Shown here: positions 1-64,000 of the stretch, piece after piece
Position numbering within the stretch: the first letter of the stretch is position 1
Layout of the letters: the number at the start of each line of letters is the position of its first letter
NCBI RefSeq assembly: GCF_020614395.1
Contig: NZ_CP085324.1
Location: 1,493,564-1,557,563, forward strand
Reading direction: 5' to 3'
Source: Salarchaeum japonicum
GTDB taxonomy: Archaea > Halobacteriota > Halobacteria > Halobacteriales > Halobacteriaceae
Length of the DNA stretch: 64,000 bases
Translations under genes and position numbers: made by a program
Notes under the pieces: generated by a model
What the model was told of the DNA's origin: nothing
Seen by the model: only the letters and a program-made list of their open reading frames with translations
The model's database searches: none

Positions 1-61
1 GACGGCGATCTACCCGGACAACCTCGCGTCGGGGTCGTACGAGAGTCCGCCCTGGGTGTAA
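1..61 (+). CDS. C-terminal end of a gene, probably LIV-type ABC substrate-binding protein (partial)
   Basis: An open frame entering from the left edge reads through to a TAA at 59-61, giving 19 residues that end in SPPWV. Its stop lies one base before the livH start, so it is the preceding gene of the same operon. In the second LIV cassette of this window the binding-protein gene holds exactly that position, so a periplasmic-type binding protein is the best guess from context. The visible residues alone do not identify it. Confidence 0.5.
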   Translation, partial: TAIYPDNLASGSYESPPWV

Positions 62-62
62 G

Positions 63-926
63 ATGGCGCTGCCACTGACCGACGTCGTCGCGAACGCCGT
101 GATGATGAGCGCGCTGTACGCGCTCGTCGCCATCGGCTTCACCCTCATCTTCGGGGTGGGCGGCGTCCTCAACCTCGCGCACGGCGCGACCGTCACCATC
201 GGCGCGTTCAGCGCGTACTACGTCTCGGAAGTGTTCGGGTACAGCATCTGGGTGGGCGCGCTCGCCGCGCTCCTCGTGCCCGCACTGTTCAGCGCGGCGC
301 TCTACCGGGGGATGATTCGGCGCGTCGAGGACGACCCGATAACGGTGATGATTCTCACGCTCGTCACCGCCATCGCCGTCGAGGAGATCATCAAGACCGT
401 GTTCGGCACCCAGCCCGCGGTCATCTCCTCCCTGCTCACAGGACAGGTGTCCATCGCGGGCGGCATCCAGGCGAACAACCTCCTCGTGTTCGGGCTGTCC
501 TGGGTCATCATCGGCCTCCTGTTCTTCGCCATCAACTACACGAAGACGGGGAAGGCCATCCTCGCGACGAGCATGTCCACGAAGGGCGCGTCCCTCGTCG
601 GCATCGAGAGCGACCGCATGTACCTCTACACGTGGGTGCTCGCGGGCGCGTTCGCCGGCCTCGCCGGCCTCTTCCTCGGGTCGATTCAGACCGCGTCCTG
701 GAGCATGGGGCGTTCGCCGCTCGTGCTGTCGTTCAGCATCGTCGTGCTCGGCGGCATCGGCTCCATCCGCGGGAGCGTCATCGGCGCGTACATCATCGGC
801 TTCCTGGAGACGTTCACGATGTCGTACGTGGACTCCTCGCTCAGCGGCCTCGCGTCGCTCGTGGTACTGGTCTTGATACTGCTCGCGAAACCCGAAGGCC
901 TGTTCGGCCGTGAATTCACCGAGTGA
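63..926 (+). CDS. livH: LIV-type ABC transporter permease LivH
   Basis: This is one of the two membrane permeases of a branched-chain amino acid/carboxylate uptake ABC transporter. The 287-residue product is almost entirely hydrophobic helices. It carries the family N-terminal pattern LIFGVGGVLNLAHG (about residues 28-41) and the conserved C-terminal LVVLVLILLAKPEGLFG end. Length matches LivH proteins. The ATG at 63 follows the previous stop by one base, and the gene overlaps the start of livM, so cassette 1 is read as one operon. The substrate cannot be read from the permease; LIV family members carry branched-chain amino acids, amides, urea or aromatic and short acids. Confidence 0.9.
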   Translation: MALPLTDVVANAVMMSALYALVAIGFTLIFGVGGVLNLAHGATVTIGAFSAYYVSEVFGYSIWVGALAALLVPALFSAALYRGMIRRVEDDPITVMILTLVTAIAVEEIIKTVFGTQPAVISSLLTGQVSIAGGIQANNLLVFGLSWVIIGLLFFAINYTKTGKAILATSMSTKGASLVGIESDRMYLYTWVLAGAFAGLAGLFLGSIQTASWSMGRSPLVLSFSIVVLGGIGSIRGSVIGAYIIGFLETFTMSYVDSSLSGLASLVVLVLILLAKPEGLFGREFTE

Positions 927-928
927 CG

Positions 929-2053
929 ATGTCGGACACACTCACCTCGAAGCTGAACCCGCTGTCGCTCCCGCTCCGCCAACAACTCGGCCTGCTCGCG
1001 CTCGCGCTCCTGGGCCTCACGCCGTTCTGGATGGGGTTCCTGTACGCGGGCGACCAGGGCCTCCTGCACATCCGCACCATCACGATAGCGATGTTCATCG
1101 GGATGTTCGCGATGAGCTGGGATTCGGTGTCGGGCTACACGGGCCAGATAAGCTTCGGTCACGCGGTCTTCTTCGCCATCGGCGGGTACGGGAGCGCCCT
1201 CCTGAACCTCGGGTGGGGCGTCCCGCCGGTCGCGGCGGTCGCGCTCGGCACGGTGCTGGCGGCGGTCGCCGGCCTCCTCATCGGCGTGCCCGCGCTCCGC
1301 CTCGAAGGCCCCTACCTGTCGCTCGTGACGCTGGTCGCGCCGCTCATCCTCCTCCAGATATTCATCTTCCGGAGCGACGTGTTCGGCGGCGAACTCGGCA
1401 TCTCGAACCCCGACCCGCTCGTCTCGACGAGTGGGTTCGCGCAGGAGACGTACGTGTTCTTCTACGTCGCGTTCGCGCTGTTCGTCGCGATACTCGCCGT
1501 CCTTCTCGCGGTGACGCGCTCGGACGCGGGGTCCGTGCTCACGGCGATTCGGGAGGACGAGGACGCCGTTGCGGCGTCCGGCCTGAACCCGGCGAAGTTC
1601 AAGACGTTCGCGTTCGTGCTGTCCGCGAGCGTCGGCGGGCTGGCGGGCGCGGTGTTCGTGCACACGCCGATGGCGAGTCCGACGCCGAGCCAACTGCTCG
1701 CGCAGACGGTGAGCATCGAAGTCATCATCGCCGCCGTCCTCGGCGGGATGGGAACCATCGTCGGCGCGGCGCTCGGCGGGATGTTCCTCAGCGTCTTCCG
1801 CAGCCAGCTCAGCAACGTCGGCCTGACCGTTCCCGGTCTCGACGTGAGCGTCGGCGACCTCGACCTCGTCATCTTCGCCGTCGTCACCCTGATAATCCTA
1901 TTCGCGCTCCCCGGCGGCGTGCTCCGCTGGGGGTTGGTCGCGGGCCGGAAGCTCATCGGGGCGGACAGCGCGGCCGCTGACGGCGGCCGGACGCCGGTCG
2001 AGCAGACGCTGGAGAAGTTCCGCGAGTTCTTCCGGGGTGGTCGCGATGACTGA
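929..2053 (+). CDS. livM: LIV-type ABC transporter permease LivM
   Basis: Second permease of cassette 1, 374 residues from the ATG at 929. A GTG at 923 overlapping the livH stop is an alternative start. The LivM hallmark SGYTGQISFGHAVFFAIGGY is near residues 70-89. A cytoplasmic EAA-like coupling loop (REDEDAVAASGLNPAKFK) follows near residue 210, the part that contacts the ATPases. The rest is hydrophobic helices with an acidic C-terminal tail. The 3' end overlaps livG by eight bases, indicating translational coupling. LivH and LivM would form the heterodimeric membrane channel. Confidence 0.9.
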   Translation: MSDTLTSKLNPLSLPLRQQLGLLALALLGLTPFWMGFLYAGDQGLLHIRTITIAMFIGMFAMSWDSVSGYTGQISFGHAVFFAIGGYGSALLNLGWGVPPVAAVALGTVLAAVAGLLIGVPALRLEGPYLSLVTLVAPLILLQIFIFRSDVFGGELGISNPDPLVSTSGFAQETYVFFYVAFALFVAILAVLLAVTRSDAGSVLTAIREDEDAVAASGLNPAKFKTFAFVLSASVGGLAGAVFVHTPMASPTPSQLLAQTVSIEVIIAAVLGGMGTIVGAALGGMFLSVFRSQLSNVGLTVPGLDVSVGDLDLVIFAVVTLIILFALPGGVLRWGLVAGRKLIGADSAAADGGRTPVEQTLEKFREFFRGGRDD

Positions 2054-2852
2054 GTACGCGCCCGACGACGGCCTGCTCGTCCTGAACGACCTCCGGAAGG
2101 AGTTCGGCGGGCTGACCGCCGTGGACGACCTCTCCTTCGTCGTGGAGGAGGGCGAAATCCTCGGGTTCATCGGGCCGAACGGCGCGGGGAAGTCAACGAC
2201 GTTCAACTGCGTCACCGGTGCGTACGCGCCGACGAGCGGGAGCGTCCACTACCACGGCGAGGACGTGACGGGCGAACCCGCCTACGAGATGGTGAAACGC
2301 GGGATGGCGCGCACCTTCCAGTCGTTCAAGCCGCTGGACGACCGCACCGTCCTCCGGAACGTCGCGCTCGCGCTCGCGCCGGACAAGCTGTTCTCGCTCT
2401 CCGGCCTCCGCGGGGAGACCGAAGAGCGCGCGCGCGAACTCTGCGAGCGCGTCGGTCTCGGCGACCGCGTCCACCAGACGCCGGACGAACTCCCGCACGC
2501 GGGCCTGCTCCGGCTCGAACTCGGCCGCGCGCTCGCGACCGACCCCGACCTCCTGCTCGTGGACGAACCCTTCGCGGGGCTGTCGAGCGGCGAGGTCGCG
2601 GAACTGAGCGACCTCCTCACCGACCTCCGCGACGAGGGTATCACGCTGGTCGTCGTCGACCACAACATGCGCGGCCTGCTCTCCCTCATCGACCGCGCCA
2701 TCGTCATCCAGTTCGGCGCGAAAATCGCGGAAGGCACGCCGGAGGAGATACGGAACGACGAGACGGTGCAGGAAGCCTACCTGGGGGGTGACGATTCGCT
2801 CGGCGAATCGTCATCACGTCAGGCGGAGTCTGACGGAGGGGACGAGATATGA
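2046..2852 (+). CDS. livG: LIV-type ABC transporter ATPase LivG with degenerate signature motif
   Basis: ATP-binding subunit of cassette 1, 268 residues from the ATG at 2046; a GTG at 2037 is possible. Walker A GPNGAGKST is at residues 43-51 and Walker B LLLVDEP at 169-175, followed by an H-loop in VVVDHNM. The C-terminal EEIRND...AYLGG is typical of LivG. The ABC signature, normally LS(H/Y)GQ in LivG, reads LPHAG at 149-153, so the ATP-contacting serine and the first glycine are both replaced. The gene overlaps livF by ATGA. The acidic tail after AYLGG is longer than usual. Confidence 0.88.
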   Translation: MTEYAPDDGLLVLNDLRKEFGGLTAVDDLSFVVEEGEILGFIGPNGAGKSTTFNCVTGAYAPTSGSVHYHGEDVTGEPAYEMVKRGMARTFQSFKPLDDRTVLRNVALALAPDKLFSLSGLRGETEERARELCERVGLGDRVHQTPDELPHAGLLRLELGRALATDPDLLLVDEPFAGLSSGEVAELSDLLTDLRDEGITLVVVDHNMRGLLSLIDRAIVIQFGAKIAEGTPEEIRNDETVQEAYLGGDDSLGESSSRQAESDGGDEI

Positions 2853-3547
2853 TTCTGAACATCGACGACCTCTCCGTGTCGTACGGGGAGGTAGCGGCGC
2901 TCCGCGGCGTCAGCCTCGGCGTCGAGGAGGGGAGTATCGTGAGCGTCATCGGCCCGAACGGCGCGGGGAAGTCCACGCTCGCGAACACCGTGACGGGCTT
3001 CCGGCCGTACGGCGGGAGCGTCACGTACGACGGCACGGAAGTGTCGTCCGTGGACGCGAGCGACCTCGTCGCGGACGGCCTCATCCACTGCACGGAAGAC
3101 CGCGACCTCTTCGGGTACATGAGCGTCGAGGACAACCTCGAACTCGGCGCGTACCGCCACGGCGACGGCGAGGCGGAGCGCCTGGAGTACGTCTACGACG
3201 TGTTCCCGACGCTCGAACAGCGCAAGAACCAGAACGCGCGCACGATGAGCGGCGGCGAGCAACAGATGCTCGCAATCGGCCGCGCGCTGATGGGCGACCC
3301 CGAGTTGCTCATCCTGGACGAGCCGACGCTCGGCCTCGCGCCCGTCATCCTCGAAGACATCTCGGAGGCCATCGAGGAGATTCGAGCGGACGGCGTCACC
3401 GTCCTGCTGTGCGAGCAGAACGTGACGTTCGCGATGAACCACGCCGACCACATCTACCTCCTGGAGAACGGCCGCATCGAGAAGGACGGCACGCCGGACG
3501 ACCTCCGCGGCGACGACTACATCCGGGACGCCTACCTCGGCGGCTAA
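2849..3547 (+). CDS. livF: LIV-type ABC transporter ATPase LivF
   Basis: Second ATP-binding subunit of cassette 1, 232 residues. Walker A GPNGAGKST is at 35-43, an intact signature MSGGEQQ at 133-139 and Walker B LLILDEP at 153-159, then an H-loop region (LLCEQNVTFAMNHADH) with the LivF-type EQN. The end AYLGG is the usual LivF terminus. The start is the ATG of an ATGA overlap with livG. It pairs with LivG to power LivH/LivM. It is the last gene of the cassette; the next gene begins 40 bases later with its own TATA-like sequence. Confidence 0.9.
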   Translation: MILNIDDLSVSYGEVAALRGVSLGVEEGSIVSVIGPNGAGKSTLANTVTGFRPYGGSVTYDGTEVSSVDASDLVADGLIHCTEDRDLFGYMSVEDNLELGAYRHGDGEAERLEYVYDVFPTLEQRKNQNARTMSGGEQQMLAIGRALMGDPELLILDEPTLGLAPVILEDISEAIEEIRADGVTVLLCEQNVTFAMNHADHIYLLENGRIEKDGTPDDLRGDDYIRDAYLGG

Positions 3548-3587
3548 TCCGCGCCCTTCTTTTCCGTCGCGCCCCAAGACGCGGGTA

Positions 3588-5399
3588 GTGTCAGAGGAGT
3601 TCTCGCTGTCCGCGTTCTACGACGCGCTCGAATCCGTCGGGAGTCCCGTCGTCACCGCGACCGACGTGGCGACCCACCGCGGGGAGGCGCAGGCCGACGC
3701 GAGCGACGGCCTCGACGCCCTCGTCGGGGAGGGCGTGGAGCGCCGGGACGTCTCCGCCGACCCGGTCGTCTACTACCCCTCGGATTACGCGGCGACCGCT
3801 GAGACGGAGCGTGTGGTCGTGTTCCCCGAGCAGCGCGAAATCGTGGTCGACCAGCCCCGGCAGTTCACGCGCGCCCGCCTCAGTCAGTTCGCGCACCTCG
3901 CGGACACGACGCGGGACGGCGCGTACCGGTATCGAGTCCGGAAGGAGGACGTGTGGAGTTCGCCCTACGAGTCCCTGGACGACATCCTCGCGGCGGTGCG
4001 GGAGGTGACGAACCGGCGCTCGAAACCCATCGAGGAGTTCGTGGAAGGCCAGTGGCGGCGCGCCCACCAGTTCACGCTCCGCACGCACGAGGAGGGCTAT
4101 ACCGTCCTGGAGGCGGCGTCTGACGACGTGATGGGGAACGTCGCCCGACAGAAGTTGGACGATTCGCACCTCCGCGCGCCCATCAGCGACGACACGTCCT
4201 GGGTGAACGCGGAGAAGGTCTCTGAGGTGAAGCGCGTCCTCTACGAGGCCGGGTATCCGGTGCGGGACGAGCGCGACCTCGACGGCGGAACGCCACTAGA
4301 AATCGAACTCCGCCTCGAATTGCGGGACTACCAGGCGGACTGGGTGGCGCGCTTCGAGCGCCAGGGGTCGGGCGTGCTCGTCGGCCCGCCGGGGAGCGGG
4401 AAGACCGTCGCGGGGATGGGCGTGATGGAGTCCGTGGGCGGCGAAACCCTCATCCTCGTTCCCTCCCGCGAATTGGCGTCGCAGTGGCGGGAGAACCTGC
4501 TCGAACACACCACGCTCACACCGGAGCAGGTCGGCGAGTACCACGGCGGACGGAAGGAACTGCGCTCCGTGACCATCGCGACCTACCAGACGGCGGGGAT
4601 GGATCGGCATCGACAGCTGTTCGACTCCCGGGAGTGGGGGCTCATCCTCCTGGACGAAGCCCACCACATCCCGAGTCCGGTGTTCCGCCGCGCGGCGAAC
4701 CTCCAGAGCAAGCACCGGCTGGGGTTGAGCGCGACGCCGATTCGGGAGGACGACCGGGAGACGGACATCTACACGCTCGTCGGGCCGCCCATCGGGACGG
4801 ACTGGGACGCCTTGTTCGACGCGGGGTTCGTGCAGGAACCGGAGGTCGAGATTCGGTACGTGCCGTGGCTCTCCGAGGACGACCGATACGAGTGGGCGTC
4901 CGCGGACGGCCACGAGCGCCGGAAGCGCGCGGCCGCGAACCCCGCGAAGGTCGAGGAGATCCGCCACCTGCGCGCGGCGCACCCGGAGGCGAAGACGCTG
5001 ATTTTCGCGGACTACCTCGACCAGGGCGACCGGCTGGCGGACGCGCTGAACGTGCCGTTCGTGAGCGGTGAGACGCCGCATCCGCGTCGGGAGCGGTTGT
5101 TCGCGCAGTTCCGGAGCGGGGAGCGGGACGCGCTCATCGTCTCTCGCGTGGGCGACGAGGGCATCGACCTGCCGGACGCCGAACTCGCCATCGTCGCGTC
5201 CGGATTGGGCGGGAGTCGGCGGCAGGGCGCACAGCGCGCGGGGCGGACGATGCGGCCCGCGGGCAGGGCGCTCGTCTACGTGCTCGCCACCCGCGGCACG
5301 GAAGAAGAAGACCACGCGCGGCGGCGGACGCGCCACCTCTCCGAGAAGGGCGTGCGGGTGCGGGAGGCGGACGCGCAGGCGGTCGCGTTCCGGGACTAG
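3588..5399 (+). CDS. XPB/Rad25-like superfamily 2 DNA helicase
   Basis: A 603-residue DNA helicase of the XPB/Rad25 type, starting at GTG 3588. SF2 motifs in order: Walker A GPPGSGKT 266-273, DEAH 356-359, SATP 381-384 followed at once by the XPB-type RED triad 386-388, and motif VI QRAGRTMRP 549-557. The first 240 residues contain an acidic N-terminal part and a region that may act as the XPB damage-recognition domain. Archaeal XPB proteins are implicated in DNA repair and partner with the nuclease Bax1; no Bax1 gene is visible here. A T-rich element at about 3556-3564 may serve as a promoter, so read-through from livF is possible but not required. Confidence 0.82.
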   Translation: MSEEFSLSAFYDALESVGSPVVTATDVATHRGEAQADASDGLDALVGEGVERRDVSADPVVYYPSDYAATAETERVVVFPEQREIVVDQPRQFTRARLSQFAHLADTTRDGAYRYRVRKEDVWSSPYESLDDILAAVREVTNRRSKPIEEFVEGQWRRAHQFTLRTHEEGYTVLEAASDDVMGNVARQKLDDSHLRAPISDDTSWVNAEKVSEVKRVLYEAGYPVRDERDLDGGTPLEIELRLELRDYQADWVARFERQGSGVLVGPPGSGKTVAGMGVMESVGGETLILVPSRELASQWRENLLEHTTLTPEQVGEYHGGRKELRSVTIATYQTAGMDRHRQLFDSREWGLILLDEAHHIPSPVFRRAANLQSKHRLGLSATPIREDDRETDIYTLVGPPIGTDWDALFDAGFVQEPEVEIRYVPWLSEDDRYEWASADGHERRKRAAANPAKVEEIRHLRAAHPEAKTLIFADYLDQGDRLADALNVPFVSGETPHPRRERLFAQFRSGERDALIVSRVGDEGIDLPDAELAIVASGLGGSRRQGAQRAGRTMRPAGRALVYVLATRGTEEEDHARRRTRHLSEKGVRVREADAQAVAFRD

Positions 5400-6547
5400 A
5401 ACTGCTCTCGCAACTCGCCCTGCGTCACCCGGTGGACGGTGTCGGGGGTCGGCGGGCGCTCGCGGAAGCCCGTTCCGGTGGCGACGACGGCCACGTCGTC
5501 GGACGCGTCGAGACGGCCCTCGGCCGTGAGCTCGCGGACGGCGGCGAGCGACGTTGCTGACGCGGCCTCGACTGCGAGTCCGGCGTGCGTCGCGAGCGCG
5601 CGCTGGGCGTCGCGGATGGCGTCGTCGTCCACGGACAGCACGCTCCCGCCGGTGTCGCGGGCGGCGCGAAGCACCCGGTTCCCGCTCGGCGGGTTCGCGT
5701 TCGCGATGGAGTACGCGACGGTCTCGCCGCCGCCGTCCGCGACGGGAGTGACGGTGTCGTCGCCGTTCCGGTAGGCGCGCGCGATTGGGTCGCAGGCGGC
5801 GGCCTGCACGAAGTGGAGTTCCGGGACGCTGTCGAGCGCGCCGGCGGCGTGGAGTTCGCGGACGGCCTTCCACGTGCCGCTCGCGTGTCCGCCGGAGGAG
5901 ACGGGGACGACGACGGCGTCCGGCGCGCCGTCGAACTGGTGGAGGAGTTCGGCGACGGTGGTCTTCTGGCCGGCGACGCGAAGCGGGGAGTCGGAGTTGA
6001 CGAACGTCGGCGCGAGCGAGAACGAGGCCTCGTAGAGCCGGCCGTAGTCGCCCGAGACGGCGTACAGTTCGGGGTCGTAGCGCGCGATGTGGCCGAGGCG
6101 TTCCTCGGGGATGTCGTCGGGGACGAGCACGACGGCGTCCATGCCGGCGCTCGCGGCGTGCGCGGCGGTGCTCATCGCCATGTTCCCGTGACTGACGGTG
6201 CCGATTGCGTCCGCGCCGCGTTCGCGGAGCGCGGCCGTGGCGACCGCCGTTCCGCGGTCTTTGAACGACCCGGTCGGATTCGCGGACTCGTCCTTCACTC
6301 GGATTCGACAGCCGGCGTAGTCGTCGAGGCGGGGCGCGCGCACGAGCGGCGTGCCGCCGGCCGCGCGCTCGATTCCCACGGGGTCGCTCGCGGGCAGGAG
6401 GTCGCCGTAGGCCCAGAGGCTTCCCGATTCGGCGGGCCACGCGAAGTCGGTCGCGAGTTCGTACCAGAGCGTCTCCCCGCAGTCGCAGTGCTGGCGGTCG
6501 CCCGCGGGGTACGTGTTCCCGCAGGCGTCGCAGACGAGGTCGGGCAT
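5396..6547 (-). CDS. Threonine-synthase-like PLP-dependent enzyme
   Basis: A fold-type II PLP enzyme of 383 residues. The N-terminus is a small zinc ribbon (CDAC at 6-9 and CDC at 21-23), as in archaeal threonine synthases. The PLP lysine is K96 within [14 protein letters not shown] (119-124) lines the cofactor, and a glycine loop SSGGHASG follows. Threonine synthase converts O-phosphohomoserine to threonine. Haloarchaea carry several paralogues of this family, some acting on other substrates, and no homoserine genes lie nearby, so the exact reaction is uncertain. The ATG at 6547 was chosen because residues upstream in the open frame look non-coding. The 3' end overlaps the helicase stop by four bases in convergent orientation. 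Confidence 0.75.
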
Positions 6548-6628
6548 ACCCCGTGGTTCGCGCACCGCCGGCAAAACCCCCCGGGGTTCGGACACAACCC
6601 TCCTTACCCTCCGCGACCTACACCGGGT

Positions 6629-7015
6629 ATGGTCGAGAAATCCGACGAGGAGTGGCGCGCGGAACTCACGGACGAGGAGTACCGCATCCTCCGCGAGGCC
6701 GGGACGGAGCGGAAGTTCACGGGCGAGTTCATCGGGAAGGACGACGACGGCGCGTACGTCTGCGCGGGCTGCGGGACGACGCTGTTCGACTCCGAGACGA
6801 AGTTCGACGACGAGTCCTCCGGCTGGCCGAGTTTCTACGACGCCGTCGAGGGAAGCGTGGAGTTCCGGGACGACGACAGCCTCGGGATGCGCCGCATCGA
6901 AGTGCGCTGTGCGGAGTGCGGCGGCCACCTCGGCCACGTCTTCGAGGACGGCCCCGACCCGACCGGGAAGCGCTACTGCATCAACTCCGCCGCACTCGAC
7001 TTCGAGGAATCGTAG
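6629..7015 (+). CDS. msrB: Peptide-methionine (R)-S-oxide reductase MsrB
   Basis: Repairs methionine-R-sulfoxide in oxidised proteins. The 128-residue product has the two zinc-binding CxxC pairs (C45/C48 and C94/C97) and the catalytic cysteine C117 in the RYCINSAAL motif, with SGWPSF and GHLGHVF conserved around the active site. Full length for a single-domain MsrB. A TATA-like CTCCTTACCC about 28 bases before the ATG suggests a leaderless transcript. The neighbour 5396-6547 is divergent, so the two share an 81-base spacer. Confidence 0.95.
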
Positions 7016-7027
7016 GCGGGAGGGTTG

Positions 7028-7528
7028 CTAGAGCGGTTTCTCGAACACGAGAATGCCGAGGTCGCCGCCGTCGATGGTGACGGTTGTTCGCGCGGTCTGC
7101 TCGTAGCCGTTCTGTCGGTAGAATGCGTGCGCGGGTTCCTGCCGGGCGCTCGTGGAGAGAACGAAGCGTTCGTAGCCGGCGTCGCGGGCGCGGGCTTCGA
7201 GTTCGTCGTACATCGCCTGCCCGAACCCGCGTCGGTGGTGCTCGGGGTGGACGTGCATCCGCTTCACTTCCGCCGTGTCCCCGTCGGTGGTGGCGAGGTC
7301 GGCGGCGACGCCCTTCGGCGGGCGGAACGCGGCGGTCGCCACCAGGTCGCCGTTCAGCACGCCGACGAGGAACTCGCCGCCGGACTCGACGTACTCGGCG
7401 ATGCGGTCGTCGTCCACGAGCGCGGGCGCGTCCTCGAAGTAGGCGTTCGCGTGCCGGAGCGCCGCCTCGATGACGGCGTCCGCGGCCTCGCGGTCGCCGG
7501 GTTCGTAGCGTCGAATCGTGAGTGCCAC
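7028..7528 (-). CDS. GNAT family N-acetyltransferase
   Basis: A 166-residue acetyl-CoA-dependent N-acyltransferase of unknown substrate. The GNAT fold is recognisable from the N-terminal LTIRRYEPGDREA strand-helix, the VKRMHVHPEHHRRGFGQAM stretch (motif A, acetyl-CoA pyrophosphate loop, about residues 88-106), and the C-terminal AHAFYRQNGYEQ motif. Convergent with msrB with a 12-base gap, so the two may terminate against each other. No substrate clue comes from neighbours. Confidence 0.85.
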   Translation of the reverse strand: MALTIRRYEPGDREAADAVIEAALRHANAYFEDAPALVDDDRIAEYVESGGEFLVGVLNGDLVATAAFRPPKGVAADLATTDGDTAEVKRMHVHPEHHRRGFGQAMYDELEARARDAGYERFVLSTSARQEPAHAFYRQNGYEQTARTTVTIDGGDLGILVFEKPL

Positions 7529-7624
7529 ACGCGCCGTTGGGCGGCCACCCGTATCGGCGTTCGCGTTCCGGTACTCGCCGCGGCGGCGAATGGCTTTACC
7601 CAGGGGGCGCGCGACACCCCGGGT

Positions 7625-8061
7625 ATGGTCACGGAACTCGCGGACGGCGTGTACGACCTCGAACTACCGCTGGAGACCGACGACGGGACGCGCGTGTTCC
7701 ACGCCGTCGCCATCGAGGCCGACCACGGCGTCGTGCTCGTGGACGCCGGCCTCCCGAACCAGGCCGCCGACGTGCGCGCCGCGCTCGACGACATCGGCCA
7801 CGCGGTCGCGGACGTGTCTCTCCTCGTGTTCACGCACCAGGACGGCGACCACGTCGGCGCGGCCGCCGACCTCCTGCTCGCCGGCGACGCGCTCATCGGC
7901 GGCGAAGACGGTGTCGAGGGGCCGAACGAGCGCGTGACGCCCGACCTCGAACGAGCGTACGAGTCGGTAACTCACCTCGCGGAGTACGAATACGACCGCG
8001 TGCTCTGCTATCACGGCGGACTCGTGGACGCGACGGAAGAAGACGTGGCGGCGCTCGACCC

Positions 8062-8080
<19 letters not shown>
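7625..8080 (+). CDS. Metallo-beta-lactamase fold protein, internally shortened
   Basis: A 151-residue MBL-fold hydrolase relative. The N-terminal half is standard: an FHAVAIEADHGVVLVDAG strand pair and the metal motif THQDGDHVGA (HxDxDH form). The text then jumps from AAADL directly to LLAGDALIGG, the strand that carries the metal-bridging aspartate. The intervening segment of about 60-70 residues that normally holds the next metal-binding histidine (the GHTPGH region) is absent. The frame stays open to a normal C-terminus (CYHGG) and a TAG. A TATA-like GCTTTACC lies at 7593-7600. It could be an in-frame deletion product that is inactive or altered. Its 3' end overlaps the convergent acyl-CoA ligase by 19 bases. 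Confidence 0.75.
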
Positions 8081-9723
<1,643 letters not shown>

Positions 9724-10455
9724 CTATTCGAGTTCACCGCTGGAGACTGAGAGGTAGTCTTCGAGGAGGTCTTCGCGTTCCTCTATCTCCTCGATGTCGC
9801 CGTCGAACACGATTTCGCCCTTGTCGATGATGTAGCCGCGTTCCGCGAGGTCGAACGCGAACTGGACGTTCTGTTCGGTCAGGAGCACGGTGACGTTCTG
9901 CTCTACGACGTCGCGGAGAACCTCGCGCAGGTCGTCCACGATGACGGGCGCGAGACCCTCCGTCGGTTCGTCGAGGAGGAGCACGTCCGGGTCCTGGACG
10001 AGCGCGCGGGCGACGGACAGCATCTGCTGTTCGCCCCCGCTGAGGTTCTGGCCGTTGCTCGACTTCAGCTCCGCGAGCACCGGGAAGATGTCGTACATCT
10101 CGTCCACCGTGCGGTCGCTCTCGGGCGCGAGGCGCTTCGCGAGCGAGAGGTTCTCCTGCACGCTGAGCGTCGGGAACACGCGCCGGTCTTCCGGCACGAG
10201 TTTGATGCCGAGGTCGGAGATGTCGTCTACGTCCATCCCGCTTATCTGCTGGCCGCGGTACGTCACGGTTCCCTCCCGGGGCGGGACGACGCCGACGATA
10301 CTCCGCATCGTCGTGGTCTTCCCCGCGCCGTTCCGCCCGAGGAGCGTCACCACTTCCCCCTCGTCGAGGTCGAGGTCGACCCCGTGGAGGATGTGGCTGT
10401 TCCCGTAGTAGGCGTGCACGCCCTCGACGGTGAGCACGCGGTCGCCCTCGGTCAT
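9724..10455 (-). CDS. livF: LIV-type ABC transporter ATPase LivF (cassette 2)
   Basis: ATP-binding subunit of 243 residues. Walker A GRNGAGKTT is at 40-48, signature LSGGEQQ at 138-144 and Walker B LLLDEP at 159-164, followed by LLTEQNVQFAFD, which has the LivF-type TEQN. All catalytic motifs are intact. The start overlaps the livG stop by four bases and the stop touches the ligase start, so the gene sits in the middle of a tightly packed operon: binding protein, livH, livM, livG, livF, ligase. Confidence 0.92.
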   Translation of the reverse strand: MTEGDRVLTVEGVHAYYGNSHILHGVDLDLDEGEVVTLLGRNGAGKTTTMRSIVGVVPPREGTVTYRGQQISGMDVDDISDLGIKLVPEDRRVFPTLSVQENLSLAKRLAPESDRTVDEMYDIFPVLAELKSSNGQNLSGGEQQMLSVARALVQDPDVLLLDEPTEGLAPVIVDDLREVLRDVVEQNVTVLLTEQNVQFAFDLAERGYIIDKGEIVFDGDIEEIEEREDLLEDYLSVSSGELE

Positions 10456-11219
10456 TGGCGCTCACCCAGGTAGGCCGTGGTCACGTCCTCGTTCGCCATC
10501 ACTTCGTCCGGCGTGCCGTTCGCGATGAGTTCGCCCCGGTGCAGGACGAGGATGCGGTCGCTGATTTCGAGAACCATGTCGATGTCGTGTTCCGTGAGGA
10601 CGAACGTTGTGTCCGTCGTCTCGTCGAGTTCCTTGATGAGTTCGACCATCTCCTCGGACTCCGATGGGTTCATGCCCGCGGTCGGTTCGTCGAGGAGGAC
10701 GACGGCGGGGTCGGTCGCGAGCGAGAGCGCTATCTCGACCTTCCGCTTGTCGCCGTGACTGAGGTTCGCGGCCTCCGTCTCGGCCACGTCGGTGAGACCC
10801 GTGAGTTCGAGGACGTCCTCCGCGGACTCGCGGAGCGCGGCGTCGTCGTGGTAGCGCGAGAGGAGTTCGGTCGAGCGGTCGGTCGTGCTGACGCGCGCGA
10901 CCCGGAGGTTGTCCAGGACGGACAACCCCTCGAAGTTATTGTTTATCTGGTACGCGCGGGAGAGCCCGCGGCGCGCGATGTCGTGCGGCGGGAGGCCGGT
11001 GACGTTCTCCAGGTCGCCGCTCCGCCCCCGGAGGAACACCTCGCCCGCCGTCGGGTCGAGGCGACCGGAGAGGAGGTTGTAGAACGTCGTCTTCCCCGCG
11101 CCGTTCGGCCCGATGATGGACGTGACCTCCTCGGAGTCGATTTCGACGCTCACGTCGTCCACCGCGCAGAGCGCGCCGAACTCGCGGCGCAACGCCTCCG
11201 TCTTGAGAACGGTCGTCAC
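10452..11219 (-). CDS. livG: LIV-type ABC transporter ATPase LivG (cassette 2)
   Basis: ATP-binding subunit of 255 residues. Walker A GPNGAGKTT is at 37-45, the signature reads LSHGDKRKVEIA (normal LivG form) and Walker B VVLLDEP precedes the LivG-specific TAGMNPSE. The H-loop lies in FVLTEHDIDMV. It ends in AYLGERQ. Compared with the LivG of cassette 1 it keeps the signature serine, so the two transporters differ in ATPase chemistry. Four-base overlaps on both sides bind it into the operon. Confidence 0.92.
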   Translation of the reverse strand: MTTVLKTEALRREFGALCAVDDVSVEIDSEEVTSIIGPNGAGKTTFYNLLSGRLDPTAGEVFLRGRSGDLENVTGLPPHDIARRGLSRAYQINNNFEGLSVLDNLRVARVSTTDRSTELLSRYHDDAALRESAEDVLELTGLTDVAETEAANLSHGDKRKVEIALSLATDPAVVLLDEPTAGMNPSESEEMVELIKELDETTDTTFVLTEHDIDMVLEISDRILVLHRGELIANGTPDEVMANEDVTTAYLGERQ

Positions 11220-12244
11220 GCCGACTCACCTCCGTTCCCGCGAACGCGGTCAACGACCCACGTGAGCAGGCCGGAGACGCCGCGCGGCGCGAACACGACG
11301 ATGACGAGGATGAGCGTCCCGAACACGAGCTGCCAGTGTGCTTCCAGCAGCGGGAACTGCGTGATGCCCCACCGGATGTACCGGTAGAACAGCGCACCGA
11401 CCGTGGGGCCGATGAACGAGTACGGCCCGCCGAACACGGTCATGATGACGGGTTCGGCGCTGATGGTCCAGTGGAGGCTCGCGCCCGGCGACAGCGAACT
11501 GTGCAGGGGCGCGACGAGCACGCCCGCGATACCCGTGAACACGGCCGAGAGCACGAACGCCGCCCACTGATGCCGGCGCACGTCGATACCGAGGCCGGAC
11601 GCGCGCTCCGAGTTCTCCCGGATAGCCTCCGAGACGAGGCCGAACGGCGAGTTCGCCACCCGCCAGAGGATGTACATCGAGGGCGCGACGACGAGCAGGA
11701 TGACGAAGTAGTACGTCACCCGGTCGTAGAGCGAGAGTTGGAACCCGAACAGGTTCGCCGTCTGGAGCAGGACGAGGATGCCGTCGCTGCCGTTCGTGAC
11801 GCCGAAGTAGTTCTGGTTCACGAGCGTGTACAGCGCCATGCTGAACGACAGCGTCAGCATCGCGAAGTAAATCTCCTCCAGGCGCACGCTCAGGTAGCCG
11901 ACCGGAACCGCGATAGCCGTCGCGACGACGACGCCGAGCACCGCCGCGATAACGAACGCGAGGAGCGGCGTCGCGCCGCCGAACGGGAGCATCGGCGCGA
12001 CGTCCCGGAGGAAGATGCCGAGCGCGTACCCGGCACCCCCGAAGAACATCGCGTGCCCGAACGACAGCAGGCCCGTGTAGCCGTAGAGGAGGTTGAACCC
12101 GGTCGCGAACAGCGCGAGTACGAGCACCTCCGAGAGGACGTACGTCTGGAACGTGGGGAGGACGAAGGGAGCGACGACGAGCACGGCGAGCGTGACGAGC
12201 GCGGTGCGTCGCGCCGGCAGGCCGAGAATCGTCTCGCCGCTCAC
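11216..12244 (-). CDS. livM: LIV-type ABC transporter permease LivM (cassette 2)
   Basis: Membrane permease of 342 residues with many hydrophobic helices. The LivM signature LLYGYTGLLSFGHAMFFGGAGYALG is near residues 53-77, and the coupling loop EAIRENSERASGLGIDVRRHQ is near residue 212. The C-terminal FAPRGVSGLL is typical. Translationally coupled (four-base overlaps) to livH and livG. Forms the channel with LivH. Confidence 0.9.
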   Translation of the reverse strand: MSGETILGLPARRTALVTLAVLVVAPFVLPTFQTYVLSEVLVLALFATGFNLLYGYTGLLSFGHAMFFGGAGYALGIFLRDVAPMLPFGGATPLLAFVIAAVLGVVVATAIAVPVGYLSVRLEEIYFAMLTLSFSMALYTLVNQNYFGVTNGSDGILVLLQTANLFGFQLSLYDRVTYYFVILLVVAPSMYILWRVANSPFGLVSEAIRENSERASGLGIDVRRHQWAAFVLSAVFTGIAGVLVAPLHSSLSPGASLHWTISAEPVIMTVFGGPYSFIGPTVGALFYRYIRWGITQFPLLEAHWQLVFGTLILVIVVFAPRGVSGLLTWVVDRVRGNGGESA

Positions 12245-13107
12245 TGTCCTTCACCCCCGAACAGTCCTTCCGGTCTGAAGATGAGTACGAGAATCATTGC
12301 GAGGAACGGGAGGAGTTGGCCGACGCCCGTCGCGACGAGGACGCCGAAGCTCTGCAGGAGTCCGATGAACATCGCGCCGACGAACGCCCCCGTGAACGAC
12401 CCGAGGCCGCCGATGACGACGATGACGAACGCGTTGATGATGACCTGGTCGCCGAGCGCGGGCGTGAACGCCTGCATCGGTGCGGCGAGCGCGCCCCCGA
12501 TACCGGCGAGGAAACTCCCGACGAAGAACACGCCCGTGTAGAGCCGGGGGACGTTCACGCCGAGCAGTGCGGCCATGTCGCGGTCGCTGGACGTGGCGCG
12601 CACCAGCCGTCCGAGGTAGGTGCGCTGGATGGCGTACCAGAACACGCCCATCGCGGCGAACCCGACGACGATGACGAACAGCCGGTACGCGGGGTAGCTG
12701 GTGCCGAGGAACTGGACGTTCGACGCGAGCAGTTCCGGCGTCGCCATCGTCTGGTTCCCCGACCCCCAGACGGTCCGCGTGAGGTCGGTGATGATGAGCA
12801 CCAGCGCGAACGTGAGGATGAGCTGGTCGAGTTCGTCGCGGTCGTACACGCGCCGAATCAACCCCATCTCGATTATCGCGCCGAGCAGGCCGACGGCGAG
12901 TCCGGCGGCGACCAGCCCCACCCAGAAGCTCCCGGTGACGTTCTGCACGACCGTCAGGGAGACGTACGCGCCGATCATGTAGAGCGCGCCGTGCGCGAAG
13001 TTCAGCACGCCGAGCACGCCGAAGATGAGACTCAGGCCGATGGCGACGAGGAAGTAGCGACTCCCCAGGCTCAAGCCCGTGAGTATTTCTTGGATCGGTA
13101 GTGCCAT
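12241..13107 (-). CDS. livH: LIV-type ABC transporter permease LivH (cassette 2)
   Basis: Permease of 288 residues. The N-terminal GLSLIFGVLGVLNFAHGALYMIGAY is the family pattern, and LIFRPEGLFGG closes the protein. The start ATG at 13107 lies six bases downstream of the binding-protein stop, so expression is probably from the binding-protein promoter. Highly hydrophobic throughout, integral membrane. Confidence 0.9.
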   Translation of the reverse strand: MALPIQEILTGLSLGSRYFLVAIGLSLIFGVLGVLNFAHGALYMIGAYVSLTVVQNVTGSFWVGLVAAGLAVGLLGAIIEMGLIRRVYDRDELDQLILTFALVLIITDLTRTVWGSGNQTMATPELLASNVQFLGTSYPAYRLFVIVVGFAAMGVFWYAIQRTYLGRLVRATSSDRDMAALLGVNVPRLYTGVFFVGSFLAGIGGALAAPMQAFTPALGDQVIINAFVIVVIGGLGSFTGAFVGAMFIGLLQSFGVLVATGVGQLLPFLAMILVLIFRPEGLFGGEGQ

Positions 13108-13113
13108 GCTGGA

Positions 13114-14436
13114 TTAGACACCAGCAGGCAGGTCGGTTCCTTCGAGGAGCGAACGCAGCTCGTCCGCCGGCGCGTCGATGCGCTCGACGGGGTCGAGGAG
13201 CGTGATGCCGCGTTCCTCGGAGTAACTCGTCGTCCCCCAGACCGCGGGCAACACCGCCTGATTGCTCTGACTGTTGATGGTGAACTCGCCGACGGGGGCG
13301 TTGTACTGCATGCCGTCCCACTGGTCGATGATGTCGTCGGCGTTCGTACTGCCCGCGCCCTCGATGGCGTTCTTGTAGAGGTAGAGCGCCGTGTACGCGT
13401 TCTGCGCGTTGTACGAGGGGTAGCGGCCGTCGTTGCGGTCGCGGAAGTTCTCGACGAACGTGTTGTTCGCCTCCGTGTCCGGCGCGTCGAACCAGTACCG
13501 CGTCCCGGCCTGCAGGCCGTCCGGCATGTTGTTCCCCATCGGGCGGAGGACGTCCGTCGCCGCGCCGACCGTCATGAGGACGTTGTCGATGCGTTCGAAG
13601 AAGTTCGAGTTCTTCGCCTGGTTGATGAACGTAATGAGGTCGCCGCCCCAGAGGCTCGTGATGACGCCGTCCGGATCCGCGTTCAACACCTTGTTAATGT
13701 ACGGCGTGAAGTCGCTCGCGCCGAGTTCGGGGTAGGCGGTCGCGTCGTCGAGGTACTCGTACCCGAGGTCCATCCCCTGCGTGAACGCCTTGAAGTAGTC
13801 CCACGTCTGGGTTCCGAAGGCGTAGTTCGGGCCGATGGTCGTCCACGTCGTCGCGTCCGTGTCGCTCGCGGTGACGGCGGAGCCGTAGACGTTCTGCGCG
13901 AGGTTCACGCCGTCCCGGAACACGTAGTCGTTCCCGACGGCGTTCTCGCCCTCGGTCGCGGTGGCGAACGGCGTCGCCGCGTGCGTTATCATGAACGGCG
14001 TCTGGAGTTGTTCGATGACGGGCGCGACGGAGAGCGCGACCCCGCTGGAGTCGAGTCCGAGGAGGCCGTCCACGTTCTCCTCCTGGACGAGCGAGCGCGC
14101 GGCCTCCACGCCGGTCGGGCCGTCGCCCTCGCTGTCCCGGTAGACGATTTCACCGATTTCGCTACCGTCGATGCCGCCGTTCTCGTTTATCTCCTCGCGC
14201 GCCATCTCATAGCCGAGCTGGGCCGATTCGCCGTAGACGGCCGCGAACCCGGAGAGCAGGTGGATAGCGCCGAACGTCAGGGTGTCGTCGCCGCCGCCGC
14301 CCATGCAGCCCGCGAACCCTGTGAGTCCCGCGGCTCCCGCGACCCCGCTGGCCTTCAGGAAGTCCCGGCGGTCGAACTCTGCGAAGCGACGGTCGTCCGC
14401 CGCGCGATACGTGTCTTCGTGGGAGTCGTTAACCAT
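13114..14436 (-). CDS. LIV-type ABC substrate-binding lipoprotein (Tat-exported)
   Basis: Solute receptor of cassette 2, 440 residues. The N-terminus has a twin-arginine motif RRDFLKASG (23-31), a hydrophobic Ala/Gly stretch, and a lipobox-like FAGC with the anchor cysteine at 44 followed by a glycine/aspartate spacer. This is the usual haloarchaeal Tat lipoprotein design. The mature part has the periplasmic-binding fold type I layout seen in LivK-like proteins (ELGYEMAREEINENGGI, then NYAFGTQTWDYF). The ATG at 14436 is preferred over an upstream in-frame ATG because residues before it are not signal-like and the Tat motif then sits correctly. Ligand unknown; the linked acyl-CoA ligase suggests an organic acid. 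Confidence 0.9.
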   Translation of the reverse strand: MVNDSHEDTYRAADDRRFAEFDRRDFLKASGVAGAAGLTGFAGCMGGGGDDTLTFGAIHLLSGFAAVYGESAQLGYEMAREEINENGGIDGSEIGEIVYRDSEGDGPTGVEAARSLVQEENVDGLLGLDSSGVALSVAPVIEQLQTPFMITHAATPFATATEGENAVGNDYVFRDGVNLAQNVYGSAVTASDTDATTWTTIGPNYAFGTQTWDYFKAFTQGMDLGYEYLDDATAYPELGASDFTPYINKVLNADPDGVITSLWGGDLITFINQAKNSNFFERIDNVLMTVGAATDVLRPMGNNMPDGLQAGTRYWFDAPDTEANNTFVENFRDRNDGRYPSYNAQNAYTALYLYKNAIEGAGSTNADDIIDQWDGMQYNAPVGEFTINSQSNQAVLPAVWGTTSYSEERGITLLDPVERIDAPADELRSLLEGTDLPAGV

Positions 14437-14475
14437 TGGTAATCCGCACCCGATAGCACGTAGAACCCGCATGAA

Positions 14476-14483
14476 CAATAAGT
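14476..14483 (-). promoter_or_regulatory. TATA element for the binding-protein operon
   Basis: Read on the - strand the segment gives ACTTATTG, centred about 44 bases before the ATG at 14436. This fits a TATA box with a short leader of roughly 15-20 bases. It is the only A/T-rich element between this gene and the SDR gene. Confidence 0.45.
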
Positions 14484-14583
14484 ATGTTGCTGGTTGCCAC
14501 GGGAGAGCCAACCGCGTCGGGCGGTCTCGTGCAACACTTGCCTCCGCCGCGAGCGGCGTGCGTCGGCGTCTGCGCGCCTCCCG

Positions 14584-15342
14584 TTAGCGCGCCGTCCACC
14601 CGCCGTCCACGGTGAGGACTTCGCCCGTGACGTACGCGGCCGCGTCGCTGGCGAGGAACACCGCCGGCCCGCCGATTTCCGCGGGTTCCGCGAACCGGCC
14701 GAGCGGCGTGCGGCGCTCGATGGACTCCCGGAGGCGTTCGTTCTCCTCCAGGTCCTCCGTGAGGTCGGTGCTGACGTACCCCGGCGCGAGCGCGTTCACG
14801 CGCACGTCGGGCGCCCAGTCGAGCGCCATCGACTTCGTCAACCCGACGAGGCCGTGCTTCGACCCGACGTAGGGGTGCTGGCGCGGCAGTCCCACCAGCC
14901 CGCCGACGCTCGCGACGTTCACCAGCGACCCGCCCGCGTCCTGGAGGTGCTCGGCGGCGTGCTTCGCGCAGAGGAACGCGCCGCGGAGGTTCACGTCCGT
15001 CACGAAGTCGAAGTCGTCGGTGGCCACGTCCTCGGGCGGGCCGAGCGCGCCGTCGGGGTTGACGCCCGCGTTGTTCACCACCACGTCCACGCTCCCGAGT
15101 TCGTCGGCGGTGTCGGAGAACAGCCGCTGAACCGCCGCCTCGTCGGTCACGTCCGTCGGAACCGCGAGCGACTCGACGCCGTACTCCCGCATCGCGTCCG
15201 CGGCGTCCTGCACGTCGTCGTGGCTCCGCGAGGTCGGCACCACGTCAGCGCCCGCGTCCGCGAACGATTCCGCGATGGCGCGACCGATGCCGCGCGTGCC
15301 ACCTGTGACGACTACCGTCTTCCCGGAGAGGTCGAACTCCAT
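14584..15342 (-). CDS. fabG: SDR family oxidoreductase (FabG-like)
   Basis: NAD(P)-dependent short-chain dehydrogenase, 252 residues. The cofactor loop TGGTRGIG is at 13-20, NNAG at 90-93, and the catalytic set S145, Y158 and K162 (YVGSK) is complete. The C-terminal PAEIGGPAVFLASDAAAYVTGEVLTVDGG is the usual FabG-like end. Family members reduce 3-oxoacyl groups or oxidise sugar and steroid alcohols. It lies 30 bases after the kynureninase gene on the same strand, so it may belong to that operon, although no kynurenine-pathway SDR step is standard. Confidence 0.85.
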   Translation of the reverse strand: MEFDLSGKTVVVTGGTRGIGRAIAESFADAGADVVPTSRSHDDVQDAADAMREYGVESLAVPTDVTDEAAVQRLFSDTADELGSVDVVVNNAGVNPDGALGPPEDVATDDFDFVTDVNLRGAFLCAKHAAEHLQDAGGSLVNVASVGGLVGLPRQHPYVGSKHGLVGLTKSMALDWAPDVRVNALAPGYVSTDLTEDLEENERLRESIERRTPLGRFAEPAEIGGPAVFLASDAAAYVTGEVLTVDGGWTAR

Positions 15343-15372
15343 ACCGGGCCTCGTCGGGGGAGGGACTTAGCC

Positions 15373-16632
15373 CTAGGTGACGCTCCCGTCGAGCGAGTGC
15401 TCACGATACGCTTCGGTCTCGGCCACGTCCCGCAGTTCCTCGATTACGTCGTACACGTCCTCGAAGCGCGTGTAGAGCGGGCTCGGGCAGACGCGGAAGA
15501 CGTTCGGCGGGCGGAAGTCACCGACCACGCCCCGGTCTTTCATCGCTTCCGTGATGCGGGCGGCTTCGGGGTGTTCGATGGCGACGTGGCCGCCGCGGCG
15601 GTTGGGGTCGCGGGGCGACCCCACCGAGAAGTCGTCGCCGAGGCGGTCGTCCACGAGACTGACGAGGTAGTCGGTGAGCGCCACGGATTTCTCGCGGATG
15701 GCGTCGATGCCGGCGTCGGTGACCACATCGAGACTGCCGTCGAGCGGCGCGGCGGCGAAGACGGGCACGGTGCCGGTTTGCCACGCGCCCGCCGTGTTCG
15801 CGTGCGTGTAGGTGTCTCGCATCTCGAACTGGGTGTCCTTCTCGTGGCCCCACCACCCGGCGAGCGCGGGCGTGCGCTCGTGGTGGCGCTCGTGGACGTA
15901 GAGACCGGCGATTGAACCGGGGCCGGCGTTCAGGTACTTGTAGCTGCACCAGACGGCGAAATCGACGCCGAGCGAGTGGAGGTCGTGCGGGACGACGCCG
16001 ACGGAGTGCGCGAGGTCGAACCCGACGTACGCGCCGTGGGCGTGCGCGGCGTCGGTCACGCGTTTGAGGTCGAGGAGCTGGCCGCTCCGGTAGAGCACCG
16101 ACGGCAGGAAGACCACGTCCACGTCGTCGGTGAGGGCGGCTTCCACGTCCGCCGCGTCGATGGTTCGGCCGTCCCGGCTCTCCACGACGACGGTGTGGTC
16201 GTCGGGGTCGAACCCGCGATTTCTGAGTTGGGCGCGGACGGCGTACGTGTCCGTGGGGAAGTTGAGTTCGTCCACGAGCACGAGCGGGTCGTCCAGGCCG
16301 TTGAGGAGCGTTCCGAGGAGCGTGTGGATGTTGACGGTGGTGCTGTTCGCGGCGACGACCTCGTGCTCGCGCGCGCCGACGAGCGGCGCGAGCCGGCTCC
16401 CCAGATACTCGCCGTACCGGAACCAGGGCGGGTCGCCGTCCGTCCACCCGCGGATGCCGAGGTCGCGCCACTCCTCGACGACGCGGTCGAGCGCGGCCTC
16501 GGCGTCGGTCGAGAGGGGGCCGAGGGAGTTGCCGTCCACGTAGTAGTCGTCGGGCACGCTGAAGCGCTCGCGGTACGCGGCGAGGGGGTCGGCCGCGTCG
16601 CGCTCGCGGGCGGCGTCCCGTGTCGTGTCCAT
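15373..16632 (-). CDS. kynU: Kynureninase
   Basis: PLP-dependent hydrolase that cleaves kynurenine to anthranilate and alanine in tryptophan breakdown. The 419-residue protein has the N-terminal DDYYVDGNSLGPL pattern, the PLP-contacting GFDLAHSVG (204-212) and the cofactor lysine K232 within WCSYKYLNAGPGS, all diagnostic of kynureninase. The C-terminal RPPNVFRVCPSPLYTRFEDV is also family-typical. Length is normal. The gene lies 36 bases downstream of an amino-acid permease and 30 bases upstream of the SDR gene, all on the - strand. No tryptophan dioxygenase or kynurenine formamidase gene is visible in the window. Confidence 0.93.
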   Translation of the reverse strand: MDTTRDAARERDAADPLAAYRERFSVPDDYYVDGNSLGPLSTDAEAALDRVVEEWRDLGIRGWTDGDPPWFRYGEYLGSRLAPLVGAREHEVVAANSTTVNIHTLLGTLLNGLDDPLVLVDELNFPTDTYAVRAQLRNRGFDPDDHTVVVESRDGRTIDAADVEAALTDDVDVVFLPSVLYRSGQLLDLKRVTDAAHAHGAYVGFDLAHSVGVVPHDLHSLGVDFAVWCSYKYLNAGPGSIAGLYVHERHHERTPALAGWWGHEKDTQFEMRDTYTHANTAGAWQTGTVPVFAAAPLDGSLDVVTDAGIDAIREKSVALTDYLVSLVDDRLGDDFSVGSPRDPNRRGGHVAIEHPEAARITEAMKDRGVVGDFRPPNVFRVCPSPLYTRFEDVYDVIEELRDVAETEAYREHSLDGSVT

Positions 16633-16668
16633 ACGCGACGTGAGAACCGGGGTGGCCGTAGGCCTTCC

Positions 16669-18096
16669 TCACTCCTCGTCGAGGAAGCCGACGGGGAGCC
16701 GGTCGGGAAGTTCGTCCGCGCGCCGGGCGCGGTAGCCGGCGTAAAGAAGGAGGCCAACGAGCAGCCAGGCGGCGAGGAGGAGGACGTTGTTCGCGAGGAG
16801 CGCGTCGCCGACGCGGCCGGCGGCGAGCAAGTCGAGCGCGTCCGCGATGGAGCCGAAGGAGAGCGTCTGCCACGCGAACACGGCCATCGCGGCGGCGCTG
16901 AACAGGCCGACGGCGGCGAGGACGGCGGGCGAGAGCTGGAGGTTACTGCGTTCGTAGAGGCCGGGATTGACGTGCGGGAGCGCGACGGCGGAGAGGGAGT
17001 GCGCGAGGTACATCAGGACGAGCGCGCCGAGCGAGACGTTCAGCGCGTAGCTGAACGTGGACGTGGCGACGAGCGCGACCGAAATCGCCCACGTGATGGT
17101 GAGGCCCACGTCGGGCGTGCCGAACCGGTCGTTGACGTGCGTGAGGGCGTCCGGGATGAGTTCGTCGCGGCCGAGGCTGTAGAGGATGCGGGAGGGCGCG
17201 ACGTACCCCGAGTTCGCGGTGGTGGCGTACGCGAGGATGCTCCCGACGGCGACGATACCGGCGGTGCCGACGGGGAAGTAGGTCGCGGCGGCGTCCGTGA
17301 GCGGCGTGCCGGAGGCGGCGACGTCCTGCCAGGGGAGGACGCCGATGACGACGACGCTCACGAGGAGGTAGATAGCGCCGACGCCGAGCACGCTCCCCGT
17401 GAACACCTTCGGGAGCGTCTCGCGGGGGTTCTCCGTCTCGCCCGCGGTCTGCGCGAGCGACTCGAAGCCGATGTAGGAGAAGAAGATGGCGCTCGTGCCC
17501 GCGATGAAGGGCGCGACGAACCCGCTCCCGAACTTCTCCGCGGGGAACAGCGGGCTGAAGTTCCCGGGGTCGACGTGGAGCAATCCGGGGAGGCCGAGCA
17601 GGAGGAGGATGGCGACGAGGAGGCCGGTCATCGCGGCCTGCGTGCGGCCGAACACGTCCACGCCGACCAGGTGAATCAGGTAGAACGCGGTGAGGAAGAC
17701 GATAGCCCACTCGGTCGCGCCGAGGAAGTCGAAGACGGGCCAGTACCCCATCGCGTTCCCGAACCCGGTGGCGAAGACGGCTTGCGCGCCGATGAACGCC
17801 ACCGTCTTCAGCCAGATGAAGACGTAGCCGACGAGCGTGGAGTTCCACGTCCTGGAGATGTGCATGTACGCGCCGCCCGGGTGGTCGCCGAGCGGGCCGC
17901 TCATGTAGACGGAGTAGACGACTGCGGTCGCGAGGACGACGGGGACGCCGACGAGGAAGCCGAGCGGCACCGCCGGCCCCATGATGGCGGCGGCTTCGCC
18001 GGTGACGACGAAGATACCGGCTCCGATCATGGTGCCGACGATGACGGCGATGCTGTGTATCGACGTCAGGTTCCGTTCGAGGTCTCTCTCGGTCAT
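16669..18096 (-). CDS. APC family amino-acid permease
   Basis: Integral membrane transporter of 475 residues with about twelve predicted hydrophobic helices. The first helix has the APC pattern IVGTMIGAGIFVVTG, where glycines bind the substrate backbone, and helix 6 has FFSYIGFESLAQTAGE. The start at ATG 18096 is supported by a TATA-like CGCTAAACG on the - strand about 28 bases upstream (near 18120-18127); an upstream in-frame ATG at 18153 is less likely. It is first in a set with kynureninase, so import of tryptophan or kynurenine is a reasonable inference, not shown by the sequence. Confidence 0.85.
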   Translation of the reverse strand: MTERDLERNLTSIHSIAVIVGTMIGAGIFVVTGEAAAIMGPAVPLGFLVGVPVVLATAVVYSVYMSGPLGDHPGGAYMHISRTWNSTLVGYVFIWLKTVAFIGAQAVFATGFGNAMGYWPVFDFLGATEWAIVFLTAFYLIHLVGVDVFGRTQAAMTGLLVAILLLLGLPGLLHVDPGNFSPLFPAEKFGSGFVAPFIAGTSAIFFSYIGFESLAQTAGETENPRETLPKVFTGSVLGVGAIYLLVSVVVIGVLPWQDVAASGTPLTDAAATYFPVGTAGIVAVGSILAYATTANSGYVAPSRILYSLGRDELIPDALTHVNDRFGTPDVGLTITWAISVALVATSTFSYALNVSLGALVLMYLAHSLSAVALPHVNPGLYERSNLQLSPAVLAAVGLFSAAAMAVFAWQTLSFGSIADALDLLAAGRVGDALLANNVLLLAAWLLVGLLLYAGYRARRADELPDRLPVGFLDEE

Positions 18097-18184
18097 CACC
18101 CACCGGTATCGGTCGGCGACGTTTAGCGATGTGGAATTCCGGTCGCCGGACAACGATTATGGCGACCGACCACCAAGGACGGGT

Positions 18185-18301
18185 ATGAACGCGAAACGCG
18201 CCCTCTCAGTCGTCGCCGTCCTGTTCGTCGCCGCCGCGCTCGTCCACTACGTCCTGTTCGGACGCCTGCCGTTCGGGAAGCCCCAGTTGCTGGAGGAGTG
18301 A
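18185..18301 (+). CDS. Small single-span membrane protein, unknown function
   Basis: A 38-residue open frame starting MNAKRALSVVAVLFVAAAL. It holds one hydrophobic helix (about residues 7-26), a short basic region and an acidic tail ending LLEE. A TATA-like GATTATGG lies about 28 bases upstream (18152-18160), which fits a leaderless start. The composition is haloarchaeal and the stop is clean. No function can be assigned. It precedes the methyltransferase-like membrane protein by 31 bases, so the two may be co-transcribed. Confidence 0.5.
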   Translation: MNAKRALSVVAVLFVAAALVHYVLFGRLPFGKPQLLEE

Positions 18302-18332
18302 CTTTTTCACGGCGGGCGGAGACGCCACGGAC

Positions 18333-18920
18333 GTGACTGTCGTTGGACTGACGCCGCCGCACGTGTACGTGCTCGCCGCGGTGTACGCGGCCTGGACGCT
18401 TCCCGAGGTCGTGGACGACGCGCGCGGGAGCGACGACGGCCCCGACCTGGACGCGAACTCGCGGGTCGTGCTGTCGGTCGCGGTCGGAGCGGGGTTCGCG
18501 GTCGCGTTCTGGGCCGCGTTCCGCGCGCCGGCGTGGGCGACGTTCGGCGGTCTCGCACTGCCCGCGTTCTGGGCGGGCGTGCTCGCGACGCTCGCGGGGG
18601 TCGCCCTGCGCTGGTACAGCATCCGCGCGCTCGGCGACGCCTTCGACCGGTCGGTGACCGTGACCGACGACCAGACCGTCGTGGCGCGCGGGCCGTACGC
18701 CGTCGTCCGCCACCCCGCCTACACCGGCGGATTCCTCGCCATCCTCGGGGTCAGCCTCTCGCTCGGCACGTGGCCGGGCGTCCTCGCCGTCGCCGCGGGC
18801 GTCAGCGCGGGATACGCGTACCGCATCCGCGTGGAGGAGCGCGCGCTCCGCCGCGAACTCGACGGCTACGACGACTACTGCGAGCGCGTCCCCTACCGCC
18901 TCGTCCCGGGAGTCTATTAG
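18333..18920 (+). CDS. Isoprenylcysteine methyltransferase-like membrane protein
   Basis: A 195-residue multi-span membrane protein starting at GTG 18333. The C-terminal half carries the isoprenylcysteine O-methyltransferase/phospholipid-methyltransferase pattern: RGPYAVVRHPAYTG (SAM-binding region, about 119-132) and EERALRRELDGYDDYCERVPYRLVPG near the end. Prokaryotic members have no prenylated protein substrate known and probably methylate small lipophilic molecules. About four to five helices are visible. It sits between a small membrane protein and an esterase, with no clear pathway. Confidence 0.75.
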   Translation: MTVVGLTPPHVYVLAAVYAAWTLPEVVDDARGSDDGPDLDANSRVVLSVAVGAGFAVAFWAAFRAPAWATFGGLALPAFWAGVLATLAGVALRWYSIRALGDAFDRSVTVTDDQTVVARGPYAVVRHPAYTGGFLAILGVSLSLGTWPGVLAVAAGVSAGYAYRIRVEERALRRELDGYDDYCERVPYRLVPGVY

Positions 18921-18942
18921 GCGGGGCCGCGTCGGGTCGGCC

Positions 18943-19848
18943 GTGACGCTGGACGACGAGTTGGCGGCCGAAATCCGCGAGATAGCGGCGATGGGCGTTC
19001 CGCCGTGGCACGCGATGAGCGTCGCGTCCGCGCGCCGCGTGGAGGACGACGTGTTCGGCGGCACGTCGAGAACCGTCGCGTTCGTGCGCGACCTCGCAAT
19101 CCCGGGGCCGCGCGGCGAGATACCCCTGCGCGTCTACCGGGACACGGACGACCCGGCGGGGACGCTCGTGTTCTACCACGGCGGCGGATGGACGCTCGGA
19201 ACACTGGAGTCCGCGGGCGACCTCTGCCGGGAGCTCGCCGCGCGCACCGACCGCGTCGTCGTGTCCGTTGACTACCGGCTCGCGCCCGAACATCCGTTCC
19301 CGGAGGGATTGGACGACGCGTACGCCGCCCTGGAGTGGGCGAGCGAGCACGCCGGAGCGTTCGGCGGCGCGGACGACGTCGCGGTCGCCGGGACGAGCGC
19401 AGGCGGGAACCTCGCGGCCGCCGTCGCGCTCCGCGCCCGCGACCACGACGGCCCCGCCATCTCCCATCAGGCGCTCTGCTACCCCATCACGAACCACGCG
19501 TTCGACACCGACTCCTACCGGGAGAACGCGGACGGCCCCCTCCTCACCCGGGCGGACATGGAGTGGTTCTGGGAGCAGTACGCGCGGAGTCCGGTGGACG
19601 CCGCGAACCCGTACGCGAGCGTGCTCCGCGCCCCCGACCACGCCACCCTCCCCGACGCGACGGTGGTGACGGCGGGCCACGACCCGCTCCGGGACGAGGG
19701 GCGAGCGTACGCGGACGCCCTCGACGACGCGGGAACGCCGGTCGAACACCACCACTACCCGTCGATGGCGCACGGTTTCCTCAGCCTCACCGACAGCGTG
19801 GCTGTCGCGGACGACGCGATGGCGGCGGTCGCGGCGCGGTTGCGGTAG
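18943..19848 (+). CDS. Hormone-sensitive-lipase-type esterase
   Basis: Alpha/beta hydrolase of 301 residues, GTG start at 18943. The oxyanion-hole motif HGGGW is at 79-83, the nucleophile S152 lies in GTSAGG, and the acid D247 (GHDPLRDEG) and base H277 (MAHGF) complete the triad. SVDYRLAPEHPFP (108-120) is diagnostic of the HSL/family IV group, which hydrolyses short- to medium-chain carboxylic esters. Length is standard. It follows the methyltransferase-like gene by 22 bases. Confidence 0.9.
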   Translation: MTLDDELAAEIREIAAMGVPPWHAMSVASARRVEDDVFGGTSRTVAFVRDLAIPGPRGEIPLRVYRDTDDPAGTLVFYHGGGWTLGTLESAGDLCRELAARTDRVVVSVDYRLAPEHPFPEGLDDAYAALEWASEHAGAFGGADDVAVAGTSAGGNLAAAVALRARDHDGPAISHQALCYPITNHAFDTDSYRENADGPLLTRADMEWFWEQYARSPVDAANPYASVLRAPDHATLPDATVVTAGHDPLRDEGRAYADALDDAGTPVEHHHYPSMAHGFLSLTDSVAVADDAMAAVAARLR

Positions 19849-19879
19849 ACCGCCCCCGTCGTTGGCCGCATGAGGAACC

Positions 19880-19887
19880 GTTTTGAA
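19880..19887 (+). promoter_or_regulatory. TATA box for the first thiolase operon
   Basis: GTTTTGAA centred 27 bases before the ATG at 19911, the spacing expected for a leaderless haloarchaeal transcript. It starts the thiolase, HMGS-like, DUF35 set. Confidence 0.55.
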
Positions 19888-19910
19888 TCAGCCCCGGGAA
19901 ACGCGACCGT

Positions 19911-21080
19911 ATGAACGAGGTGTACGTCGTGGGCGCGGGCCAGACCGATTACGGGTCGTTCCCGCGCGAGTCGTATCGCTCCCTGTTCAAGGAGGCCGTG
20001 GACACGGCCGTCGCGTCCGTGGACGCGGAGTTCGACCGCGAGTCGGTGGACGAGGCGTACGTCGGCACGCTCGGTGTCGGCGGCCGCCAACTCGGCCTGC
20101 CCGGCCCCGCTGTCACGGAGTTCGCGGGATTGAACGGCACGGCGACGACGCGCGTCGAGAACGCGTGCGCGGCGAGCGGCGTCGCGCTCCGACAGGCCGT
20201 GCTCGCCGTACGCGCGGGCGTCGCGGACGTGGCGCTCGCCGGCGGGTTCGAGGTGATGAACGACGTGAGTAGCGAGCGCACCGGCGAGTGGCTCGGCGTC
20301 TCCGGCGAGACGGAGTGGGAACGCATGGCCGGCACGACGTTCTCCGGCGTGTACGCGCAGATGGCGGACGCGCACATGGCCGAACACGGAACGACGCGCG
20401 AACACCTCTCCCGGGTCGCGGTGAAGAACCACGCGAACGGCGCGAAGAACCCGCACGCCCAGCTGGGGTTCGAGACGAACCTGGAGGACGCGATGAACGC
20501 GCCCGCCGTCGCCGACCCCCTGAACCTGTTCGACTGCTGTCCGACCTCGGACGGCGCGAGCGCGGTGTTGGTGGCGTCCCGGGACGCCGCGGAGGAACTC
20601 ACCGACAACCCGATTCGCATCGCGGGCGCGGGCCAGTCGAGCGGCCGCGTCGGACTGTTCCAGCGGCCGAGCCTCACCGAGATTCCGGCGACCCAGCGCG
20701 CCGCCGAACAGGCCTACGACGAGGCCGACATCGGCCCCGAGGACGTGGAGTTCGCGGAGGTACACGACTGCTTCAGCATCGCGGAACTCCTCGCGTACGA
20801 AGACCTCGGGTTCTGCGAGCGCGGCGAAGCCGGGCCGTACGTCGCGTCCGGCGCGACCGAACCCGACGGCGAGCGCCCCGTGAACCTCTCCGGCGGCCTG
20901 AAGTCGAAGGGCCACCCCATCGGCGCGACCGGCGGCGGGCAGGTGGTGGAAGTGTTCAAGCAACTCCGCGGCGAGGCCGGCGACCGCCAGGTCTCGGGGC
21001 TCTCCCGCGGCCTGACGCACAACGTCGGGGGGAGCGGTGGCGCTGTCGCGGTGCACGTCTTCGAGGAGGGATGGGCGTGA
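19911..21080 (+). CDS. Thiolase/SCP2-type acyl-CoA acyltransferase (set 1)
   Basis: A 389-residue thiolase-fold enzyme of the archaeal/SCP2 type, which joins or cleaves acyl-CoA units by Claisen chemistry. The acyl-accepting cysteine C86 is in ENACAASGVAL, HDCF is at 285-288 and the CoA-pocket histidine H335 is in GHPIGATG. The C-terminal motif is HNVGGSGG, lacking the second cysteine of bacterial thiolases, as usual in archaeal members. It overlaps the next gene by ten bases. In archaea such thiolases form a complex with HMG-CoA synthase and a DUF35 protein; here the partners follow in the same operon. Confidence 0.9.
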   Translation: MNEVYVVGAGQTDYGSFPRESYRSLFKEAVDTAVASVDAEFDRESVDEAYVGTLGVGGRQLGLPGPAVTEFAGLNGTATTRVENACAASGVALRQAVLAVRAGVADVALAGGFEVMNDVSSERTGEWLGVSGETEWERMAGTTFSGVYAQMADAHMAEHGTTREHLSRVAVKNHANGAKNPHAQLGFETNLEDAMNAPAVADPLNLFDCCPTSDGASAVLVASRDAAEELTDNPIRIAGAGQSSGRVGLFQRPSLTEIPATQRAAEQAYDEADIGPEDVEFAEVHDCFSIAELLAYEDLGFCERGEAGPYVASGATEPDGERPVNLSGGLKSKGHPIGATGGGQVVEVFKQLRGEAGDRQVSGLSRGLTHNVGGSGGAVAVHVFEEGWA

Positions 21081-22018
21081 ACGCGCTCGACTCCCTCGGG
21101 GTGTACACGCCCCGGGCGCGCATCAGCGCGGACGAACTGGACGCGGCGCTCGCGTCCGTCCACGCGCGCGGCGTCGACACGAAGGCCGTCGCGGCCGCGG
21201 ACGAGGATTCGGTGACGATGGCGACCGCCGCCGCGCGGGACGCCATCCACGCCAGCACGTACGACCGCGACGAACTCGGACTCGTCGCGTTCGCCACCAC
21301 GACACCGCCGCTCGCGGAGGGCGACGTGGCGGGCACGCTCGCGGAACTGCTCGGCCTCCCCCGGGACGCGGCGGCGGTCGCGCACACGCAGAGTCCGCGG
21401 GACGGCGTGGGAGCGCTCCGGGACGCGCTCGACGCGGACGGCCCGGCGCTCGCCGTCGCGGCCGACAGCCCGTTCGGCGACCCCGGCGAGGGAATCGACC
21501 ACGCGGCGGGCGCGGGCGCGGTGGCGTTCGTCGCCGGCCCCGACGGCGACGTGACCGTCGAGGGGACGGCCTCGTACACGGAGGAGTTCCCGGGGACGCG
21601 CTACCGGCCGCGGGGGTCGCGGGACGTGGAGACGTACGGCGCGACCGAGTACGAGCGCGACGCATACCGCACGAGCGTCGCACAAGCAGTCGCGGGACTC
21701 GACGGGACGCCGGACGCGCTCGCGCCGACCGCGCCCGACGGCGGCCTCCCCTACCGGGGTGCGCGCGCCGTCGAGGGCGACGCGGCGGTGTACGAGCGCG
21801 CGCACGACCTCGGCGACACGGGCGCGGCCAGCGCCCTGTTCGGCCTGCTCGCCGCGTGGGACGACGGCGAGACCGACGTGGCCGTCGTCGGGTACGGGAA
21901 CGGCGCGGACGCCGTCCACCTCGACGGCCGACTCGACGTCCAGGACGAACGCGACACCGTGAGTATCGACTACCCGCAGTACGCTCGCAAGCGCGGCCAC
22001 ATCGGGGGTGACGCCTGA
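21071..22018 (+). CDS. HMG-CoA synthase-like (KAS III fold) protein lacking all cysteines (set 1)
   Basis: A 315-residue protein of the HMG-CoA synthase/KAS III family, recognised from its N-terminal LGVYTPRARI, ATTTPPLAEG and the C-terminal strand VVGYGNGADAVHL. It is much shorter than true archaeal HMG-CoA synthase and contains no cysteine, so the nucleophile that carries the acyl group in this family is absent; the expected position (about 105-110) reads HTQSPR. It cannot do standard acyl transfer and may be a structural or CoA-binding subunit for the thiolase. ATG 21071 was chosen; GTG 21077 is an alternative. It overlaps both neighbours. Confidence 0.75.
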   Translation: MGVNALDSLGVYTPRARISADELDAALASVHARGVDTKAVAAADEDSVTMATAAARDAIHASTYDRDELGLVAFATTTPPLAEGDVAGTLAELLGLPRDAAAVAHTQSPRDGVGALRDALDADGPALAVAADSPFGDPGEGIDHAAGAGAVAFVAGPDGDVTVEGTASYTEEFPGTRYRPRGSRDVETYGATEYERDAYRTSVAQAVAGLDGTPDALAPTAPDGGLPYRGARAVEGDAAVYERAHDLGDTGAASALFGLLAAWDDGETDVAVVGYGNGADAVHLDGRLDVQDERDTVSIDYPQYARKRGHIGGDA

Positions 22019-22434
22019 TGGGGGCGTACGTCAGCCTCCCGACGTGGTGGCGGAGCAACGATTCCCGGTACCGCCTCGTGCTCGGGAAGTGCCCGGAGTG
22101 CGGCGCGCACAACTTCCCCGCGGAGGGCGTCTGCGCGTCCTGTAACGCGGACGCCGACTTCGAGGAAGTCGAACCCGAGGGCACCGGAACCGTGCAGGCC
22201 GTGACCGTCATCTCCGGCGGCGCGCCGCCCGAGTTCGACGAGTACCAGACCCGGGAGGGCGCGTTCGCCACCGGTATCATCGAACTGGCGGAGGGCGCGC
22301 GGCTCCCCGGGATGTTCTGCGACTGCGACCCGAGCGAGATCTCGCGCGGCGACCGCGTCGAGGCCGTGGTGCGTCGGCTGTACGAACAGGAGGGCGTGCC
22401 GCGGTACGGCGTGAAGTTCCGGCCGGTCGAGTAA
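22018..22434 (+). CDS. DUF35 zinc-ribbon/OB-fold protein (set 1)
   Basis: A 138-residue protein with a rubredoxin-like zinc ribbon (CPEC 25-28 and CASC 39-42) followed by an OB-fold (GTVQAVTVISGG ... GDRVEAVVRRL). DUF35 proteins bridge thiolase and HMG-CoA synthase in archaea and bind the CoA pantetheine arm in that complex. The ATG overlaps the stop of the HMGS-like gene (TGATG), so the three are translated together. All four zinc cysteines are present. Confidence 0.88.
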   Translation: MGAYVSLPTWWRSNDSRYRLVLGKCPECGAHNFPAEGVCASCNADADFEEVEPEGTGTVQAVTVISGGAPPEFDEYQTREGAFATGIIELAEGARLPGMFCDCDPSEISRGDRVEAVVRRLYEQEGVPRYGVKFRPVE

Positions 22435-22443
22435 CCCCCAAGC

Positions 22444-22450
22444 CTTCTTA
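22444..22450 (+). promoter_or_regulatory. TATA-like element ahead of a 23-codon leader ORF
   Basis: CTTCTTA centred 28 bases before the ATG at 22475, not before the alcohol dehydrogenase GTG at 22543. A leaderless transcript from here would begin at the small ORF. Confidence 0.4.
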
Positions 22451-22474
22451 TCCGCGTCCGTACAGGATAGCGGT

Positions 22475-22546
22475 ATGCGAACACGACCCGCACTCGGTCG
22501 GGAGCGACCAGCGAACGACGGCGGCGAGCGGGGTGACGTGCGGTGA
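22475..22546 (+). CDS. Putative 23-residue leader peptide coupled to alcohol dehydrogenase
   Basis: ATG at 22475 begins a 23-codon frame rich in arginine (first residues MRTRPALGRERP) that ends in TGA at 22544-22546. That stop overlaps the GTG start of the next gene (GTGA). It lies in a different frame from that gene. A TATA-like element sits at the leaderless distance upstream. This arrangement would couple translation of the dehydrogenase to the small ORF. The peptide resembles nothing known to me; it may be only a ribosome-loading device, or chance. Confidence 0.35.
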   Translation: MRTRPALGRERPANDGGERGDVR

Positions 22547-23853
22547 GTTACGAGCGTTCGGTGTCCGCGAGCCCGCACGAACTCGTCTCGGAGAGCGTCT
22601 GGCACGTCCAGCTCCCCGAACTCCGGTTCGGCCGGGGGAGCGTGCGCGAACTCGGCTTCCAGCTCGCCGACCTCGGCGTCCCCGCGGACGCGCACGGCCT
22701 GCTCGTCACGGACGGCACGCTCGCCGACCTCGGGCACGCGGGCCGCGTGACCGACCACCTCGAAGACGACGGGTTCTCCGTGGACGTGTACGACGACTGC
22801 CCGCGCGAACCCGCGGTGTCCGACGTGGACGACTGCATCGAGTTCGTGCGCGAGGCCGGCGACGGCGGCTACGACTTCTACGTCGGGCTCGGCGGCGGGA
22901 GTTGCATGGACGTGGCGAAGGCGACGCGCGCCGTCGTCGCGAACGGCGGCGAGGTACTGGACTACATCGCGGAGCCGACGGGCGAGGGCGAGCGCCTCAC
23001 GGAGTCGGGCGCGCCGCTCGTCCTGCTGCCGACGACGGCGGGCACGGGGTCGGAGATATCGCCGGTCGCCATCTTCGCCGTCGAGGAGAAGAACATCAAG
23101 GAGGGAATTTCGAGCAACCACGTGCGCGCCGACGCGGCCGTGCTCGACCCGACGTTCACGACGACGCTCCCGCCGGAGGAGACGGCGAAAACGGCGATGG
23201 ACGCGCTCGGGCACGCCATCGAGGGGTACACGACGCACGACTACGACAGCCTGCTGCGACCGGAAGACCCCGCGGACAGGCCGGTGTACGCGGGCCGGTC
23301 GCCGTTCACGGAGATGTTCTCCGAGGAGGCCATCCGCCTGCTCTCCGGGAACGTCCGCACCGCCGTCCACAACGGCGACGACCTCGACGCCCGGGAGAAC
23401 ATGCTCCGGGGCGCGCTGTTCGGCGCTATCGCGGGCCTCACCGCGGGCGCGACGCTCTGTCACGCGATGGCGTATCCGGTCGGGAACCGCTACCACACGA
23501 ACCACGGCGAGACCATCGCGGTGCTCACGCCCGCGAGCACCATCGACTACAACTCCGCGAGCGATCCGGGGCGGTTCGCGGACGTGGCGGAGCTGTTCGG
23601 CGTCGATACCACCGGAATGACCGACAGGGCGGCCGCGGACGCGCTCAAAGAACAGTACGTTCAGTTACAGCAGGATTTGAACGTCCTGCCGAGCGGCCTG
23701 CACGAGCTCGCGGGCGTCACCGAGGACGACCTGGACTGGCTCGCGGAGCAGACCGTGAGCACCCAGAAACGCCTCCTCAGGACGAACCCGCGGCCCGTCA
23801 CCGTGGACGACGTGCGCGAGGTGTTCGCGGACGCGCTCCACAATTGGGAGTAG
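22543..23853 (+). CDS. Iron-containing alcohol dehydrogenase
   Basis: Group III (iron-dependent) dehydrogenase of 436 residues, start GTG 22543. Motifs: nucleotide-binding GGGSCMDVAKA (about 115-125), PTTAGTGSEISP (about 162-173), and metal-binding histidines in ALGHAIEGYTTH and CHAMAYPVGNRYHTNHGE. It most resembles the hydroxyacid-oxoacid transhydrogenase/Fe-ADH branch, which acts on hydroxy-acids such as 4-hydroxybutyrate, but the substrate cannot be fixed. It stands between the two thiolase/HMGS-like/DUF35 sets on the same strand, so it probably serves the same acyl-CoA pathway. Confidence 0.88.
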   Translation: MSYERSVSASPHELVSESVWHVQLPELRFGRGSVRELGFQLADLGVPADAHGLLVTDGTLADLGHAGRVTDHLEDDGFSVDVYDDCPREPAVSDVDDCIEFVREAGDGGYDFYVGLGGGSCMDVAKATRAVVANGGEVLDYIAEPTGEGERLTESGAPLVLLPTTAGTGSEISPVAIFAVEEKNIKEGISSNHVRADAAVLDPTFTTTLPPEETAKTAMDALGHAIEGYTTHDYDSLLRPEDPADRPVYAGRSPFTEMFSEEAIRLLSGNVRTAVHNGDDLDARENMLRGALFGAIAGLTAGATLCHAMAYPVGNRYHTNHGETIAVLTPASTIDYNSASDPGRFADVAELFGVDTTGMTDRAAADALKEQYVQLQQDLNVLPSGLHELAGVTEDDLDWLAEQTVSTQKRLLRTNPRPVTVDDVREVFADALHNWE

Positions 23854-23892
23854 TACAGTAGAAACCGAAACCCCGACTCGATTGAACATCGG

Positions 23893-23900
23893 TATTTATT
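23893..23900 (+). promoter_or_regulatory. TATA box for the second HMGS-like/DUF35/thiolase operon
   Basis: TATTTATT centred about 33 bases before the ATG at 23929, giving a transcript with at most a few leader bases. The strongest A/T-rich element in the spacer after the dehydrogenase. Confidence 0.55.
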
Positions 23901-23928
23901 GTGCGCGAATCTGTGGGTATCGTTAGAT

Positions 23929-24888
23929 ATGGTTGCGATACGGGGATACGGCTCCTACGTGCCGCTCTACCGGATCGAGCGGTCGGCCATCGCTGAACAG
24001 TACGGCGAGCGCGCGGGCGGCGGGGAGACCGCCGTGCCGGCGCACGACGAGAACGTGACGACGCTGGGCGTGCAGGCGGCGAAGAACGCGCTCTCGCACG
24101 CCGGCATCGAGTCGCCGGACGCGGTGTACGCCGCGACGACGAGCGACGACTTCGACGAGCGCGGCGTCGCCCCGCACGTCGCGCACGCGGTCGGCGCGGG
24201 CGAGGACGCGCGCGTCTCCGACTTCCAGGGGAGCGCGCGGGCGGCGACGAACGCCGTGCTCGCCGCGCGGGACGCCGTCGAGGCCGGACGCGCCGACACC
24301 GCGCTCGTGGTCGCGAGCGACGTGCTCACCGCCGACGCGGGCACGAGCGCGGAACGCACCGCCGGCGCGGGCGCGGGCGCGCTCGTCCTCGGCGCGGGCG
24401 ACGGCGTCGCGGCACTCCGGGAGTCGGCGGTCGCCACGACGGGGTTCGTCGGGCGGTTCGCGCCGGCGGGCGAGACCCCCGAGACGGGCGATGGGCGATT
24501 CAATCGCGCGAACTACCTGGACGCCGTCACGACCGCCGTCGGAGGGCTGGACGGCGAGTTCGACCGCGCGGCGTTCCCCGCGCCGGACGGCCGCTGGGGG
24601 TCGAAGGCCGCGGGCGCGCTCGACCTCGACGCCGCCCTCGACTCGACGTTCGACGCGGTCGGGTTCGCGGGCGCGGGCGGCGTCCTCCTCGACCTCGCCG
24701 CGAGCCTCGACGCCGCGGAGGCCGACGAAACCGTGCTCCTCGCGGGCTACGGCCCCGGCGGCTGTGACGCGCTCAGCATCGAACGCACGACCGACGGAAC
24801 ACCCGAGATGACGACAGACGACTACATCGAGAGCAAGGAGTACGTACCGTACGGCAAACACCGCGGATTCCGCGGGGGTGTCGCCTGA
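23929..24888 (+). CDS. HMG-CoA synthase-like (KAS III fold) protein without the catalytic cysteine (set 2)
   Basis: A 319-residue family member starting MVAIRGYGSYVPLYRI, the conserved first strand of HMG-CoA synthases. Other family features are VYAATTSDDF, the ARAATNAVLAARDAV helix and GYGPGGCDAL near the end. At the nucleophile position the sequence reads SDFQGSARAAT (residues 97-107) where HMG-CoA synthases have ACYGGTAAL, so the cysteine is replaced. The only cysteine (C279) is in the C-terminal strand. The last residues EYVPYGKHRGFRGGVA match the tail of set 1 (YPQYARKRGHIGGDA), which supports common origin. The stop overlaps the DUF35 start. Confidence 0.8.
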   Translation: MVAIRGYGSYVPLYRIERSAIAEQYGERAGGGETAVPAHDENVTTLGVQAAKNALSHAGIESPDAVYAATTSDDFDERGVAPHVAHAVGAGEDARVSDFQGSARAATNAVLAARDAVEAGRADTALVVASDVLTADAGTSAERTAGAGAGALVLGAGDGVAALRESAVATTGFVGRFAPAGETPETGDGRFNRANYLDAVTTAVGGLDGEFDRAAFPAPDGRWGSKAAGALDLDAALDSTFDAVGFAGAGGVLLDLAASLDAAEADETVLLAGYGPGGCDALSIERTTDGTPEMTTDDYIESKEYVPYGKHRGFRGGVA

Positions 24889-25301
24889 TGTACGAACCCC
24901 CGTTCACCCGCGACCGGGACGCGAACGAACGCCTCGCCGCCCGCGAGTGCGACGCCTGCGGCTGGGTGAGCTTCCCCGAACATCGCGAGATATGCAAGCG
25001 CTGCGGGAGCGTGGGCGAGTGGACGGACACCGAACTCGAAGAGCGCGGCACCGTCCAGTCCTACGTCGTCCAACAGCGCCTTCCCGACGAGTTCGAGACG
25101 CCGCTCCCGCTCGCCATCATGGACGTTCCCCAAACGTCGGGCGGTGACCCCGCCCGCGTCTACGGCCTGTTCACCGAAACCGACCCCGAGCACATCGACA
25201 TCGGGATGGAGGCCGAAGCCGACTTCCGCCGCATCTTCGACGTGGACGGCCTGCCAATCCACTCATTCAAGTTCAAGCGCCCGCGGGGTGACCGGCTATG
25301 A
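24888..25301 (+). CDS. DUF35 zinc-ribbon/OB-fold protein (set 2)
   Basis: A 137-residue partner protein with zinc-ribbon cysteines C21/C24 (CDAC) and C36/C39 (CKRC) and an OB-fold (GTVQSYVVQQRLPDEFETPLPLAIMDV). Overlaps the HMGS-like stop and, by ATGA, the following thiolase start, so the three are translationally coupled. The role inferred from archaeal thiolase complexes is holding CoA and bridging the two larger subunits. Confidence 0.88.
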   Translation: MYEPPFTRDRDANERLAARECDACGWVSFPEHREICKRCGSVGEWTDTELEERGTVQSYVVQQRLPDEFETPLPLAIMDVPQTSGGDPARVYGLFTETDPEHIDIGMEAEADFRRIFDVDGLPIHSFKFKRPRGDRL

Positions 25302-26464
25302 GGGATGTGGCAGTGGTCGGCGCGGGCATGATAGACTTCGGAGAGCTGTTCGAGCAGTCGTTCGACGACATGGCCGAGCGGGCGTACCTGAACGCGCTGG
25401 ACGACGTGGACAAAGGTATCGATAGCGAGGACATCGACGCGGCGTGGTTCGGGACGCTCGACATCGCGGAGAACGCCTCCTCCGGGCTGGGTCTCAGCCA
25501 CCCGACGGGGTTGTTCGAGATGCCGGTGACGCGCGTGGAGAACGCGTGCGCGACCGGGAGCACGGCGTTCCGGTCGGCGGTCGAGGCGGTGCGCGCCGGG
25601 TCGGCGGACGTGGCGCTCGTGCTGGGCGCGGAGAAGATGCGGGACTCCGCTGGCGGCCTCATCGAGGGCGCGTCCCTCGAACAGGTGTGGCGCGGCCGCG
25701 GCGTCACGATGCCCGCCTTTTTCGGCCTGCGCGCCACCCGCCACATGGAGGAGTACGGCACCACGCGCGAACAGGTCGCCGAGGTGTCCGTGAAGAACCA
25801 CGAGAACGGTTCGAAGTATCCGCACGCGCACTACCGGTTCACGTGCAGCGTCGAGGACGTGGTGGACAGCCCGCAGGTCACGTATCCGTTGAACCTCTAC
25901 GACTGCTGTCCCGTGACGGACGGCGCGGCGGCGACGGTCATCGTGAGCGAGGACGTGGTCGAGGAGTACACGGACGACCCGGTCTGGGTCGCCGGGAGCG
26001 GCCTCGCCACCGACACCGTCCAGCGCGGGGCGGACGAGTCGCTCGCGGGGTTCCCCGCGACCCAGCAGGCCGCCGAGCAGGCGTACGAGGAGGCGGACAT
26101 CACGGCGGACGACATCGACGTGGCGGAAGTCCACGACTGCTTCACCATCACCGAACTCGTCACCTACGAAGACCTCGGGTTCTGCGAGAAGGGCGAGGGC
26201 GGCGCGTTCGTCGAGTCCGGGAAACCCCACCTGGACGGCGAGAAGCCCGTGAACCCGTCGGGCGGCCTGCTCGCGAAGGGCCACCCTATCGGCGCGACGG
26301 GCGTCGCGCAGGTGAACGAAATCTACGAGCAACTCCGCGGCGAGGCGGGCGCGGTGCAGGTGGAGAACGACCCCGAGTACGGCCTCCAGCACAACATCGG
26401 CATCGGTCGGGACGCTACTGGTAGTGTGTCCTGCATCAACGTCCTCTCCAAAGACCGGCCCTGA
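25298..26464 (+). CDS. Thiolase/SCP2-type acyl-CoA acyltransferase (set 2)
   Basis: A 388-residue thiolase-fold protein. The acyl cysteine C84 is in ENACATGSTAF; HDCFTITEL and KGHPIGATG are intact. The C-terminal part reads QHNIGIGRDATGSVSCINVL. It is a clear paralogue of 19911-21080, sharing the same motifs and the EDLGFCEKGEGG segment. It is last in its operon while the set 1 thiolase is first. Probable role: thiolytic cleavage or condensation of acyl-CoA together with the two preceding proteins. Confidence 0.9.
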   Translation: MRDVAVVGAGMIDFGELFEQSFDDMAERAYLNALDDVDKGIDSEDIDAAWFGTLDIAENASSGLGLSHPTGLFEMPVTRVENACATGSTAFRSAVEAVRAGSADVALVLGAEKMRDSAGGLIEGASLEQVWRGRGVTMPAFFGLRATRHMEEYGTTREQVAEVSVKNHENGSKYPHAHYRFTCSVEDVVDSPQVTYPLNLYDCCPVTDGAAATVIVSEDVVEEYTDDPVWVAGSGLATDTVQRGADESLAGFPATQQAAEQAYEEADITADDIDVAEVHDCFTITELVTYEDLGFCEKGEGGAFVESGKPHLDGEKPVNPSGGLLAKGHPIGATGVAQVNEIYEQLRGEAGAVQVENDPEYGLQHNIGIGRDATGSVSCINVLSKDRP

Positions 26465-26506
26465 CCCGCCGATAGTTCTTTTCCGCGTCGCCGCCGCACT
26501 GCCGGT

Positions 26507-27487
26507 ATGTCGAGCGAACTGACGGCGAGCGTGCAACTCGCGGGCGACGACCCCGTGGGGTTCGCGGAGCGCGCCGACGACCTCGGGTATCGGGGCGTGT
26601 GGACGGGCGAACTCTGGGGGACGGACGCGTTCGTCACGCTCGCGCGCATCGCCGAGCGCACGGACATCGATGTGGGTACGAGCATCGTGAACGCGTACTC
26701 GCGGAGTCCGGCGGCGCTCGCGGGCGCGGCGGCGAACATCAGTGAAGCCACGAACGGACAGGTCACGCTCGGCGTCGGCACGAGCACCGAGAAGGCCGTG
26801 GAGGACTTGCACGGAACCGAGTTCGAGAATCCGCCGCGTCGCCTGCACGAGACGATAGCACTCGCGCGCCGGTTCCTCGAAACCGACGAGAGAGTATCGT
26901 ACGACGGAGAGCTGTTCTCGGTGGCGGACTTCCCGGGATTGGACGCGGACGTGCCGGTGTACGCGGCGGCGCTCGGGCCGGCGACCCGGCGCGCGACGGG
27001 CCGCGTCGCGGACGGCTGGCTCCCGCACAACATTCCGTTCGAGCGCCTCGAACCCGCGTTCGAGCTGGTGGCGCGAACCGCGCGGGAGGCGGGCCGCGAC
27101 CCCGACGACATCGACGTGGTGCCGTACGTGCCCGCGGCGGTGAGCGCGGACGGGGAGGAGGCGTACGACGCGCTCAGAGGCCACCTCGCGTACTACGTCG
27201 GGAGCGCGGACGGCTACAAGAACGCGGTCGCCCAGGCGTTCCCCGACGAGGCGGAGGCAGTCGCGGACGCGTGGCGCTCCGGTGACCGCGCGGCGGCCCG
27301 CGAACGGGTGAGCGACGAGATGGTGGACGCGCTCGGCGTCGCCGGAACCCCTGAGGGGGCGCGGGAGCGACTACGCGAGGTTGCGGCGCTCCCGGTGGTG
27401 GACGAGCCGCTGGTGGTGACGCCGTCGAACGCGAGCGTCGAACTGGCGATGGAGACGGTGGCGGCGCTCGCGCCCGCGAACCTATGA
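26507..27487 (+). CDS. LLM-class (F420-dependent type) oxidoreductase
   Basis: A luciferase-like monooxygenase fold (TIM barrel) of 326 residues. Haloarchaeal members use coenzyme F420. Family features: ADDLGYRGVWTGELWGTDAFVTLA near residues 25-44, an IDVGTSIVNAYSRSPAALA strand-loop, LGVGTS, and PVYAAALGPATRRATGRVADGWLP. Family members reduce or oxidise small molecules by hydride transfer, as in methylene-tetrahydromethanopterin reductase; the substrate is unknown. The 3' end overlaps by six bases with the convergent FMN oxidase. Confidence 0.85.
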   Translation: MSSELTASVQLAGDDPVGFAERADDLGYRGVWTGELWGTDAFVTLARIAERTDIDVGTSIVNAYSRSPAALAGAAANISEATNGQVTLGVGTSTEKAVEDLHGTEFENPPRRLHETIALARRFLETDERVSYDGELFSVADFPGLDADVPVYAAALGPATRRATGRVADGWLPHNIPFERLEPAFELVARTAREAGRDPDDIDVVPYVPAAVSADGEEAYDALRGHLAYYVGSADGYKNAVAQAFPDEAEAVADAWRSGDRAAARERVSDEMVDALGVAGTPEGARERLREVAALPVVDEPLVVTPSNASVELAMETVAALAPANL

Positions 27488-28648
27488 GTCCGCGAAGATG
27501 GAGCGGTCGAGGTCGGCGGGACTCGTGTTCCCGGTGAGCGCGAGCGTGAGGTCGAGGTCGGCGAGGAAGTTGTTCACGACCTCCCGCACGCCCTCGGCAC
27601 CGTCGAGCGCGAGGCCGTACGCGTAGGGGCGGCCGAGCAGGACGGCGTCCGCGCCGAGCGCGAGCGCGACGATGGCGTCCGCGCCCCGGCGGATACCCGA
27701 GTCGAACAACACGTCCACGTCGTCGCCGACGGCGTCCGCGACCGCGGGGAGGGCGTCGAGCGCGGCGACGGCGTTGTCCACCTGGCGGCCGCCGTGGTTC
27801 GACACGACGATTCCGTCGGCTCCTTTCTCGACGGCGCGGCGGGCGTCGGCGGGGTGGAGGATGCCCTTGAGGACTATCGGGAGGTCGGTCTGGTCGGTGA
27901 GCCAGTCGAGGTCGTCCCAGGTGAGCGTGGCGTCCCCGAAGACGGCGAGGAACTCGCTCAGCGCGGCGTCCATGTTCTCCTCGGGCGGCTGGGAGAGCAG
28001 GTCGCGGAACGCGGGGTCGCTCGTGTAGTTCGCGACGCCCTCGCCGTCGAGGAACGGGAGGTAGCCCTGGGAGACGTCGCGTTCGCGCCACCCCATCATC
28101 GGCGTGTCGAGCGTCACGACGAGCGCCTCGTATCCCGCGTTTTCGGCGCGTTCGACGAAGCTCGCGGCGACGTCGCGGTCGCTCGACCAGTAGAGCTGAA
28201 ACCACTTCCGGGTGTCCCCGAGTTCGTCGGAGACGTCTTCGAGCGTCTCGGAGGACGCGGAGCTGAGGCACATCGGGACGTCGGTGTCGGCGGCGGCTTC
28301 CGCGGTGGCGAGTTCGGCGTTCTCGTGGATGATGGACTGCACGCCGATGGGTGCGAGGACGACGGGCGCGGGGAGCGTCTGTCCGAGCACTTCGACGGAG
28401 AGGTCGCGTTCGGACACGTCGCGGAGCATCCGGGGGACGATGCGGTGGTCGCGAAACGCCCGCCGGTTCTCGGAGACGGTGTCCTCGCTGCCCGCGCCGC
28501 CCTTCACGTACGCGTACGCCTCGTCGCTCATCGCGTCGAGCGCCTCGCGTTCGAGTTCCTCGAAGTTCGGCGGGATGTCGGGCGTCTCGCCCATCAGCAT
28601 TCCCTGTCCGTACACCGCCTGCTGTCGGCTGTCGCCGGGGTTCTCCAT
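27482..28648 (-). CDS. FMN-dependent alpha-hydroxy-acid oxidase/dehydrogenase
   Basis: A 388-residue TIM-barrel flavoprotein related to lactate 2-monooxygenase, lactate dehydrogenase LldD and glycolate oxidase. The FMN site APIGVQ and the catalytic histidine H285 in VSNHGGRQ are visible, with K261 (VLKGI) contacting FMN N1 as in the family, and DSGIRRGADAIVALALGADAVLLGRP binding the phosphate. The N-terminal MLMGETPDIPPNFEELEREA resembles the lactate-monooxygenase branch. It probably oxidises a 2-hydroxyacid such as lactate to the oxoacid. It is transcribed divergently from an acyl-CoA ligase. Confidence 0.88.
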   Translation of the reverse strand: MENPGDSRQQAVYGQGMLMGETPDIPPNFEELEREALDAMSDEAYAYVKGGAGSEDTVSENRRAFRDHRIVPRMLRDVSERDLSVEVLGQTLPAPVVLAPIGVQSIIHENAELATAEAAADTDVPMCLSSASSETLEDVSDELGDTRKWFQLYWSSDRDVAASFVERAENAGYEALVVTLDTPMMGWRERDVSQGYLPFLDGEGVANYTSDPAFRDLLSQPPEENMDAALSEFLAVFGDATLTWDDLDWLTDQTDLPIVLKGILHPADARRAVEKGADGIVVSNHGGRQVDNAVAALDALPAVADAVGDDVDVLFDSGIRRGADAIVALALGADAVLLGRPYAYGLALDGAEGVREVVNNFLADLDLTLALTGNTSPADLDRSIFADS

Positions 28649-28679
28649 ATCCCGAGATTCCGACTGGTGTGTGTTAACT

Positions 28680-28746
28680 GTTCGCTCGATTCGCGTCCGA
28701 GTGAACGATACTAACGTAAACTCGACGGTCGATGAACAACGTTCAC
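28680..28746. promoter_or_regulatory. Divergent promoter with inverted repeats (possible operator)
   Basis: The 132-base spacer between two divergent genes contains GTGAACG at 28701-28707 and its exact inverse CGTTCAC at 28740-28746. It also contains the near-palindrome GTTCGCTC (28680-28687)/GAGTGAAC (28698-28705). TATA-like sequences lie near 28674-28679 for the - gene and 28746-28756 for the + gene, so a protein bound here could control both. Inferred from symmetry only. Confidence 0.35.
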
Positions 28747-28780
28747 AATACCTAAGGCGGGGACGGCCGTCTCATCGACC

Positions 28781-30334
28781 ATGAATCTCACCGAACACGT
28801 CCAGCGCGCGGTGGCCGACCACCCGGAGAACGTCGCCATCCACTACGAGGGTCGCGAACAGACCTACGAGGAGTTCTGGGAGCGCACCGGCCGGTTCGCC
28901 GCGGCGCTCGAACGAGAGGGCATCGAACCCGACGACCGCGTCGCCATCTACCTCCCGAACCTCCCGCAGTTCGTCACCGCCTTCCACGGCATCATGCGCG
29001 CCGGCGGCATCGTCGTCCCGATGAACCCCCAGTACCGCTCGCGCGAACTCGAACACTTGCTCGGTGACTCGGGCGCGAACGCCGTCGTCACCCTCCCGAG
29101 CCTCGTCGAGCACGTCGAGGACGTGCGCGAGGACACCGACGTGGAGTTCGTCGTCACCGTCGGCGCGGAGACCGAACCCTCGACCGAGTTCGAGGACTTC
29201 CTCGCCGACGACACGTTCGGCCCCGTCGAGCGCGACGACGATGACGTGGCCTGCCAGCCCTATACCTCGGGGACGACGGGCACGCCGAAGGGCGTCCTCC
29301 TGACGCACGAGAACCTCTACTGGGACGCGGACGTGGCCGACGCCCCGATTCCGGACGGTATCCGCGCCGACGACCGCCACCTCGGCGTCCTCCCCCTCTT
29401 CCACATCTACGGGATGACGGTGACGATGAACGCGACGCTGTTCAACGGCGGCGCGTACTACCCGATGCCCGAGTGGGAGGCCGAGGAAGCGGTCTCCCTC
29501 ATCGAGGACGAGGACGTCACGCTCGTCCACGCCGTCCCCGCGATGTACAACGACCTCATCAGTCAGCCGGACGCCGCCGAGTTCGACTTCTCCAGTCTGC
29601 GCTTCGTGAACTCCGGCGGGAGCGGCCTCCCGATGGAAGTCCTCGAAACCTGGGACGACCTGTACGACGTGCCGCTCTGCGAGGGGTACGGGCTCACCGA
29701 GACGAGCCCCGTCACGCACGCGAACCACCCCGACGACCGCCGGCCCGGTAGCATCGGCAAACCCCTCCCCGGCGTCGACGCCCGCATCGTGGACGACGAC
29801 TTCGACACCGTCGCGCCCGTCGAGGAAGGTCCCGTGGACGAGGACGAGGCCGCGCTCCACGAGATTACGGGCGAACTCGTCATCGCCGGGCCGAACGTCA
29901 TGAAGGGCTACTACGAGCGCCCCGAAGCCAACGAAGAAGCGTTCACGGAGGCGGACGGGAAGCGCTGGTTCCACACCGGCGACGTGGGCTACCACGACGA
30001 GGACGGGTTCTTCTACGTCGTCGACCGGAAGAAGCACATGATCGTCACCGGCGGCTACAACGTCTACCCGCGCGAAGTCGAGGAACTCCTCTTCGAACAC
30101 GAGGACGTGGCCGACGCGGCCGTCGTCGGCATCCCGGACGAACGCCGCGGCGAAACCGTGAAAGCGTTCGTCGTCCGGACGCCCGACGCCGACGTGACCG
30201 AGGAGGAACTCAAGCAGTTCTGCCTCGACAACCTCGCGCCCTACAAGCACCCGCGGGAGGTCGAGTTCGTGCAGGAACTCCCGCGCACCACCACCGGAAA
30301 AGTCCAGAAGTACGAGCTCGCGGGCGAGGAGTAG
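28781..30334 (+). CDS. AMP-forming acyl-CoA ligase
   Basis: ANL-superfamily ligase of 517 residues. P-loop YTSGTTGTPKG (161-171), adenine motif GYGLTETSP, hinge TGDVGYHDEDGFFYVVDRKKHMI, and the C-terminal catalytic lysine in TTTGKVQKYEL are all present. It resembles long-chain fatty acid or 4-coumarate-type ligases. It differs from the other ligase in the window (8062-9723), so the two probably have different acids. It stands just upstream of the acyl-CoA dehydrogenase operon, giving the activation and first oxidation steps together. Confidence 0.9.
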   Translation: MNLTEHVQRAVADHPENVAIHYEGREQTYEEFWERTGRFAAALEREGIEPDDRVAIYLPNLPQFVTAFHGIMRAGGIVVPMNPQYRSRELEHLLGDSGANAVVTLPSLVEHVEDVREDTDVEFVVTVGAETEPSTEFEDFLADDTFGPVERDDDDVACQPYTSGTTGTPKGVLLTHENLYWDADVADAPIPDGIRADDRHLGVLPLFHIYGMTVTMNATLFNGGAYYPMPEWEAEEAVSLIEDEDVTLVHAVPAMYNDLISQPDAAEFDFSSLRFVNSGGSGLPMEVLETWDDLYDVPLCEGYGLTETSPVTHANHPDDRRPGSIGKPLPGVDARIVDDDFDTVAPVEEGPVDEDEAALHEITGELVIAGPNVMKGYYERPEANEEAFTEADGKRWFHTGDVGYHDEDGFFYVVDRKKHMIVTGGYNVYPREVEELLFEHEDVADAAVVGIPDERRGETVKAFVVRTPDADVTEEELKQFCLDNLAPYKHPREVEFVQELPRTTTGKVQKYELAGEE

Positions 30335-30335
30335 G

Positions 30336-30416
30336 TCAGCCCGCAGGGCTGACCGAATACGCGAGCGGCGAACGCCGTGAGCCGCGAGGCGGACGTAGCC
30401 CGCAGGGCTGACCGAA
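30336..30416 (+). repeat. Pair of 20-base direct repeats each forming a small hairpin
   Basis: AGCCCGCAGGGCTGACCGAA occurs at 30338-30357 and again at 30397-30416. Each copy holds a stem around a GCA loop: TCAGCCC/GGGCTGA (30336-30352) in the first and AGCCC/GGGCT (30397-30409) in the second. The first copy begins one base after the ligase stop codon. A following GCGAGCGG is also shared. It could serve in 3' end formation or be a dispersed intergenic repeat. Confidence 0.7.
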
Positions 30417-30487
30417 CAGGCGAGCGGTGAGAGTGTGAGCGACTGCTGAAGTCGTCGGTTGGTTAACGAAAATAGGATTCTTGCAAA

Positions 30488-30496
30488 CTTATTAAA
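30488..30496 (+). promoter_or_regulatory. TATA box for the acyl-CoA dehydrogenase operon
   Basis: CTTATTAAA centred 27 bases before the ATG at 30519, a strong haloarchaeal TATA box at leaderless distance. It also argues for ATG 30519 rather than an upstream TTG. Confidence 0.65.
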
Positions 30497-30518
30497 CGGT
30501 AGAGTCTAATTGTCGCGT

Positions 30519-31664
30519 ATGAGTTTCCAGCTCTCAGACGAGCATCGGGCGATTCGAGAGGCGGTTCGCGAGTTCGGCGAGAACGAGATAGAGCCGGTGG
30601 CGCGCGAGCACGACGAGAACAAGTCGTATCCGTACGACCTCGTGGAGAAGGCGGCCGAGTTCGACTTCGTCGCGCCCGGGATTCCCGTCGAGTACGGCGG
30701 CGCGGGGATGGACACGCTCTCCAGCATCATCGTCACGGAAGAACTCTGGCGGGCCGACCCCGGTATCGGGAGCGCCATCGGGAGCCGCGGGTTCGGGTCG
30801 AACATGATTCGGAAGTACGGCGACGAGTGGATGAAGGAGGAGTGGCTGCCGAAGATCGCGAACGGCGAGTCCGCGTGCTGTTCCTGCATCAGCGAGCCCG
30901 CACACGGGTCGAACGTCGCGGGTATCGAGACGGTCGCGGAGAAGGACGGCGACGAGTACGTCATCAACGGGAACAAGATGTGGATCACGAACGGCACGGT
31001 CGCGGACATCGCCGTCGTGATGACGAAGACGGACACCGAGGTCGAACCGCAGCGGAAGGGAATCACGGCGTTCCTCGTCCCCACGGACACCGACGGCTTC
31101 GAGACGACGAAAATCGACAACAAGCTCGGGATTCGCGCGAGCGACCTCGCGGAAGTCCAGTTGAACGACGTGCGCGTCCCCGAGGAGAACGTCATCGGCG
31201 AGGTGAACAAGGGCTTCTACCAGCTGATGGACTTCTTCGCGTCCGGCCGGACGAGCGTCGCGTCCCAGGCCGTCGGCGTCGCGCAGGCCGCCATCGACGA
31301 GGCGAAGGCGTACGCGAACGAGCGCGAGCAGGGCGGACAGCTCATCAAGGACTACCAGGCGGTCAGCCACATGATAGCGGAGATGGCGGCGAACACGGAG
31401 GCCGCGCGCTCGCTCACCTACCGCGCCGCGGCGGCGGTCGACGCGGGCGACGACCAGGAGGCGACCCGGTTCGCGTCGATGGCGAAACTCACGGCGTCCG
31501 AGAACGCGGTTGACGTGGCGGACGACGCGATTCAGGTGCACGGCGGCGCAGGGTTCGTCACCGACCACCCCGTCGAGCGCTACTACCGGGACGCCCGCAT
31601 CACGAAGATCTACGAGGGCACCTCCGAGATTCAGAAGAACATCATCGCCGGCCAGATACTCTGA
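30519..31664 (+). CDS. Acyl-CoA dehydrogenase
   Basis: FAD enzyme of 381 residues that introduces the alpha-beta double bond in acyl-CoA, the first oxidation of beta-oxidation. The flavin/substrate strand CISEPAHGSNVAGI and WITNG (about 151-155) are present, and the catalytic base E366 lies in the family motif IYEGTSEIQ. FASGRTSVASQAVGVAQAA and IQVHGGAGF are also typical. Electrons would go to an electron-transfer flavoprotein encoded elsewhere. The stop overlaps the next start by one base, so it is co-translated with the hydrolase. Confidence 0.93.
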   Translation: MSFQLSDEHRAIREAVREFGENEIEPVAREHDENKSYPYDLVEKAAEFDFVAPGIPVEYGGAGMDTLSSIIVTEELWRADPGIGSAIGSRGFGSNMIRKYGDEWMKEEWLPKIANGESACCSCISEPAHGSNVAGIETVAEKDGDEYVINGNKMWITNGTVADIAVVMTKTDTEVEPQRKGITAFLVPTDTDGFETTKIDNKLGIRASDLAEVQLNDVRVPEENVIGEVNKGFYQLMDFFASGRTSVASQAVGVAQAAIDEAKAYANEREQGGQLIKDYQAVSHMIAEMAANTEAARSLTYRAAAAVDAGDDQEATRFASMAKLTASENAVDVADDAIQVHGGAGFVTDHPVERYYRDARITKIYEGTSEIQKNIIAGQIL

Positions 31665-32506
31665 TGAACCACGAGGAGTATCGCGCGCGACAGGACACCG
31701 TCACGGTCGACGTGGACGGCCACGGTGTCGAGGTCGCGTACTACGAGGACGGCCCCAGGGACGGCGAGCCGCTGGTGTTCGTGCACGGCATCCCGACCTG
31801 GGGGTTCCTCTGGCGGGAGATAGCGCCCGCGTTCACCGACGAGTATCGAGTCGTCGTCCCCGACCTCGCGGGCTACGGGTCGAGCGAGCAGACGGACGGC
31901 TTCGACCGCTCGATTCGCGCGCAAGAGCAGGTGATCGAGGGCCTGGTCGCGGAACTCGACATCGGGACGCCGCTGAACCTCGTCAGCCACGACATCGGCG
32001 GCGGCGTCGCCAGCCGGTACGCCGCGCACAACCCGGACGCGGTGTCGACGTTCGTGGTGTCGAACGCGGTGTGTTACGACTCGTGGCCGGTCGAGTTCAT
32101 CAACGACCTCGGCCTCCCGAGCACGGGAGACCTGCCGTTCGACGAACTGGAGGAAGACCTCGACTTCGCGTTCGCGGGCGGCGTCCACGGCGACGAGTCC
32201 GAGCACGCCGAGTTCATCGAGGGCATGAAAGCGCCCTGGATGACCGAGGCGGGCCGGCGGTCGCTCGCGCGGTGTGCGGTCGCGACGAACACGAACCACA
32301 CCACCGAAATTGACTACGCCGCGATTACGGCGGACACGCTCTGCCTCTGGGGCGGCGACGACATCCTCCAGCCGGTGTCGTACGCGGAACGCCTCGCCGA
32401 GGACGTGTCCGGCGAGAGCGAGGTCGTGACGCTCGACGACGCCTACCACTGGGTGATGGAGGACAGACCGAAGGCATATAGGGAGGAACTACGCGCGTTC
32501 CTATGA
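31664..32506 (+). CDS. Alpha/beta hydrolase with aspartate nucleophile (haloalkane dehalogenase-like)
   Basis: A 280-residue hydrolase. The oxyanion loop is HGIPTWGFLWRE and the nucleophile elbow reads SHDIGGG with D110, so the nucleophile is aspartate as in haloalkane and haloacid dehalogenases and epoxide hydrolases, not serine. The base is H262 in DAYHWVMED. WGGDD marks the acid strand. The true substrate is unknown; linkage to acyl-CoA dehydrogenase suggests an acid or epoxide formed in catabolism. Overlaps the following regulator gene by ATGA. Confidence 0.85.
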   Translation: MNHEEYRARQDTVTVDVDGHGVEVAYYEDGPRDGEPLVFVHGIPTWGFLWREIAPAFTDEYRVVVPDLAGYGSSEQTDGFDRSIRAQEQVIEGLVAELDIGTPLNLVSHDIGGGVASRYAAHNPDAVSTFVVSNAVCYDSWPVEFINDLGLPSTGDLPFDELEEDLDFAFAGGVHGDESEHAEFIEGMKAPWMTEAGRRSLARCAVATNTNHTTEIDYAAITADTLCLWGGDDILQPVSYAERLAEDVSGESEVVTLDDAYHWVMEDRPKAYREELRAFL

Positions 32507-33021
32507 GCATGGAACGAGCGCCGGACTGGGAGTTCAAGGAACGCGACGTGGTCATCCTGAAAGAACTCGCGAAGAACCCGCAGGTGAGTTCGCGCGACCT
32601 CACCGACATCCTCGACGAGGAGTACGACATCGACGTCTCGCACGTCACCGTCTCCGAATCCATTCGGAAGATGCGTGACGCGGGCGTGTTCCGGGAGGCC
32701 ATCATCCCGAACGAGGCGTACTTCATCTTCGCGCTGATGGAGTTCAAGTTCAACCCCGAGCACTTCGCGGAGGGCTGGCGGGACGCCATGGAGTACATCC
32801 GCGACCACGAGAACACGCTGTTCTACTTCCTCTCGGACGGCGAGTACCAGTGGAAGTCCGTGATGATGTTCCCCAGCCGGCAGGCCGAGTCCCGGTGGAT
32901 TCACGACTTCTACAAAGACCACGGCGCGGTCGTCTCGAACATCCGGAACTCGGTCGTGACGAACGTCCTCCACTTCGGCACGAACCCCGAGCTGTTCGAC
33001 GCGCTCCCGCGAGAGGAGTAA
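32503..33021 (+). CDS. Winged helix-turn-helix transcriptional regulator (Lrp-like)
   Basis: A 172-residue DNA-binding protein. Residues about 12-60 form a winged helix (RDVVILKELAKNPQVSSRDLTDIL ... SHVTVSESIRKMRDAG). The C-terminal part is a ligand/dimer region without a recognisable catalytic motif (NEAYFIFALMEFKFNPEHF, EYQWKSVMMFPSRQAESRW). Its ATGA overlap with the hydrolase stop makes it the third gene of the acyl-CoA dehydrogenase operon, so it probably regulates that operon. It may instead be a TrmB-type or unclassified haloarchaeal regulator. Confidence 0.75.
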   Translation: MSMERAPDWEFKERDVVILKELAKNPQVSSRDLTDILDEEYDIDVSHVTVSESIRKMRDAGVFREAIIPNEAYFIFALMEFKFNPEHFAEGWRDAMEYIRDHENTLFYFLSDGEYQWKSVMMFPSRQAESRWIHDFYKDHGAVVSNIRNSVVTNVLHFGTNPELFDALPREE

Positions 33022-33134
33022 GCCCCGGGGTCGTTCGACGACTCGGACGGTGGACTCGCGGGACTGTTTTCGGGGTCGTCGCGTCCCCGGCCGCGACCCC
33101 ACCGCATTTATTGGTGGAGGTGGAAGTCGCGTGT

Positions 33135-33371
33135 ATGCCACGCGTCGAAGTCGACATTCCGGACAACGTCGAGGTGGAACTCGACCGGTTGGTGGACGAG
33201 GGCGAGTTCGTGAGCCGTCAGGAGGCCGCGGAGGAGATTCTCGCGCACGGACTCCAGGTGTACAAGCCCGAAATCGAGGCGAACCGGGAGGAAGAGGAGA
33301 TGTTCGGCGAGGAAATGCTGGAGACGAGTGAGCGGTCGCTCGGCGGCGAGGAAGACGACTACGAGTTCTAG
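33135..33371 (+). CDS. Ribbon-helix-helix (CopG-like) small regulator
   Basis: A 78-residue acidic protein. The first 45 residues fit a ribbon-helix-helix DNA-binding fold: a short beta strand (RVEVDIPDNVEVEL) and two helices (DRLVDEGEFVSRQEAAEEIL). The remainder is a highly charged helix with runs of glutamate (REEEEMFGEEM). Similar short RHH proteins are common in haloarchaea. A TATA-like CATTTATT lies about 28 bases upstream of the ATG at 33135. The DNA target is unknown and no toxin partner is next to it. Confidence 0.75.
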   Translation: MPRVEVDIPDNVEVELDRLVDEGEFVSRQEAAEEILAHGLQVYKPEIEANREEEEMFGEEMLETSERSLGGEEDDYEF

Positions 33372-33540
33372 CGCGTCGCGGGTCGCGGGCGCGCTCACCC
33401 CATACCCATGGAGCACGCCCGCCCCGCGTCCCGTGCGGGCAGCGTGGGACTCCCCGAATCGGAAGCCGTCGCCCGCACGAGACACGTGAATCGAGGGCGA
33501 GTACGGGCAAAAACCCACCGTCACACGGCCGTCAGACGCC

Positions 33541-33975
33541 CTACCGGAAGAGCCGATAGGAGGTCGCGCCGACCGCCACGTCCACCAGCTCGCCCTCGTA
33601 CTCGCTTTTCACGGTAACGTCGGTCACGCCCATGGAGCCGCCGGCGCGCACGACCTCGGCCTCCGCGACGAGGTCGCTGGTAGCGGGCCGGAGGTACTTC
33701 ACGTCGAGGTCGGTGGTGCTGAGCGACACGTCGCTCGGGTCGTCGAACGTCGTCCGGAGCGCGAACGCGCTCGACGTGTCCACGAGCGTCGCCGCGATAC
33801 CGCCGTGCACGGAACCGCCGGAGTCCTCGGTTTCGGGGTTCATGAGTTTCTCGTCGTAGGGGACGCGCATGACGACGCGGCCCTCCGCGACCTCGTCGAA
33901 CTCGACGCCGAGCCACGAGAGGTAGCCGTGGTCGCCGACGAACTCCTCGAACCCGAGGCCGGACGCGGTCTTCAT
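33541..33975 (-). CDS. Hotdog-fold thioesterase (PaaI-like)
   Basis: A 144-residue acyl-CoA thioesterase of the PaaI/4HBT family. The hotdog core VHGGIAATLVDTSSAFAL holds the conserved HGG and the catalytic acid region. MRVPYDEKLMNP and VKYLRPATSDLVAEAEVVRAGGSMGVTDVTV follow the family layout. It hydrolyses acyl- or aryl-CoA to free acid and CoA, possibly to recycle CoA. It overlaps the upstream dehydrogenase/hydratase fusion by ATGA, so the two are made together. Confidence 0.88.
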   Translation of the reverse strand: MKTASGLGFEEFVGDHGYLSWLGVEFDEVAEGRVVMRVPYDEKLMNPETEDSGGSVHGGIAATLVDTSSAFALRTTFDDPSDVSLSTTDLDVKYLRPATSDLVAEAEVVRAGGSMGVTDVTVKSEYEGELVDVAVGATSYRLFR

Positions 33976-35930
33976 TCGCCCGTGAACTCTGGTTCGCGGT
34001 CTTCCTGGAACGCCGCCGTGCCCTCGCGGGCGTCCTGCGTCGTGAGGAGGAGCGCGAACGCCTGGCTCTCCATCTGGAGGCCGGCGTCGAGGTCCTCGTC
34101 CGCGCCCTCGTTCATCACGCGTTTCGCGTGCTGGAGCGCGAGCGGCGGTCCGGAGACGAGGTCGTCGAGGAAGTCCGCGCAGGTGTCCTCGTACTCGTCG
34201 CTCGGGACGGCGCGGTTGATGAGCCCCCAGTCTTCCGCGCGCTCGGCGGAGATGTGCTCGCCGCGGAAGACGAGTTCCTTCGCGCGCGCCTCACCGATCA
34301 TGCGGAGCGCGCGCTGGGTGCCGCCGCCGCCGGGGAGGAGGCCGAGGTTGATTTCGGGGAAGCCGAACGTGGAGTCCTCGGTGGCGACGCGGAGGTCGCA
34401 GGCGAGCGCGAGTTCGAACCCGCCGCCGAGGCAGTAGCCGTCGATCTTCGCGATGGTCGGCCGCGGGAACTCGTCCACGACCTGGAAGACTTCCGTTGGT
34501 TCGGCGCGCTTCGCGGGTTCGATGTCCGCGAACCCCGTAACGTCTGCGCCGGCGCTGAACGCGCGGTCGCCAGCGCCCTCGAAGGACACCGCGCGCACGT
34601 CCTCGGTGTCGATGGATTCGAGGAGGTCGACGACGGCGTCCATCAGGTCGTTGCTGAGCGCGTTCATGCGCTCCGGGCGGTCGAGTTCCACGTCGAGGAG
34701 GCCGTCGTCCGTGAGCTCCCAGTTGAGGGTGTTGTAATCGCCGGGGCCGCTCCCCGTGTTGTACTCGTAGAAGCCTTCGCCCGCCTCTTTGCCGGTCTTC
34801 CCGGATTCGACGAGTTCGACGAGGTAGTCGGCGGGCTCGTAGCGCTCCGCGCCGTACTCCTCGTGGAGGTCTTCGAGTTTCGCGAGCACGGTGTCGAGGC
34901 CGAGTTTGTCGCCGCGCACGCAGATGCCCTCGGGGAAGCCCGCGCCGAGTTTCATCCCGGTGTCGATGGCGTCCGGGGTCGCCACGTCGTTCCCGATGAG
35001 CTTCGCGGCCTCGTTCACCATGCGGGCTTCGATGCGGAGCGTGTCCACGTCCTCGCCCTGGCCCTGTTCGTAGGAGACGCCCTCGCCGTCGTCGTACCGG
35101 TAGTAGCCCTCGCCGGTCTTCCGGCCGAGTTCCTCGGCTTCGACCTTGGACTCCATCAGGGGCGGAATCTCCTTGCCGGCCTCCTTGCGGACGTGGTAGC
35201 CCACGTCGATGCCGGTGAGGTCGCCGAGTTCGAACGGCCCCATCGGGTAGCCCCGACCGTAGACCATCGCGGCGTCTATCTCCTCGATGGTCGCGAGGTC
35301 TTCCGAGGCCATCCACGCGGCCTCCTCGCCGAACGGCCCGAGCACGCTGTTCACGACGAAGCCGTTCACGTCCTTGCGCACGAAGATGGGCGTCTTATCG
35401 ACGGCTTCGACGAAGTCGTAGGTCGCCTGCGCGGTGTCGTCGTCGGTCTCCGCGCCGTAGATGACTTCGACGAGATCCATCTTCACGGGCGGGTTGAAGA
35501 AGTGCATGCCGACCACGTCCTCGGGGCGGTCGGTCGCGGACGCGATTTCGGTGATGGAGAGCGAGGAGGTGTTCGAGGCGAGAATCGCGCCGTCCTCGGC
35601 GTAGTCGTCGAGGTCGCCGAACACGTCCTTCTTGAGATCCATCTGTTCGGGGACGGCCTCGATGACGATGTCCGCGCCCGCGACGGCGGTTTCGAGGTCT
35701 ACTTCGGTGCTGATGCGGTCGAGGATGGTCTCGGGGGACTCGTCGAGGCGGTCGCTCTCGTCGAGTTTGTCGAGGCTCCACTCGATGGACTCGTAGCCGT
35801 CCTGCACGATGTCCGCCTCGATGTCACGCATCGTGACGTCGTAGCCGGCCATCGCCACGACTTCCGTGATGCCGTGACCCATGTTCCCGGAACCGATGAC
35901 TGCGACCGTTTCGATGTCGTCTACGTCCAT
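33972..35930 (-). CDS. 3-hydroxyacyl-CoA dehydrogenase/enoyl-CoA hydratase fusion
   Basis: A 652-residue two-domain beta-oxidation enzyme. The N-terminal part (about 1-390) is a 3-hydroxyacyl-CoA dehydrogenase: NAD loop GSGNMG (13-18), catalytic histidine in VGMHFFNPP, and two C-terminal helical repeats. After a short linker (about 390-400) comes a crotonase domain with both catalytic glutamates (GGGFELALACDL and FPEINLGLLPGGGGTQR). The order dehydrogenase-then-hydratase is opposite to bacterial FadB. ATG 35930 is chosen because a TATA-like TTTAAT sits 29 bases upstream, overlapping the alternative ATG at 35957. Hydration of enoyl-CoA and oxidation to 3-oxoacyl-CoA link the acyl-CoA dehydrogenase to the thiolases. 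Confidence 0.92.
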   Translation of the reverse strand: MDVDDIETVAVIGSGNMGHGITEVVAMAGYDVTMRDIEADIVQDGYESIEWSLDKLDESDRLDESPETILDRISTEVDLETAVAGADIVIEAVPEQMDLKKDVFGDLDDYAEDGAILASNTSSLSITEIASATDRPEDVVGMHFFNPPVKMDLVEVIYGAETDDDTAQATYDFVEAVDKTPIFVRKDVNGFVVNSVLGPFGEEAAWMASEDLATIEEIDAAMVYGRGYPMGPFELGDLTGIDVGYHVRKEAGKEIPPLMESKVEAEELGRKTGEGYYRYDDGEGVSYEQGQGEDVDTLRIEARMVNEAAKLIGNDVATPDAIDTGMKLGAGFPEGICVRGDKLGLDTVLAKLEDLHEEYGAERYEPADYLVELVESGKTGKEAGEGFYEYNTGSGPGDYNTLNWELTDDGLLDVELDRPERMNALSNDLMDAVVDLLESIDTEDVRAVSFEGAGDRAFSAGADVTGFADIEPAKRAEPTEVFQVVDEFPRPTIAKIDGYCLGGGFELALACDLRVATEDSTFGFPEINLGLLPGGGGTQRALRMIGEARAKELVFRGEHISAERAEDWGLINRAVPSDEYEDTCADFLDDLVSGPPLALQHAKRVMNEGADEDLDAGLQMESQAFALLLTTQDAREGTAAFQEDREPEFTGE

Positions 35931-35955
35931 ACGCAGTCGGTCGGCGCGCTCGCCC

Positions 35956-35961
35956 ATTAAA
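35956..35961 (-). promoter_or_regulatory. TATA box for the dehydrogenase/hydratase fusion
   Basis: On the - strand TTTAAT, centred 29 bases before the ATG at 35930. It occupies the site of the alternative upstream ATG, so that longer start is unlikely. Confidence 0.5.
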
Positions 35962-36106
35962 CCACCGACAGACTGTTATCGCTGTAAACACACCGCTCGT
36001 TGAACTGTACGAAACTAGCCGTTCGTGTTGTTTCTGAAATCTTCGGTAACACGGCGTCGGGCGTCGGCCGGACGTTTCAAGGGACGGCCGCGGGTAGTCG
36101 GGGAGG

Positions 36107-37204
36107 ATGCGACGACTACTCGTCACCGTCCTCCTCGCCGCCCTGGTCGCGCTGGCCGGCTGCGGGGGGAGCGGGACGACGACGACCGCACCGACGACGG
36201 ACGAAACGACGGCCGCGACGACCACGCAGGAGTCTGTGAGCGACTTCCCGCCGGGCGCGAGCGCGTCCGGCCTGACGAACGCGAGCGCGTCCGGCCTGAC
36301 GAACGCGAGCGCGCTCATCGAGGCGCACATCGACGCGTTGAACGACACCGCGTACGCGTTCGAACTGGACGCGACGAACACCGGCGGCGACACCGAGACG
36401 CGGACGCGGTTCGCCGGCGCGACGGACGGCGACGACACCGTCTTCCGGCAGAACACGACCGGCTCCGCGCTCGAACTCTACGCGTCCGGCGACTACGCGC
36501 TCCAGCGCCAGTCGTCGGGCGACACCACCCGATACCAGGTGTTGCAGGGCCCGATAGCCGCCCAGCAGGCGAGTTCGATGACGACCGTCCAACAGCTCGT
36601 GCTCGCGACCTACCTCGGCGCGGGTGACTACGCCGTGACGGGGACGACCACGAGCGACGGCACGGAGTACGTCGAACTCAGGGCGACCGGCGTGAACGAG
36701 AGCTCGTCGACCGCGGAGAACGTCGAGTCCTTCGAGGCGACGCTGCTCGTGACGCAGGACGGCCGCATCGACGAGTTCACCGGAACGGTGCGCGCGAACC
36801 AGTCCGGCACCACGACCACGACGGAGTTCTCGTACGGCGTCACGGACGTCGGGTCGGCCGACCCGAGCGCGCCCGCGTGGGCGGCCGACATCCCGCAGGT
36901 GACCGCGAGCGTGGCTGACGGCGGGAACGCGCTCGTCGTGGAGAACACGGGCGGGAGCGCGGTCGCCGCGAACACGTCCCTCACGCTGATGACTGACGCG
37001 GGCTACGCGGACGTGACGTTCGCCGCGGAACTCGCGCCCGGCGAGACCGCGTACGTCGCCGCGACCGAGGGCGACGGCGGCCTGACCGCGACCGTCACGC
37101 GCGACGCGCCAGCCGACGGCGGCTTCGACTTCGCGAGCGCGAACCGCGTCGTCCTCACCGGGCAGGCGGGGAGCGTCGTCTTCCAGTTGGTCGTCGAAAA
37201 CTAA
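36107..37204 (+). CDS. Secreted lipoprotein of unknown function
   Basis: A 365-residue lipoprotein. The N-terminus MRRLLVTVLLAALVALAGCG is a Sec-type signal with lipobox LAGC (anchor C19), followed by a Thr-rich linker. Residues 51-66 hold two identical copies of an 8-residue unit (ASASGLTN), encoded by a perfect 24-base tandem repeat. The middle (about 70-245) resembles LolA/LppX-like lipid-binding folds in having long alternating beta strands (DTETRTRFAG, TTTTTEFSYGVTDV), but I cannot assign it. The C-terminal part is a second beta-rich domain. The stop overlaps the convergent DMT transporter by four bases. Confidence 0.75.
   Translation: MRRLLVTVLLAALVALAGCGGSGTTTTAPTTDETTAATTTQESVSDFPPGASASGLTNASASGLTNASALIEAHIDALNDTAYAFELDATNTGGDTETRTRFAGATDGDDTVFRQNTTGSALELYASGDYALQRQSSGDTTRYQVLQGPIAAQQASSMTTVQQLVLATYLGAGDYAVTGTTTSDGTEYVELRATGVNESSSTAENVESFEATLLVTQDGRIDEFTGTVRANQSGTTTTTEFSYGVTDVGSADPSAPAWAADIPQVTASVADGGNALVVENTGGSAVAANTSLTLMTDAGYADVTFAAELAPGETAYVAATEGDGGLTATVTRDAPADGGFDFASANRVVLTGQAGSVVFQLVVEN
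36257..36304 (+). repeat. Perfect 24-base tandem repeat inside the lipoprotein gene
   Basis: A 24-base unit starting GCGAGCGCGTCCGG occurs twice without change (36257-36280 and 36281-36304), followed by a partial third copy (GCGAGCGCG, 36305-36313). It encodes ASASGLTN twice, in frame, just after the lipid-anchor linker. Confidence 0.9.
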
Positions 37205-38118
37205 CTCCGCTGTCGCGCTCGCGCGGTCGCGATGATTCCCGCGAGCACGACCGCGCCGCCGGCGACTGTGGCGGCCCCCGGGACTTCCGTGAACACGAGG
37301 AGCGCCAGCAGCGTGCTACCGACGGGTTCGCCGAGCAGGGTGACGGAGACGACGCTGGACTCGACGTGTTCGAGCGCCCAGTTCACGACCGTGTGCCCGA
37401 ACAGGCCTGGGCCGAGCGCCATCGCCGCGAACAGCACCCACTCCCCGCGGGGGTACGCGAACAGGGGGTGGCCGGCGGCGAGGACGAGCGCGAGGAGGGT
37501 GAGCGTGCAGACGGAGTAGACGACGAGCGTGTAGGGGACGAGCGCGATGCGCTGGCGGAGCGACCGCCCGGCGAGCACGTAGACGGACGCGGCGAGCGCG
37601 CCCGCGACGGCGAGCAGGTCGCCGTAGAGCGCGCCCGACCCGAGGAAGGTAGAGAGAACGCTCGCGCCGCCGAGGACGGGGTCGCCGAGCGCCATCACCG
37701 CCGCGCCGGCGACGGCGACGAGGATGCCGGCGAGCATCCGGCGGGTGAGGCGCTCGCCGAGCAAGAGTGCCGCGCCGAGCGCGACGAACAGCGGCTGGGT
37801 CTGGACGAGCGTGACCGACGCGGCGACGCTTGTCCAGTTCAGGCTCTCGAACCACGCCGCGAAGTGCACGGCGAGCGCCACGCCCGAGACGATGGCGACC
37901 GCGGCGTCACGCGAACCGAGCGACCGCACGGTGCCGGCGTGGCCGCGCGCGAACGGGAGGATGCACGCGGTCGTGAAGAGCACGCGGTAGAACGCCTTCA
38001 CGAGGCTCGGCGCGCTCGACGCCTCCACGAGAATCGCGCTCGTCGAGACGGCGACCACCGCGACGGCGAGCGCCGCCATCGGGTTCGTGCGCGCCGCCAG
38101 TCGGTCGAGACCACTCAC
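37201..38118 (-). CDS. DMT superfamily (EamA) transporter
   Basis: Integral membrane protein of 305 residues made of two EamA halves with about ten hydrophobic helices. The first half contains FYRVLFTTACILPFARG and AAWFESLNWTSVAASVTLVQTQPLFVALGAALLLGE, and the second half repeats the pattern with HTVVNWALEHVESSVVSVTLLGEPVGSTLLALLVF. Such proteins export amino acids or other metabolites. No substrate can be inferred. Convergent with the lipoprotein gene. Confidence 0.9.
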   Translation of the reverse strand: MSGLDRLAARTNPMAALAVAVVAVSTSAILVEASSAPSLVKAFYRVLFTTACILPFARGHAGTVRSLGSRDAAVAIVSGVALAVHFAAWFESLNWTSVAASVTLVQTQPLFVALGAALLLGERLTRRMLAGILVAVAGAAVMALGDPVLGGASVLSTFLGSGALYGDLLAVAGALAASVYVLAGRSLRQRIALVPYTLVVYSVCTLTLLALVLAAGHPLFAYPRGEWVLFAAMALGPGLFGHTVVNWALEHVESSVVSVTLLGEPVGSTLLALLVFTEVPGAATVAGGAVVLAGIIATARARQRS

Positions 38119-38190
38119 TACCCGATAACGAAACGCGCGAAAGAAGTGAATTGCGTTCGGAGACGCCGACCCAGCCGGTACGAGGGCGTT

Positions 38191-38748
38191 TTAGACGTCG
38201 TCGGGCACGTCGAAGTCGTGGTAGTGCTCGCCCTCCTCCTTGGAGAGGATGTCGAGCGCGGCGGCCGCGCCGTCGCCCGCGGAGATGACGGCCTGCCACT
38301 CCTGGTCGCGCACCATCGCGCCGGTCGCGTACGCGTTCTCCACGCTCGTCTCCATGTCGACCCCGACGTCCACCACATCGCCGTCGAAGTCCGCGCCGAG
38401 CTCCTCCGCGAGGTCGCGGTTCGCGCCCGTCGCGAGCACGAGATAGTCGGACTCGTACTCGTCCTCGCCAGTCACGACGTGGAACCGTCCGTCCTCGGTC
38501 TTCGTGACGGACTCGACTTCCTCGTCGTCGTGGAGTTCCGCGCCGTGGTCGTCGCTCGCGTGCTTGCGCGCGCGCTCGTGGAAGACGCTCCCGTCGATGG
38601 AGCGGATGCCGAGGTAGTTGAACAGGTGGGCCTTGTGGAGCCACGTCCCGTCCGTGTCGAACACCTTCGTGTCGAGGCCGTTCTTGGCGGTGAACAGTCC
38701 AGCGCTCAGTCCTGCCGCGCCACCGCCGACGACGAGTACGTCAGACAT
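38191..38748 (-). CDS. Minimal FAD-dependent thioredoxin-reductase-like protein
   Basis: A 185-residue flavoprotein of the thioredoxin reductase superfamily: N-terminal VVGGGAAGLSAGLFTAKNGL (FAD-binding GxGxxG), LVLATGAN, and a C-terminal VENAYATGAMVRDQEWQAVISAGDGAAAALDI that closes the FAD site. The NADPH domain normally inserted between these parts is absent and there is no cysteine at all, so the redox-active CxxC is missing. It must use FAD chemistry without a dithiol, or be a partner subunit. Similar short proteins occur in haloarchaea. Confidence 0.8.
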   Translation of the reverse strand: MSDVLVVGGGAAGLSAGLFTAKNGLDTKVFDTDGTWLHKAHLFNYLGIRSIDGSVFHERARKHASDDHGAELHDDEEVESVTKTEDGRFHVVTGEDEYESDYLVLATGANRDLAEELGADFDGDVVDVGVDMETSVENAYATGAMVRDQEWQAVISAGDGAAAALDILSKEEGEHYHDFDVPDDV

Positions 38749-38779
38749 ACCTCAGAATCCGGACGCGGGCCGCATAAAT

Positions 38780-39259
38780 CTACAGGCCGGAGAAGTGTTC
38801 GCGGGTTCGGCGGTGGCGCGCGCGAAACATCATATCGAGACCGGGGCGGCCGAGCGCGGCGGGCGCGCCGAAGGGGAGTTCGTACCGGACGCGGTCGCGA
38901 ATCAGGGTTCGGTCGTCGGAGTCGGCGTAGAACAGGTGGGTGTGTCGCCACGAGGCGAACGGCCCGCCCTCCATCTCGTCCACGAAGTACGCGAACCCGT
39001 CGCGTTCCTCGCGTTCCGCGATGACGGACGTCCAGGACTCTCTGGGGCCGGGGAGGAACGGCGGCCCCGCGGACATCCGGATGCGCGCGCCGGGTTCGAG
39101 GACGCCCGGGTCGGGTGCGCCGTCCGGGCCGACGACGGACTCGATGCGGAGGCCGGCCCACGCGGGCGTCAGTTCTTCGAGGCCCTCGACGCGCGAGTGG
39201 AACGCCCACACGTCGCTGAGCGGCGCGTCAACCCGGACGTCGCGTTCGTACATCGCCAT
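38780..39259 (-). CDS. SRPBCC (START-like) family protein
   Basis: A 159-residue single-domain protein with the SRPBCC layout: an N-terminal strand MYERDVRVDAPLSDVWAFHSRVEGLEELTPAW, a central beta sheet and a long C-terminal helix (GRPGLDMMFRARHRRTREHF). These folds bind hydrophobic ligands or act as cyclases. Start at ATG 39259; an in-frame ATG two codons later is an alternative. The upstream part of the open frame does not look coding. Probably not in an operon with the flavoprotein gene, since the gap is 31 bases and no overlap exists. Confidence 0.8.
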   Translation of the reverse strand: MAMYERDVRVDAPLSDVWAFHSRVEGLEELTPAWAGLRIESVVGPDGAPDPGVLEPGARIRMSAGPPFLPGPRESWTSVIAEREERDGFAYFVDEMEGGPFASWRHTHLFYADSDDRTLIRDRVRYELPFGAPAALGRPGLDMMFRARHRRTREHFSGL

Positions 39260-39329
39260 ACGGGGGGTAGGACGGCCAGCATGTAAACGCTCCCGGCGGC
39301 CGTGGCAAGTGCTAGCGACAGGAAGCACG

Positions 39330-39337
39330 CTTATGTA
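39330..39337 (+). promoter_or_regulatory. TATA box for the aminotransferase gene
   Basis: CTTATGTA centred about 26 bases before the ATG at 39360, leaderless spacing. Supports ATG 39360 against the longer open frame upstream. Confidence 0.6.
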
Positions 39338-39359
39338 CCACAGGGACTTTCGGGAGAGT

Positions 39360-40505
39360 ATGCCCTCGGAGCGTGCGACTCGCACGACACCGTTCACAGC
39401 GATGTCCGTCCTCGAACGTGCCAGCGAACTGGAGGGTGTCGTCCACATGGAAGTGGGCGAACCCGACTTCGAACCCCCCGCGGCGGCAATCGAGGCGGCG
39501 GCAGCGGCGCTCCGGGACGGCCCGACGGAGTACACGTCGAGCCGCGGAAAGCAGAGCCTGCGGGACGCCATCAGCGACTACTACGACCGCCGGTACGGCG
39601 TGGACGTGCCCGCGGAGCGCATCATCGTCACGCCGGGGTCGTCCCCCGCGCTCCTCCTCACCATGCTGTCCATCGTCGACCCCGGCGAGGAGGTCGTGCT
39701 CACCGACCCCTACTACGCGTGCTACCCGAACTTCGTCCGGCAGGCCGGCGGCACGATTTCGACGGTGCCGCTCGACCCCGACGCGGGGTTCGCGCCCGAC
39801 GTGGACGAGTTCCGGTCGGCTATCACGCGCGACACCGCCGCGGCGCTCGTGAACTCGCCGAGCAACCCCACGGGCGCGGTGATGAGCGGCGACAGCCTGG
39901 AAGCCATCGCGGAGCGCGCGCGCCGAACCGACACGCGCCTCGTTTCGGACGAGGTCTACCACGGCCTCACGTACGACGACGACGAGCACTCCGTCCTCGA
40001 ATACACCGAGGACGCCATCGTGCTCGACGGCGTGTCGAAGCGCTACGGGATGACGGGCTGGCGGCTCGGCTGGATGGTCGCGCCGCCCGACCTCGTGGAG
40101 ACCCTGAACCGGCTCGCGCAGAACATCGTCATCTGCGCGCCGAACCACGTGCAGGACGGCGCGGAGGCCGCGCTCCGGATGGGCGACGACTGGCTCGACG
40201 GCATCAAGGAAACCTATCGGGAACGCCGCGACTTCCTCGTGGACGCCGCGGACGACCTCGGCCTCTCGATGGACTACACGCCCGGCGGCGCGTACTACCT
40301 CCTGCTCGACGTGAGCCACCTGCCCGGCGACGCGTTCGAGGTCGCGGACGTGTTCCTCGAAGACGCCGGCGTCGCGATGACGCCCGGCCCCGACTTCGGG
40401 GAGGGCGCGGAGGACACGCTCCGCGCGTCGTACGCGACGAGCACGAGCGACCTCGAAGAAGCAGTCTCCCGGCTGGACGAACTCCTCTCCCAGACCGCTA
40501 TTTGA
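39360..40505 (+). CDS. Class I/II PLP aminotransferase
   Basis: A 381-residue fold-type I aminotransferase. YTSSRGKQSLRDAI and the PLP pocket NSPSNPTGAVM are visible, the cofactor lysine is K227 in DGVSKRYGMTGWRLGW, and the substrate-carboxylate arginine lies in EDTLRASYATS. It resembles the aspartate/aromatic aminotransferase branch found in archaea. The amino acid used is not fixed by sequence. It ends eight bases inside the convergent Lrp regulator, which may control it. Confidence 0.88.
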   Translation: MPSERATRTTPFTAMSVLERASELEGVVHMEVGEPDFEPPAAAIEAAAAALRDGPTEYTSSRGKQSLRDAISDYYDRRYGVDVPAERIIVTPGSSPALLLTMLSIVDPGEEVVLTDPYYACYPNFVRQAGGTISTVPLDPDAGFAPDVDEFRSAITRDTAAALVNSPSNPTGAVMSGDSLEAIAERARRTDTRLVSDEVYHGLTYDDDEHSVLEYTEDAIVLDGVSKRYGMTGWRLGWMVAPPDLVETLNRLAQNIVICAPNHVQDGAEAALRMGDDWLDGIKETYRERRDFLVDAADDLGLSMDYTPGGAYYLLLDVSHLPGDAFEVADVFLEDAGVAMTPGPDFGEGAEDTLRASYATSTSDLEEAVSRLDELLSQTAI

Positions 40506-40926
40506 GGCGTTCCTGCAGGAAGGAGGGGTGGGCGGCGGTGACGCCGTCGATTTCCAGAATCTCGTCGGAGATGACCGCGCCGAGTTCGTCGCCGTCCGCC
40601 GCGCGCACTTCCGCCATCAGCATGTGGTCGCCGCTGGACGTGTAGAGCGCGTGCACGCTCTCCAGTTCCTTCAGCGCGCGCGTCGCCTCGACGTACTGTT
40701 CACTCGCGACGTCGATACCGACCATCGCGATGCTCTGTCCCGAGAGCTTCTTCGGGTCGACGTCGGCCGAGTAGCCGACGATGACGCCCTCGTCTTCGAG
40801 TTTGTTGATGTACTTCCGGACCGTGGGCTTGGAGACACCGGCGTCCTCGGCGATATCCGCGTACGAGGCTTGCGCGTCCGCTTCGAGCGCCGACAGGATG
40901 CGGTCCTCGGTCGATTCACTACTCAC
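40498..40926 (-). CDS. Lrp/AsnC family transcriptional regulator
   Basis: A 142-residue regulator with an N-terminal winged helix (ILSALEADAQASYADIAEDAGVSKPTVRKYINKLEDEGVI, residues about 9-48) and a C-terminal AsnC/RAM ligand-binding domain (SIAMVGIDV ... VHALYTSSGDHMLMAEVRA). Such proteins sense amino acids and form octamers. A TATA-like GATATTTTTT lies 27 bases upstream on the - strand (40948-40957). It is convergent with an aminotransferase and lies just downstream of the ferredoxin oxidoreductase genes. Confidence 0.92.
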   Translation of the reverse strand: MSSESTEDRILSALEADAQASYADIAEDAGVSKPTVRKYINKLEDEGVIVGYSADVDPKKLSGQSIAMVGIDVASEQYVEATRALKELESVHALYTSSGDHMLMAEVRAADGDELGAVISDEILEIDGVTAAHPSFLQERLK

Positions 40927-40974
40927 ACCCTCTCTTTGGCGTCCGTGAAAAAATATCTTCCGAAGGAGTAAACG

Positions 40975-41910
40975 CTACTTGTGGCGGTCGATGTAGTCGA
41001 ACGACCGCTCCCACTCGGCGGAATCGTCGAAGTAGCGCTCCGCGAGCGGCTGTTCCGGCATCGAACCGCGGTGGCGCTTCTCCTGCTGGTAGGACCTGCG
41101 GCCCTCCTCCACGTAGTAGCGGCCCGTGAGCACGGTGCCCTCGTAGAGGGCGTCCTCGGTCTCGTGCATCATCTCCTGGGCCTCGCGGCGGTCGGACACG
41201 TCGAAGTCGTAGTCGTCGGAGTCCTGGATGTCCACGTAGGGGACGTACTGCTTCGCGTCCTTGTTCCACGTCGGGCACTGCGTGAGGAAGTCGACGTGAC
41301 TGAAGCCGTCGTGCTCCATCGCCTCGACGAGGATTTCCTTCGCCTGGTTCGGGTTCACGGCGGCCGTGCGCGCGACGTAGGACGCGCCGGACGTGAGGCC
41401 GAGCGAGAGCGGGCGAATCGGGGCCTTCGCGTTCCCCTCCGGCTGGGTCTTCGACTTGTGACCCTGCGGGGACGTGGGCGACGTCTGGCCCTTCGTCAGC
41501 CCGAAGACCTCGTTGTTGAACACGATGTAAGTCATGTCGTGGTTCTCCCGGGCGGTGTGCATGAAGTGGTTCCCGCCGATACCGTACCCGTCGCCGTCGC
41601 CGCCGGCGGCGACGACTTCGAGGTCGGAGTTCGCGAGCTTCGCGGCGCGCGCGACCGGGAGCGAGCGACCGTGAATCGTGTGGAAGCCGTAGCTGTCGAA
41701 GTAGCTGTTCAGTTTGCCCGAGCAACCGATGCCGGTGCAGAGCAGGACTTCCTCGGGGTCTTTCCCGAGTTCCGCCATCGCACCCTTGAGGGCTTTGAGG
41801 ACGCCGTAGTCCCCACAGCCCGGACACCAGGTCGGCTGCGGTTCGATACCGGGCGTGAATTCGTTCTGGTCGACCTCGCGGTCGTTACCGATTGCGCTGA
41901 ATGCACTCAT
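40975..41910 (-). CDS. porB: 2-oxoacid:ferredoxin oxidoreductase beta subunit (PorB)
   Basis: TPP-binding subunit of 311 residues, likely of pyruvate:ferredoxin oxidoreductase, which oxidises pyruvate to acetyl-CoA. Cluster-binding cysteines C29 and C32 (CPGCGDYG) and the TPP/Mg motif GGDGDGYGIGGNHFMH are present, with NNEVFGLTKGQTSPTS closing the TPP site. Length and the two-subunit arrangement match haloarchaeal Por. A 2-oxoglutarate enzyme (KorB) is the main alternative. It follows the alpha subunit with a two-base gap. Confidence 0.85.
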   Translation of the reverse strand: MSAFSAIGNDREVDQNEFTPGIEPQPTWCPGCGDYGVLKALKGAMAELGKDPEEVLLCTGIGCSGKLNSYFDSYGFHTIHGRSLPVARAAKLANSDLEVVAAGGDGDGYGIGGNHFMHTARENHDMTYIVFNNEVFGLTKGQTSPTSPQGHKSKTQPEGNAKAPIRPLSLGLTSGASYVARTAAVNPNQAKEILVEAMEHDGFSHVDFLTQCPTWNKDAKQYVPYVDIQDSDDYDFDVSDRREAQEMMHETEDALYEGTVLTGRYYVEEGRRSYQQEKRHRGSMPEQPLAERYFDDSAEWERSFDYIDRHK

Positions 41911-41912
41911 TG

Positions 41913-43805
41913 TTAGTCACCTGCCGCGGGTTCGAGCCGCGTCTGACTGGATGGTTCGTCGAGCCGGTCGTCGATCTCGATCTCGGCCGCTTCCACGATT
42001 TCCGCGGGTTCGAACGGGTTCCCGTTGTACTTGAGGAGGCTGGAGAGCATCTCGCCGTAGCTCCCGGTCTCCTTCTGGATGTGGCCGCGGAACTGCGCGG
42101 TCGTGCTCATCTCCACGACGAGCGCCTCGCTGACGCTGTCGAGGAAGTCACGAACCTTCCGCTCGGGGAAGGGGGCCATCTCCGAGATGGAGAGCGCCTT
42201 CACCGAGTACCCGTTCTCGTTCAGGCGGTCGACGGCCTCCTCGACCGTCCCCGTCTGACTGCCCCAGGAGACGAGACCGAAGTCCGCGGACTCGTCGCCG
42301 TACACGTCCTGGCGCTCGTCCTCGTCGAGGTCCGCGCGAATCGACCGCATCTTGCGGAGCCGGCGGTTCATCTGGTTCACGCGGTTGTCGGGGTCTTCGC
42401 TGATGTGGCCCTCGGGCGTGTGCTCGTTCCCCGTCGCGAGGAAGTGCCCGCCCTTCTGGCCGGGAATCGACCGCGGGCTCACGCCGTTCTCGGGGTCGTG
42501 GCGGAACCGCTCGAACTTCCCGAACTCGTCGTGCGCGGCCTCCGCGATTTCGTCCTCCGTGAGCGTCGACCCGAGGCTGGGGTTCGGCTCCTGGTCGAAG
42601 AACGAGGCGGGGACGTTCCGGTACTCGCCGGAGAGCTTCTGGTCGTAGATGACCATCACTGGAATCTGGTACTCCCACGCGATCTGGAACGCTTTCCGCG
42701 TCTGCTCGTAGCACTCCTCGGGGTCGCTGGGCGCGAACACCACGCGGTGGCTGTCGCCCTGGCTCGTGTAGAGGACGTGCTCCAGGTCGGCCTGCTCGGG
42801 CTTCGTCGGCATCCCCGTGCTGGGGCCTGCGCGCATGGATTCGACGAGCACGAGCGGCGTCTCCGTCATCTCGGCGAGACCGAGCGGCTCGGACATGAGC
42901 GCGAACCCGCCGCCGGACGACCCGGACATCGCCTTCACGCCCGCGTGCGACGCGCCGACGGCGAGCGCCGCCGCCGCGATTTCGTCCTCCACCTGCTCGC
43001 TGATACCGCCCACGTCGGGCATGAGCTGGGTGAGGATGGTGAACACGTCAGTCCACGGCGTCATCGGGTAGCCGGAGATGAACCGGCAGCCCTCGTCGAG
43101 CGCGCCGTACGCGATACCGTGGCTTCCGGAGACGAGCACCTGTTCTTCCTCGTGTTCGCCCTCGGGTACGGACACGTCGTGCGCGTCCACGTCGTACTCC
43201 TCCTGGACGGTCTCGTAGGCGTCGCGGAGCACGTCGAGGTTGGCGTCGAGGATGTCGCCGCCCATCGCGTCGGCCATCAGTTCCTCGATGTAGTCGAGGT
43301 CGAAGCCGATGATTGCGGCGGTCGCGCCGACCCCGGCGGTGTTCCGCATGATTTCGCGGCCGTGTTCCTTCGCGAGACCGCGGAGGTCGAGGTCGTAGAC
43401 GTGCCAGTCGTTCTCCTCGACGCGCTCGTCGAAGTTCTCGATGTCGTCGGTGTCGAGGAGTCCGGAGTCGTAGACGATGACGCCGCCCTCGCGGAGTTCG
43501 TCCAGGTTCTCGGAGAGGGGTTTGACTTCCTCCTCGCCGTAGTACGCGCCCTCCTTCGGGTTCCGGGCGAAGGAGTCGCCGAGCGAGAGCAGGAAGTTGT
43601 AGCCGTCCCCCCGGGAGCGGACGTTCTCCTCCGACGCGCGAATCTCGACGTACGTGTGGCCGCCACGGATACGCGACGGATAGTGCCGGTGCGTGAAGAC
43701 GTTGAGGCCCGAGCGCATCAGCGCCTTCGCGAAGTTCTGGCTCGTCGAGTCGATTCCGTCCCCGGAACCGCCCGCGATTCGCCAGATGAGTTCGTCGTTA
43801 GTCAT
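41913..43805 (-). CDS. porA: 2-oxoacid:ferredoxin oxidoreductase alpha subunit (PorA)
   Basis: A 630-residue subunit that fuses the gamma and alpha domains, as in haloarchaeal and some bacterial ferredoxin oxidoreductases. The N-terminal gamma domain has RIAGGSGDGIDSTSQNFAKALMRSG and RHYPSRIRGGHTYVEIRAS. The alpha domain starts near residue 225 and has GCRFISGYPMTPWTD and the EDEIAAAALAVGASHAGVKAMSGSSGGGFALM stretch. The start ATG 43805 was chosen because upstream residues are not coding-like and a TATA-like CGATAAGG lies on the - strand at 43835-43842. The size (about 630) favours pyruvate over 2-oxoglutarate. It delivers acetyl-CoA to the acyl-CoA network. Confidence 0.85.
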   Translation of the reverse strand: MTNDELIWRIAGGSGDGIDSTSQNFAKALMRSGLNVFTHRHYPSRIRGGHTYVEIRASEENVRSRGDGYNFLLSLGDSFARNPKEGAYYGEEEVKPLSENLDELREGGVIVYDSGLLDTDDIENFDERVEENDWHVYDLDLRGLAKEHGREIMRNTAGVGATAAIIGFDLDYIEELMADAMGGDILDANLDVLRDAYETVQEEYDVDAHDVSVPEGEHEEEQVLVSGSHGIAYGALDEGCRFISGYPMTPWTDVFTILTQLMPDVGGISEQVEDEIAAAALAVGASHAGVKAMSGSSGGGFALMSEPLGLAEMTETPLVLVESMRAGPSTGMPTKPEQADLEHVLYTSQGDSHRVVFAPSDPEECYEQTRKAFQIAWEYQIPVMVIYDQKLSGEYRNVPASFFDQEPNPSLGSTLTEDEIAEAAHDEFGKFERFRHDPENGVSPRSIPGQKGGHFLATGNEHTPEGHISEDPDNRVNQMNRRLRKMRSIRADLDEDERQDVYGDESADFGLVSWGSQTGTVEEAVDRLNENGYSVKALSISEMAPFPERKVRDFLDSVSEALVVEMSTTAQFRGHIQKETGSYGEMLSSLLKYNGNPFEPAEIVEAAEIEIDDRLDEPSSQTRLEPAAGD

Positions 43806-44014
43806 AGTAGGTCTCTGGCCCCCTGCAGTCTGGGCCTTATCGCAAAATTTGGCGGGACTCACTAAATCGTTTGCTATCCATTGGCAGGGAAAAATCGTGA
43901 AAAACAGGCGAGCGAGCGCCCCTCCACCGCCCTCGACGGGTTTCCCCGACGGCGTTGTGTGCAACCTCAAACACGAAAGTACAAATACAGTACCGTAAAT
44001 ATAACAGTTTAGAA

Positions 44015-47000
44015 ATGCGGAAATATCTCGTGGTTGTCCTCATCCTCGCCCTCCTCCCGACGGCCGTCGCCGCCGACGGGAACGAACGCCCACTCGCGGA
44101 AGCCGGACTCGACCAGACCGCCACCCGCGGCGCGCCCGTCTACCTCGACGCCACCGGCTCCCACGACCCAGACGGCGAACTCACCGAAACGACGTGGACG
44201 ATACGACACCCCAACGGCACGACGCGCACGCCCGACTGCGCGACGTGTCCGCGCACCACGTTCACGCCGCAAACCACCGGCACGTACGCAGTCACCGTCC
44301 GCGTCACCGACGACGACGGCGCGACCGCAAGCGACACCCTCTACGTCACCGTCGAACCGGGCGACCCGCCGACCGCTACCCTCGACGGCCCCGACGCCAC
44401 ACCGACGGGCGACGCCGCGACCTACCGCGTCGCCGCGACCGCGGGAACCGCCCCGCTCGCCACAATCTCGTGGTACGTCGACGGAACCCGCGTCCGAACG
44501 ACCGCCCTCGACGCCGCCGAGGACGCCGACACGCTCACGCACTACTTCGACCAGCCGGGCGACCACACGGTTCACGTCCGCGTCACCGACGACGACGACA
44601 CCCACGCGACCGCCCGAACCCACACGAGCGCATTCACGACACCCGCCGAACCCACGAACACCCCCGACGCACCGGACGACGGCGCGAACCCCACGACAGC
44701 GCCGCCGACCACCGACACCCCAGCCGACACGACACCGCTCCTGCGAGGGCCGCGCGTCGTCACCGGCGAACAACCGCTCACCGCACCCTACCGCGTGACC
44801 GACCGCCCCGCCGACGCGACCACCCGACTGTACGTCGACGACACCCTCAGACACCGCGGCCACACAGCGACGCTAACCCTCGCCCCCGGCGTCCACGACA
44901 TCTCCGCCACCACCGACGCGACACCCGTCCGATTCCCCGACAACACCACCACCGTCATCGCCGACCCCGCCCCAACCGCCCTCATCCACGACGTCCAAAC
45001 CGGCCCCGGACTCACCGTCACCGCGAGCGCCACCGACGCGCTCCACAACCTCGACACCCTCACCATCAGCCTCGACGGCACCCCCATCCACCACCGCGCC
45101 CGCACCGACCTCGACCACATCAAACACACCCACACCACCCTCCGCACCACCTACCGCCACCCCACCCTCTCACCCGGCAACCACACCCTCACCATCACCG
45201 CCACCGACACCAGAAACCAAACCACCACCGCCACCAAAACCATCTCCGCACCCAGACCCCCAGAAATCATCTCCGCCAACTTCGTCGGCCGCGACGACAG
45301 AACCGCCTACGACCACCGACTCTCACCCCAGAACTACATCGCCCACCACATCACCAAAATCGCACTCAACGGCGCAACACCCGCCGATGTGACTATCCAA
45401 TCAGAGCCGTCTTCTGAAGAAACATTCCGAATCACCACTCCCCCATACGACCGGACGCGAGAGTACGATGCGACCACAGACACACTCATCCTGCACGACT
45501 ACTGGGCCGTCGACATCCCCCGCCAAGCACACATCGGAACGCGAGTCCTCTGGAACGGACAACTCGGATCTGAACTATCGCTAGGCGAGTTCCGCGCGTA
45601 CCCGAGCGATCCAGTAATCCGATATACAATCGACGACAACGGGATGTATCCCTATTTCCACCAACGCGGAATGGTGATTAACGCCAGCAGAACGTTCGAT
45701 CCCGACGATGAAACGCTCGAATTTGAATGGAAAGGAAGTGGAGCTGTCAAAAAAGTATCTCCCAGAATAGCGAAAGCTGAATCATTGAGTAGATTAACTC
45801 TCGTCGTTCGCGACGGAAACGGAGGTGTATCTAGGCAAACGTACAGCTTCACTAATGGGTATGTTCCTCCTATTGGGGAGATTACTGAGGTTTCGAGCGG
45901 GCCATACCAATGGAATGACTCTGTTCAGTTCCGGGTGTCGTCCAGCGCCGAGCGGTTGCTGAAGAATCGGTACGAGAGGAACCTCCAAGTAGGGATTCGT
46001 ATACTCGGTGAGGGCCGCGTGTTGTCTTGGGACAAGAGCTACCCGTTAGTGTACGAAGGCTCTAGACAGGGCTCAGCGGTACAGTTTAGCGGCGTTGTTT
46101 CGATACCTGCAAAAGAGTTCGTAGACGGGAATCCGTCGGTAGAGTTATTCAATGAGCAAGGGGGAGACTGGAACGCAGTTTCTGAGGTACTCCCAGATGT
46201 ATGGGGACTACAGCAGGGGCCACCGGAAGTCGTGAACGAGTCGGTCATCGGCGCGGAGTACTTAGTCGAGCGTCCGACGTACACGACGCAAGTCGTTCGG
46301 AGCGAACAGAAGAAGAATGAACTGCTCGGATCCGGATACGAGATTACGAGTGCTGAGCAGGTCGGGATGCGACACACTGTAGAGGAGCGGCGGTTGGTCG
46401 CACCTGCGCAGTACGAGACGGAGTACAAGACGTTCAGCCAGCAGGGGTATCTTGAGGCGTTCCTATCGGTGAACGATGCGTGGCGCGAGGGGGCGTCGTC
46501 GACGACGCTCGAAGAGCGGTCAGTGACCGAGTACGAGTGGCGCGATTCGCGGTCGGGGAGCGGTCAGTTCACGGGGGAGACGCGGCGGGTACTCATCGAC
46601 GACGCGGACTACAAGACGTACCGGCAGTACCGGTACGACCGTCGCGTGCAGCGAACAGGGACGAAGACTGTGACGCGGTATCGGATGGGGCGCGTCCCGT
46701 ACGAGGTCACGGAGCAAGTCCGGCGGTGTAACGACTTCTTCGGGTGTTACTGGGCGACAGTCACCGAAACCCGGTGGAAGACCGTTCAGGAACCCTATCA
46801 GACGACCGTCTCGTACACGTACTGGACGACGGAAACGGAGACGTACTGGGGACTGTCCAAGCGGAGTTGGGATCACGAGTTCACCGGGCAGACCTCGCGG
46901 GTGAAGGTTCAAAACGCCCGGTACGGAACGGAGTACCGGTACAGCTACGAACGAACGTACACCGAGCGCGTAACGACGTACACCGCGACACGGCAGGTGC

Positions 47001-47320
47001 AAACCAGCGACCCGACCTACGAGTGGGTTCCGGTCGAATCGACGAGCGACATACTGGACGCCGCCTCGATCGCTGCCGATCCGACACAGCGAATCAGTGA
47101 ATCGGATCCGATTACCGCGTGGACGATGCAGAAACGAACCGGGACGCAAACCGAATGGGTCGACACGCCCGTTAGGGAGGAAATAGTCGCGAAGACACGA
47201 CTAACGGTTCGGCAGACGCTCAAAGTCCCATATGTGCGGGAACTCAGCTGGGAGGTAGTCGAGAGGAAGGTCGTGAACACGACGACCCGAACCGTAAACG
47301 GGTACGAACCAGCAGAATAA
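44015..47320 (+). CDS. Large secreted PKD-type protein with Tyr/Thr-rich repeated C-terminus
   Basis: A 1101-residue extracellular protein. Signal peptide MRKYLVVVLILALLPTAVAA. Residues about 24-120 form a PKD domain (AGLDQTATRGAPVYLDATGSHDPDG), a second PKD-like domain follows to about 210 (HVRVTDDDDTHAT), then a Pro/Thr linker and more Ig-like strands to about 425. Another PKD-like segment is near 555-610. The C-terminal 400 residues are extremely rich in Tyr, Thr, Arg and Glu strands, with an FTGxTxRV unit repeated at 852 and 956. Only four cysteines, in two close pairs (C75/C78, C905/C911). No catalytic motif seen. The start at 44015 follows an A/T-rich promoter region. Function unknown; a surface or binding role is inferred. 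Confidence 0.75.
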   Translation: MRKYLVVVLILALLPTAVAADGNERPLAEAGLDQTATRGAPVYLDATGSHDPDGELTETTWTIRHPNGTTRTPDCATCPRTTFTPQTTGTYAVTVRVTDDDGATASDTLYVTVEPGDPPTATLDGPDATPTGDAATYRVAATAGTAPLATISWYVDGTRVRTTALDAAEDADTLTHYFDQPGDHTVHVRVTDDDDTHATARTHTSAFTTPAEPTNTPDAPDDGANPTTAPPTTDTPADTTPLLRGPRVVTGEQPLTAPYRVTDRPADATTRLYVDDTLRHRGHTATLTLAPGVHDISATTDATPVRFPDNTTTVIADPAPTALIHDVQTGPGLTVTASATDALHNLDTLTISLDGTPIHHRARTDLDHIKHTHTTLRTTYRHPTLSPGNHTLTITATDTRNQTTTATKTISAPRPPEIISANFVGRDDRTAYDHRLSPQNYIAHHITKIALNGATPADVTIQSEPSSEETFRITTPPYDRTREYDATTDTLILHDYWAVDIPRQAHIGTRVLWNGQLGSELSLGEFRAYPSDPVIRYTIDDNGMYPYFHQRGMVINASRTFDPDDETLEFEWKGSGAVKKVSPRIAKAESLSRLTLVVRDGNGGVSRQTYSFTNGYVPPIGEITEVSSGPYQWNDSVQFRVSSSAERLLKNRYERNLQVGIRILGEGRVLSWDKSYPLVYEGSRQGSAVQFSGVVSIPAKEFVDGNPSVELFNEQGGDWNAVSEVLPDVWGLQQGPPEVVNESVIGAEYLVERPTYTTQVVRSEQKKNELLGSGYEITSAEQVGMRHTVEERRLVAPAQYETEYKTFSQQGYLEAFLSVNDAWREGASSTTLEERSVTEYEWRDSRSGSGQFTGETRRVLIDDADYKTYRQYRYDRRVQRTGTKTVTRYRMGRVPYEVTEQVRRCNDFFGCYWATVTETRWKTVQEPYQTTVSYTYWTTETETYWGLSKRSWDHEFTGQTSRVKVQNARYGTEYRYSYERTYTERVTTYTATRQVQTSDPTYEWVPVESTSDILDAASIAADPTQRISESDPITAWTMQKRTGTQTEWVDTPVREEIVAKTRLTVRQTLKVPYVRELSWEVVERKVVNTTTRTVNGYEPAE
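46520..47030 (+). repeat. Two divergent copies of a ~100-residue beta repeat
   Basis: Residues FTGETRRVLIDDADYKTYRQ (from base 46568) align with FTGQTSRVKVQNARYGTEYR (from base 46880), 104 residues apart. Both continue in Tyr/Arg/Thr-rich strands (YRYDRRVQRTGTKTVTRYR and YSYERTYTERVTTYTATRQ). The two copies are similar in protein but diverged in DNA, so the duplication is old. It lies inside the large PKD-type gene. Confidence 0.7.
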
Positions 47321-47348
47321 AATACTCTAAAATAAAATAAATACAAAT

Positions 47349-48224
47349 ATGGTAAATAAAAAATATATTGCTATACTGTCTGTTTGCACAATCCTCCTCT
47401 GCACGGGATTACAGATGCCGCCCCAGACGGAGACGTTCACGTCCTTCGGCGGTATCGAATACACCGTGTCGTTCGACGAGCAAACGAAGCAAATCGACCT
47501 TACCGCGTACAACCCACACGAAGAAACCAGGCAGACGGGATACGAGATCACCGTGGATCGCTGGCTGTACGCCCAGCCACATTTCAACATCTCTGCCGGA
47601 GAAACATACCAGGAATCGTTCAACGTCACTGATGGATTGGATGTTGAATCCGTAGTGCACACAGTAAACCTCACTACGTTCGGTGCCGCAGCGAAGTTCA
47701 CGTTCGACCAAGAATACAATACCCTACATCCCGGGGCCGTACCAGTCCCAAGAATCACTGATATCGAAGTCGATACTGGGACTGCTCGTGGGAACGAATC
47801 AACAGTCGTCTACGTGACTGTGGAGAACCCCAGCAAGACGGGGTATGTGTCACACGCCGTTGCATATACCGAAGAAACTTCTGCGTCGTCTAGTATGGCG
47901 AATCCCCTACCCGGAACCTCTGAGACGGTGATGTTGGAGTTGTTGGAGCCGGTTGGGTCGGATGTTCGGGGGGAGATTCGGTTGTTTATGGGGAAGCCGA
48001 ACGAGACGGAGGGGGCGTTGGAGCAGGTGGAGTTCAGCGGGGCTGCTGGGTCAGAGACCGAGTACGAGCGGGAGGCGTATGAGCCGTTCAGGCTGGACGG
48101 GCCGAACGGCGGGTATTCGTACGGTGGTTCGGGCGGTGACGACATTCCGGACGGCGTTCCGCTGCTCGTGGCGGGAGTCCTTGGTGTGGTGTTGCTCGGT
48201 GGCGCGTGGTGGTGGCGGCGTTAG
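47349..48224 (+). CDS. Membrane-anchored secreted partner protein, unknown function
   Basis: A 291-residue protein beginning with a lysine-bearing hydrophobic signal (MVNKKYIAILSVCTILLCTG). The body is beta-rich and carries several N-glycosylation-type sequons (NISAGE, NVTDG, NLTTF, NETEG). A Gly/Ser linker (YSYGGSGGDD) leads to a single C-terminal helix VPLLVAGVLGVVLLGGAWWWRR, so the protein would be held outside the membrane by its C-terminus. It starts 28 A/T-rich bases after the large PKD gene and shares its low-GC start, so they form one unit. The body resembles no family I can name. Its stop overlaps the convergent small gene by three bases. Confidence 0.7.
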   Translation: MVNKKYIAILSVCTILLCTGLQMPPQTETFTSFGGIEYTVSFDEQTKQIDLTAYNPHEETRQTGYEITVDRWLYAQPHFNISAGETYQESFNVTDGLDVESVVHTVNLTTFGAAAKFTFDQEYNTLHPGAVPVPRITDIEVDTGTARGNESTVVYVTVENPSKTGYVSHAVAYTEETSASSSMANPLPGTSETVMLELLEPVGSDVRGEIRLFMGKPNETEGALEQVEFSGAAGSETEYEREAYEPFRLDGPNGGYSYGGSGGDDIPDGVPLLVAGVLGVVLLGGAWWWRR

Positions 48225-48427
48225 CGGTCGAGGCCGCCCTGTTCGCTGACCTGGAGGATGTTCCGCATGTTGAGGTAGATTTCCTGTGGGCTGGTGTCCT
48301 CGTCGTCGTCGTAGAGGTCGCTGACGCGCTGGAGGATGGCGGCTATCTTCTCGCCTTCGTCGCTCTCGTCGCGGAGGTCGCTGGCGACGTCGCGGAGTAT
48401 CTCGCGTTTTTCGTCGTCGCTGAGCAT
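48221..48427 (-). CDS. Small acidic conserved-type protein next to mrp
   Basis: A 68-residue, mostly helical acidic protein (first residues MLSDDEKREILRDVASDLRD). It follows the Mrp ATPase gene by two bases on the same strand, so the two are co-expressed. No motif is seen beyond charged helices. Function unknown; association with Mrp in iron-sulfur handling is only contextual. Confidence 0.65.
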   Translation of the reverse strand: MLSDDEKREILRDVASDLRDESDEGEKIAAILQRVSDLYDDDEDTSPQEIYLNMRNILQVSEQGGLDR

Positions 48428-48429
48428 GG

Positions 48430-49452
48430 TTACTGGAGGCTGCGGCGGTTGAGGATGCCGGTCATGTTGGCGACGTTGCCGGCGAGGTCGCGGAAGGCGT
48501 CGCCGGTCTCGCTGTCCTGGTCGAGGACGATGGGGCGGCCGCCGTCGCCGCCTTCGCGGACGCGGGGGTCGAGGGGGAGGGAGCCGAGGAAGGGGAGGTC
48601 GTTGTCGTCGGCGAACTCCTCGCCGCCGCCGCTGCCGAAGATGTCGTGGTGGCCGCCGCAGTCGGGGCACGTGAACGTGCTCATGTTCTCGGCGATTCCG
48701 AGGACGGGGGTGTCGTGTTTGCCGAACATGCGGAGGCCCTTGCGGGCGTCGTCGATGGCGACGTTCTGGGGGGTGGTGACGACGACCGCGCCGGTGAGGG
48801 GGACGGTCTGGAGCATGGTGAGTTGGGTGTCACCGGTTCCGGGCGGGAGGTCGACGACGAGGTAGTCAAGGTTCCCCCACTCGACGTCCTCGACGAGCTG
48901 GGTGATGACCTTGTGCACCATAGGGCCGCGCCAGATGACGGGGTCGTCGTCGCCGACCATGAACGCCATGCTCATGAGTTTCATCCCGTACTTCTCGGGC
49001 GGGACGATGGTGTCGTCCTGGGTGGCCTTGGGGTGGTCGTCGGCGTCGACCATGCGGGGGACGTTCGGGCCGTAGATGTCGGCGTCGAATAGGCCGACGC
49101 GTGCGCCGCGGTCGGCGAGGCCGGCGGCGACGTTGACGGAGACGGTGCTCTTGCCGACGCCGCCCTTCCCGGAGGCGACGGCGATGACGTTCTTCACGCC
49201 GGGGAGCACGGAGCTGTCGGTGTCTGTGTGCGCGGAGATGTCGGGGGTGAGGCCTTCGTCGCTGAGCGCGTCGCGGACGCGGTTCGCGATGGAGGTCTCG
49301 TTGGGGGCGTAGGGCGCGCCGAGAGCGAGGGAGACGCTGGCGGTGTCGCCCTCGACCCGGATGTCGTTGACGAGGTTGAGCGAGACGATGTCGTCGCCGA
49401 GGTCGGGGTCCTCGACGGTGCGGAGGATGTCGCGTACGTCCTCGGGAGTCAT
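48430..49452 (-). CDS. mrp: Mrp/NBP35-family iron-sulfur carrier ATPase
   Basis: A 340-residue P-loop ATPase that binds and transfers [4Fe-4S] clusters. The N-terminal 80 residues are a MIP18/DUF59 domain (EDVRDILRTVEDPDLGDDIVSLNLV). Then comes the deviant Walker A GKGGVGKST (95-103), the switch motifs DADIYGPNVPRM and VDLPPGTGDTQLT, and the cluster-bridging CPDC (C262, C265). Full length for an archaeal Mrp. It may supply cluster proteins such as MoaA, whose gene is divergent and adjacent. Confidence 0.93.
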   Translation of the reverse strand: MTPEDVRDILRTVEDPDLGDDIVSLNLVNDIRVEGDTASVSLALGAPYAPNETSIANRVRDALSDEGLTPDISAHTDTDSSVLPGVKNVIAVASGKGGVGKSTVSVNVAAGLADRGARVGLFDADIYGPNVPRMVDADDHPKATQDDTIVPPEKYGMKLMSMAFMVGDDDPVIWRGPMVHKVITQLVEDVEWGNLDYLVVDLPPGTGDTQLTMLQTVPLTGAVVVTTPQNVAIDDARKGLRMFGKHDTPVLGIAENMSTFTCPDCGGHHDIFGSGGGEEFADDNDLPFLGSLPLDPRVREGGDGGRPIVLDQDSETGDAFRDLAGNVANMTGILNRRSLQ

Positions 49453-49541
49453 GGCGCGGAGTAGGTGGTGTGGCGTGGATAAGGATTGCGTACCGGCGGA
49501 TGTAACCGATTCCAGTTACGGAAACGCGCTTCTACCCACGA

Positions 49542-49548
49542 TTTTATG
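49542..49548 (+). promoter_or_regulatory. TATA box for moaA
   Basis: TTTTATG centred 28 bases before the ATG at 49573. The spacing favours that ATG over the in-frame ATG at 49567. Confidence 0.5.
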
Positions 49549-49572
49549 CACGTCCGGGCGGGAGGTATGGGT

Positions 49573-50532
49573 ATGCGCGAGGACTCGTTCGGGCGGGAGG
49601 TCTCGGGGGTTCGGGTCTCCCTCACCGACCGCTGTAACTTCGACTGCGTCTACTGCCACAACGAGGGACTCGGGGACACGCGGGGGCCGATGGACGCGCG
49701 CGACCACGAGATGAGCGCGGACGACGTGGTTCGCTTCCTCGAAGTCGTAGAAGAGTACGGCGTCGATTCCGTGAAATTCACGGGCGGGGAGCCGATGCTG
49801 CGCGACGACTTGGAGGAGATTATTCGGCGGACGCCGGAGTCGATGGAGGTGTCGATGACGACGAACGGCACGTTCCTCCCCGGGCGCGCCGAAGCGCTCG
49901 TGGACGCCGGCCTGGAGCGCGTGAACGTCAGTCAGGACGCGCTCGACCGCGAGCAGTTCAAGCACGTCACGCAGTCCGGCGCGTACGACCGCGTGCTGGA
50001 GGGCGTGGACGCCGCGCTCGACGCCGGCCTCGACCCCGTGAAGCTCAACATGGTCGTCTTCGAGAAGACCGCGGGCTACGTGGAGGGGATGGTCGAGCAC
50101 GTCGCGGAGAACTCGGGGCTCCAGCTCCAGCTCATCGAGTTCATGCCCGAACTCGTCGGGAAGCCCGAGTGGGCGGTGGACATCGACCGCGTCCACGACT
50201 GGCTCGCGGACGAAGCGGACGAAATCGAGCACCGCGAGATGCACGACCGCAAGCGCTACTGGGTGAACGGCGGGATGGTGGAAATCGTCGACCCCGTGGG
50301 GAACGCGAACTTCTGCGCGAACTGCCATCGCGTGCGCGTCACGCACGAGGGATACCTCAAGGGCTGTCTGAACCGGAACGACGACCTGAAATCGATGGGT
50401 GAGATGACGAAACCCGAGATTCAGGAGGCGTTCGAGCGGACGGTGGACGAGCGCGTGCCGTTCTACGGCGAGTACATGGTGCGGGACGGCGACGGCGGCT
50501 GGGAAGTGAACGAGAAGTACGTGACGGCGTGA
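49573..50532 (+). CDS. moaA: GTP 3',8-cyclase MoaA
   Basis: Radical SAM enzyme of molybdenum cofactor synthesis, 319 residues from ATG 49573. The SAM cluster cysteines C21, C25 and C28 are in CNFDCVYC and the second cluster cysteines C248, C251 and C265 in [27 protein letters not shown] and the conserved R/T residues between the last cysteines agree with MoaA. Makes the cyclic intermediate from GTP together with MoaC, which is not in this window. Molybdopterin is used by haloarchaeal nitrate, DMSO and aldehyde enzymes. Confidence 0.93.
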
Positions 50533-50560
50533 CGCTCCCCCGGGTGACGGCGGTTCGTGA

Positions 50561-50570
50561 TGTTTAAGTA
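50561..50570 (+). promoter_or_regulatory. Strong TATA box for tRNA-Ser and the ribosomal operon
   Basis: TGTTTAAGTA, a near-ideal haloarchaeal TATA box, lies 93 bases before the tRNA 5' end. Transcription would start near 50590, giving a leader of about 60 bases. That leader holds the pair ACTGT/ACAGT, which could close a small stem before the tRNA. Confidence 0.6.
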
Positions 50571-50653
50571 AGGGCGGTGGTTCGTTACTGATGCAGTCAC
50601 TGTAGGGGCGCGAGGTCCCGAGTCCGAGAGGGCGACAGTACACACGAGAACGG

Positions 50654-50736
50654 GTCGTGGTAGCCTAGCCTGGTCAAGGCGCAGGGTTGCTAACTCTGTG
50701 GCGTAAGCCTCCGGGGTTCAAATCCCCGCCACGACG
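50654..50736 (+). tRNA. tRNA-Ser(GCU)
   Basis: A type II tRNA. Acceptor arms GTCGTGG and CCACGAC pair fully, with discriminator G. The anticodon loop TTGCTAA gives anticodon GCU (bases 50689-50691), reading AGC/AGU. The long variable arm GGCGTAAGCC is as expected for serine, and GGGGTTCAAATCCCC forms the T arm. CCA is not encoded and there is no intron. It precedes the uS13 gene, so the two may be co-transcribed and cut apart. Confidence 0.95.
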
Positions 50737-50770
50737 CCTCAACCGCAACGAACACCCACGAAATCAAACT

Positions 50771-51283
50771 ATGAGTGCAGAAGACCAACAAGAACCGGAC
50801 GAAGACGAGGAACTCCAGTACTTCGTCCGCATCGGTCAGACGGACCTCGACGGCACCAAAACCGTCGAGCGCGCCCTCTCCGAACTCGACGGTCTCGGTC
50901 GACGCACCGCGCGAATCGTCGCCGACAACTCCGGCGTCGACCGCTCGGCGACGTTCGGCCGACTCGACGACGACGAGATCGAAGCCGTCGTCGAGTCCGT
51001 CGAGGGCTTCGCTGACGAGGTTCCCGACTGGCTGACGAACCGACGCAACGACTTCTACACCGGCGAAACCGAACACATCACCGGAAACGACGTCGAACTC
51101 ACGCGGAATCAGGACGTCAACCGGATGCGGATGATTCGGTCGTACAAGGGCGTGCGCCACGAGCGCGGACAGAAAGTCCGCGGTCAGCGCACCAAGTCCA
51201 CCGGTCGTACCGAGGGCACCATCGGCGTGAACGTCGAGGAGCTCCGCGAAGAAGCCGAAGAAGAAGCGGAGGGTGGTGAATAA
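50771..51283 (+). CDS. rps13: Ribosomal protein uS13
   Basis: Small-subunit head protein, 170 residues. Features: [22 protein letters not shown], the helix-hairpin [10 protein letters not shown], and C-terminal [33 protein letters not shown]. The N-terminus ([14 protein letters not shown]) is an acidic haloarchaeal extension. The ATG at 50771 is preferred to the upstream in-frame start, which lies inside the tRNA. The stop shares a base with the uS4 start. Confidence 0.97.
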
Positions 51284-51801
51284 TGGCGCTTCCCGGCGAG
51301 AACACCAAGTTCTACGAGACGCCGAACCACCCCTACCAGGGCGAGCGCATCGCCGAGGAGTCCGACCTCCTCGGCCGCTACGGCCTGAAGAACAAGGAAG
51401 AACTCTGGCGCGCGCAGTCCGAACTGCGCTCGTACCGCCGCGAGGCGCGTGACCTCCTCGGCACCACGAACCAGGAGGAGCGGGAGGGCGAGGAGTTCCT
51501 CGCCCGCCTGAAGCGCATCGGCATCCTCGGCGAGACGGACGAACTCGACTCCGTCCTGTCGCTGGACGTGACCGACGTGCTCGAACGCCGCCTCCAGACG
51601 GTCGCGTACCGCAAGGGTCTCGCGAACACGCCCAAGCAGGCGCGACAGTTCCTCACGCACGGCCACATCACGGTCGACGGCCACCGCGTCACCGCGCCGT
51701 CGTACAAGGTCGATGTCGCGGAGGAGGACGCCATCGAGTTCGACGAAACCAGCCCGCTCACGGACGAGCTTCACCCCGCGCGAGCGGACAACCAGGAGTA
51801 A
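51283..51801 (+). CDS. rps4: Ribosomal protein uS4
   Basis: Small-subunit assembly protein of 172 residues. [34 protein letters not shown] is the archaeal N-terminus and an S4 RNA-binding domain follows ([44 protein letters not shown]). Its ATG overlaps the uS13 stop, so it is translationally coupled. The acidic C-terminus is normal for halophiles. Confidence 0.97.
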
Positions 51802-51804
51802 ACC

Positions 51805-52194
51805 ATGGCTGAAGAAACAGACGACAAATGGGGCATCGCCCACGTGCACGCCTCGTTCAACAACACGATCCTCACCATCACCGACGAGACGGGAGCGGAG
51901 ACGCTCGCGAAGTCGAGCGGTGGCGCGGTCGTGAAGCAGAATCGGGACGAGGCGTCGCCGTACGCGGCGATGCAGATGGCGGAGAAGATCGCAGAGGACG
52001 TGAAAGAACAGGGTATCGAGGGCGTGCACGTTCGCGTGCGCGGCCCCGGTGGCAACCTCCAGCAGAACCCGGGCCCGGGCGCGCAGGCGACGATTCGCGC
52101 GCTCGCCCGTGCCGGCATCGAAATCGGCCGCATCGAGGACGTCACCCCCATCCCGCACGACGGGACGCGACCCCCCAAGAACTCGGGATTCTAA
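51805..52194 (+). CDS. rps11: Ribosomal protein uS11
   Basis: Small-subunit platform protein of 129 residues: [43 protein letters not shown] and [49 protein letters not shown]. Starts three bases after the uS4 stop. Length is standard. Confidence 0.97.
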
Positions 52195-52197
52195 CAC

Positions 52198-52944
52198 ATG
52201 GCAACTGACTTCGACGTCGAATTCATCGACCACGGCGACCGGGAATCCCGCTTCCTCGTTCGGAACGCGACGCCCGCGTTCGCGAACGGCATCCGTCGGG
52301 CCATCATCGCGGACGTCCCGACGCTCTCCATCGACACCGTTCGGTTCGTCGAGAACTCGAGCGTGATGTTCGACGAGCAACTCGCGCTCCGCCTGGGCCT
52401 CGTGCCGCTCACGACGCCCGAGGGCGAGTTCGAGGAGGGCGAGGGCGTCACGCTCGCGCTCGACGTCGAGGGTCCCGGGGTCGCCTACTCGGGCGACCTC
52501 GTCTCCGACGACCCGCAGGTCGAGCCGGCGGACAAGAACGTCCCCATCATCGAGCTGAAGGAGGATCAGCGGCTGGAACTCGAAGCGGACGCCGTGCTCG
52601 GTCGGGGCCGCGACCACGCCAAACACCAGGGCGGCGTGGGCGTCGGCTACCGCCACCTCCAGCGCGTCGAAGTCGTCGGTGACGCGGACGAGTACGCAGA
52701 GGACGAACCCGACATCGTTCGGGGCGTCATCGAGGACGACGGCGAACTCGTCCCGACTGAGGAGTTCGACCACGACCTCACCCAGCGCTACGAGGGCAAG
52801 GAGGTCGAACTCCACGACGTGCCGGGCGCGTTCGTCTTCCACGTCGAGTCCGACGGCTCGATGCCCGTCGACGAACTGGTGCTCCGCGCAGTGAACTCCC
52901 TGAGTTCGCGCGCGGACGAACTCGAACAGGCAGTCCAACTATAA
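52198..52944 (+). CDS. rpo3: RNA polymerase subunit Rpo3 (RpoD)
   Basis: Assembly subunit of archaeal RNA polymerase, equivalent to bacterial alpha and eukaryotic Rpb3, 248 residues. [28 protein letters not shown] and [19 protein letters not shown] are diagnostic. The ferredoxin-like insert found in some archaea lacks its cysteine ligands here, as in other halophiles. Starts three bases after the uS11 stop. Confidence 0.96.
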
Positions 52945-52988
52945 CAAAATGACCTCCCCGACCCACACTACCGGCGTTCGAACCCCGG

Positions 52989-53004
52989 CGGAGCGGTCGC
53001 TCCG
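52989..53004 (+). terminator. Hairpin between rpo3 and tRNA-Leu
   Basis: CGGAGCG (52989-52995) pairs with CGCTCCG (52998-53004) across a two-base gap, so the real hairpin is shorter by one pair. It lies in the spacer before the tRNA and could be a processing or pause site. No T-run follows, so complete termination is doubtful. Confidence 0.3.
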
Positions 53005-53066
53005 TCGGACCGAAATCGGTATGAAGGGCGGGGGCCAACGTGGAGGTACGCCTTCTCAACGGGCGT

Positions 53067-53151
53067 GCAGGGATAGCCAAGTTTGGCCAAAGGCGCAGCG
53101 TTCAGGGCGCTGTCCTGTAGAGGTTCGCAGGTTCAAATCCTGCTCCCTGCA
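53067..53151 (+). tRNA. tRNA-Leu(CAG)
   Basis: A type II tRNA. Acceptor arms GCAGGGA and TCCCTGC pair in all seven positions, with discriminator A. The anticodon stem-loop is CAGCG-TTCAGGG-CGCTG with anticodon CAG at 53103-53105, reading CUG. The long variable arm CCTGTAGAGG is as expected for leucine, and the T arm is GCAGGTTCAAATCCTGC. CCA is not encoded and no intron is present. It is embedded between rpo3 and eL18 in the operon. Confidence 0.95.
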
Positions 53152-53181
53152 CTCCACTCCTAACTACACACAGTCAGAACT

Positions 53182-53535
53182 ATGAGTAAGACGAGTCCAC
53201 GACTCAGCAGTCTCATCGCCGAGCTGAAGTCCGTCTCTCGCGACGAGGGCGCGGACGTCTGGGGCGACGTCGCGGAGCGGCTGCAGAAGCCGCGCCGGAC
53301 GCACGCAGAGGTGAACCTGAGTCGCATCGAACGGTACGCGAACGAGGACGAAACCGTCGTCGTGCCCGGCAAGGTGCTCGGGTCCGGCGTGCTCCAGAAA
53401 TCCGTCACGGTCGCCGCTGTCGACTTCTCCGGCAGCGCGGAGACGAAGATCGAGCACGCGAACGGCGAGACCGTCCAGCTAGAACAGGCAGTCCAGCAGA
53501 ACCCCGAAGGGTCGAACGTCCGGGTGATTCGATGA
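53182..53535 (+). CDS. rpl18e: Ribosomal protein eL18
   Basis: Archaeal/eukaryotic large-subunit protein of 117 residues (archaeal L18e): [35 protein letters not shown] and [31 protein letters not shown]. The ATG follows tRNA-Leu by 30 bases and the stop overlaps the uL13 start by four bases. Confidence 0.96.
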
Positions 53536-53969
53536 GTCTCGCAGAATTCGACGCGGATGTCGTCGTCGACGCCGGCGACTGCATCCTGGGTCGCGTCGCG
53601 TCGAACGTCGCCGACCTCGCCCTCGAAGGCGAGTCCGTCGCCGTGGTGAACGCCGAGGAGGCGGTCATCACGGGGAACAAGGAAGCGACGTTCGCGACGT
53701 ACCGGAAGCGCGCGGAACTCGGTTCCGACTCGGGACCGTACTATCCGAAGCGACCGGACGGCATCTTCAAGCGCGCGGTGCGCGGGATGCTTCCCTACAA
53801 GCAGGATCGCGGTCGCGAGGCGTTCGAGAACGTCCGCATCTACGTCGGCAACCACACCGACGAGGACGGCGAGGTTCTCGACGGAACCTCCCTCGACCGC
53901 CTGTCGAACATCAAGTTCGTCACCCTCGGAGAAGTGTCCGAAGAACTCGGTGCTAACGTCACATGGTAA
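53532..53969 (+). CDS. rpl13: Ribosomal protein uL13
   Basis: Large-subunit protein of 145 residues: [42 protein letters not shown] and [33 protein letters not shown]. Overlaps eL18 by ATGA and uS9 by seven bases, so all three are tightly coupled. Confidence 0.96.
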
Positions 53970-54361
53970 CCAACACGAGCGGAAAGAAGAAGACCGCCGT
54001 CGCGCGGGCGACCGTGAGCGACGGCGAGGGTCGTGTGCGAATCAACTCCACGCCCGTCGAACTCGTCGAACCCGAGGTCGCGCGCCTGAAGATGCTGGAG
54101 CCGTTCCGCATCGCGGGCGACGACCTCCGCGACGACATCGACGTGGACGTGACCGTGAACGGCGGCGGGTTCGCCGGACAGGCTGACGCCGTCCGCACCG
54201 CCATCGCGCGCGGCATCGTGGAGTTCCGGAACGACGCCGAACTCCGCGACGCGTTCATGGAGTTCGACCGGTCGCTCCTCGTGAACGACGTGCGGCAGCG
54301 CGAGTCCAAGAAGTGGGGCGGCCCGGGCGCTCGGGCGCGCTACCAGAAGTCCTACCGCTGA
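53963..54361 (+). CDS. rps9: Ribosomal protein uS9
   Basis: Small-subunit protein of 132 residues: [33 protein letters not shown], a central [20 protein letters not shown], and the basic C-terminus [17 protein letters not shown] that reaches the decoding site. Complete and of normal length. Confidence 0.97.
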
Positions 54362-54373
54362 GGTATACAAACC

Positions 54374-54574
54374 ATGATGGTACCAGTCCGGTGTTTCAGT
54401 TGCGGTAAAGTCATCGGCGAACACTGGGAGGAGTTCAAGGCGCGAGCCGCCTCCAAGGAGGGTGACGAAGACCCCGAGGAAGTCCTCGACGACCTCGGGC
54501 TCGACCGCTACTGCTGCCGGCGGATGTTCGTCAGCCACCAAGACCTCGTGGACGTCGTGAGCCCCTACCAATGA
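54374..54574 (+). CDS. rpo10: RNA polymerase subunit Rpo10 (RpoN)
   Basis: Zinc-bundle subunit of archaeal RNA polymerase, 66 residues. The zinc ligands are in [11 protein letters not shown] (first pair) and the atypical pair RYCCRRM, the family hallmark. ATG 54377 is an equally good start (MVPVRCF). The stop overlaps rpo6 by ATGA. Confidence 0.96.
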
Positions 54575-54744
54575 GGGGGGAGTACAACCGCTACGAGAAG
54601 GCTCGAATCATCGGTGCGCGAGCGCTCCAGGTGTCCTACGGGGCGCCCGTACTCGTGGACACCGACCAGACGGAGCCCATCCTCATCGCGGCCGAGGAGT
54701 ACGACGCGGACGTGCTGCCCTTCACGGTTCGGAGAGAGCAATGA
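54571..54744 (+). CDS. rpo6: RNA polymerase subunit Rpo6 (RpoK)
   Basis: Omega-like subunit of 57 residues: [25 protein letters not shown] and the acidic middle [24 protein letters not shown], the family pattern. It starts with ATGA overlap to rpo10 and its stop overlaps the enolase start (ATGA). Confidence 0.95.
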
Positions 54745-55946
54745 CGCGAATCGAGTCGGTTCGGCTGCGGACGGTGCTCGACTCCCGCGGGAATCCGACC
54801 GTCGAGGCGGACGTGCACACCGAGAGCGGTGGGCACGGCCGCGCGGCGGCTCCGTCGGGCGCGAGCACGGGCGAGTACGAGGCCATCGAGCTTCCGGCGG
54901 AGGAGGCCGTGGCCGCGGCCCGCGAACACGCGGTTCCCCGACTCGAAGGACGGGCGTTCGCCGCCGACCAGCGCGAGGTCGATCAGGCCTTGCACGCGGC
55001 GGACGGTACCGACGACTTCTCCACCATCGGCGCGAACTCCGCGGTCGCCATCAGCATGGCGGCGGCGAAGGCCGGAGCCGACGTGCTCGGCGCGCCGCTC
55101 TACCAGCACCTCGGCGGCGCGTTCCGCGGGCGGAACTATCCGGTTCCGCTCGGGAACGTCATCGGCGGCGGCGAGCACGCCGCCGACGCCACCCACATCC
55201 AGGAGTTCCTCGCGGCACCCGTCGGCGCGCCGAACGTCCGGGACGCCGTGTTCGCGAACGCCGCCGTCCACGAGACGGTCGGCGAACTCCTCACTGAGCG
55301 CGGCACGCCCGCGGCGAAAGGCGACGAGGGCGCGTGGGCTCCCTCGATCAGCGACGCCGAGGCGTTCGAGTTGATGGCGGAAGCCGTCGACGAGGTCGAG
55401 GACGCGTTTGGGTTCGACATCGAGTTCGGACTCGACGTGGCCGGCGCGGAGCTGTACGACGCCGACGAGGACGCGTACGTGTACGGCGACACGACTCGCT
55501 CCACCGAGGAGCAGGTCGAGTACATCGCCGACCTCGTCGAGGAGTACGGTCTCGTGTACGTCGAAGACCCGCTGGACGAGGACGACTACGAGGCGTTCGC
55601 GGAACTCACCGACCGCGTGGGCGACCGAACGCTCGTCTGCGGCGACGACCTGTTCGTCACGAACACGAACCGTCTCCAGGAGGGAATCGAGCGGGGTGCG
55701 GCGAACAGCATCCTCGTGAAGCCGAACCAGATCGGAACCCTCAGCGACGCGTTCGACGCCATCGAACTCGCCGTCGAGTCCAGTTACACGCCCGTCGTGT
55801 CGCATCGGAGCGGCGAGACGGAGGACGCGACCATCGCACACCTCGCCGTCGCCGCGGACGCCCCGTTCATCAAGACGGGAACCGTGGGCGGCGAGCGAAC
55901 CGCTAAGCTGAACGAACTCATCCGCATCGCGGACGAAGCCCTATGA
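54741..55946 (+). CDS. eno: Enolase
   Basis: Interconverts 2-phosphoglycerate and phosphoenolpyruvate, 401 residues. [14 protein letters not shown], the GASTGEYEA loop, [13 protein letters not shown], the metal-binding [11 protein letters not shown] and [12 protein letters not shown], and SHRSGETED with the phosphate-binding histidine and serine are all present. Typical archaeal length. Translated with the ribosomal/RNA polymerase genes through overlaps at both ends. Confidence 0.96.
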
Positions 55947-56689
55947 GCGAGAACGAAGAAGAACTCGAACCCGAAGAATCGACCGAGGCCGACGCGGCCG
56001 AGGCCGCGTCCGAGGAGGAGGCCGTCGAGGCCGACACCGAGGACGCCGCCGAGGACGCTCCGGCCGCAGAACCGACGGAGTCGGCGGAGGACGTCATGAG
56101 CGACGCCGAAGCCGACCTCCTCATCCCCGTCGAGGACTACCTCGGCGCTGGCGTCCACATCGGTACCCAGCAGAAGACCGAGGACATGGACCGGTTCATC
56201 CACCGCGTCCGCACCGACGGCCTGTACGTGCTCGACGTCTCGAAGACGGACGAGCGCATCCGCACGGCCGCGAACTTCCTCGCGAACTACGACCCCGAGC
56301 AGGTGCTCGTCACCTCCAGCCGTCAGTACGGCCGGTTCCCCGCGGAGAAGTTCGCGGACGCCGTCGGCGCGCGTGCCCGTACGGGCCGCTTCATCCCGGG
56401 GACGCTCACGAACCCCCAGTACGACGGCTACATCGAGCCGGACGTGCTCGTCGTCACCGACCCCATCGGTGACGCGCAGGCGGTGAAGGAAGCCATCACG
56501 GTCGGCATCCCCGTCATCGCCATGTGTGACTCGAACAACCAGACCAGTAACGTCGACCTCGTCGTCCCGACGAACAACAAGGGCCGTCGCGCCCTCAGCG
56601 TCGTCTACTGGCTGCTCGCGAACGAGACGCTCGACCGCCGCGGCGCGGAACCGTCGTACGCCCTCGAAGACTTCGAGAGCGAAATCTAG
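55943..56689 (+). CDS. rps2: Ribosomal protein uS2
   Basis: Small-subunit protein of 248 residues. A haloarchaeal acidic extension of about 50 residues ([20 protein letters not shown]) precedes the core [40 protein letters not shown]. The end [17 protein letters not shown] is intact. The start overlaps enolase by ATGA. T-rich sequence follows the stop (56697-56725), a likely terminator for this long operon. Confidence 0.96.
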
Positions 56690-56788
56690 CGGGGTTCTTT
56701 CGTTTCTGTCCTGTTTCTCCGGTGGCGAGCGACAGCGCCGAGAGTGCGAACCGAACGGTCTTTCACTCGGTCGCCCGGACTCTCGGGT

Positions 56789-57775
56789 ATGTCGACTACT
56801 GCGAGCGCCCCCGGCAAGGTCTATCTGTTCGGGGAGCACGCCGTCGTCTACGGGGAGCCGGCGGTTCCGTGCGCCATCGAGCGTCGGGCGTCGGTGACGG
56901 TAGAGGCCCGCGCGGACGACCGCCTCCGCGTGAGCGCGGACGACCTCTCGCTCGACGGGTTCACGGTCGAGTACAGCGGGTCGAGCGACGAGCGGCCGGA
57001 CGTGGACGTGCCGACGCCGCTCATCGAGGCGGCGTTCGGGTACGTGGACGCCGCGGTCGCGCAGGCGCGGGACGCCGCGGACGCGCCGGACGCGGGGTTC
57101 AACGTCGAAATCGAGAGCGACATCCCGCTCGGCGCGGGGCTCGGGTCGTCCGCGGCGGTCGCCGTCGCGGGTATCGCCGCCGCGACCGCGGAACTCGGCT
57201 GCGACCTCGACGCCCGCGAGATAGCCGAGCGCGCGTACCAGGTGGAGTACGACGTGCAGGCCGGACAGGCGTCGCGCGCGGACACGTTCTGCTCGGCGAT
57301 GGGCGGTGCGGTGCGCGTCGAGGGCGACGAGTGCCGGACGCTCGACACGCCCGACCTCCCGTTCGTCGTCGGATACGACGGCACGAGCCACGACACCGGC
57401 GAACTCGTCTCGGGCGTCCGGAAGCTCAAGGATGAGTACGACTTCGCGAACGACACCGTCGCGGCCATCGGCGACCTCGTCCGGCAGGGAGAGGACGCGC
57501 TCACGGACGGCGACCTCGCGGAGCTCGGTCGGCTGATGAACTTCAACCACGGCCTGCTCGCGGCGCTCGGCGTCTCCGGGCGGTCGCTCGACAACATGGT
57601 GTGGGCGGCGCGCGACGGCGGCGCGCTCGGCGCGAAACTCACGGGCGCGGGCGGCGGCGGCTGTATCGTCGCGCTGGACAGCGAGCGCGGCACGAAGACC
57701 GCGCTCTCGCTGACGCCGGACTGCACGCGAGCGTTCCGCGCGGAACTCGCCCAGGACGGGGTGCGCGTCGAATGA
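56789..57775 (+). CDS. mvk: Mevalonate kinase
   Basis: GHMP kinase of 328 residues that phosphorylates mevalonate, an early step of isoprenoid and archaeal lipid synthesis. SAPGKVYLFGEHAVVYG (7-23), the ATP-binding IPLGAGLGSSAAVAVAGI and the C-terminal AKLTGAGGGGCIVAL are the GHMP motifs. The ATG at 56789 puts the first motif at the usual place; the open frame upstream is not coding-like. It overlaps ipk by ATGA. Confidence 0.95.
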   Translation: MSTTASAPGKVYLFGEHAVVYGEPAVPCAIERRASVTVEARADDRLRVSADDLSLDGFTVEYSGSSDERPDVDVPTPLIEAAFGYVDAAVAQARDAADAPDAGFNVEIESDIPLGAGLGSSAAVAVAGIAAATAELGCDLDAREIAERAYQVEYDVQAGQASRADTFCSAMGGAVRVEGDECRTLDTPDLPFVVGYDGTSHDTGELVSGVRKLKDEYDFANDTVAAIGDLVRQGEDALTDGDLAELGRLMNFNHGLLAALGVSGRSLDNMVWAARDGGALGAKLTGAGGGGCIVALDSERGTKTALSLTPDCTRAFRAELAQDGVRVE

Positions 57776-58500
57776 TCGTCCTCAAACTCGGCGGGAGCGT
57801 CATCACGGAGAAGGACGAGCGCGAGACCGTCGACCTCGACTCGCTCGCCCGCCTCGCCGGCGTGCTCGGGCAGGCAGACGTGGACGATCTCGTTATCGTG
57901 CACGGCGCGGGGAGTTTCGGGCACTACTACGCGGACGAACACGGCGTCTCGACGACCGACGGCACCCGGGACGCGCGGGCGGTTCGGGAGATTCACGACT
58001 CGATGACGCGGCTGAACAAGGCGGTGCTCGACTACCTCGACGATGCGGGCGTCCCGGGCGTGCCCGTCCGGCCGTTCTCGGCGGCGCGCCGCGACGACGG
58101 CCTGGAGTTCTACGCGAACCAGGTCGAGACGATGCTCGCGGAGGGATTCACGCCCGTCCTGCACGGCGACGTGGTCGCGGACGCGGGCGCGGGCGCGACC
58201 ATCCTCAGCGGCGACGAGGTCGTGACGGCGCTCGCCGCCCAGCTGGACGCCGACCGCGTCGGCCTCTGCTCGACCGTCCCCGGCGTCCTCGACGACGACG
58301 GGGACGTGATTCCGGCGGTAGACGCCTACGACGACGTGGCGGCCGTGCTCGGCGGGAGCGAGGACACGGACGTGACCGGCGGCATGGCGGGGAAGGTTCG
58401 GGAGCTGCTCGCGCTCGACGCGCCCGCGTCAGTGTTCGGACCGGACGACCTCGCGGACTTCCTGCGCGGCGAGGACGCGGGAACCACCGTACGCGGGTAA
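57772..58500 (+). CDS. ipk: Isopentenyl phosphate kinase
   Basis: Amino-acid-kinase-fold enzyme of 242 residues that converts isopentenyl phosphate to isopentenyl diphosphate, the last step of the archaeal mevalonate pathway. VLKLGGSVIT at the start, VIVHGAGSFGHYYADEHG with the catalytic histidine, and DVTGGMAGKV near the end are diagnostic. Translationally coupled to mvk, which feeds the same pathway. Confidence 0.95.
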   Translation: MIVLKLGGSVITEKDERETVDLDSLARLAGVLGQADVDDLVIVHGAGSFGHYYADEHGVSTTDGTRDARAVREIHDSMTRLNKAVLDYLDDAGVPGVPVRPFSAARRDDGLEFYANQVETMLAEGFTPVLHGDVVADAGAGATILSGDEVVTALAAQLDADRVGLCSTVPGVLDDDGDVIPAVDAYDDVAAVLGGSEDTDVTGGMAGKVRELLALDAPASVFGPDDLADFLRGEDAGTTVRG

Positions 58501-58543
58501 CGACACCGCTATCCGGGTTTCGGTGTCCCGCGAGACCCTGCTA

Positions 58544-58552
58544 CTTTTAATA
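58544..58552 (+). promoter_or_regulatory. TATA box of the RNase J gene
   Basis: CTTTTAATA lies 139-147 bases before the RNase J ATG. Transcription would start near 58572, about 120 bases ahead of the start codon, so the transcript has a long leader, unlike most genes here. Confidence 0.6.
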
Positions 58553-58571
58553 CCGGGAATCGTAACGTGGC

Positions 58572-58690
58572 CTAAGAAGCGTCCCGCCGGACGGATACCG
58601 GCGGCGGGACGACGGCCGTAAGACGCCGCGACCCGCGGCCGCCACTCCGGCGGGGGTTTCATAGAGCCACCCGGCTCTCAGTGATCAACA
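58572..58690 (+). ncRNA. Structured 5' leader of the RNase J mRNA or a separate small RNA
   Basis: Between the TATA box and the RNase J start lie three likely stems. GTCCCGCCG (58581-58589) pairs with CGGCGGGAC (58602-58610). GGCCG (58614-58618) pairs with CGGCC (58636-58640). GAGCC (58664-58668) pairs with GGCTC (58673-58677), thirteen bases before the ATG. Long leaders are rare in haloarchaea, so it may regulate RNase J, for example by feedback cutting, or be an independent RNA such as an H/ACA type. No open frame in it looks like protein. Confidence 0.45.
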
Positions 58691-60037
58691 ATGGAAATCG
58701 AGATCGCAACAATCGGCGGATACGAAGAAGTCGGCCGGCAGATGACTGCCGTCCGAGCAGGTGACGACGTGGTCGTGTTCGACATGGGCCTCAACCTCTC
58801 GCAGGTCCTGATTCACGACAACGTCGAGACCGAACAGATGCACAGCCTCGACCTCATCGACATGGGCGCGATTCCGGACGACCGCGTCATGAGCGAACTG
58901 GAGGGCGACGTGCAGGCCATCGTGCCGACGCACGGCCACCTCGACCACATCGGCGCGCTCAGCAAGCTCGCACACCGCTACAACGCGCCCATCGTCGCGT
59001 CCCCGTTCACGCTCGAACTCGTGAAGGACGAGATCGAGAGCGAGCAGAAGTTCGGCGTCGAGAACGACCTCGTCGAGATGGAAGCGGGCGAGACGATGCC
59101 CATCGGCGAGCGCTGCGAACTGGAGTTCGTGCACGTCACGCACTCCATCATCGACGCCATCAACCCCGTCCTCCACACGCCCGAGGGCGCAATCGTCTAC
59201 GGCCTCGACAAGCGCCTCGACCACGACCCCGTCCTCGAAGACCCCATCGACATGAAGCGGTTCCGCGAAATCGGCCGCGAGGACGAGGGCGTGCTCGCGT
59301 ACATCGAGGACACGACGAACGCCGGCCGGAAGGGCCGGACGGCGAGCGAGTCCGTCGCGCGCCGCGAACTCCAGGACACCATTCACAGCATGGAAGACTA
59401 CGACGGCGGTATCGTCGCCACGACGTTCTCCAGCCACGTCTCCCGCGTGTCCAGCATCATCGAGTTCGCGCAGGAGATCGGTCGCGAGCCGATTCTGCTC
59501 GGGCGGTCGATGGAGCGCTACTCCGGCACCGCAGAGCGCATGGGTCGCGTGAACTTCCCGGACAACCTCGGGATGTTCGGCCACCGCAAGAGCGTCGACC
59601 GCGCGTTCAAGCGCATCATGAACGAGGGCAAGGAGAACTTCCTCCCCATCGTCACCGGCCACCAGGGCGAGCCGCGCGCGATGCTCACCCGGATGGGTCG
59701 CGGCGAGACGCCGTACGACATCGAGAGCGGCGATAAGGTCATCTTCTCCGCGCGCGTGATTCCGGAGCCGACGAACGAGGGCCAGCGCTACCAGTCCGAA
59801 CAGCTCCTTCGGATGCAGGGCGCGCGCATCTACGACGACATCCACGTCTCCGGCCACCTCCGCGAGGAAGGCCACTACGAGATGCTGAACGCGCTCCAGC
59901 CCCAGCACGTCATCCCCGCGCACCACGACCTCGAACACTTCGGGAAGTACGCGAGGCTCGCGAAGAGCGAGGGCTACGAGATCGGGCGCGACCTCCACCT
60001 GAGCGACAACGGCAACATCATTCAGCTCGTAGAATGA
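58691..60037 (+). CDS. rnj: Ribonuclease J
   Basis: Beta-CASP metallo-beta-lactamase RNase of 448 residues, a 5'-3' exonuclease in RNA decay and processing. [11 protein letters not shown] carries the metal ligands (H81, H83, D85, H86). The bridging-aspartate strand [11 protein letters not shown] and the C-terminal [22 protein letters not shown] with the last histidine complete the site. The beta-CASP insert spans about 200-370 ([33 protein letters not shown]). Its stop overlaps idsA by four bases. The structured leader upstream is unusual. Confidence 0.95.
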
Positions 60038-61080
60038 CGCAGGAAGCACGTGAGGAAACGGTGCTCGCGGCCATCGAAGACCGCCGGGAGCAAGTGAACG
60101 ACGCCATCGACGAGGAACTCCCGATGGCGGAACCCGAACGGCTCTACGAGGCGTCTCGCTACCTCCTCGAAGCCGGCGGGAAGCGTCTCCGCCCGACCGT
60201 CTCGATGCTCGTCGGGGAGGCGTTGCTCGACGTGGAACCGTTGAGCGAGGACTACCAGGCGTTCCCGTCGCTCAACGACGGCACCGTGGACGTGATGGCG
60301 GCCGCCGTCTCCATCGAGGTCATCCAGTCGTTCACGCTCATCCACGACGACATCATGGACGACGACGACCTCCGACGCGGCGTCCCCGCCGTCCACCGCG
60401 AGTACGACACCGAGACCGCGATACTCGCCGGGGACACCCTCTACTCGAAGGCGTTCGAAATCATGCTCCGCACCGACGCACCGCCGGAGCGCGGCCTCGA
60501 CGCCCTCCGTATGCTCGCGTGCACGTGCACCCACATCTGTGAAGGCCAGGCGTACGACGTGGACTTCGAAACCCGCGGCGACGTGACCATCGAGGAGTAC
60601 CTCGACATGGTCGAACTGAAGACCGCCGTCCTGTACGCCGCCGCCGCCTCCGTCCCCGGAATCGTGCTCGGCGCAGACCAGGACACCATCGACGCCCTCT
60701 ACGAGTACGGCCGCGCCATCGGCCAGGCGTTCCAGATTCAGGACGACGTCCTCGACCTCACCGTCCCAAGCGAGGAACTCGGGAAACAACGCGGTAGCGA
60801 CCTCGTCGAAGGCAAACGCACCGTCATCACCCTCCACGCCCGCGAACAGGGCGTGGACGTTGACGGCCTCGTAGACGCCGACAACCCCGAGAACGTCACC
60901 GAAGCCGAAATCGACGACGCCCTCGACACCCTCCAGGACGCCGGCAGCATCCAGTTCGCCCGCGAACTCGCCGAAGACCTCGTCCAGGAAGGGAAAGACC
61001 ACCTCAGCGTCCTCCCCGACAACGACGCCCACGACACCCTCGACGACCTCGCCGACTACCTCATCGAACGAGGCTACTAA
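60034..61080 (+). CDS. idsA: Geranylgeranyl/farnesyl diphosphate synthase (trans-isoprenyl)
   Basis: Prenyltransferase of 348 residues that makes the C15/C20 precursor of archaeal lipids. The first Asp-rich motif [12 protein letters not shown] is at 105-116, preceded by [12 protein letters not shown], and the second is in [10 protein letters not shown]. The C-terminal [10 protein letters not shown] is typical. Coupled to RNase J (ATGA) and close to mvk and ipk, which supply the building blocks. Product chain length is not certain from sequence. Confidence 0.93.
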
Positions 61081-61087
61081 CGGACTT

Positions 61088-61131
61088 TTTTACGGTTCGG
61101 GGTCGCCGGAGGCGACCCGCTCACCGTAAAA
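61088..61131. terminator. Long convergent hairpin after idsA
   Basis: TTTTACGGT (61088-61096) pairs with ACCGTAAAA (61123-61131), enclosing GGGTCGCC (61100-61107) paired with GGCGACCC (61111-61118) across a GGA loop. T-runs flank it on both strands (TTTTTT at 61086-61091; AAAAA just after 61139). It sits between convergent idsA and the hydrolase, so it may end both transcripts. Confidence 0.6.
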
Positions 61132-61146
61132 CCCCCGCTAAAAAGA

Positions 61147-61169
61147 CGCGAGCGCCGTCGGCGCTCGCG
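61147..61169. terminator. Perfect 10-base-pair hairpin in the convergent spacer
   Basis: CGCGAGCGCC (61147-61156) pairs with GGCGCTCGCG (61160-61169) across a GTC loop. Next to the preceding hairpin and a T-run on the - strand, so it probably helps end the hydrolase transcript. The following bases hold short CGCAACCGCAC tandem copies (near 61237-61259). Confidence 0.5.
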
Positions 61170-61282
61170 GTCGGGCATCGGAACGACACCCGCACAGCGA
61201 CCGCGCCGCACAGCGCCGTACACGACCGCCCGCGTCCGCAACCGCACCGCAACCGCACCGCGGCCGAACTGGTGGTTTCGTT

Positions 61283-62107
61283 CTACGTGGTCTCTCGGAG
61301 GAAGTCCGTGAGCGCGTCCCGGACGAATTCGGGGTTGTCCACGTGGGCGTTGTGGCCGGCGTTCGGGATTGTTCGGTAGCGGGCGTTCGGAATCTCGCTC
61401 GCGAGGTATCGGGCGTGGGCGGTCATTCGCGCGGTTTCGTTCCCGCCGCACATCGCGAGCGCGGGTACGTCGATGCTCGCGTAGTCGGTGCGGAGCGTTC
61501 CCCACGAGAGGAGCGCGCGGCGGACTTTCGCGGCTTCCGACGGCGGAACGCCGGAGTAGTCGTCGGCGTGCGCGTTCTCGATGCGGGCTTTCTCGTCGAG
61601 GTCGCCGGGGTCGAAGTCGTCGCCGCGGTTCGAGAGCCAGGAGACGAACGGTTGGACGGCGTCGAACCCGACGATGCTGGTGAGCGCGAGTGCGCCGGGG
61701 AGGGCGACGCGGCGCTCCACCCACTCACCGGGCGACAGCGCGCGCGAGGAGAGCGCGGCGACGCTGACGAGACCGGAGAGCGGGCCGCCGGTAGCGGCGT
61801 AGCGCTGTGCGACCATGCCGCCCATGGAGAGCCCGCAGACGACCGGGGCGTCGAGCGAGCGCGCGTCCACGAGCGCGCGGAGGTCGTCGACGTACGTGTC
61901 GATGCTGTACGCGTTGCAGTCGGAACCGCCGGTTCGACCGTGTCCGCGGAGGTCGTACACGACGACCCGGTACTCGTCCGCGAGCGAGCGGGTGCGTTCG
62001 GCCCAGACGCGGTGGTCGCTGAACGCGCCGTGCAGGAACACCACCACGGGGCCCTCGCCCCGGGACTCGTAGTAGGTCTCGACGCCGTTCGTCCGAACCG
62101 TCGACAT
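61283..62107 (-). CDS. Alpha/beta hydrolase (serine nucleophile)
   Basis: A 274-residue hydrolase of the esterase/3-oxoadipate enol-lactonase-like group. The oxyanion loop HGAFSDHRVW is at about 26-35, the nucleophile elbow reads GLSMGGM with serine near 94, and the base lies in AGHNAHVDNPEFV. YDLRGHGRTGGSD is family-typical. The substrate is unknown. It is convergent with idsA and divergent from gltX, so it is a single-gene unit. Confidence 0.85.
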   Translation of the reverse strand: MSTVRTNGVETYYESRGEGPVVVFLHGAFSDHRVWAERTRSLADEYRVVVYDLRGHGRTGGSDCNAYSIDTYVDDLRALVDARSLDAPVVCGLSMGGMVAQRYAATGGPLSGLVSVAALSSRALSPGEWVERRVALPGALALTSIVGFDAVQPFVSWLSNRGDDFDPGDLDEKARIENAHADDYSGVPPSEAAKVRRALLSWGTLRTDYASIDVPALAMCGGNETARMTAHARYLASEIPNARYRTIPNAGHNAHVDNPEFVRDALTDFLRETT

Positions 62108-62301
62108 ACCCAGTCCTTCGCGGCGAGCGGTTTCCCGTTGTCGGTGCGAGCGTTCAAGTACGGGGCCGCGGCCAGCGCGGGGTATGTAGCGAGTGGCGCG
62201 CGTCGGGCCCGCGGAAACGGCGACCGACCGGCGCGCGAGGGAGTGGTCGTCTGTCCGCAGAATCCAAACCGATTTCCCCGAGTCCCGGCTACTCGCCGGT
62301 A

Positions 62302-64000
62302 ATGGACGAAGACCTCCGCGAGCGCGTCCGCCGAGAGGCGGAAGTGGACGCGCTCTACAACGCGCTCAAGCACGGGAGCGACGCACAGGTCGGCGCTCTG
62401 ATGGGGCCGATGATGGGAGAGAACCCCGAGTTCCGGGAGCACGGCGACGAGGTTCCGGGCGTCGTCGCGCCGGTCGTCGAGGACGTGAACGCGCTCTCGA
62501 CCGAGGAGAAACGGGAGCGACTGGAGGAACTCGCGCCCGAGCGACTCGCGGAACTCGACGCCGAGGACGAGGGCGAGGAGCACCCGCTCCCCGACCTGCC
62601 GAACGTCGAGGAGTACGACGAGGTGCGGATGCGCTGTGCGCCGAACCCGAACGGCCCCTGGCACATCGGGCACGCGCGGATGCCCGCCGTCATCGGCTCC
62701 TACAAGGAGCGCTACGACGGCTGGATGCTCGTCCGGTTCGACGACACGGACCCCGAGACGAAACGCCCGCTCGACTGGGTGTACGACCAGGTCTTGGAGG
62801 ACGTGGCGTACCTCGGGTTCGAGCCGGACGAGGTCATCACGGCGTCCGACCGCCTCGACACTTACTACGAGTACGCCCGCGACCTCATCGAGATGGACGG
62901 CGCGTACACGTGCTCGTGTCCCGCCGAGGAGTTCTCCGAGTTGAAGAACTCGGGCGAGGCGTGCCCGCACCGCGAGAAGGACACGGAGACCGTCCTCTCG
63001 GAGTTCGAGTCGATGGTCGACGGCGAGTACGACTCGGGCGAGATGGTGTTGCGCGTGAAGACCGACATCACGCACAAGAACCCCGCGCTCCGCGACTTCG
63101 TCGCGTTCCGCATCATCGACACGCCGCATCCGCGTCCGGAGGCCGAGGACTACCGGTGCTGGCCGATGCTCGACTTCCAGTCCGGCATCGACGACCACCT
63201 CACGGGTGTCACCCACATCATTCGCGGTATCGACCTCCAGGACTCCGCGAAGCGCCAGGGGTTCGTCTACGACTACTTCGGCTGGGAGTACCCCGAGGTC
63301 GTCCACTGGGGGCACGTCCAGGTGGACGAGTACGACGTGAAGATGAGCACGTCCACGATTCGGGAGAAGATCGAGGCCGGCGAGTTCGACGGCTGGGACG
63401 ACCCCCGCGTCCCCACCCTGCTCTCGACGAAGCGCCGGGGTATCCAGGGCGAGGCCATCGTGGACGCGATGGTTGAACTCGGAACCTCGACCTCGGACGT
63501 GGATCTGGCGATGAGTTCGGTGTACGCGAACAACCGCGACCGCATCGACGACGAGAGCCCGCGGTGTTTCTTCGTCTCCGACGGCGTCGAACTCCCCATT
63601 TCGGGCGGCCCGGACAGCGCGCATCCCCCGGTTCACCCCGAGCACGAGGAGCGCGGCGAGCGCGATATCCCCGTCGGCGACGCCGTGCTCGTCGAAGAAG
63701 ACGACCTCCCCGAACCCGGGGAGAAGCTCTGGTTGAAGGGCTACGGGCCCGTCGCGTACGACGGCGACGCGCTGACGGTAACGGACGACGACATCGACCT
63801 GGTCCGCGAGCAAGACGTGGACGTGGTGCAGTGGGTGCCCGCCGACGAGAGCGTCCCCGTGCGGATGCGGACGCCCGACGGCGACGTGTCGGGCCGCGCG
63901 GAACCCGGCCTCGCCGAGTACGACGCCGACCAGACGCTCCAGTTCGTCCGCGTCGGGTTCGTGCGCGTGGACTACGTGGCGCAACGCGCCACGGAACAGT
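62302..64000 (+). CDS. gltX: Glutamyl-tRNA synthetase (partial, runs off the window)
   Basis: Class Ib synthetase, first 566 residues; the gene continues past the right edge. An archaeal N-terminal helical extension (about 1-100) precedes the catalytic domain with HIGH at 121-124 (PNPNGPWHIGHARM), ADP-binding RFDDTDPETKRP, and the KMSKS-equivalent KMSTS near 350. The C-terminal part begins the beta-barrel anticodon domain of the GlnRS-like archaeal type. Haloarchaeal GluRS is usually non-discriminating and serves tRNA-Gln through the amidotransferase route. The ATG at 62302 is preceded by a weak TATA-like element near 62270. Confidence 0.95.
   Translation, partial: MDEDLRERVRREAEVDALYNALKHGSDAQVGALMGPMMGENPEFREHGDEVPGVVAPVVEDVNALSTEEKRERLEELAPERLAELDAEDEGEEHPLPDLPNVEEYDEVRMRCAPNPNGPWHIGHARMPAVIGSYKERYDGWMLVRFDDTDPETKRPLDWVYDQVLEDVAYLGFEPDEVITASDRLDTYYEYARDLIEMDGAYTCSCPAEEFSELKNSGEACPHREKDTETVLSEFESMVDGEYDSGEMVLRVKTDITHKNPALRDFVAFRIIDTPHPRPEAEDYRCWPMLDFQSGIDDHLTGVTHIIRGIDLQDSAKRQGFVYDYFGWEYPEVVHWGHVQVDEYDVKMSTSTIREKIEAGEFDGWDDPRVPTLLSTKRRGIQGEAIVDAMVELGTSTSDVDLAMSSVYANNRDRIDDESPRCFFVSDGVELPISGGPDSAHPPVHPEHEERGERDIPVGDAVLVEEDDLPEPGEKLWLKGYGPVAYDGDALTVTDDDIDLVREQDVDVVQWVPADESVPVRMRTPDGDVSGRAEPGLAEYDADQTLQFVRVGFVRVDYVAQRATEQ

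Follow-up and report, generated by a model that had tools for sequence, protein, structure and literature searches.

At this locus of the haloarchaeon Salarchaeum japonicum two co-directional genes, here called BIG and SMALL, are flanked by the 2-oxoacid:ferredoxin oxidoreductase alpha gene (korA, 41913-43805, minus strand, which we take to be the gene also named porA) and mrp (48430-49452, minus strand). Positions refer to the window, that is, the whole stretch of 64,000 nucleotides that was analysed. It belongs to a genome of 2.34 Mb, in which there is no further copy of BIG. A first-pass annotation, made from the letters of the window, had described a surface system of two reading frames, 1101 and 291 residues long, between porA and mrp. 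Both frames exist and both flanks are as it stated. Its length for BIG was right, while its start at 43955 was not: that position is an in-frame TTG upstream in the same open reading frame, and ORF analysis gives the ATG at 44015 as the start codon. The features of both genes are collected in Table 1.

Table 1. Position and basis of the features of BIG and SMALL in the window
Feature	Position	Strand	Description and basis
BIG	44015..47320	+	1101-aa multi-domain protein, probably secreted; ORF; homologues in 51/243 Halobacteriales genomes
Putative signal peptide of BIG, about residues 1-20	44015..44074	+	By inspection; hydrophobic, ends AVAA
PKD domain of BIG, residues 23-113	44081..44353	+	Pfam PKD_4, E 2e-13, above cut-off
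Ig/PKD-like beta-sandwich string of BIG, about residues 116-545	44360..45649	+	AlphaFold2 strand pattern; Foldseek
PKD-like FDPD domain of BIG, about residues 550-625	45662..45889	+	Alignment; partial Sde0182_C/PKD-type matches
Repeat A of BIG, about residues 838-889	46526..46681	+	Self-alignment
Long beta-hairpin of BIG, model strands 865-906 and 910-946	46607..46852	+	AlphaFold2; arm-length co-variation
Hairpin tip of BIG, C905-NDFFG-C911	46727..46747	+	Cys pair around F/L/I/M/G residues
Repeat B of BIG, about residues 941-994	46835..46996	+	Self-alignment
SMALL	47349..48224	+	291-aa partner, probably membrane-anchored; ORF; 51/51 co-occurrence with BIG
Two beta-sandwich domains of SMALL (Ig/FN3/CARDB-like), about residues 26-249	47424..48095	+	AlphaFold2
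Predicted C-terminal transmembrane helix of SMALL, about residues 270-290, ends RR	48156..48218	+	Helix 272-290 in model; hydropathy maximum 2.06

A small conserved ORF of about 69 aa (48221-48430, minus strand, MLSDDEKREILRDVASD...) lies downstream of mrp. Its end shares 4 nt with the end of SMALL in the window, and it has a counterpart in a relative that lacks the pair (L167, 7701-7916).

Domain architecture of the two proteins

The N-terminus of BIG is a signal-like segment, MRKYLVVVLILALLPTAVAA, which is the sole strongly hydrophobic stretch of the protein. None of the 31 homologues has a hydrophobic segment after the signal. Judged by its sequence BIG is probably exported. The domain that follows scores 50.6 bits against PKD_4, where the gathering score is 27; BIG belongs to the PKD family (PF18911/PF00801), with 30 of 31 homologues matching at E <= 0.01, and in the window's BIG a CxxC lies inside this domain. 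Among solved structures, the N-terminus of BIG is closest to the PKD domains of collagenases and further secreted enzymes.

Beyond the PKD domain we rely mostly on an AlphaFold2 model, built with 31 sequences (mean pLDDT 76, pTM low at 0.34). It shows a row of beta-sandwiches to about residue 735 and then very long strands, with a linker rich in Thr, Pro and Asp (residues 210-238) where the pLDDT falls below 50. Foldseek matches of this model are strings of Ig domains, S-layer proteins among them, and are generic. In the alignment the FDPD domain is marked by an invariant F561-D-P-D. There is also a weak partial match to Sde0182_C, which is named for a cellulose-binding protein.

The C-terminal region of BIG is of a different kind. 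Residues 836-1010 are 18% Thr, 13% Arg and 11% Tyr, so the description 'PKD/Tyr-rich' given to BIG earlier applies by parts, PKD to residues 23-113 and Tyr-rich to the C-terminal third. Pfam, PADLOC and PDB hold no family for this region, no PHROG is significant and no solved relative was found in the PDB; the C-terminal ~470 residues of BIG, like SMALL, have no family match. The region contains an internal duplication, repeats A and B, with a local self-alignment score of 85 against 35.6 +/- 6.4 in 500 shuffles (maximum 60), and the hairpin segment sits between these repeats. For the motif [VITL]xx[AP]x[YFW] the 31 sequences give 125 occurrences, compared with 22.5 +/- 4.7 in shuffles.

SMALL gave a more confident AlphaFold2 model (mean pLDDT 89.4), in which two beta-sandwich domains are flanked by a helix at the N-terminus and another at the C-terminus (residues 272-290). 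A signal is predicted at its N-terminus, and in nearly all homologues a C-terminal hydrophobic segment is followed by Arg/Lys. SMALL is therefore probably membrane-anchored, in agreement with the signal peptide and C-terminal anchor that the first-pass annotation had read from the letters. The best PDB matches in Foldseek (transglutaminases, RbmA and cytokine receptors) have TM-scores of 0.2-0.3 and reflect a general likeness of fold. Pfam CARDB matches weakly in two of 27 homologues (best E 5e-4) and not in the window's SMALL. No family model covers SMALL, and no kinship between BIG and SMALL was detected.

Family-model searches gave no catalytic family for either protein, as expected from the earlier report of no catalytic motif, and SMALL, for which a match to an unrelated known enzyme would have spoken against the proposed system, matched no enzyme family. 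We reject the idea that either protein is an enzyme on these grounds.

Conservation of the pair

Of 26 genomes in the family, 12 have a SMALL homologue, and in each a full-length BIG homologue lies directly before it. We then take the wider order: profiles of SMALL and of the C-terminal half of BIG were searched in 243 Halobacteriales genomes, and strong matches to both came from the same 51. SMALL is adjacent to BIG, downstream and on the same strand in 51/51, although in one draft genome a contig end divides SMALL. Two random sets of 51 in 243 would have a negligible chance of being identical, and the shared ancestry of linked genes contributes to the agreement. Neither full-length BIG nor SMALL was ever found alone in the genomes sampled, and in many homologous pairs the genes overlap by a few bases. 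The search for a conserved pair in archaeal genomes that had been suggested for this locus thus came out in its favour, and we regard the pairing of BIG and SMALL as well supported.

The pair is spread over at least 13 genera, which include Halobacterium, Halorussus, Haladaptatus, Halomicrococcus, Halobium, Halegenticoccus, Haloprofundus, Halomarina and Haloparvum. In Halomarina rubra (L106) BIG is present as two ORFs of 431 and 603 aa, and is possibly broken or misassembled. In 393 genomes of the phylum that were searched, none outside the Halobacteriales held a homologue of the BIG C-terminal region; distant bacterial matches to BIG are weak and begin in the PKD-like part.

History of the locus

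The arrangement kor-[BIG-SMALL]-mrp is repeated in the Halobacteriaceae, Halorussus, Haladaptatus and Halomicrococcus. Of the two flanks, mrp is retained in Halomarina and some others, and kor in Halegenticoccus and a small number of others. In other lineages the pair is found in different neighbourhoods, still together. In a tree of BIG most genera hold together with strong support, as does the family of Halorussus, Haladaptatus and Halomicrococcus.

In 11 genomes from the family of the window that lack the pair, kor lies next to mrp. Of these 11, one from genus g4 in the Halobacterium group (G018) retains a C-terminal fragment of SMALL in the kor-mrp gap (L168, 7471-7632), and another (G019) has an unrelated predicted membrane protein of 261 aa in that gap (L167, 6849-7634). 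A twelfth genome without an intact pair (G004) carries a 416-aa N-terminal remnant of BIG at the kor-mrp site and no SMALL (L088, 9519-10655). The adjacency of kor and mrp in these 12 genomes, two of them with remnants, argues for an old locus that has often been lost rather than a recent island. Taken as a whole, the record points to repeated losses and some relocation of an old locus, and not to recent acquisition. Recent mobility was considered and rejected: the BIG C-terminal region has no match in phage or plasmid records, and SMALL has none in plasmid records.

Base composition and rate of change

Within the pair GC drops to 0.53-0.60, against about 0.68 around it, and GC skew reaches -0.3, so the first-pass annotation was correct that the composition differs from the surroundings. 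The suggestion that this marks a distinct unit is not supported. In the window the N part of BIG is GC-rich, and C-rich at third positions, with the C part poorer in GC, and the same step is present in all 16 sequences tested, where the N part is 5-16 points richer than the C part. As the step is common to every homologue tested, it characterises the family and does not point to foreign DNA; with the conserved synteny of this old locus, it leads us to reject a foreign island.

Both proteins change quickly. Between the window and a congener BIG is 70% and SMALL 61% identical, compared with 95-96% for mrp and korA, and dN is 0.23 for BIG and 0.31 for SMALL, with values some ten times lower (0.025-0.028) in the flanking genes. 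dN/dS is about 0.3 overall for BIG and SMALL, and this simple test gave no sign of positive selection. Fast yet constrained change of this type is as expected for exposed surface proteins. The best conserved part of BIG in this comparison is residues 801-1000, which include the hairpin, at 88-92%. Synonymous divergence is patchy along BIG, from 0.27 to 1.8 (window 44015-47317 against L077), and is 0.22 in the flanking genes; these patchy, raised values may reflect recombination at the locus.

The hairpin and its tip

BIG has a long beta-hairpin, which the AlphaFold2 model draws with low confidence (pLDDT about 50-77). Its arms were measured from sequence alone, the first from an FTG motif to the first Cys of the tip and the second from the second Cys to a YW motif. 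The first arm minus the second is exactly 20 residues in 25/25 homologues with the Cys pair. A difference of 20 was found again in 14/14 additional measurements, of which a few came from genomes in the first set, giving 39/39 in total. The arms fall into four length classes (53/33, 51/31, 39/19 and 37/17), with even-numbered steps between them, and symmetric, even-numbered changes are what is expected of an antiparallel hairpin that stays in register. That said, relatives have the same arm-length classes, which leaves only a few independent changes of length.

The turn in the model (907-909) falls between C905 and C911. Across homologues 4-5 residues lie between the two tip Cys, and the pair is present in 25 of the 27 homologues where both anchor motifs of the hairpin were found. 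Cys are missing from two of the 31 homologues (span 69), which have GDG at the turn predicted from the symmetry, a position counted by hand. Between the Cys, F/L/I/M make up 36.5% of residues against 2.9% in the arms, a contrast whose computed p-value ignores relatedness, and Gly 33% against 1.4%. The Cys pair probably closes the tip with a disulfide. In most members, two paired arms with a hydrophobic tip bounded by Cys are well supported. Four members have a shortened C-terminal region and no hairpin (L104, L105, L108 and L107, the last by profile coverage), and the pair can thus exist without it.

Discussion

Our preferred reading, to which we give about an even chance, is that BIG and SMALL form an obligate two-part, membrane-tethered surface spike or adhesin of haloarchaea, with attachment as its most likely role. 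It draws on the strict pairing, the pattern of signal and anchor, the Ig-string folds, the hairpin and the fast but constrained change. SMALL would tether BIG at the membrane, and the Ig/PKD string of BIG would span or pass the S-layer zone. The Thr/Arg/Tyr-rich region of BIG may then form a rigid beta structure from which the two-stranded hairpin would project, its strands reaching ~17-33 residues past a conserved base (~6-11 nm at 3.3 angstrom per residue). The hydrophobic and probably disulfide-closed loop at the end could contact a membrane or a partner protein, and so attach cell to cell or cell to surface. We infer the binding of BIG to SMALL, their orientation and the adhesion itself. 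The first-pass proposal of an undescribed envelope structure, adhesin or binding system is supported in part: a conserved surface unit with no enzymatic match is upheld by the 51/51 co-occurrence and adjacency, and composition as its mark is not.

To our knowledge, and apart from pili and the S-layer, there is little explanation in terms of proteins for how haloarchaea touch, bridge, mate and attach. If the pair is an adhesion or bridging device, BIG and SMALL provide a genetic handle on these processes, with a sharp feature to work from: hairpin arms that change length only together, and a hydrophobic, Cys-capped loop at their tip. No description of the pair was found in the open-licence literature searched. 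It is undescribed in the libraries and literature covered, and most of its length has no family model.

The alternative that survives best, which we still consider unlikely, is an accessory pillar that stabilises the S-layer or envelope. It would stand in the pseudo-periplasm between membrane and S-layer with its tip in the cell's own membrane, and would have no part in adhesion. Haloarchaeal S-layer proteins are built from Ig-domain arrays (PMC8640222), S-layer proteins are among the Foldseek matches of BIG, and the hydrophobic tip and the SMALL anchor could both lie in the membrane of the cell itself. The repeated clean losses in close relatives, however, show the pair to be dispensable, and its fast divergence fits an exposed element better than a part of a lattice.

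The same speed, about ten times that of the flanking genes, together with the frequent losses, would suit a role as receptor or target during conflict with viruses or with neighbours, acting in self-recognition, mating or antagonism and changing in an arms race. We find this improbable, as the overall dN/dS of about 0.3 with no positive selection in the simple test speaks against it, as do the lack of a match to PADLOC defence models and, for the BIG C-terminal region, to phage records.

A bolder version of the surface spike is that the pair is a membrane-interaction machine, in which BIG would carry its Cys-capped, F/L/I/M/G-rich loop on a rigid hairpin of variable length and insert it into the membrane of an opposing cell or vesicle, with SMALL keeping the base fixed in the membrane of its own cell. 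We have little expectation of this; if true, it would be a cell-bridging or fusion-assisting device in haloarchaea, unrelated to fusexins.

Least probable of all is a secreted complex for binding or degrading a substrate, e.g. polysaccharide capture: PKD domains are common beside hydrolases, and the collagenase and secreted-enzyme relatives of the BIG N-terminus and the weak, partial Sde0182_C match lean this way, but neither protein falls in a hydrolase, transporter or binding-protein family and no such gene is constant among the neighbours.

Comparison with known systems

For the surface spike that we favour, the nearest known systems resemble one part or another. The haloarchaeal S-layer glycoprotein (csg, TIGR04216; PMC8640222), for which Ig-domain arrays are the building plan, is like BIG an exported string of Ig-like domains at the surface. 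BIG differs in having no C-terminal anchor or PGF-CTERM, in its Thr/Arg/Tyr-rich hairpin region and in its separate, membrane-anchored partner. TIGR04216 matches neither BIG nor SMALL, its best matches in the genome lying elsewhere and below the cut-off, and on this ground we reject BIG and SMALL as the S-layer protein itself. PGF-CTERM models do not match BIG, and SMALL matches only other sorting models, below threshold. PKD-domain surface proteins share with BIG the PKD domain at residues 23-113 and further PKD/Ig-like folds, whereas the C-terminal ~470 residues of BIG and its SMALL partner belong to no family.

Two more distant groups may be set aside. PADLOC defence models gave no match for the pair, and a phage structural protein is rejected, as the only fold matches are generic Ig strings and no PHROG family is significant.

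Fsx1 and the class II fusogens (PMC9259645) share with BIG long beta strands and an exposed loop, which in BIG is Cys-capped and F/G-rich, and both are found in haloarchaea. The Fsx1 ectodomain is followed by three transmembrane segments, and haloarchaeal fsx1 is reported in integrated mobile elements (PMC9259645). BIG, in contrast, has no transmembrane segment, has a different domain order and lies at a chromosomal, syntenic kor-mrp locus, and no fusexin or class II fusogen is among the best 50 Foldseek matches of its low-confidence model. The likeness of BIG to class II fusion loops is only one of outline, and the two fusexin features tested are absent.

SMALL resembles RbmA of Vibrio cholerae and other tandem FN3/Ig proteins in its tandem beta-sandwich fold, a likeness that does not amount to kinship. 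It differs from RbmA in being probably membrane-anchored, and the TM-scores are only 0.2-0.3 at about 10% identity. Finally, the ultra-long CDR H3 of bovine antibodies has a long stalk with a disulfide-rich knob at its end (PMC8602281). By comparison, the BIG hairpin has a single Cys pair and flanks derived from repeats, and we offer the parallel not as kinship but as a mechanical analogy for the way in which a tip may be presented.
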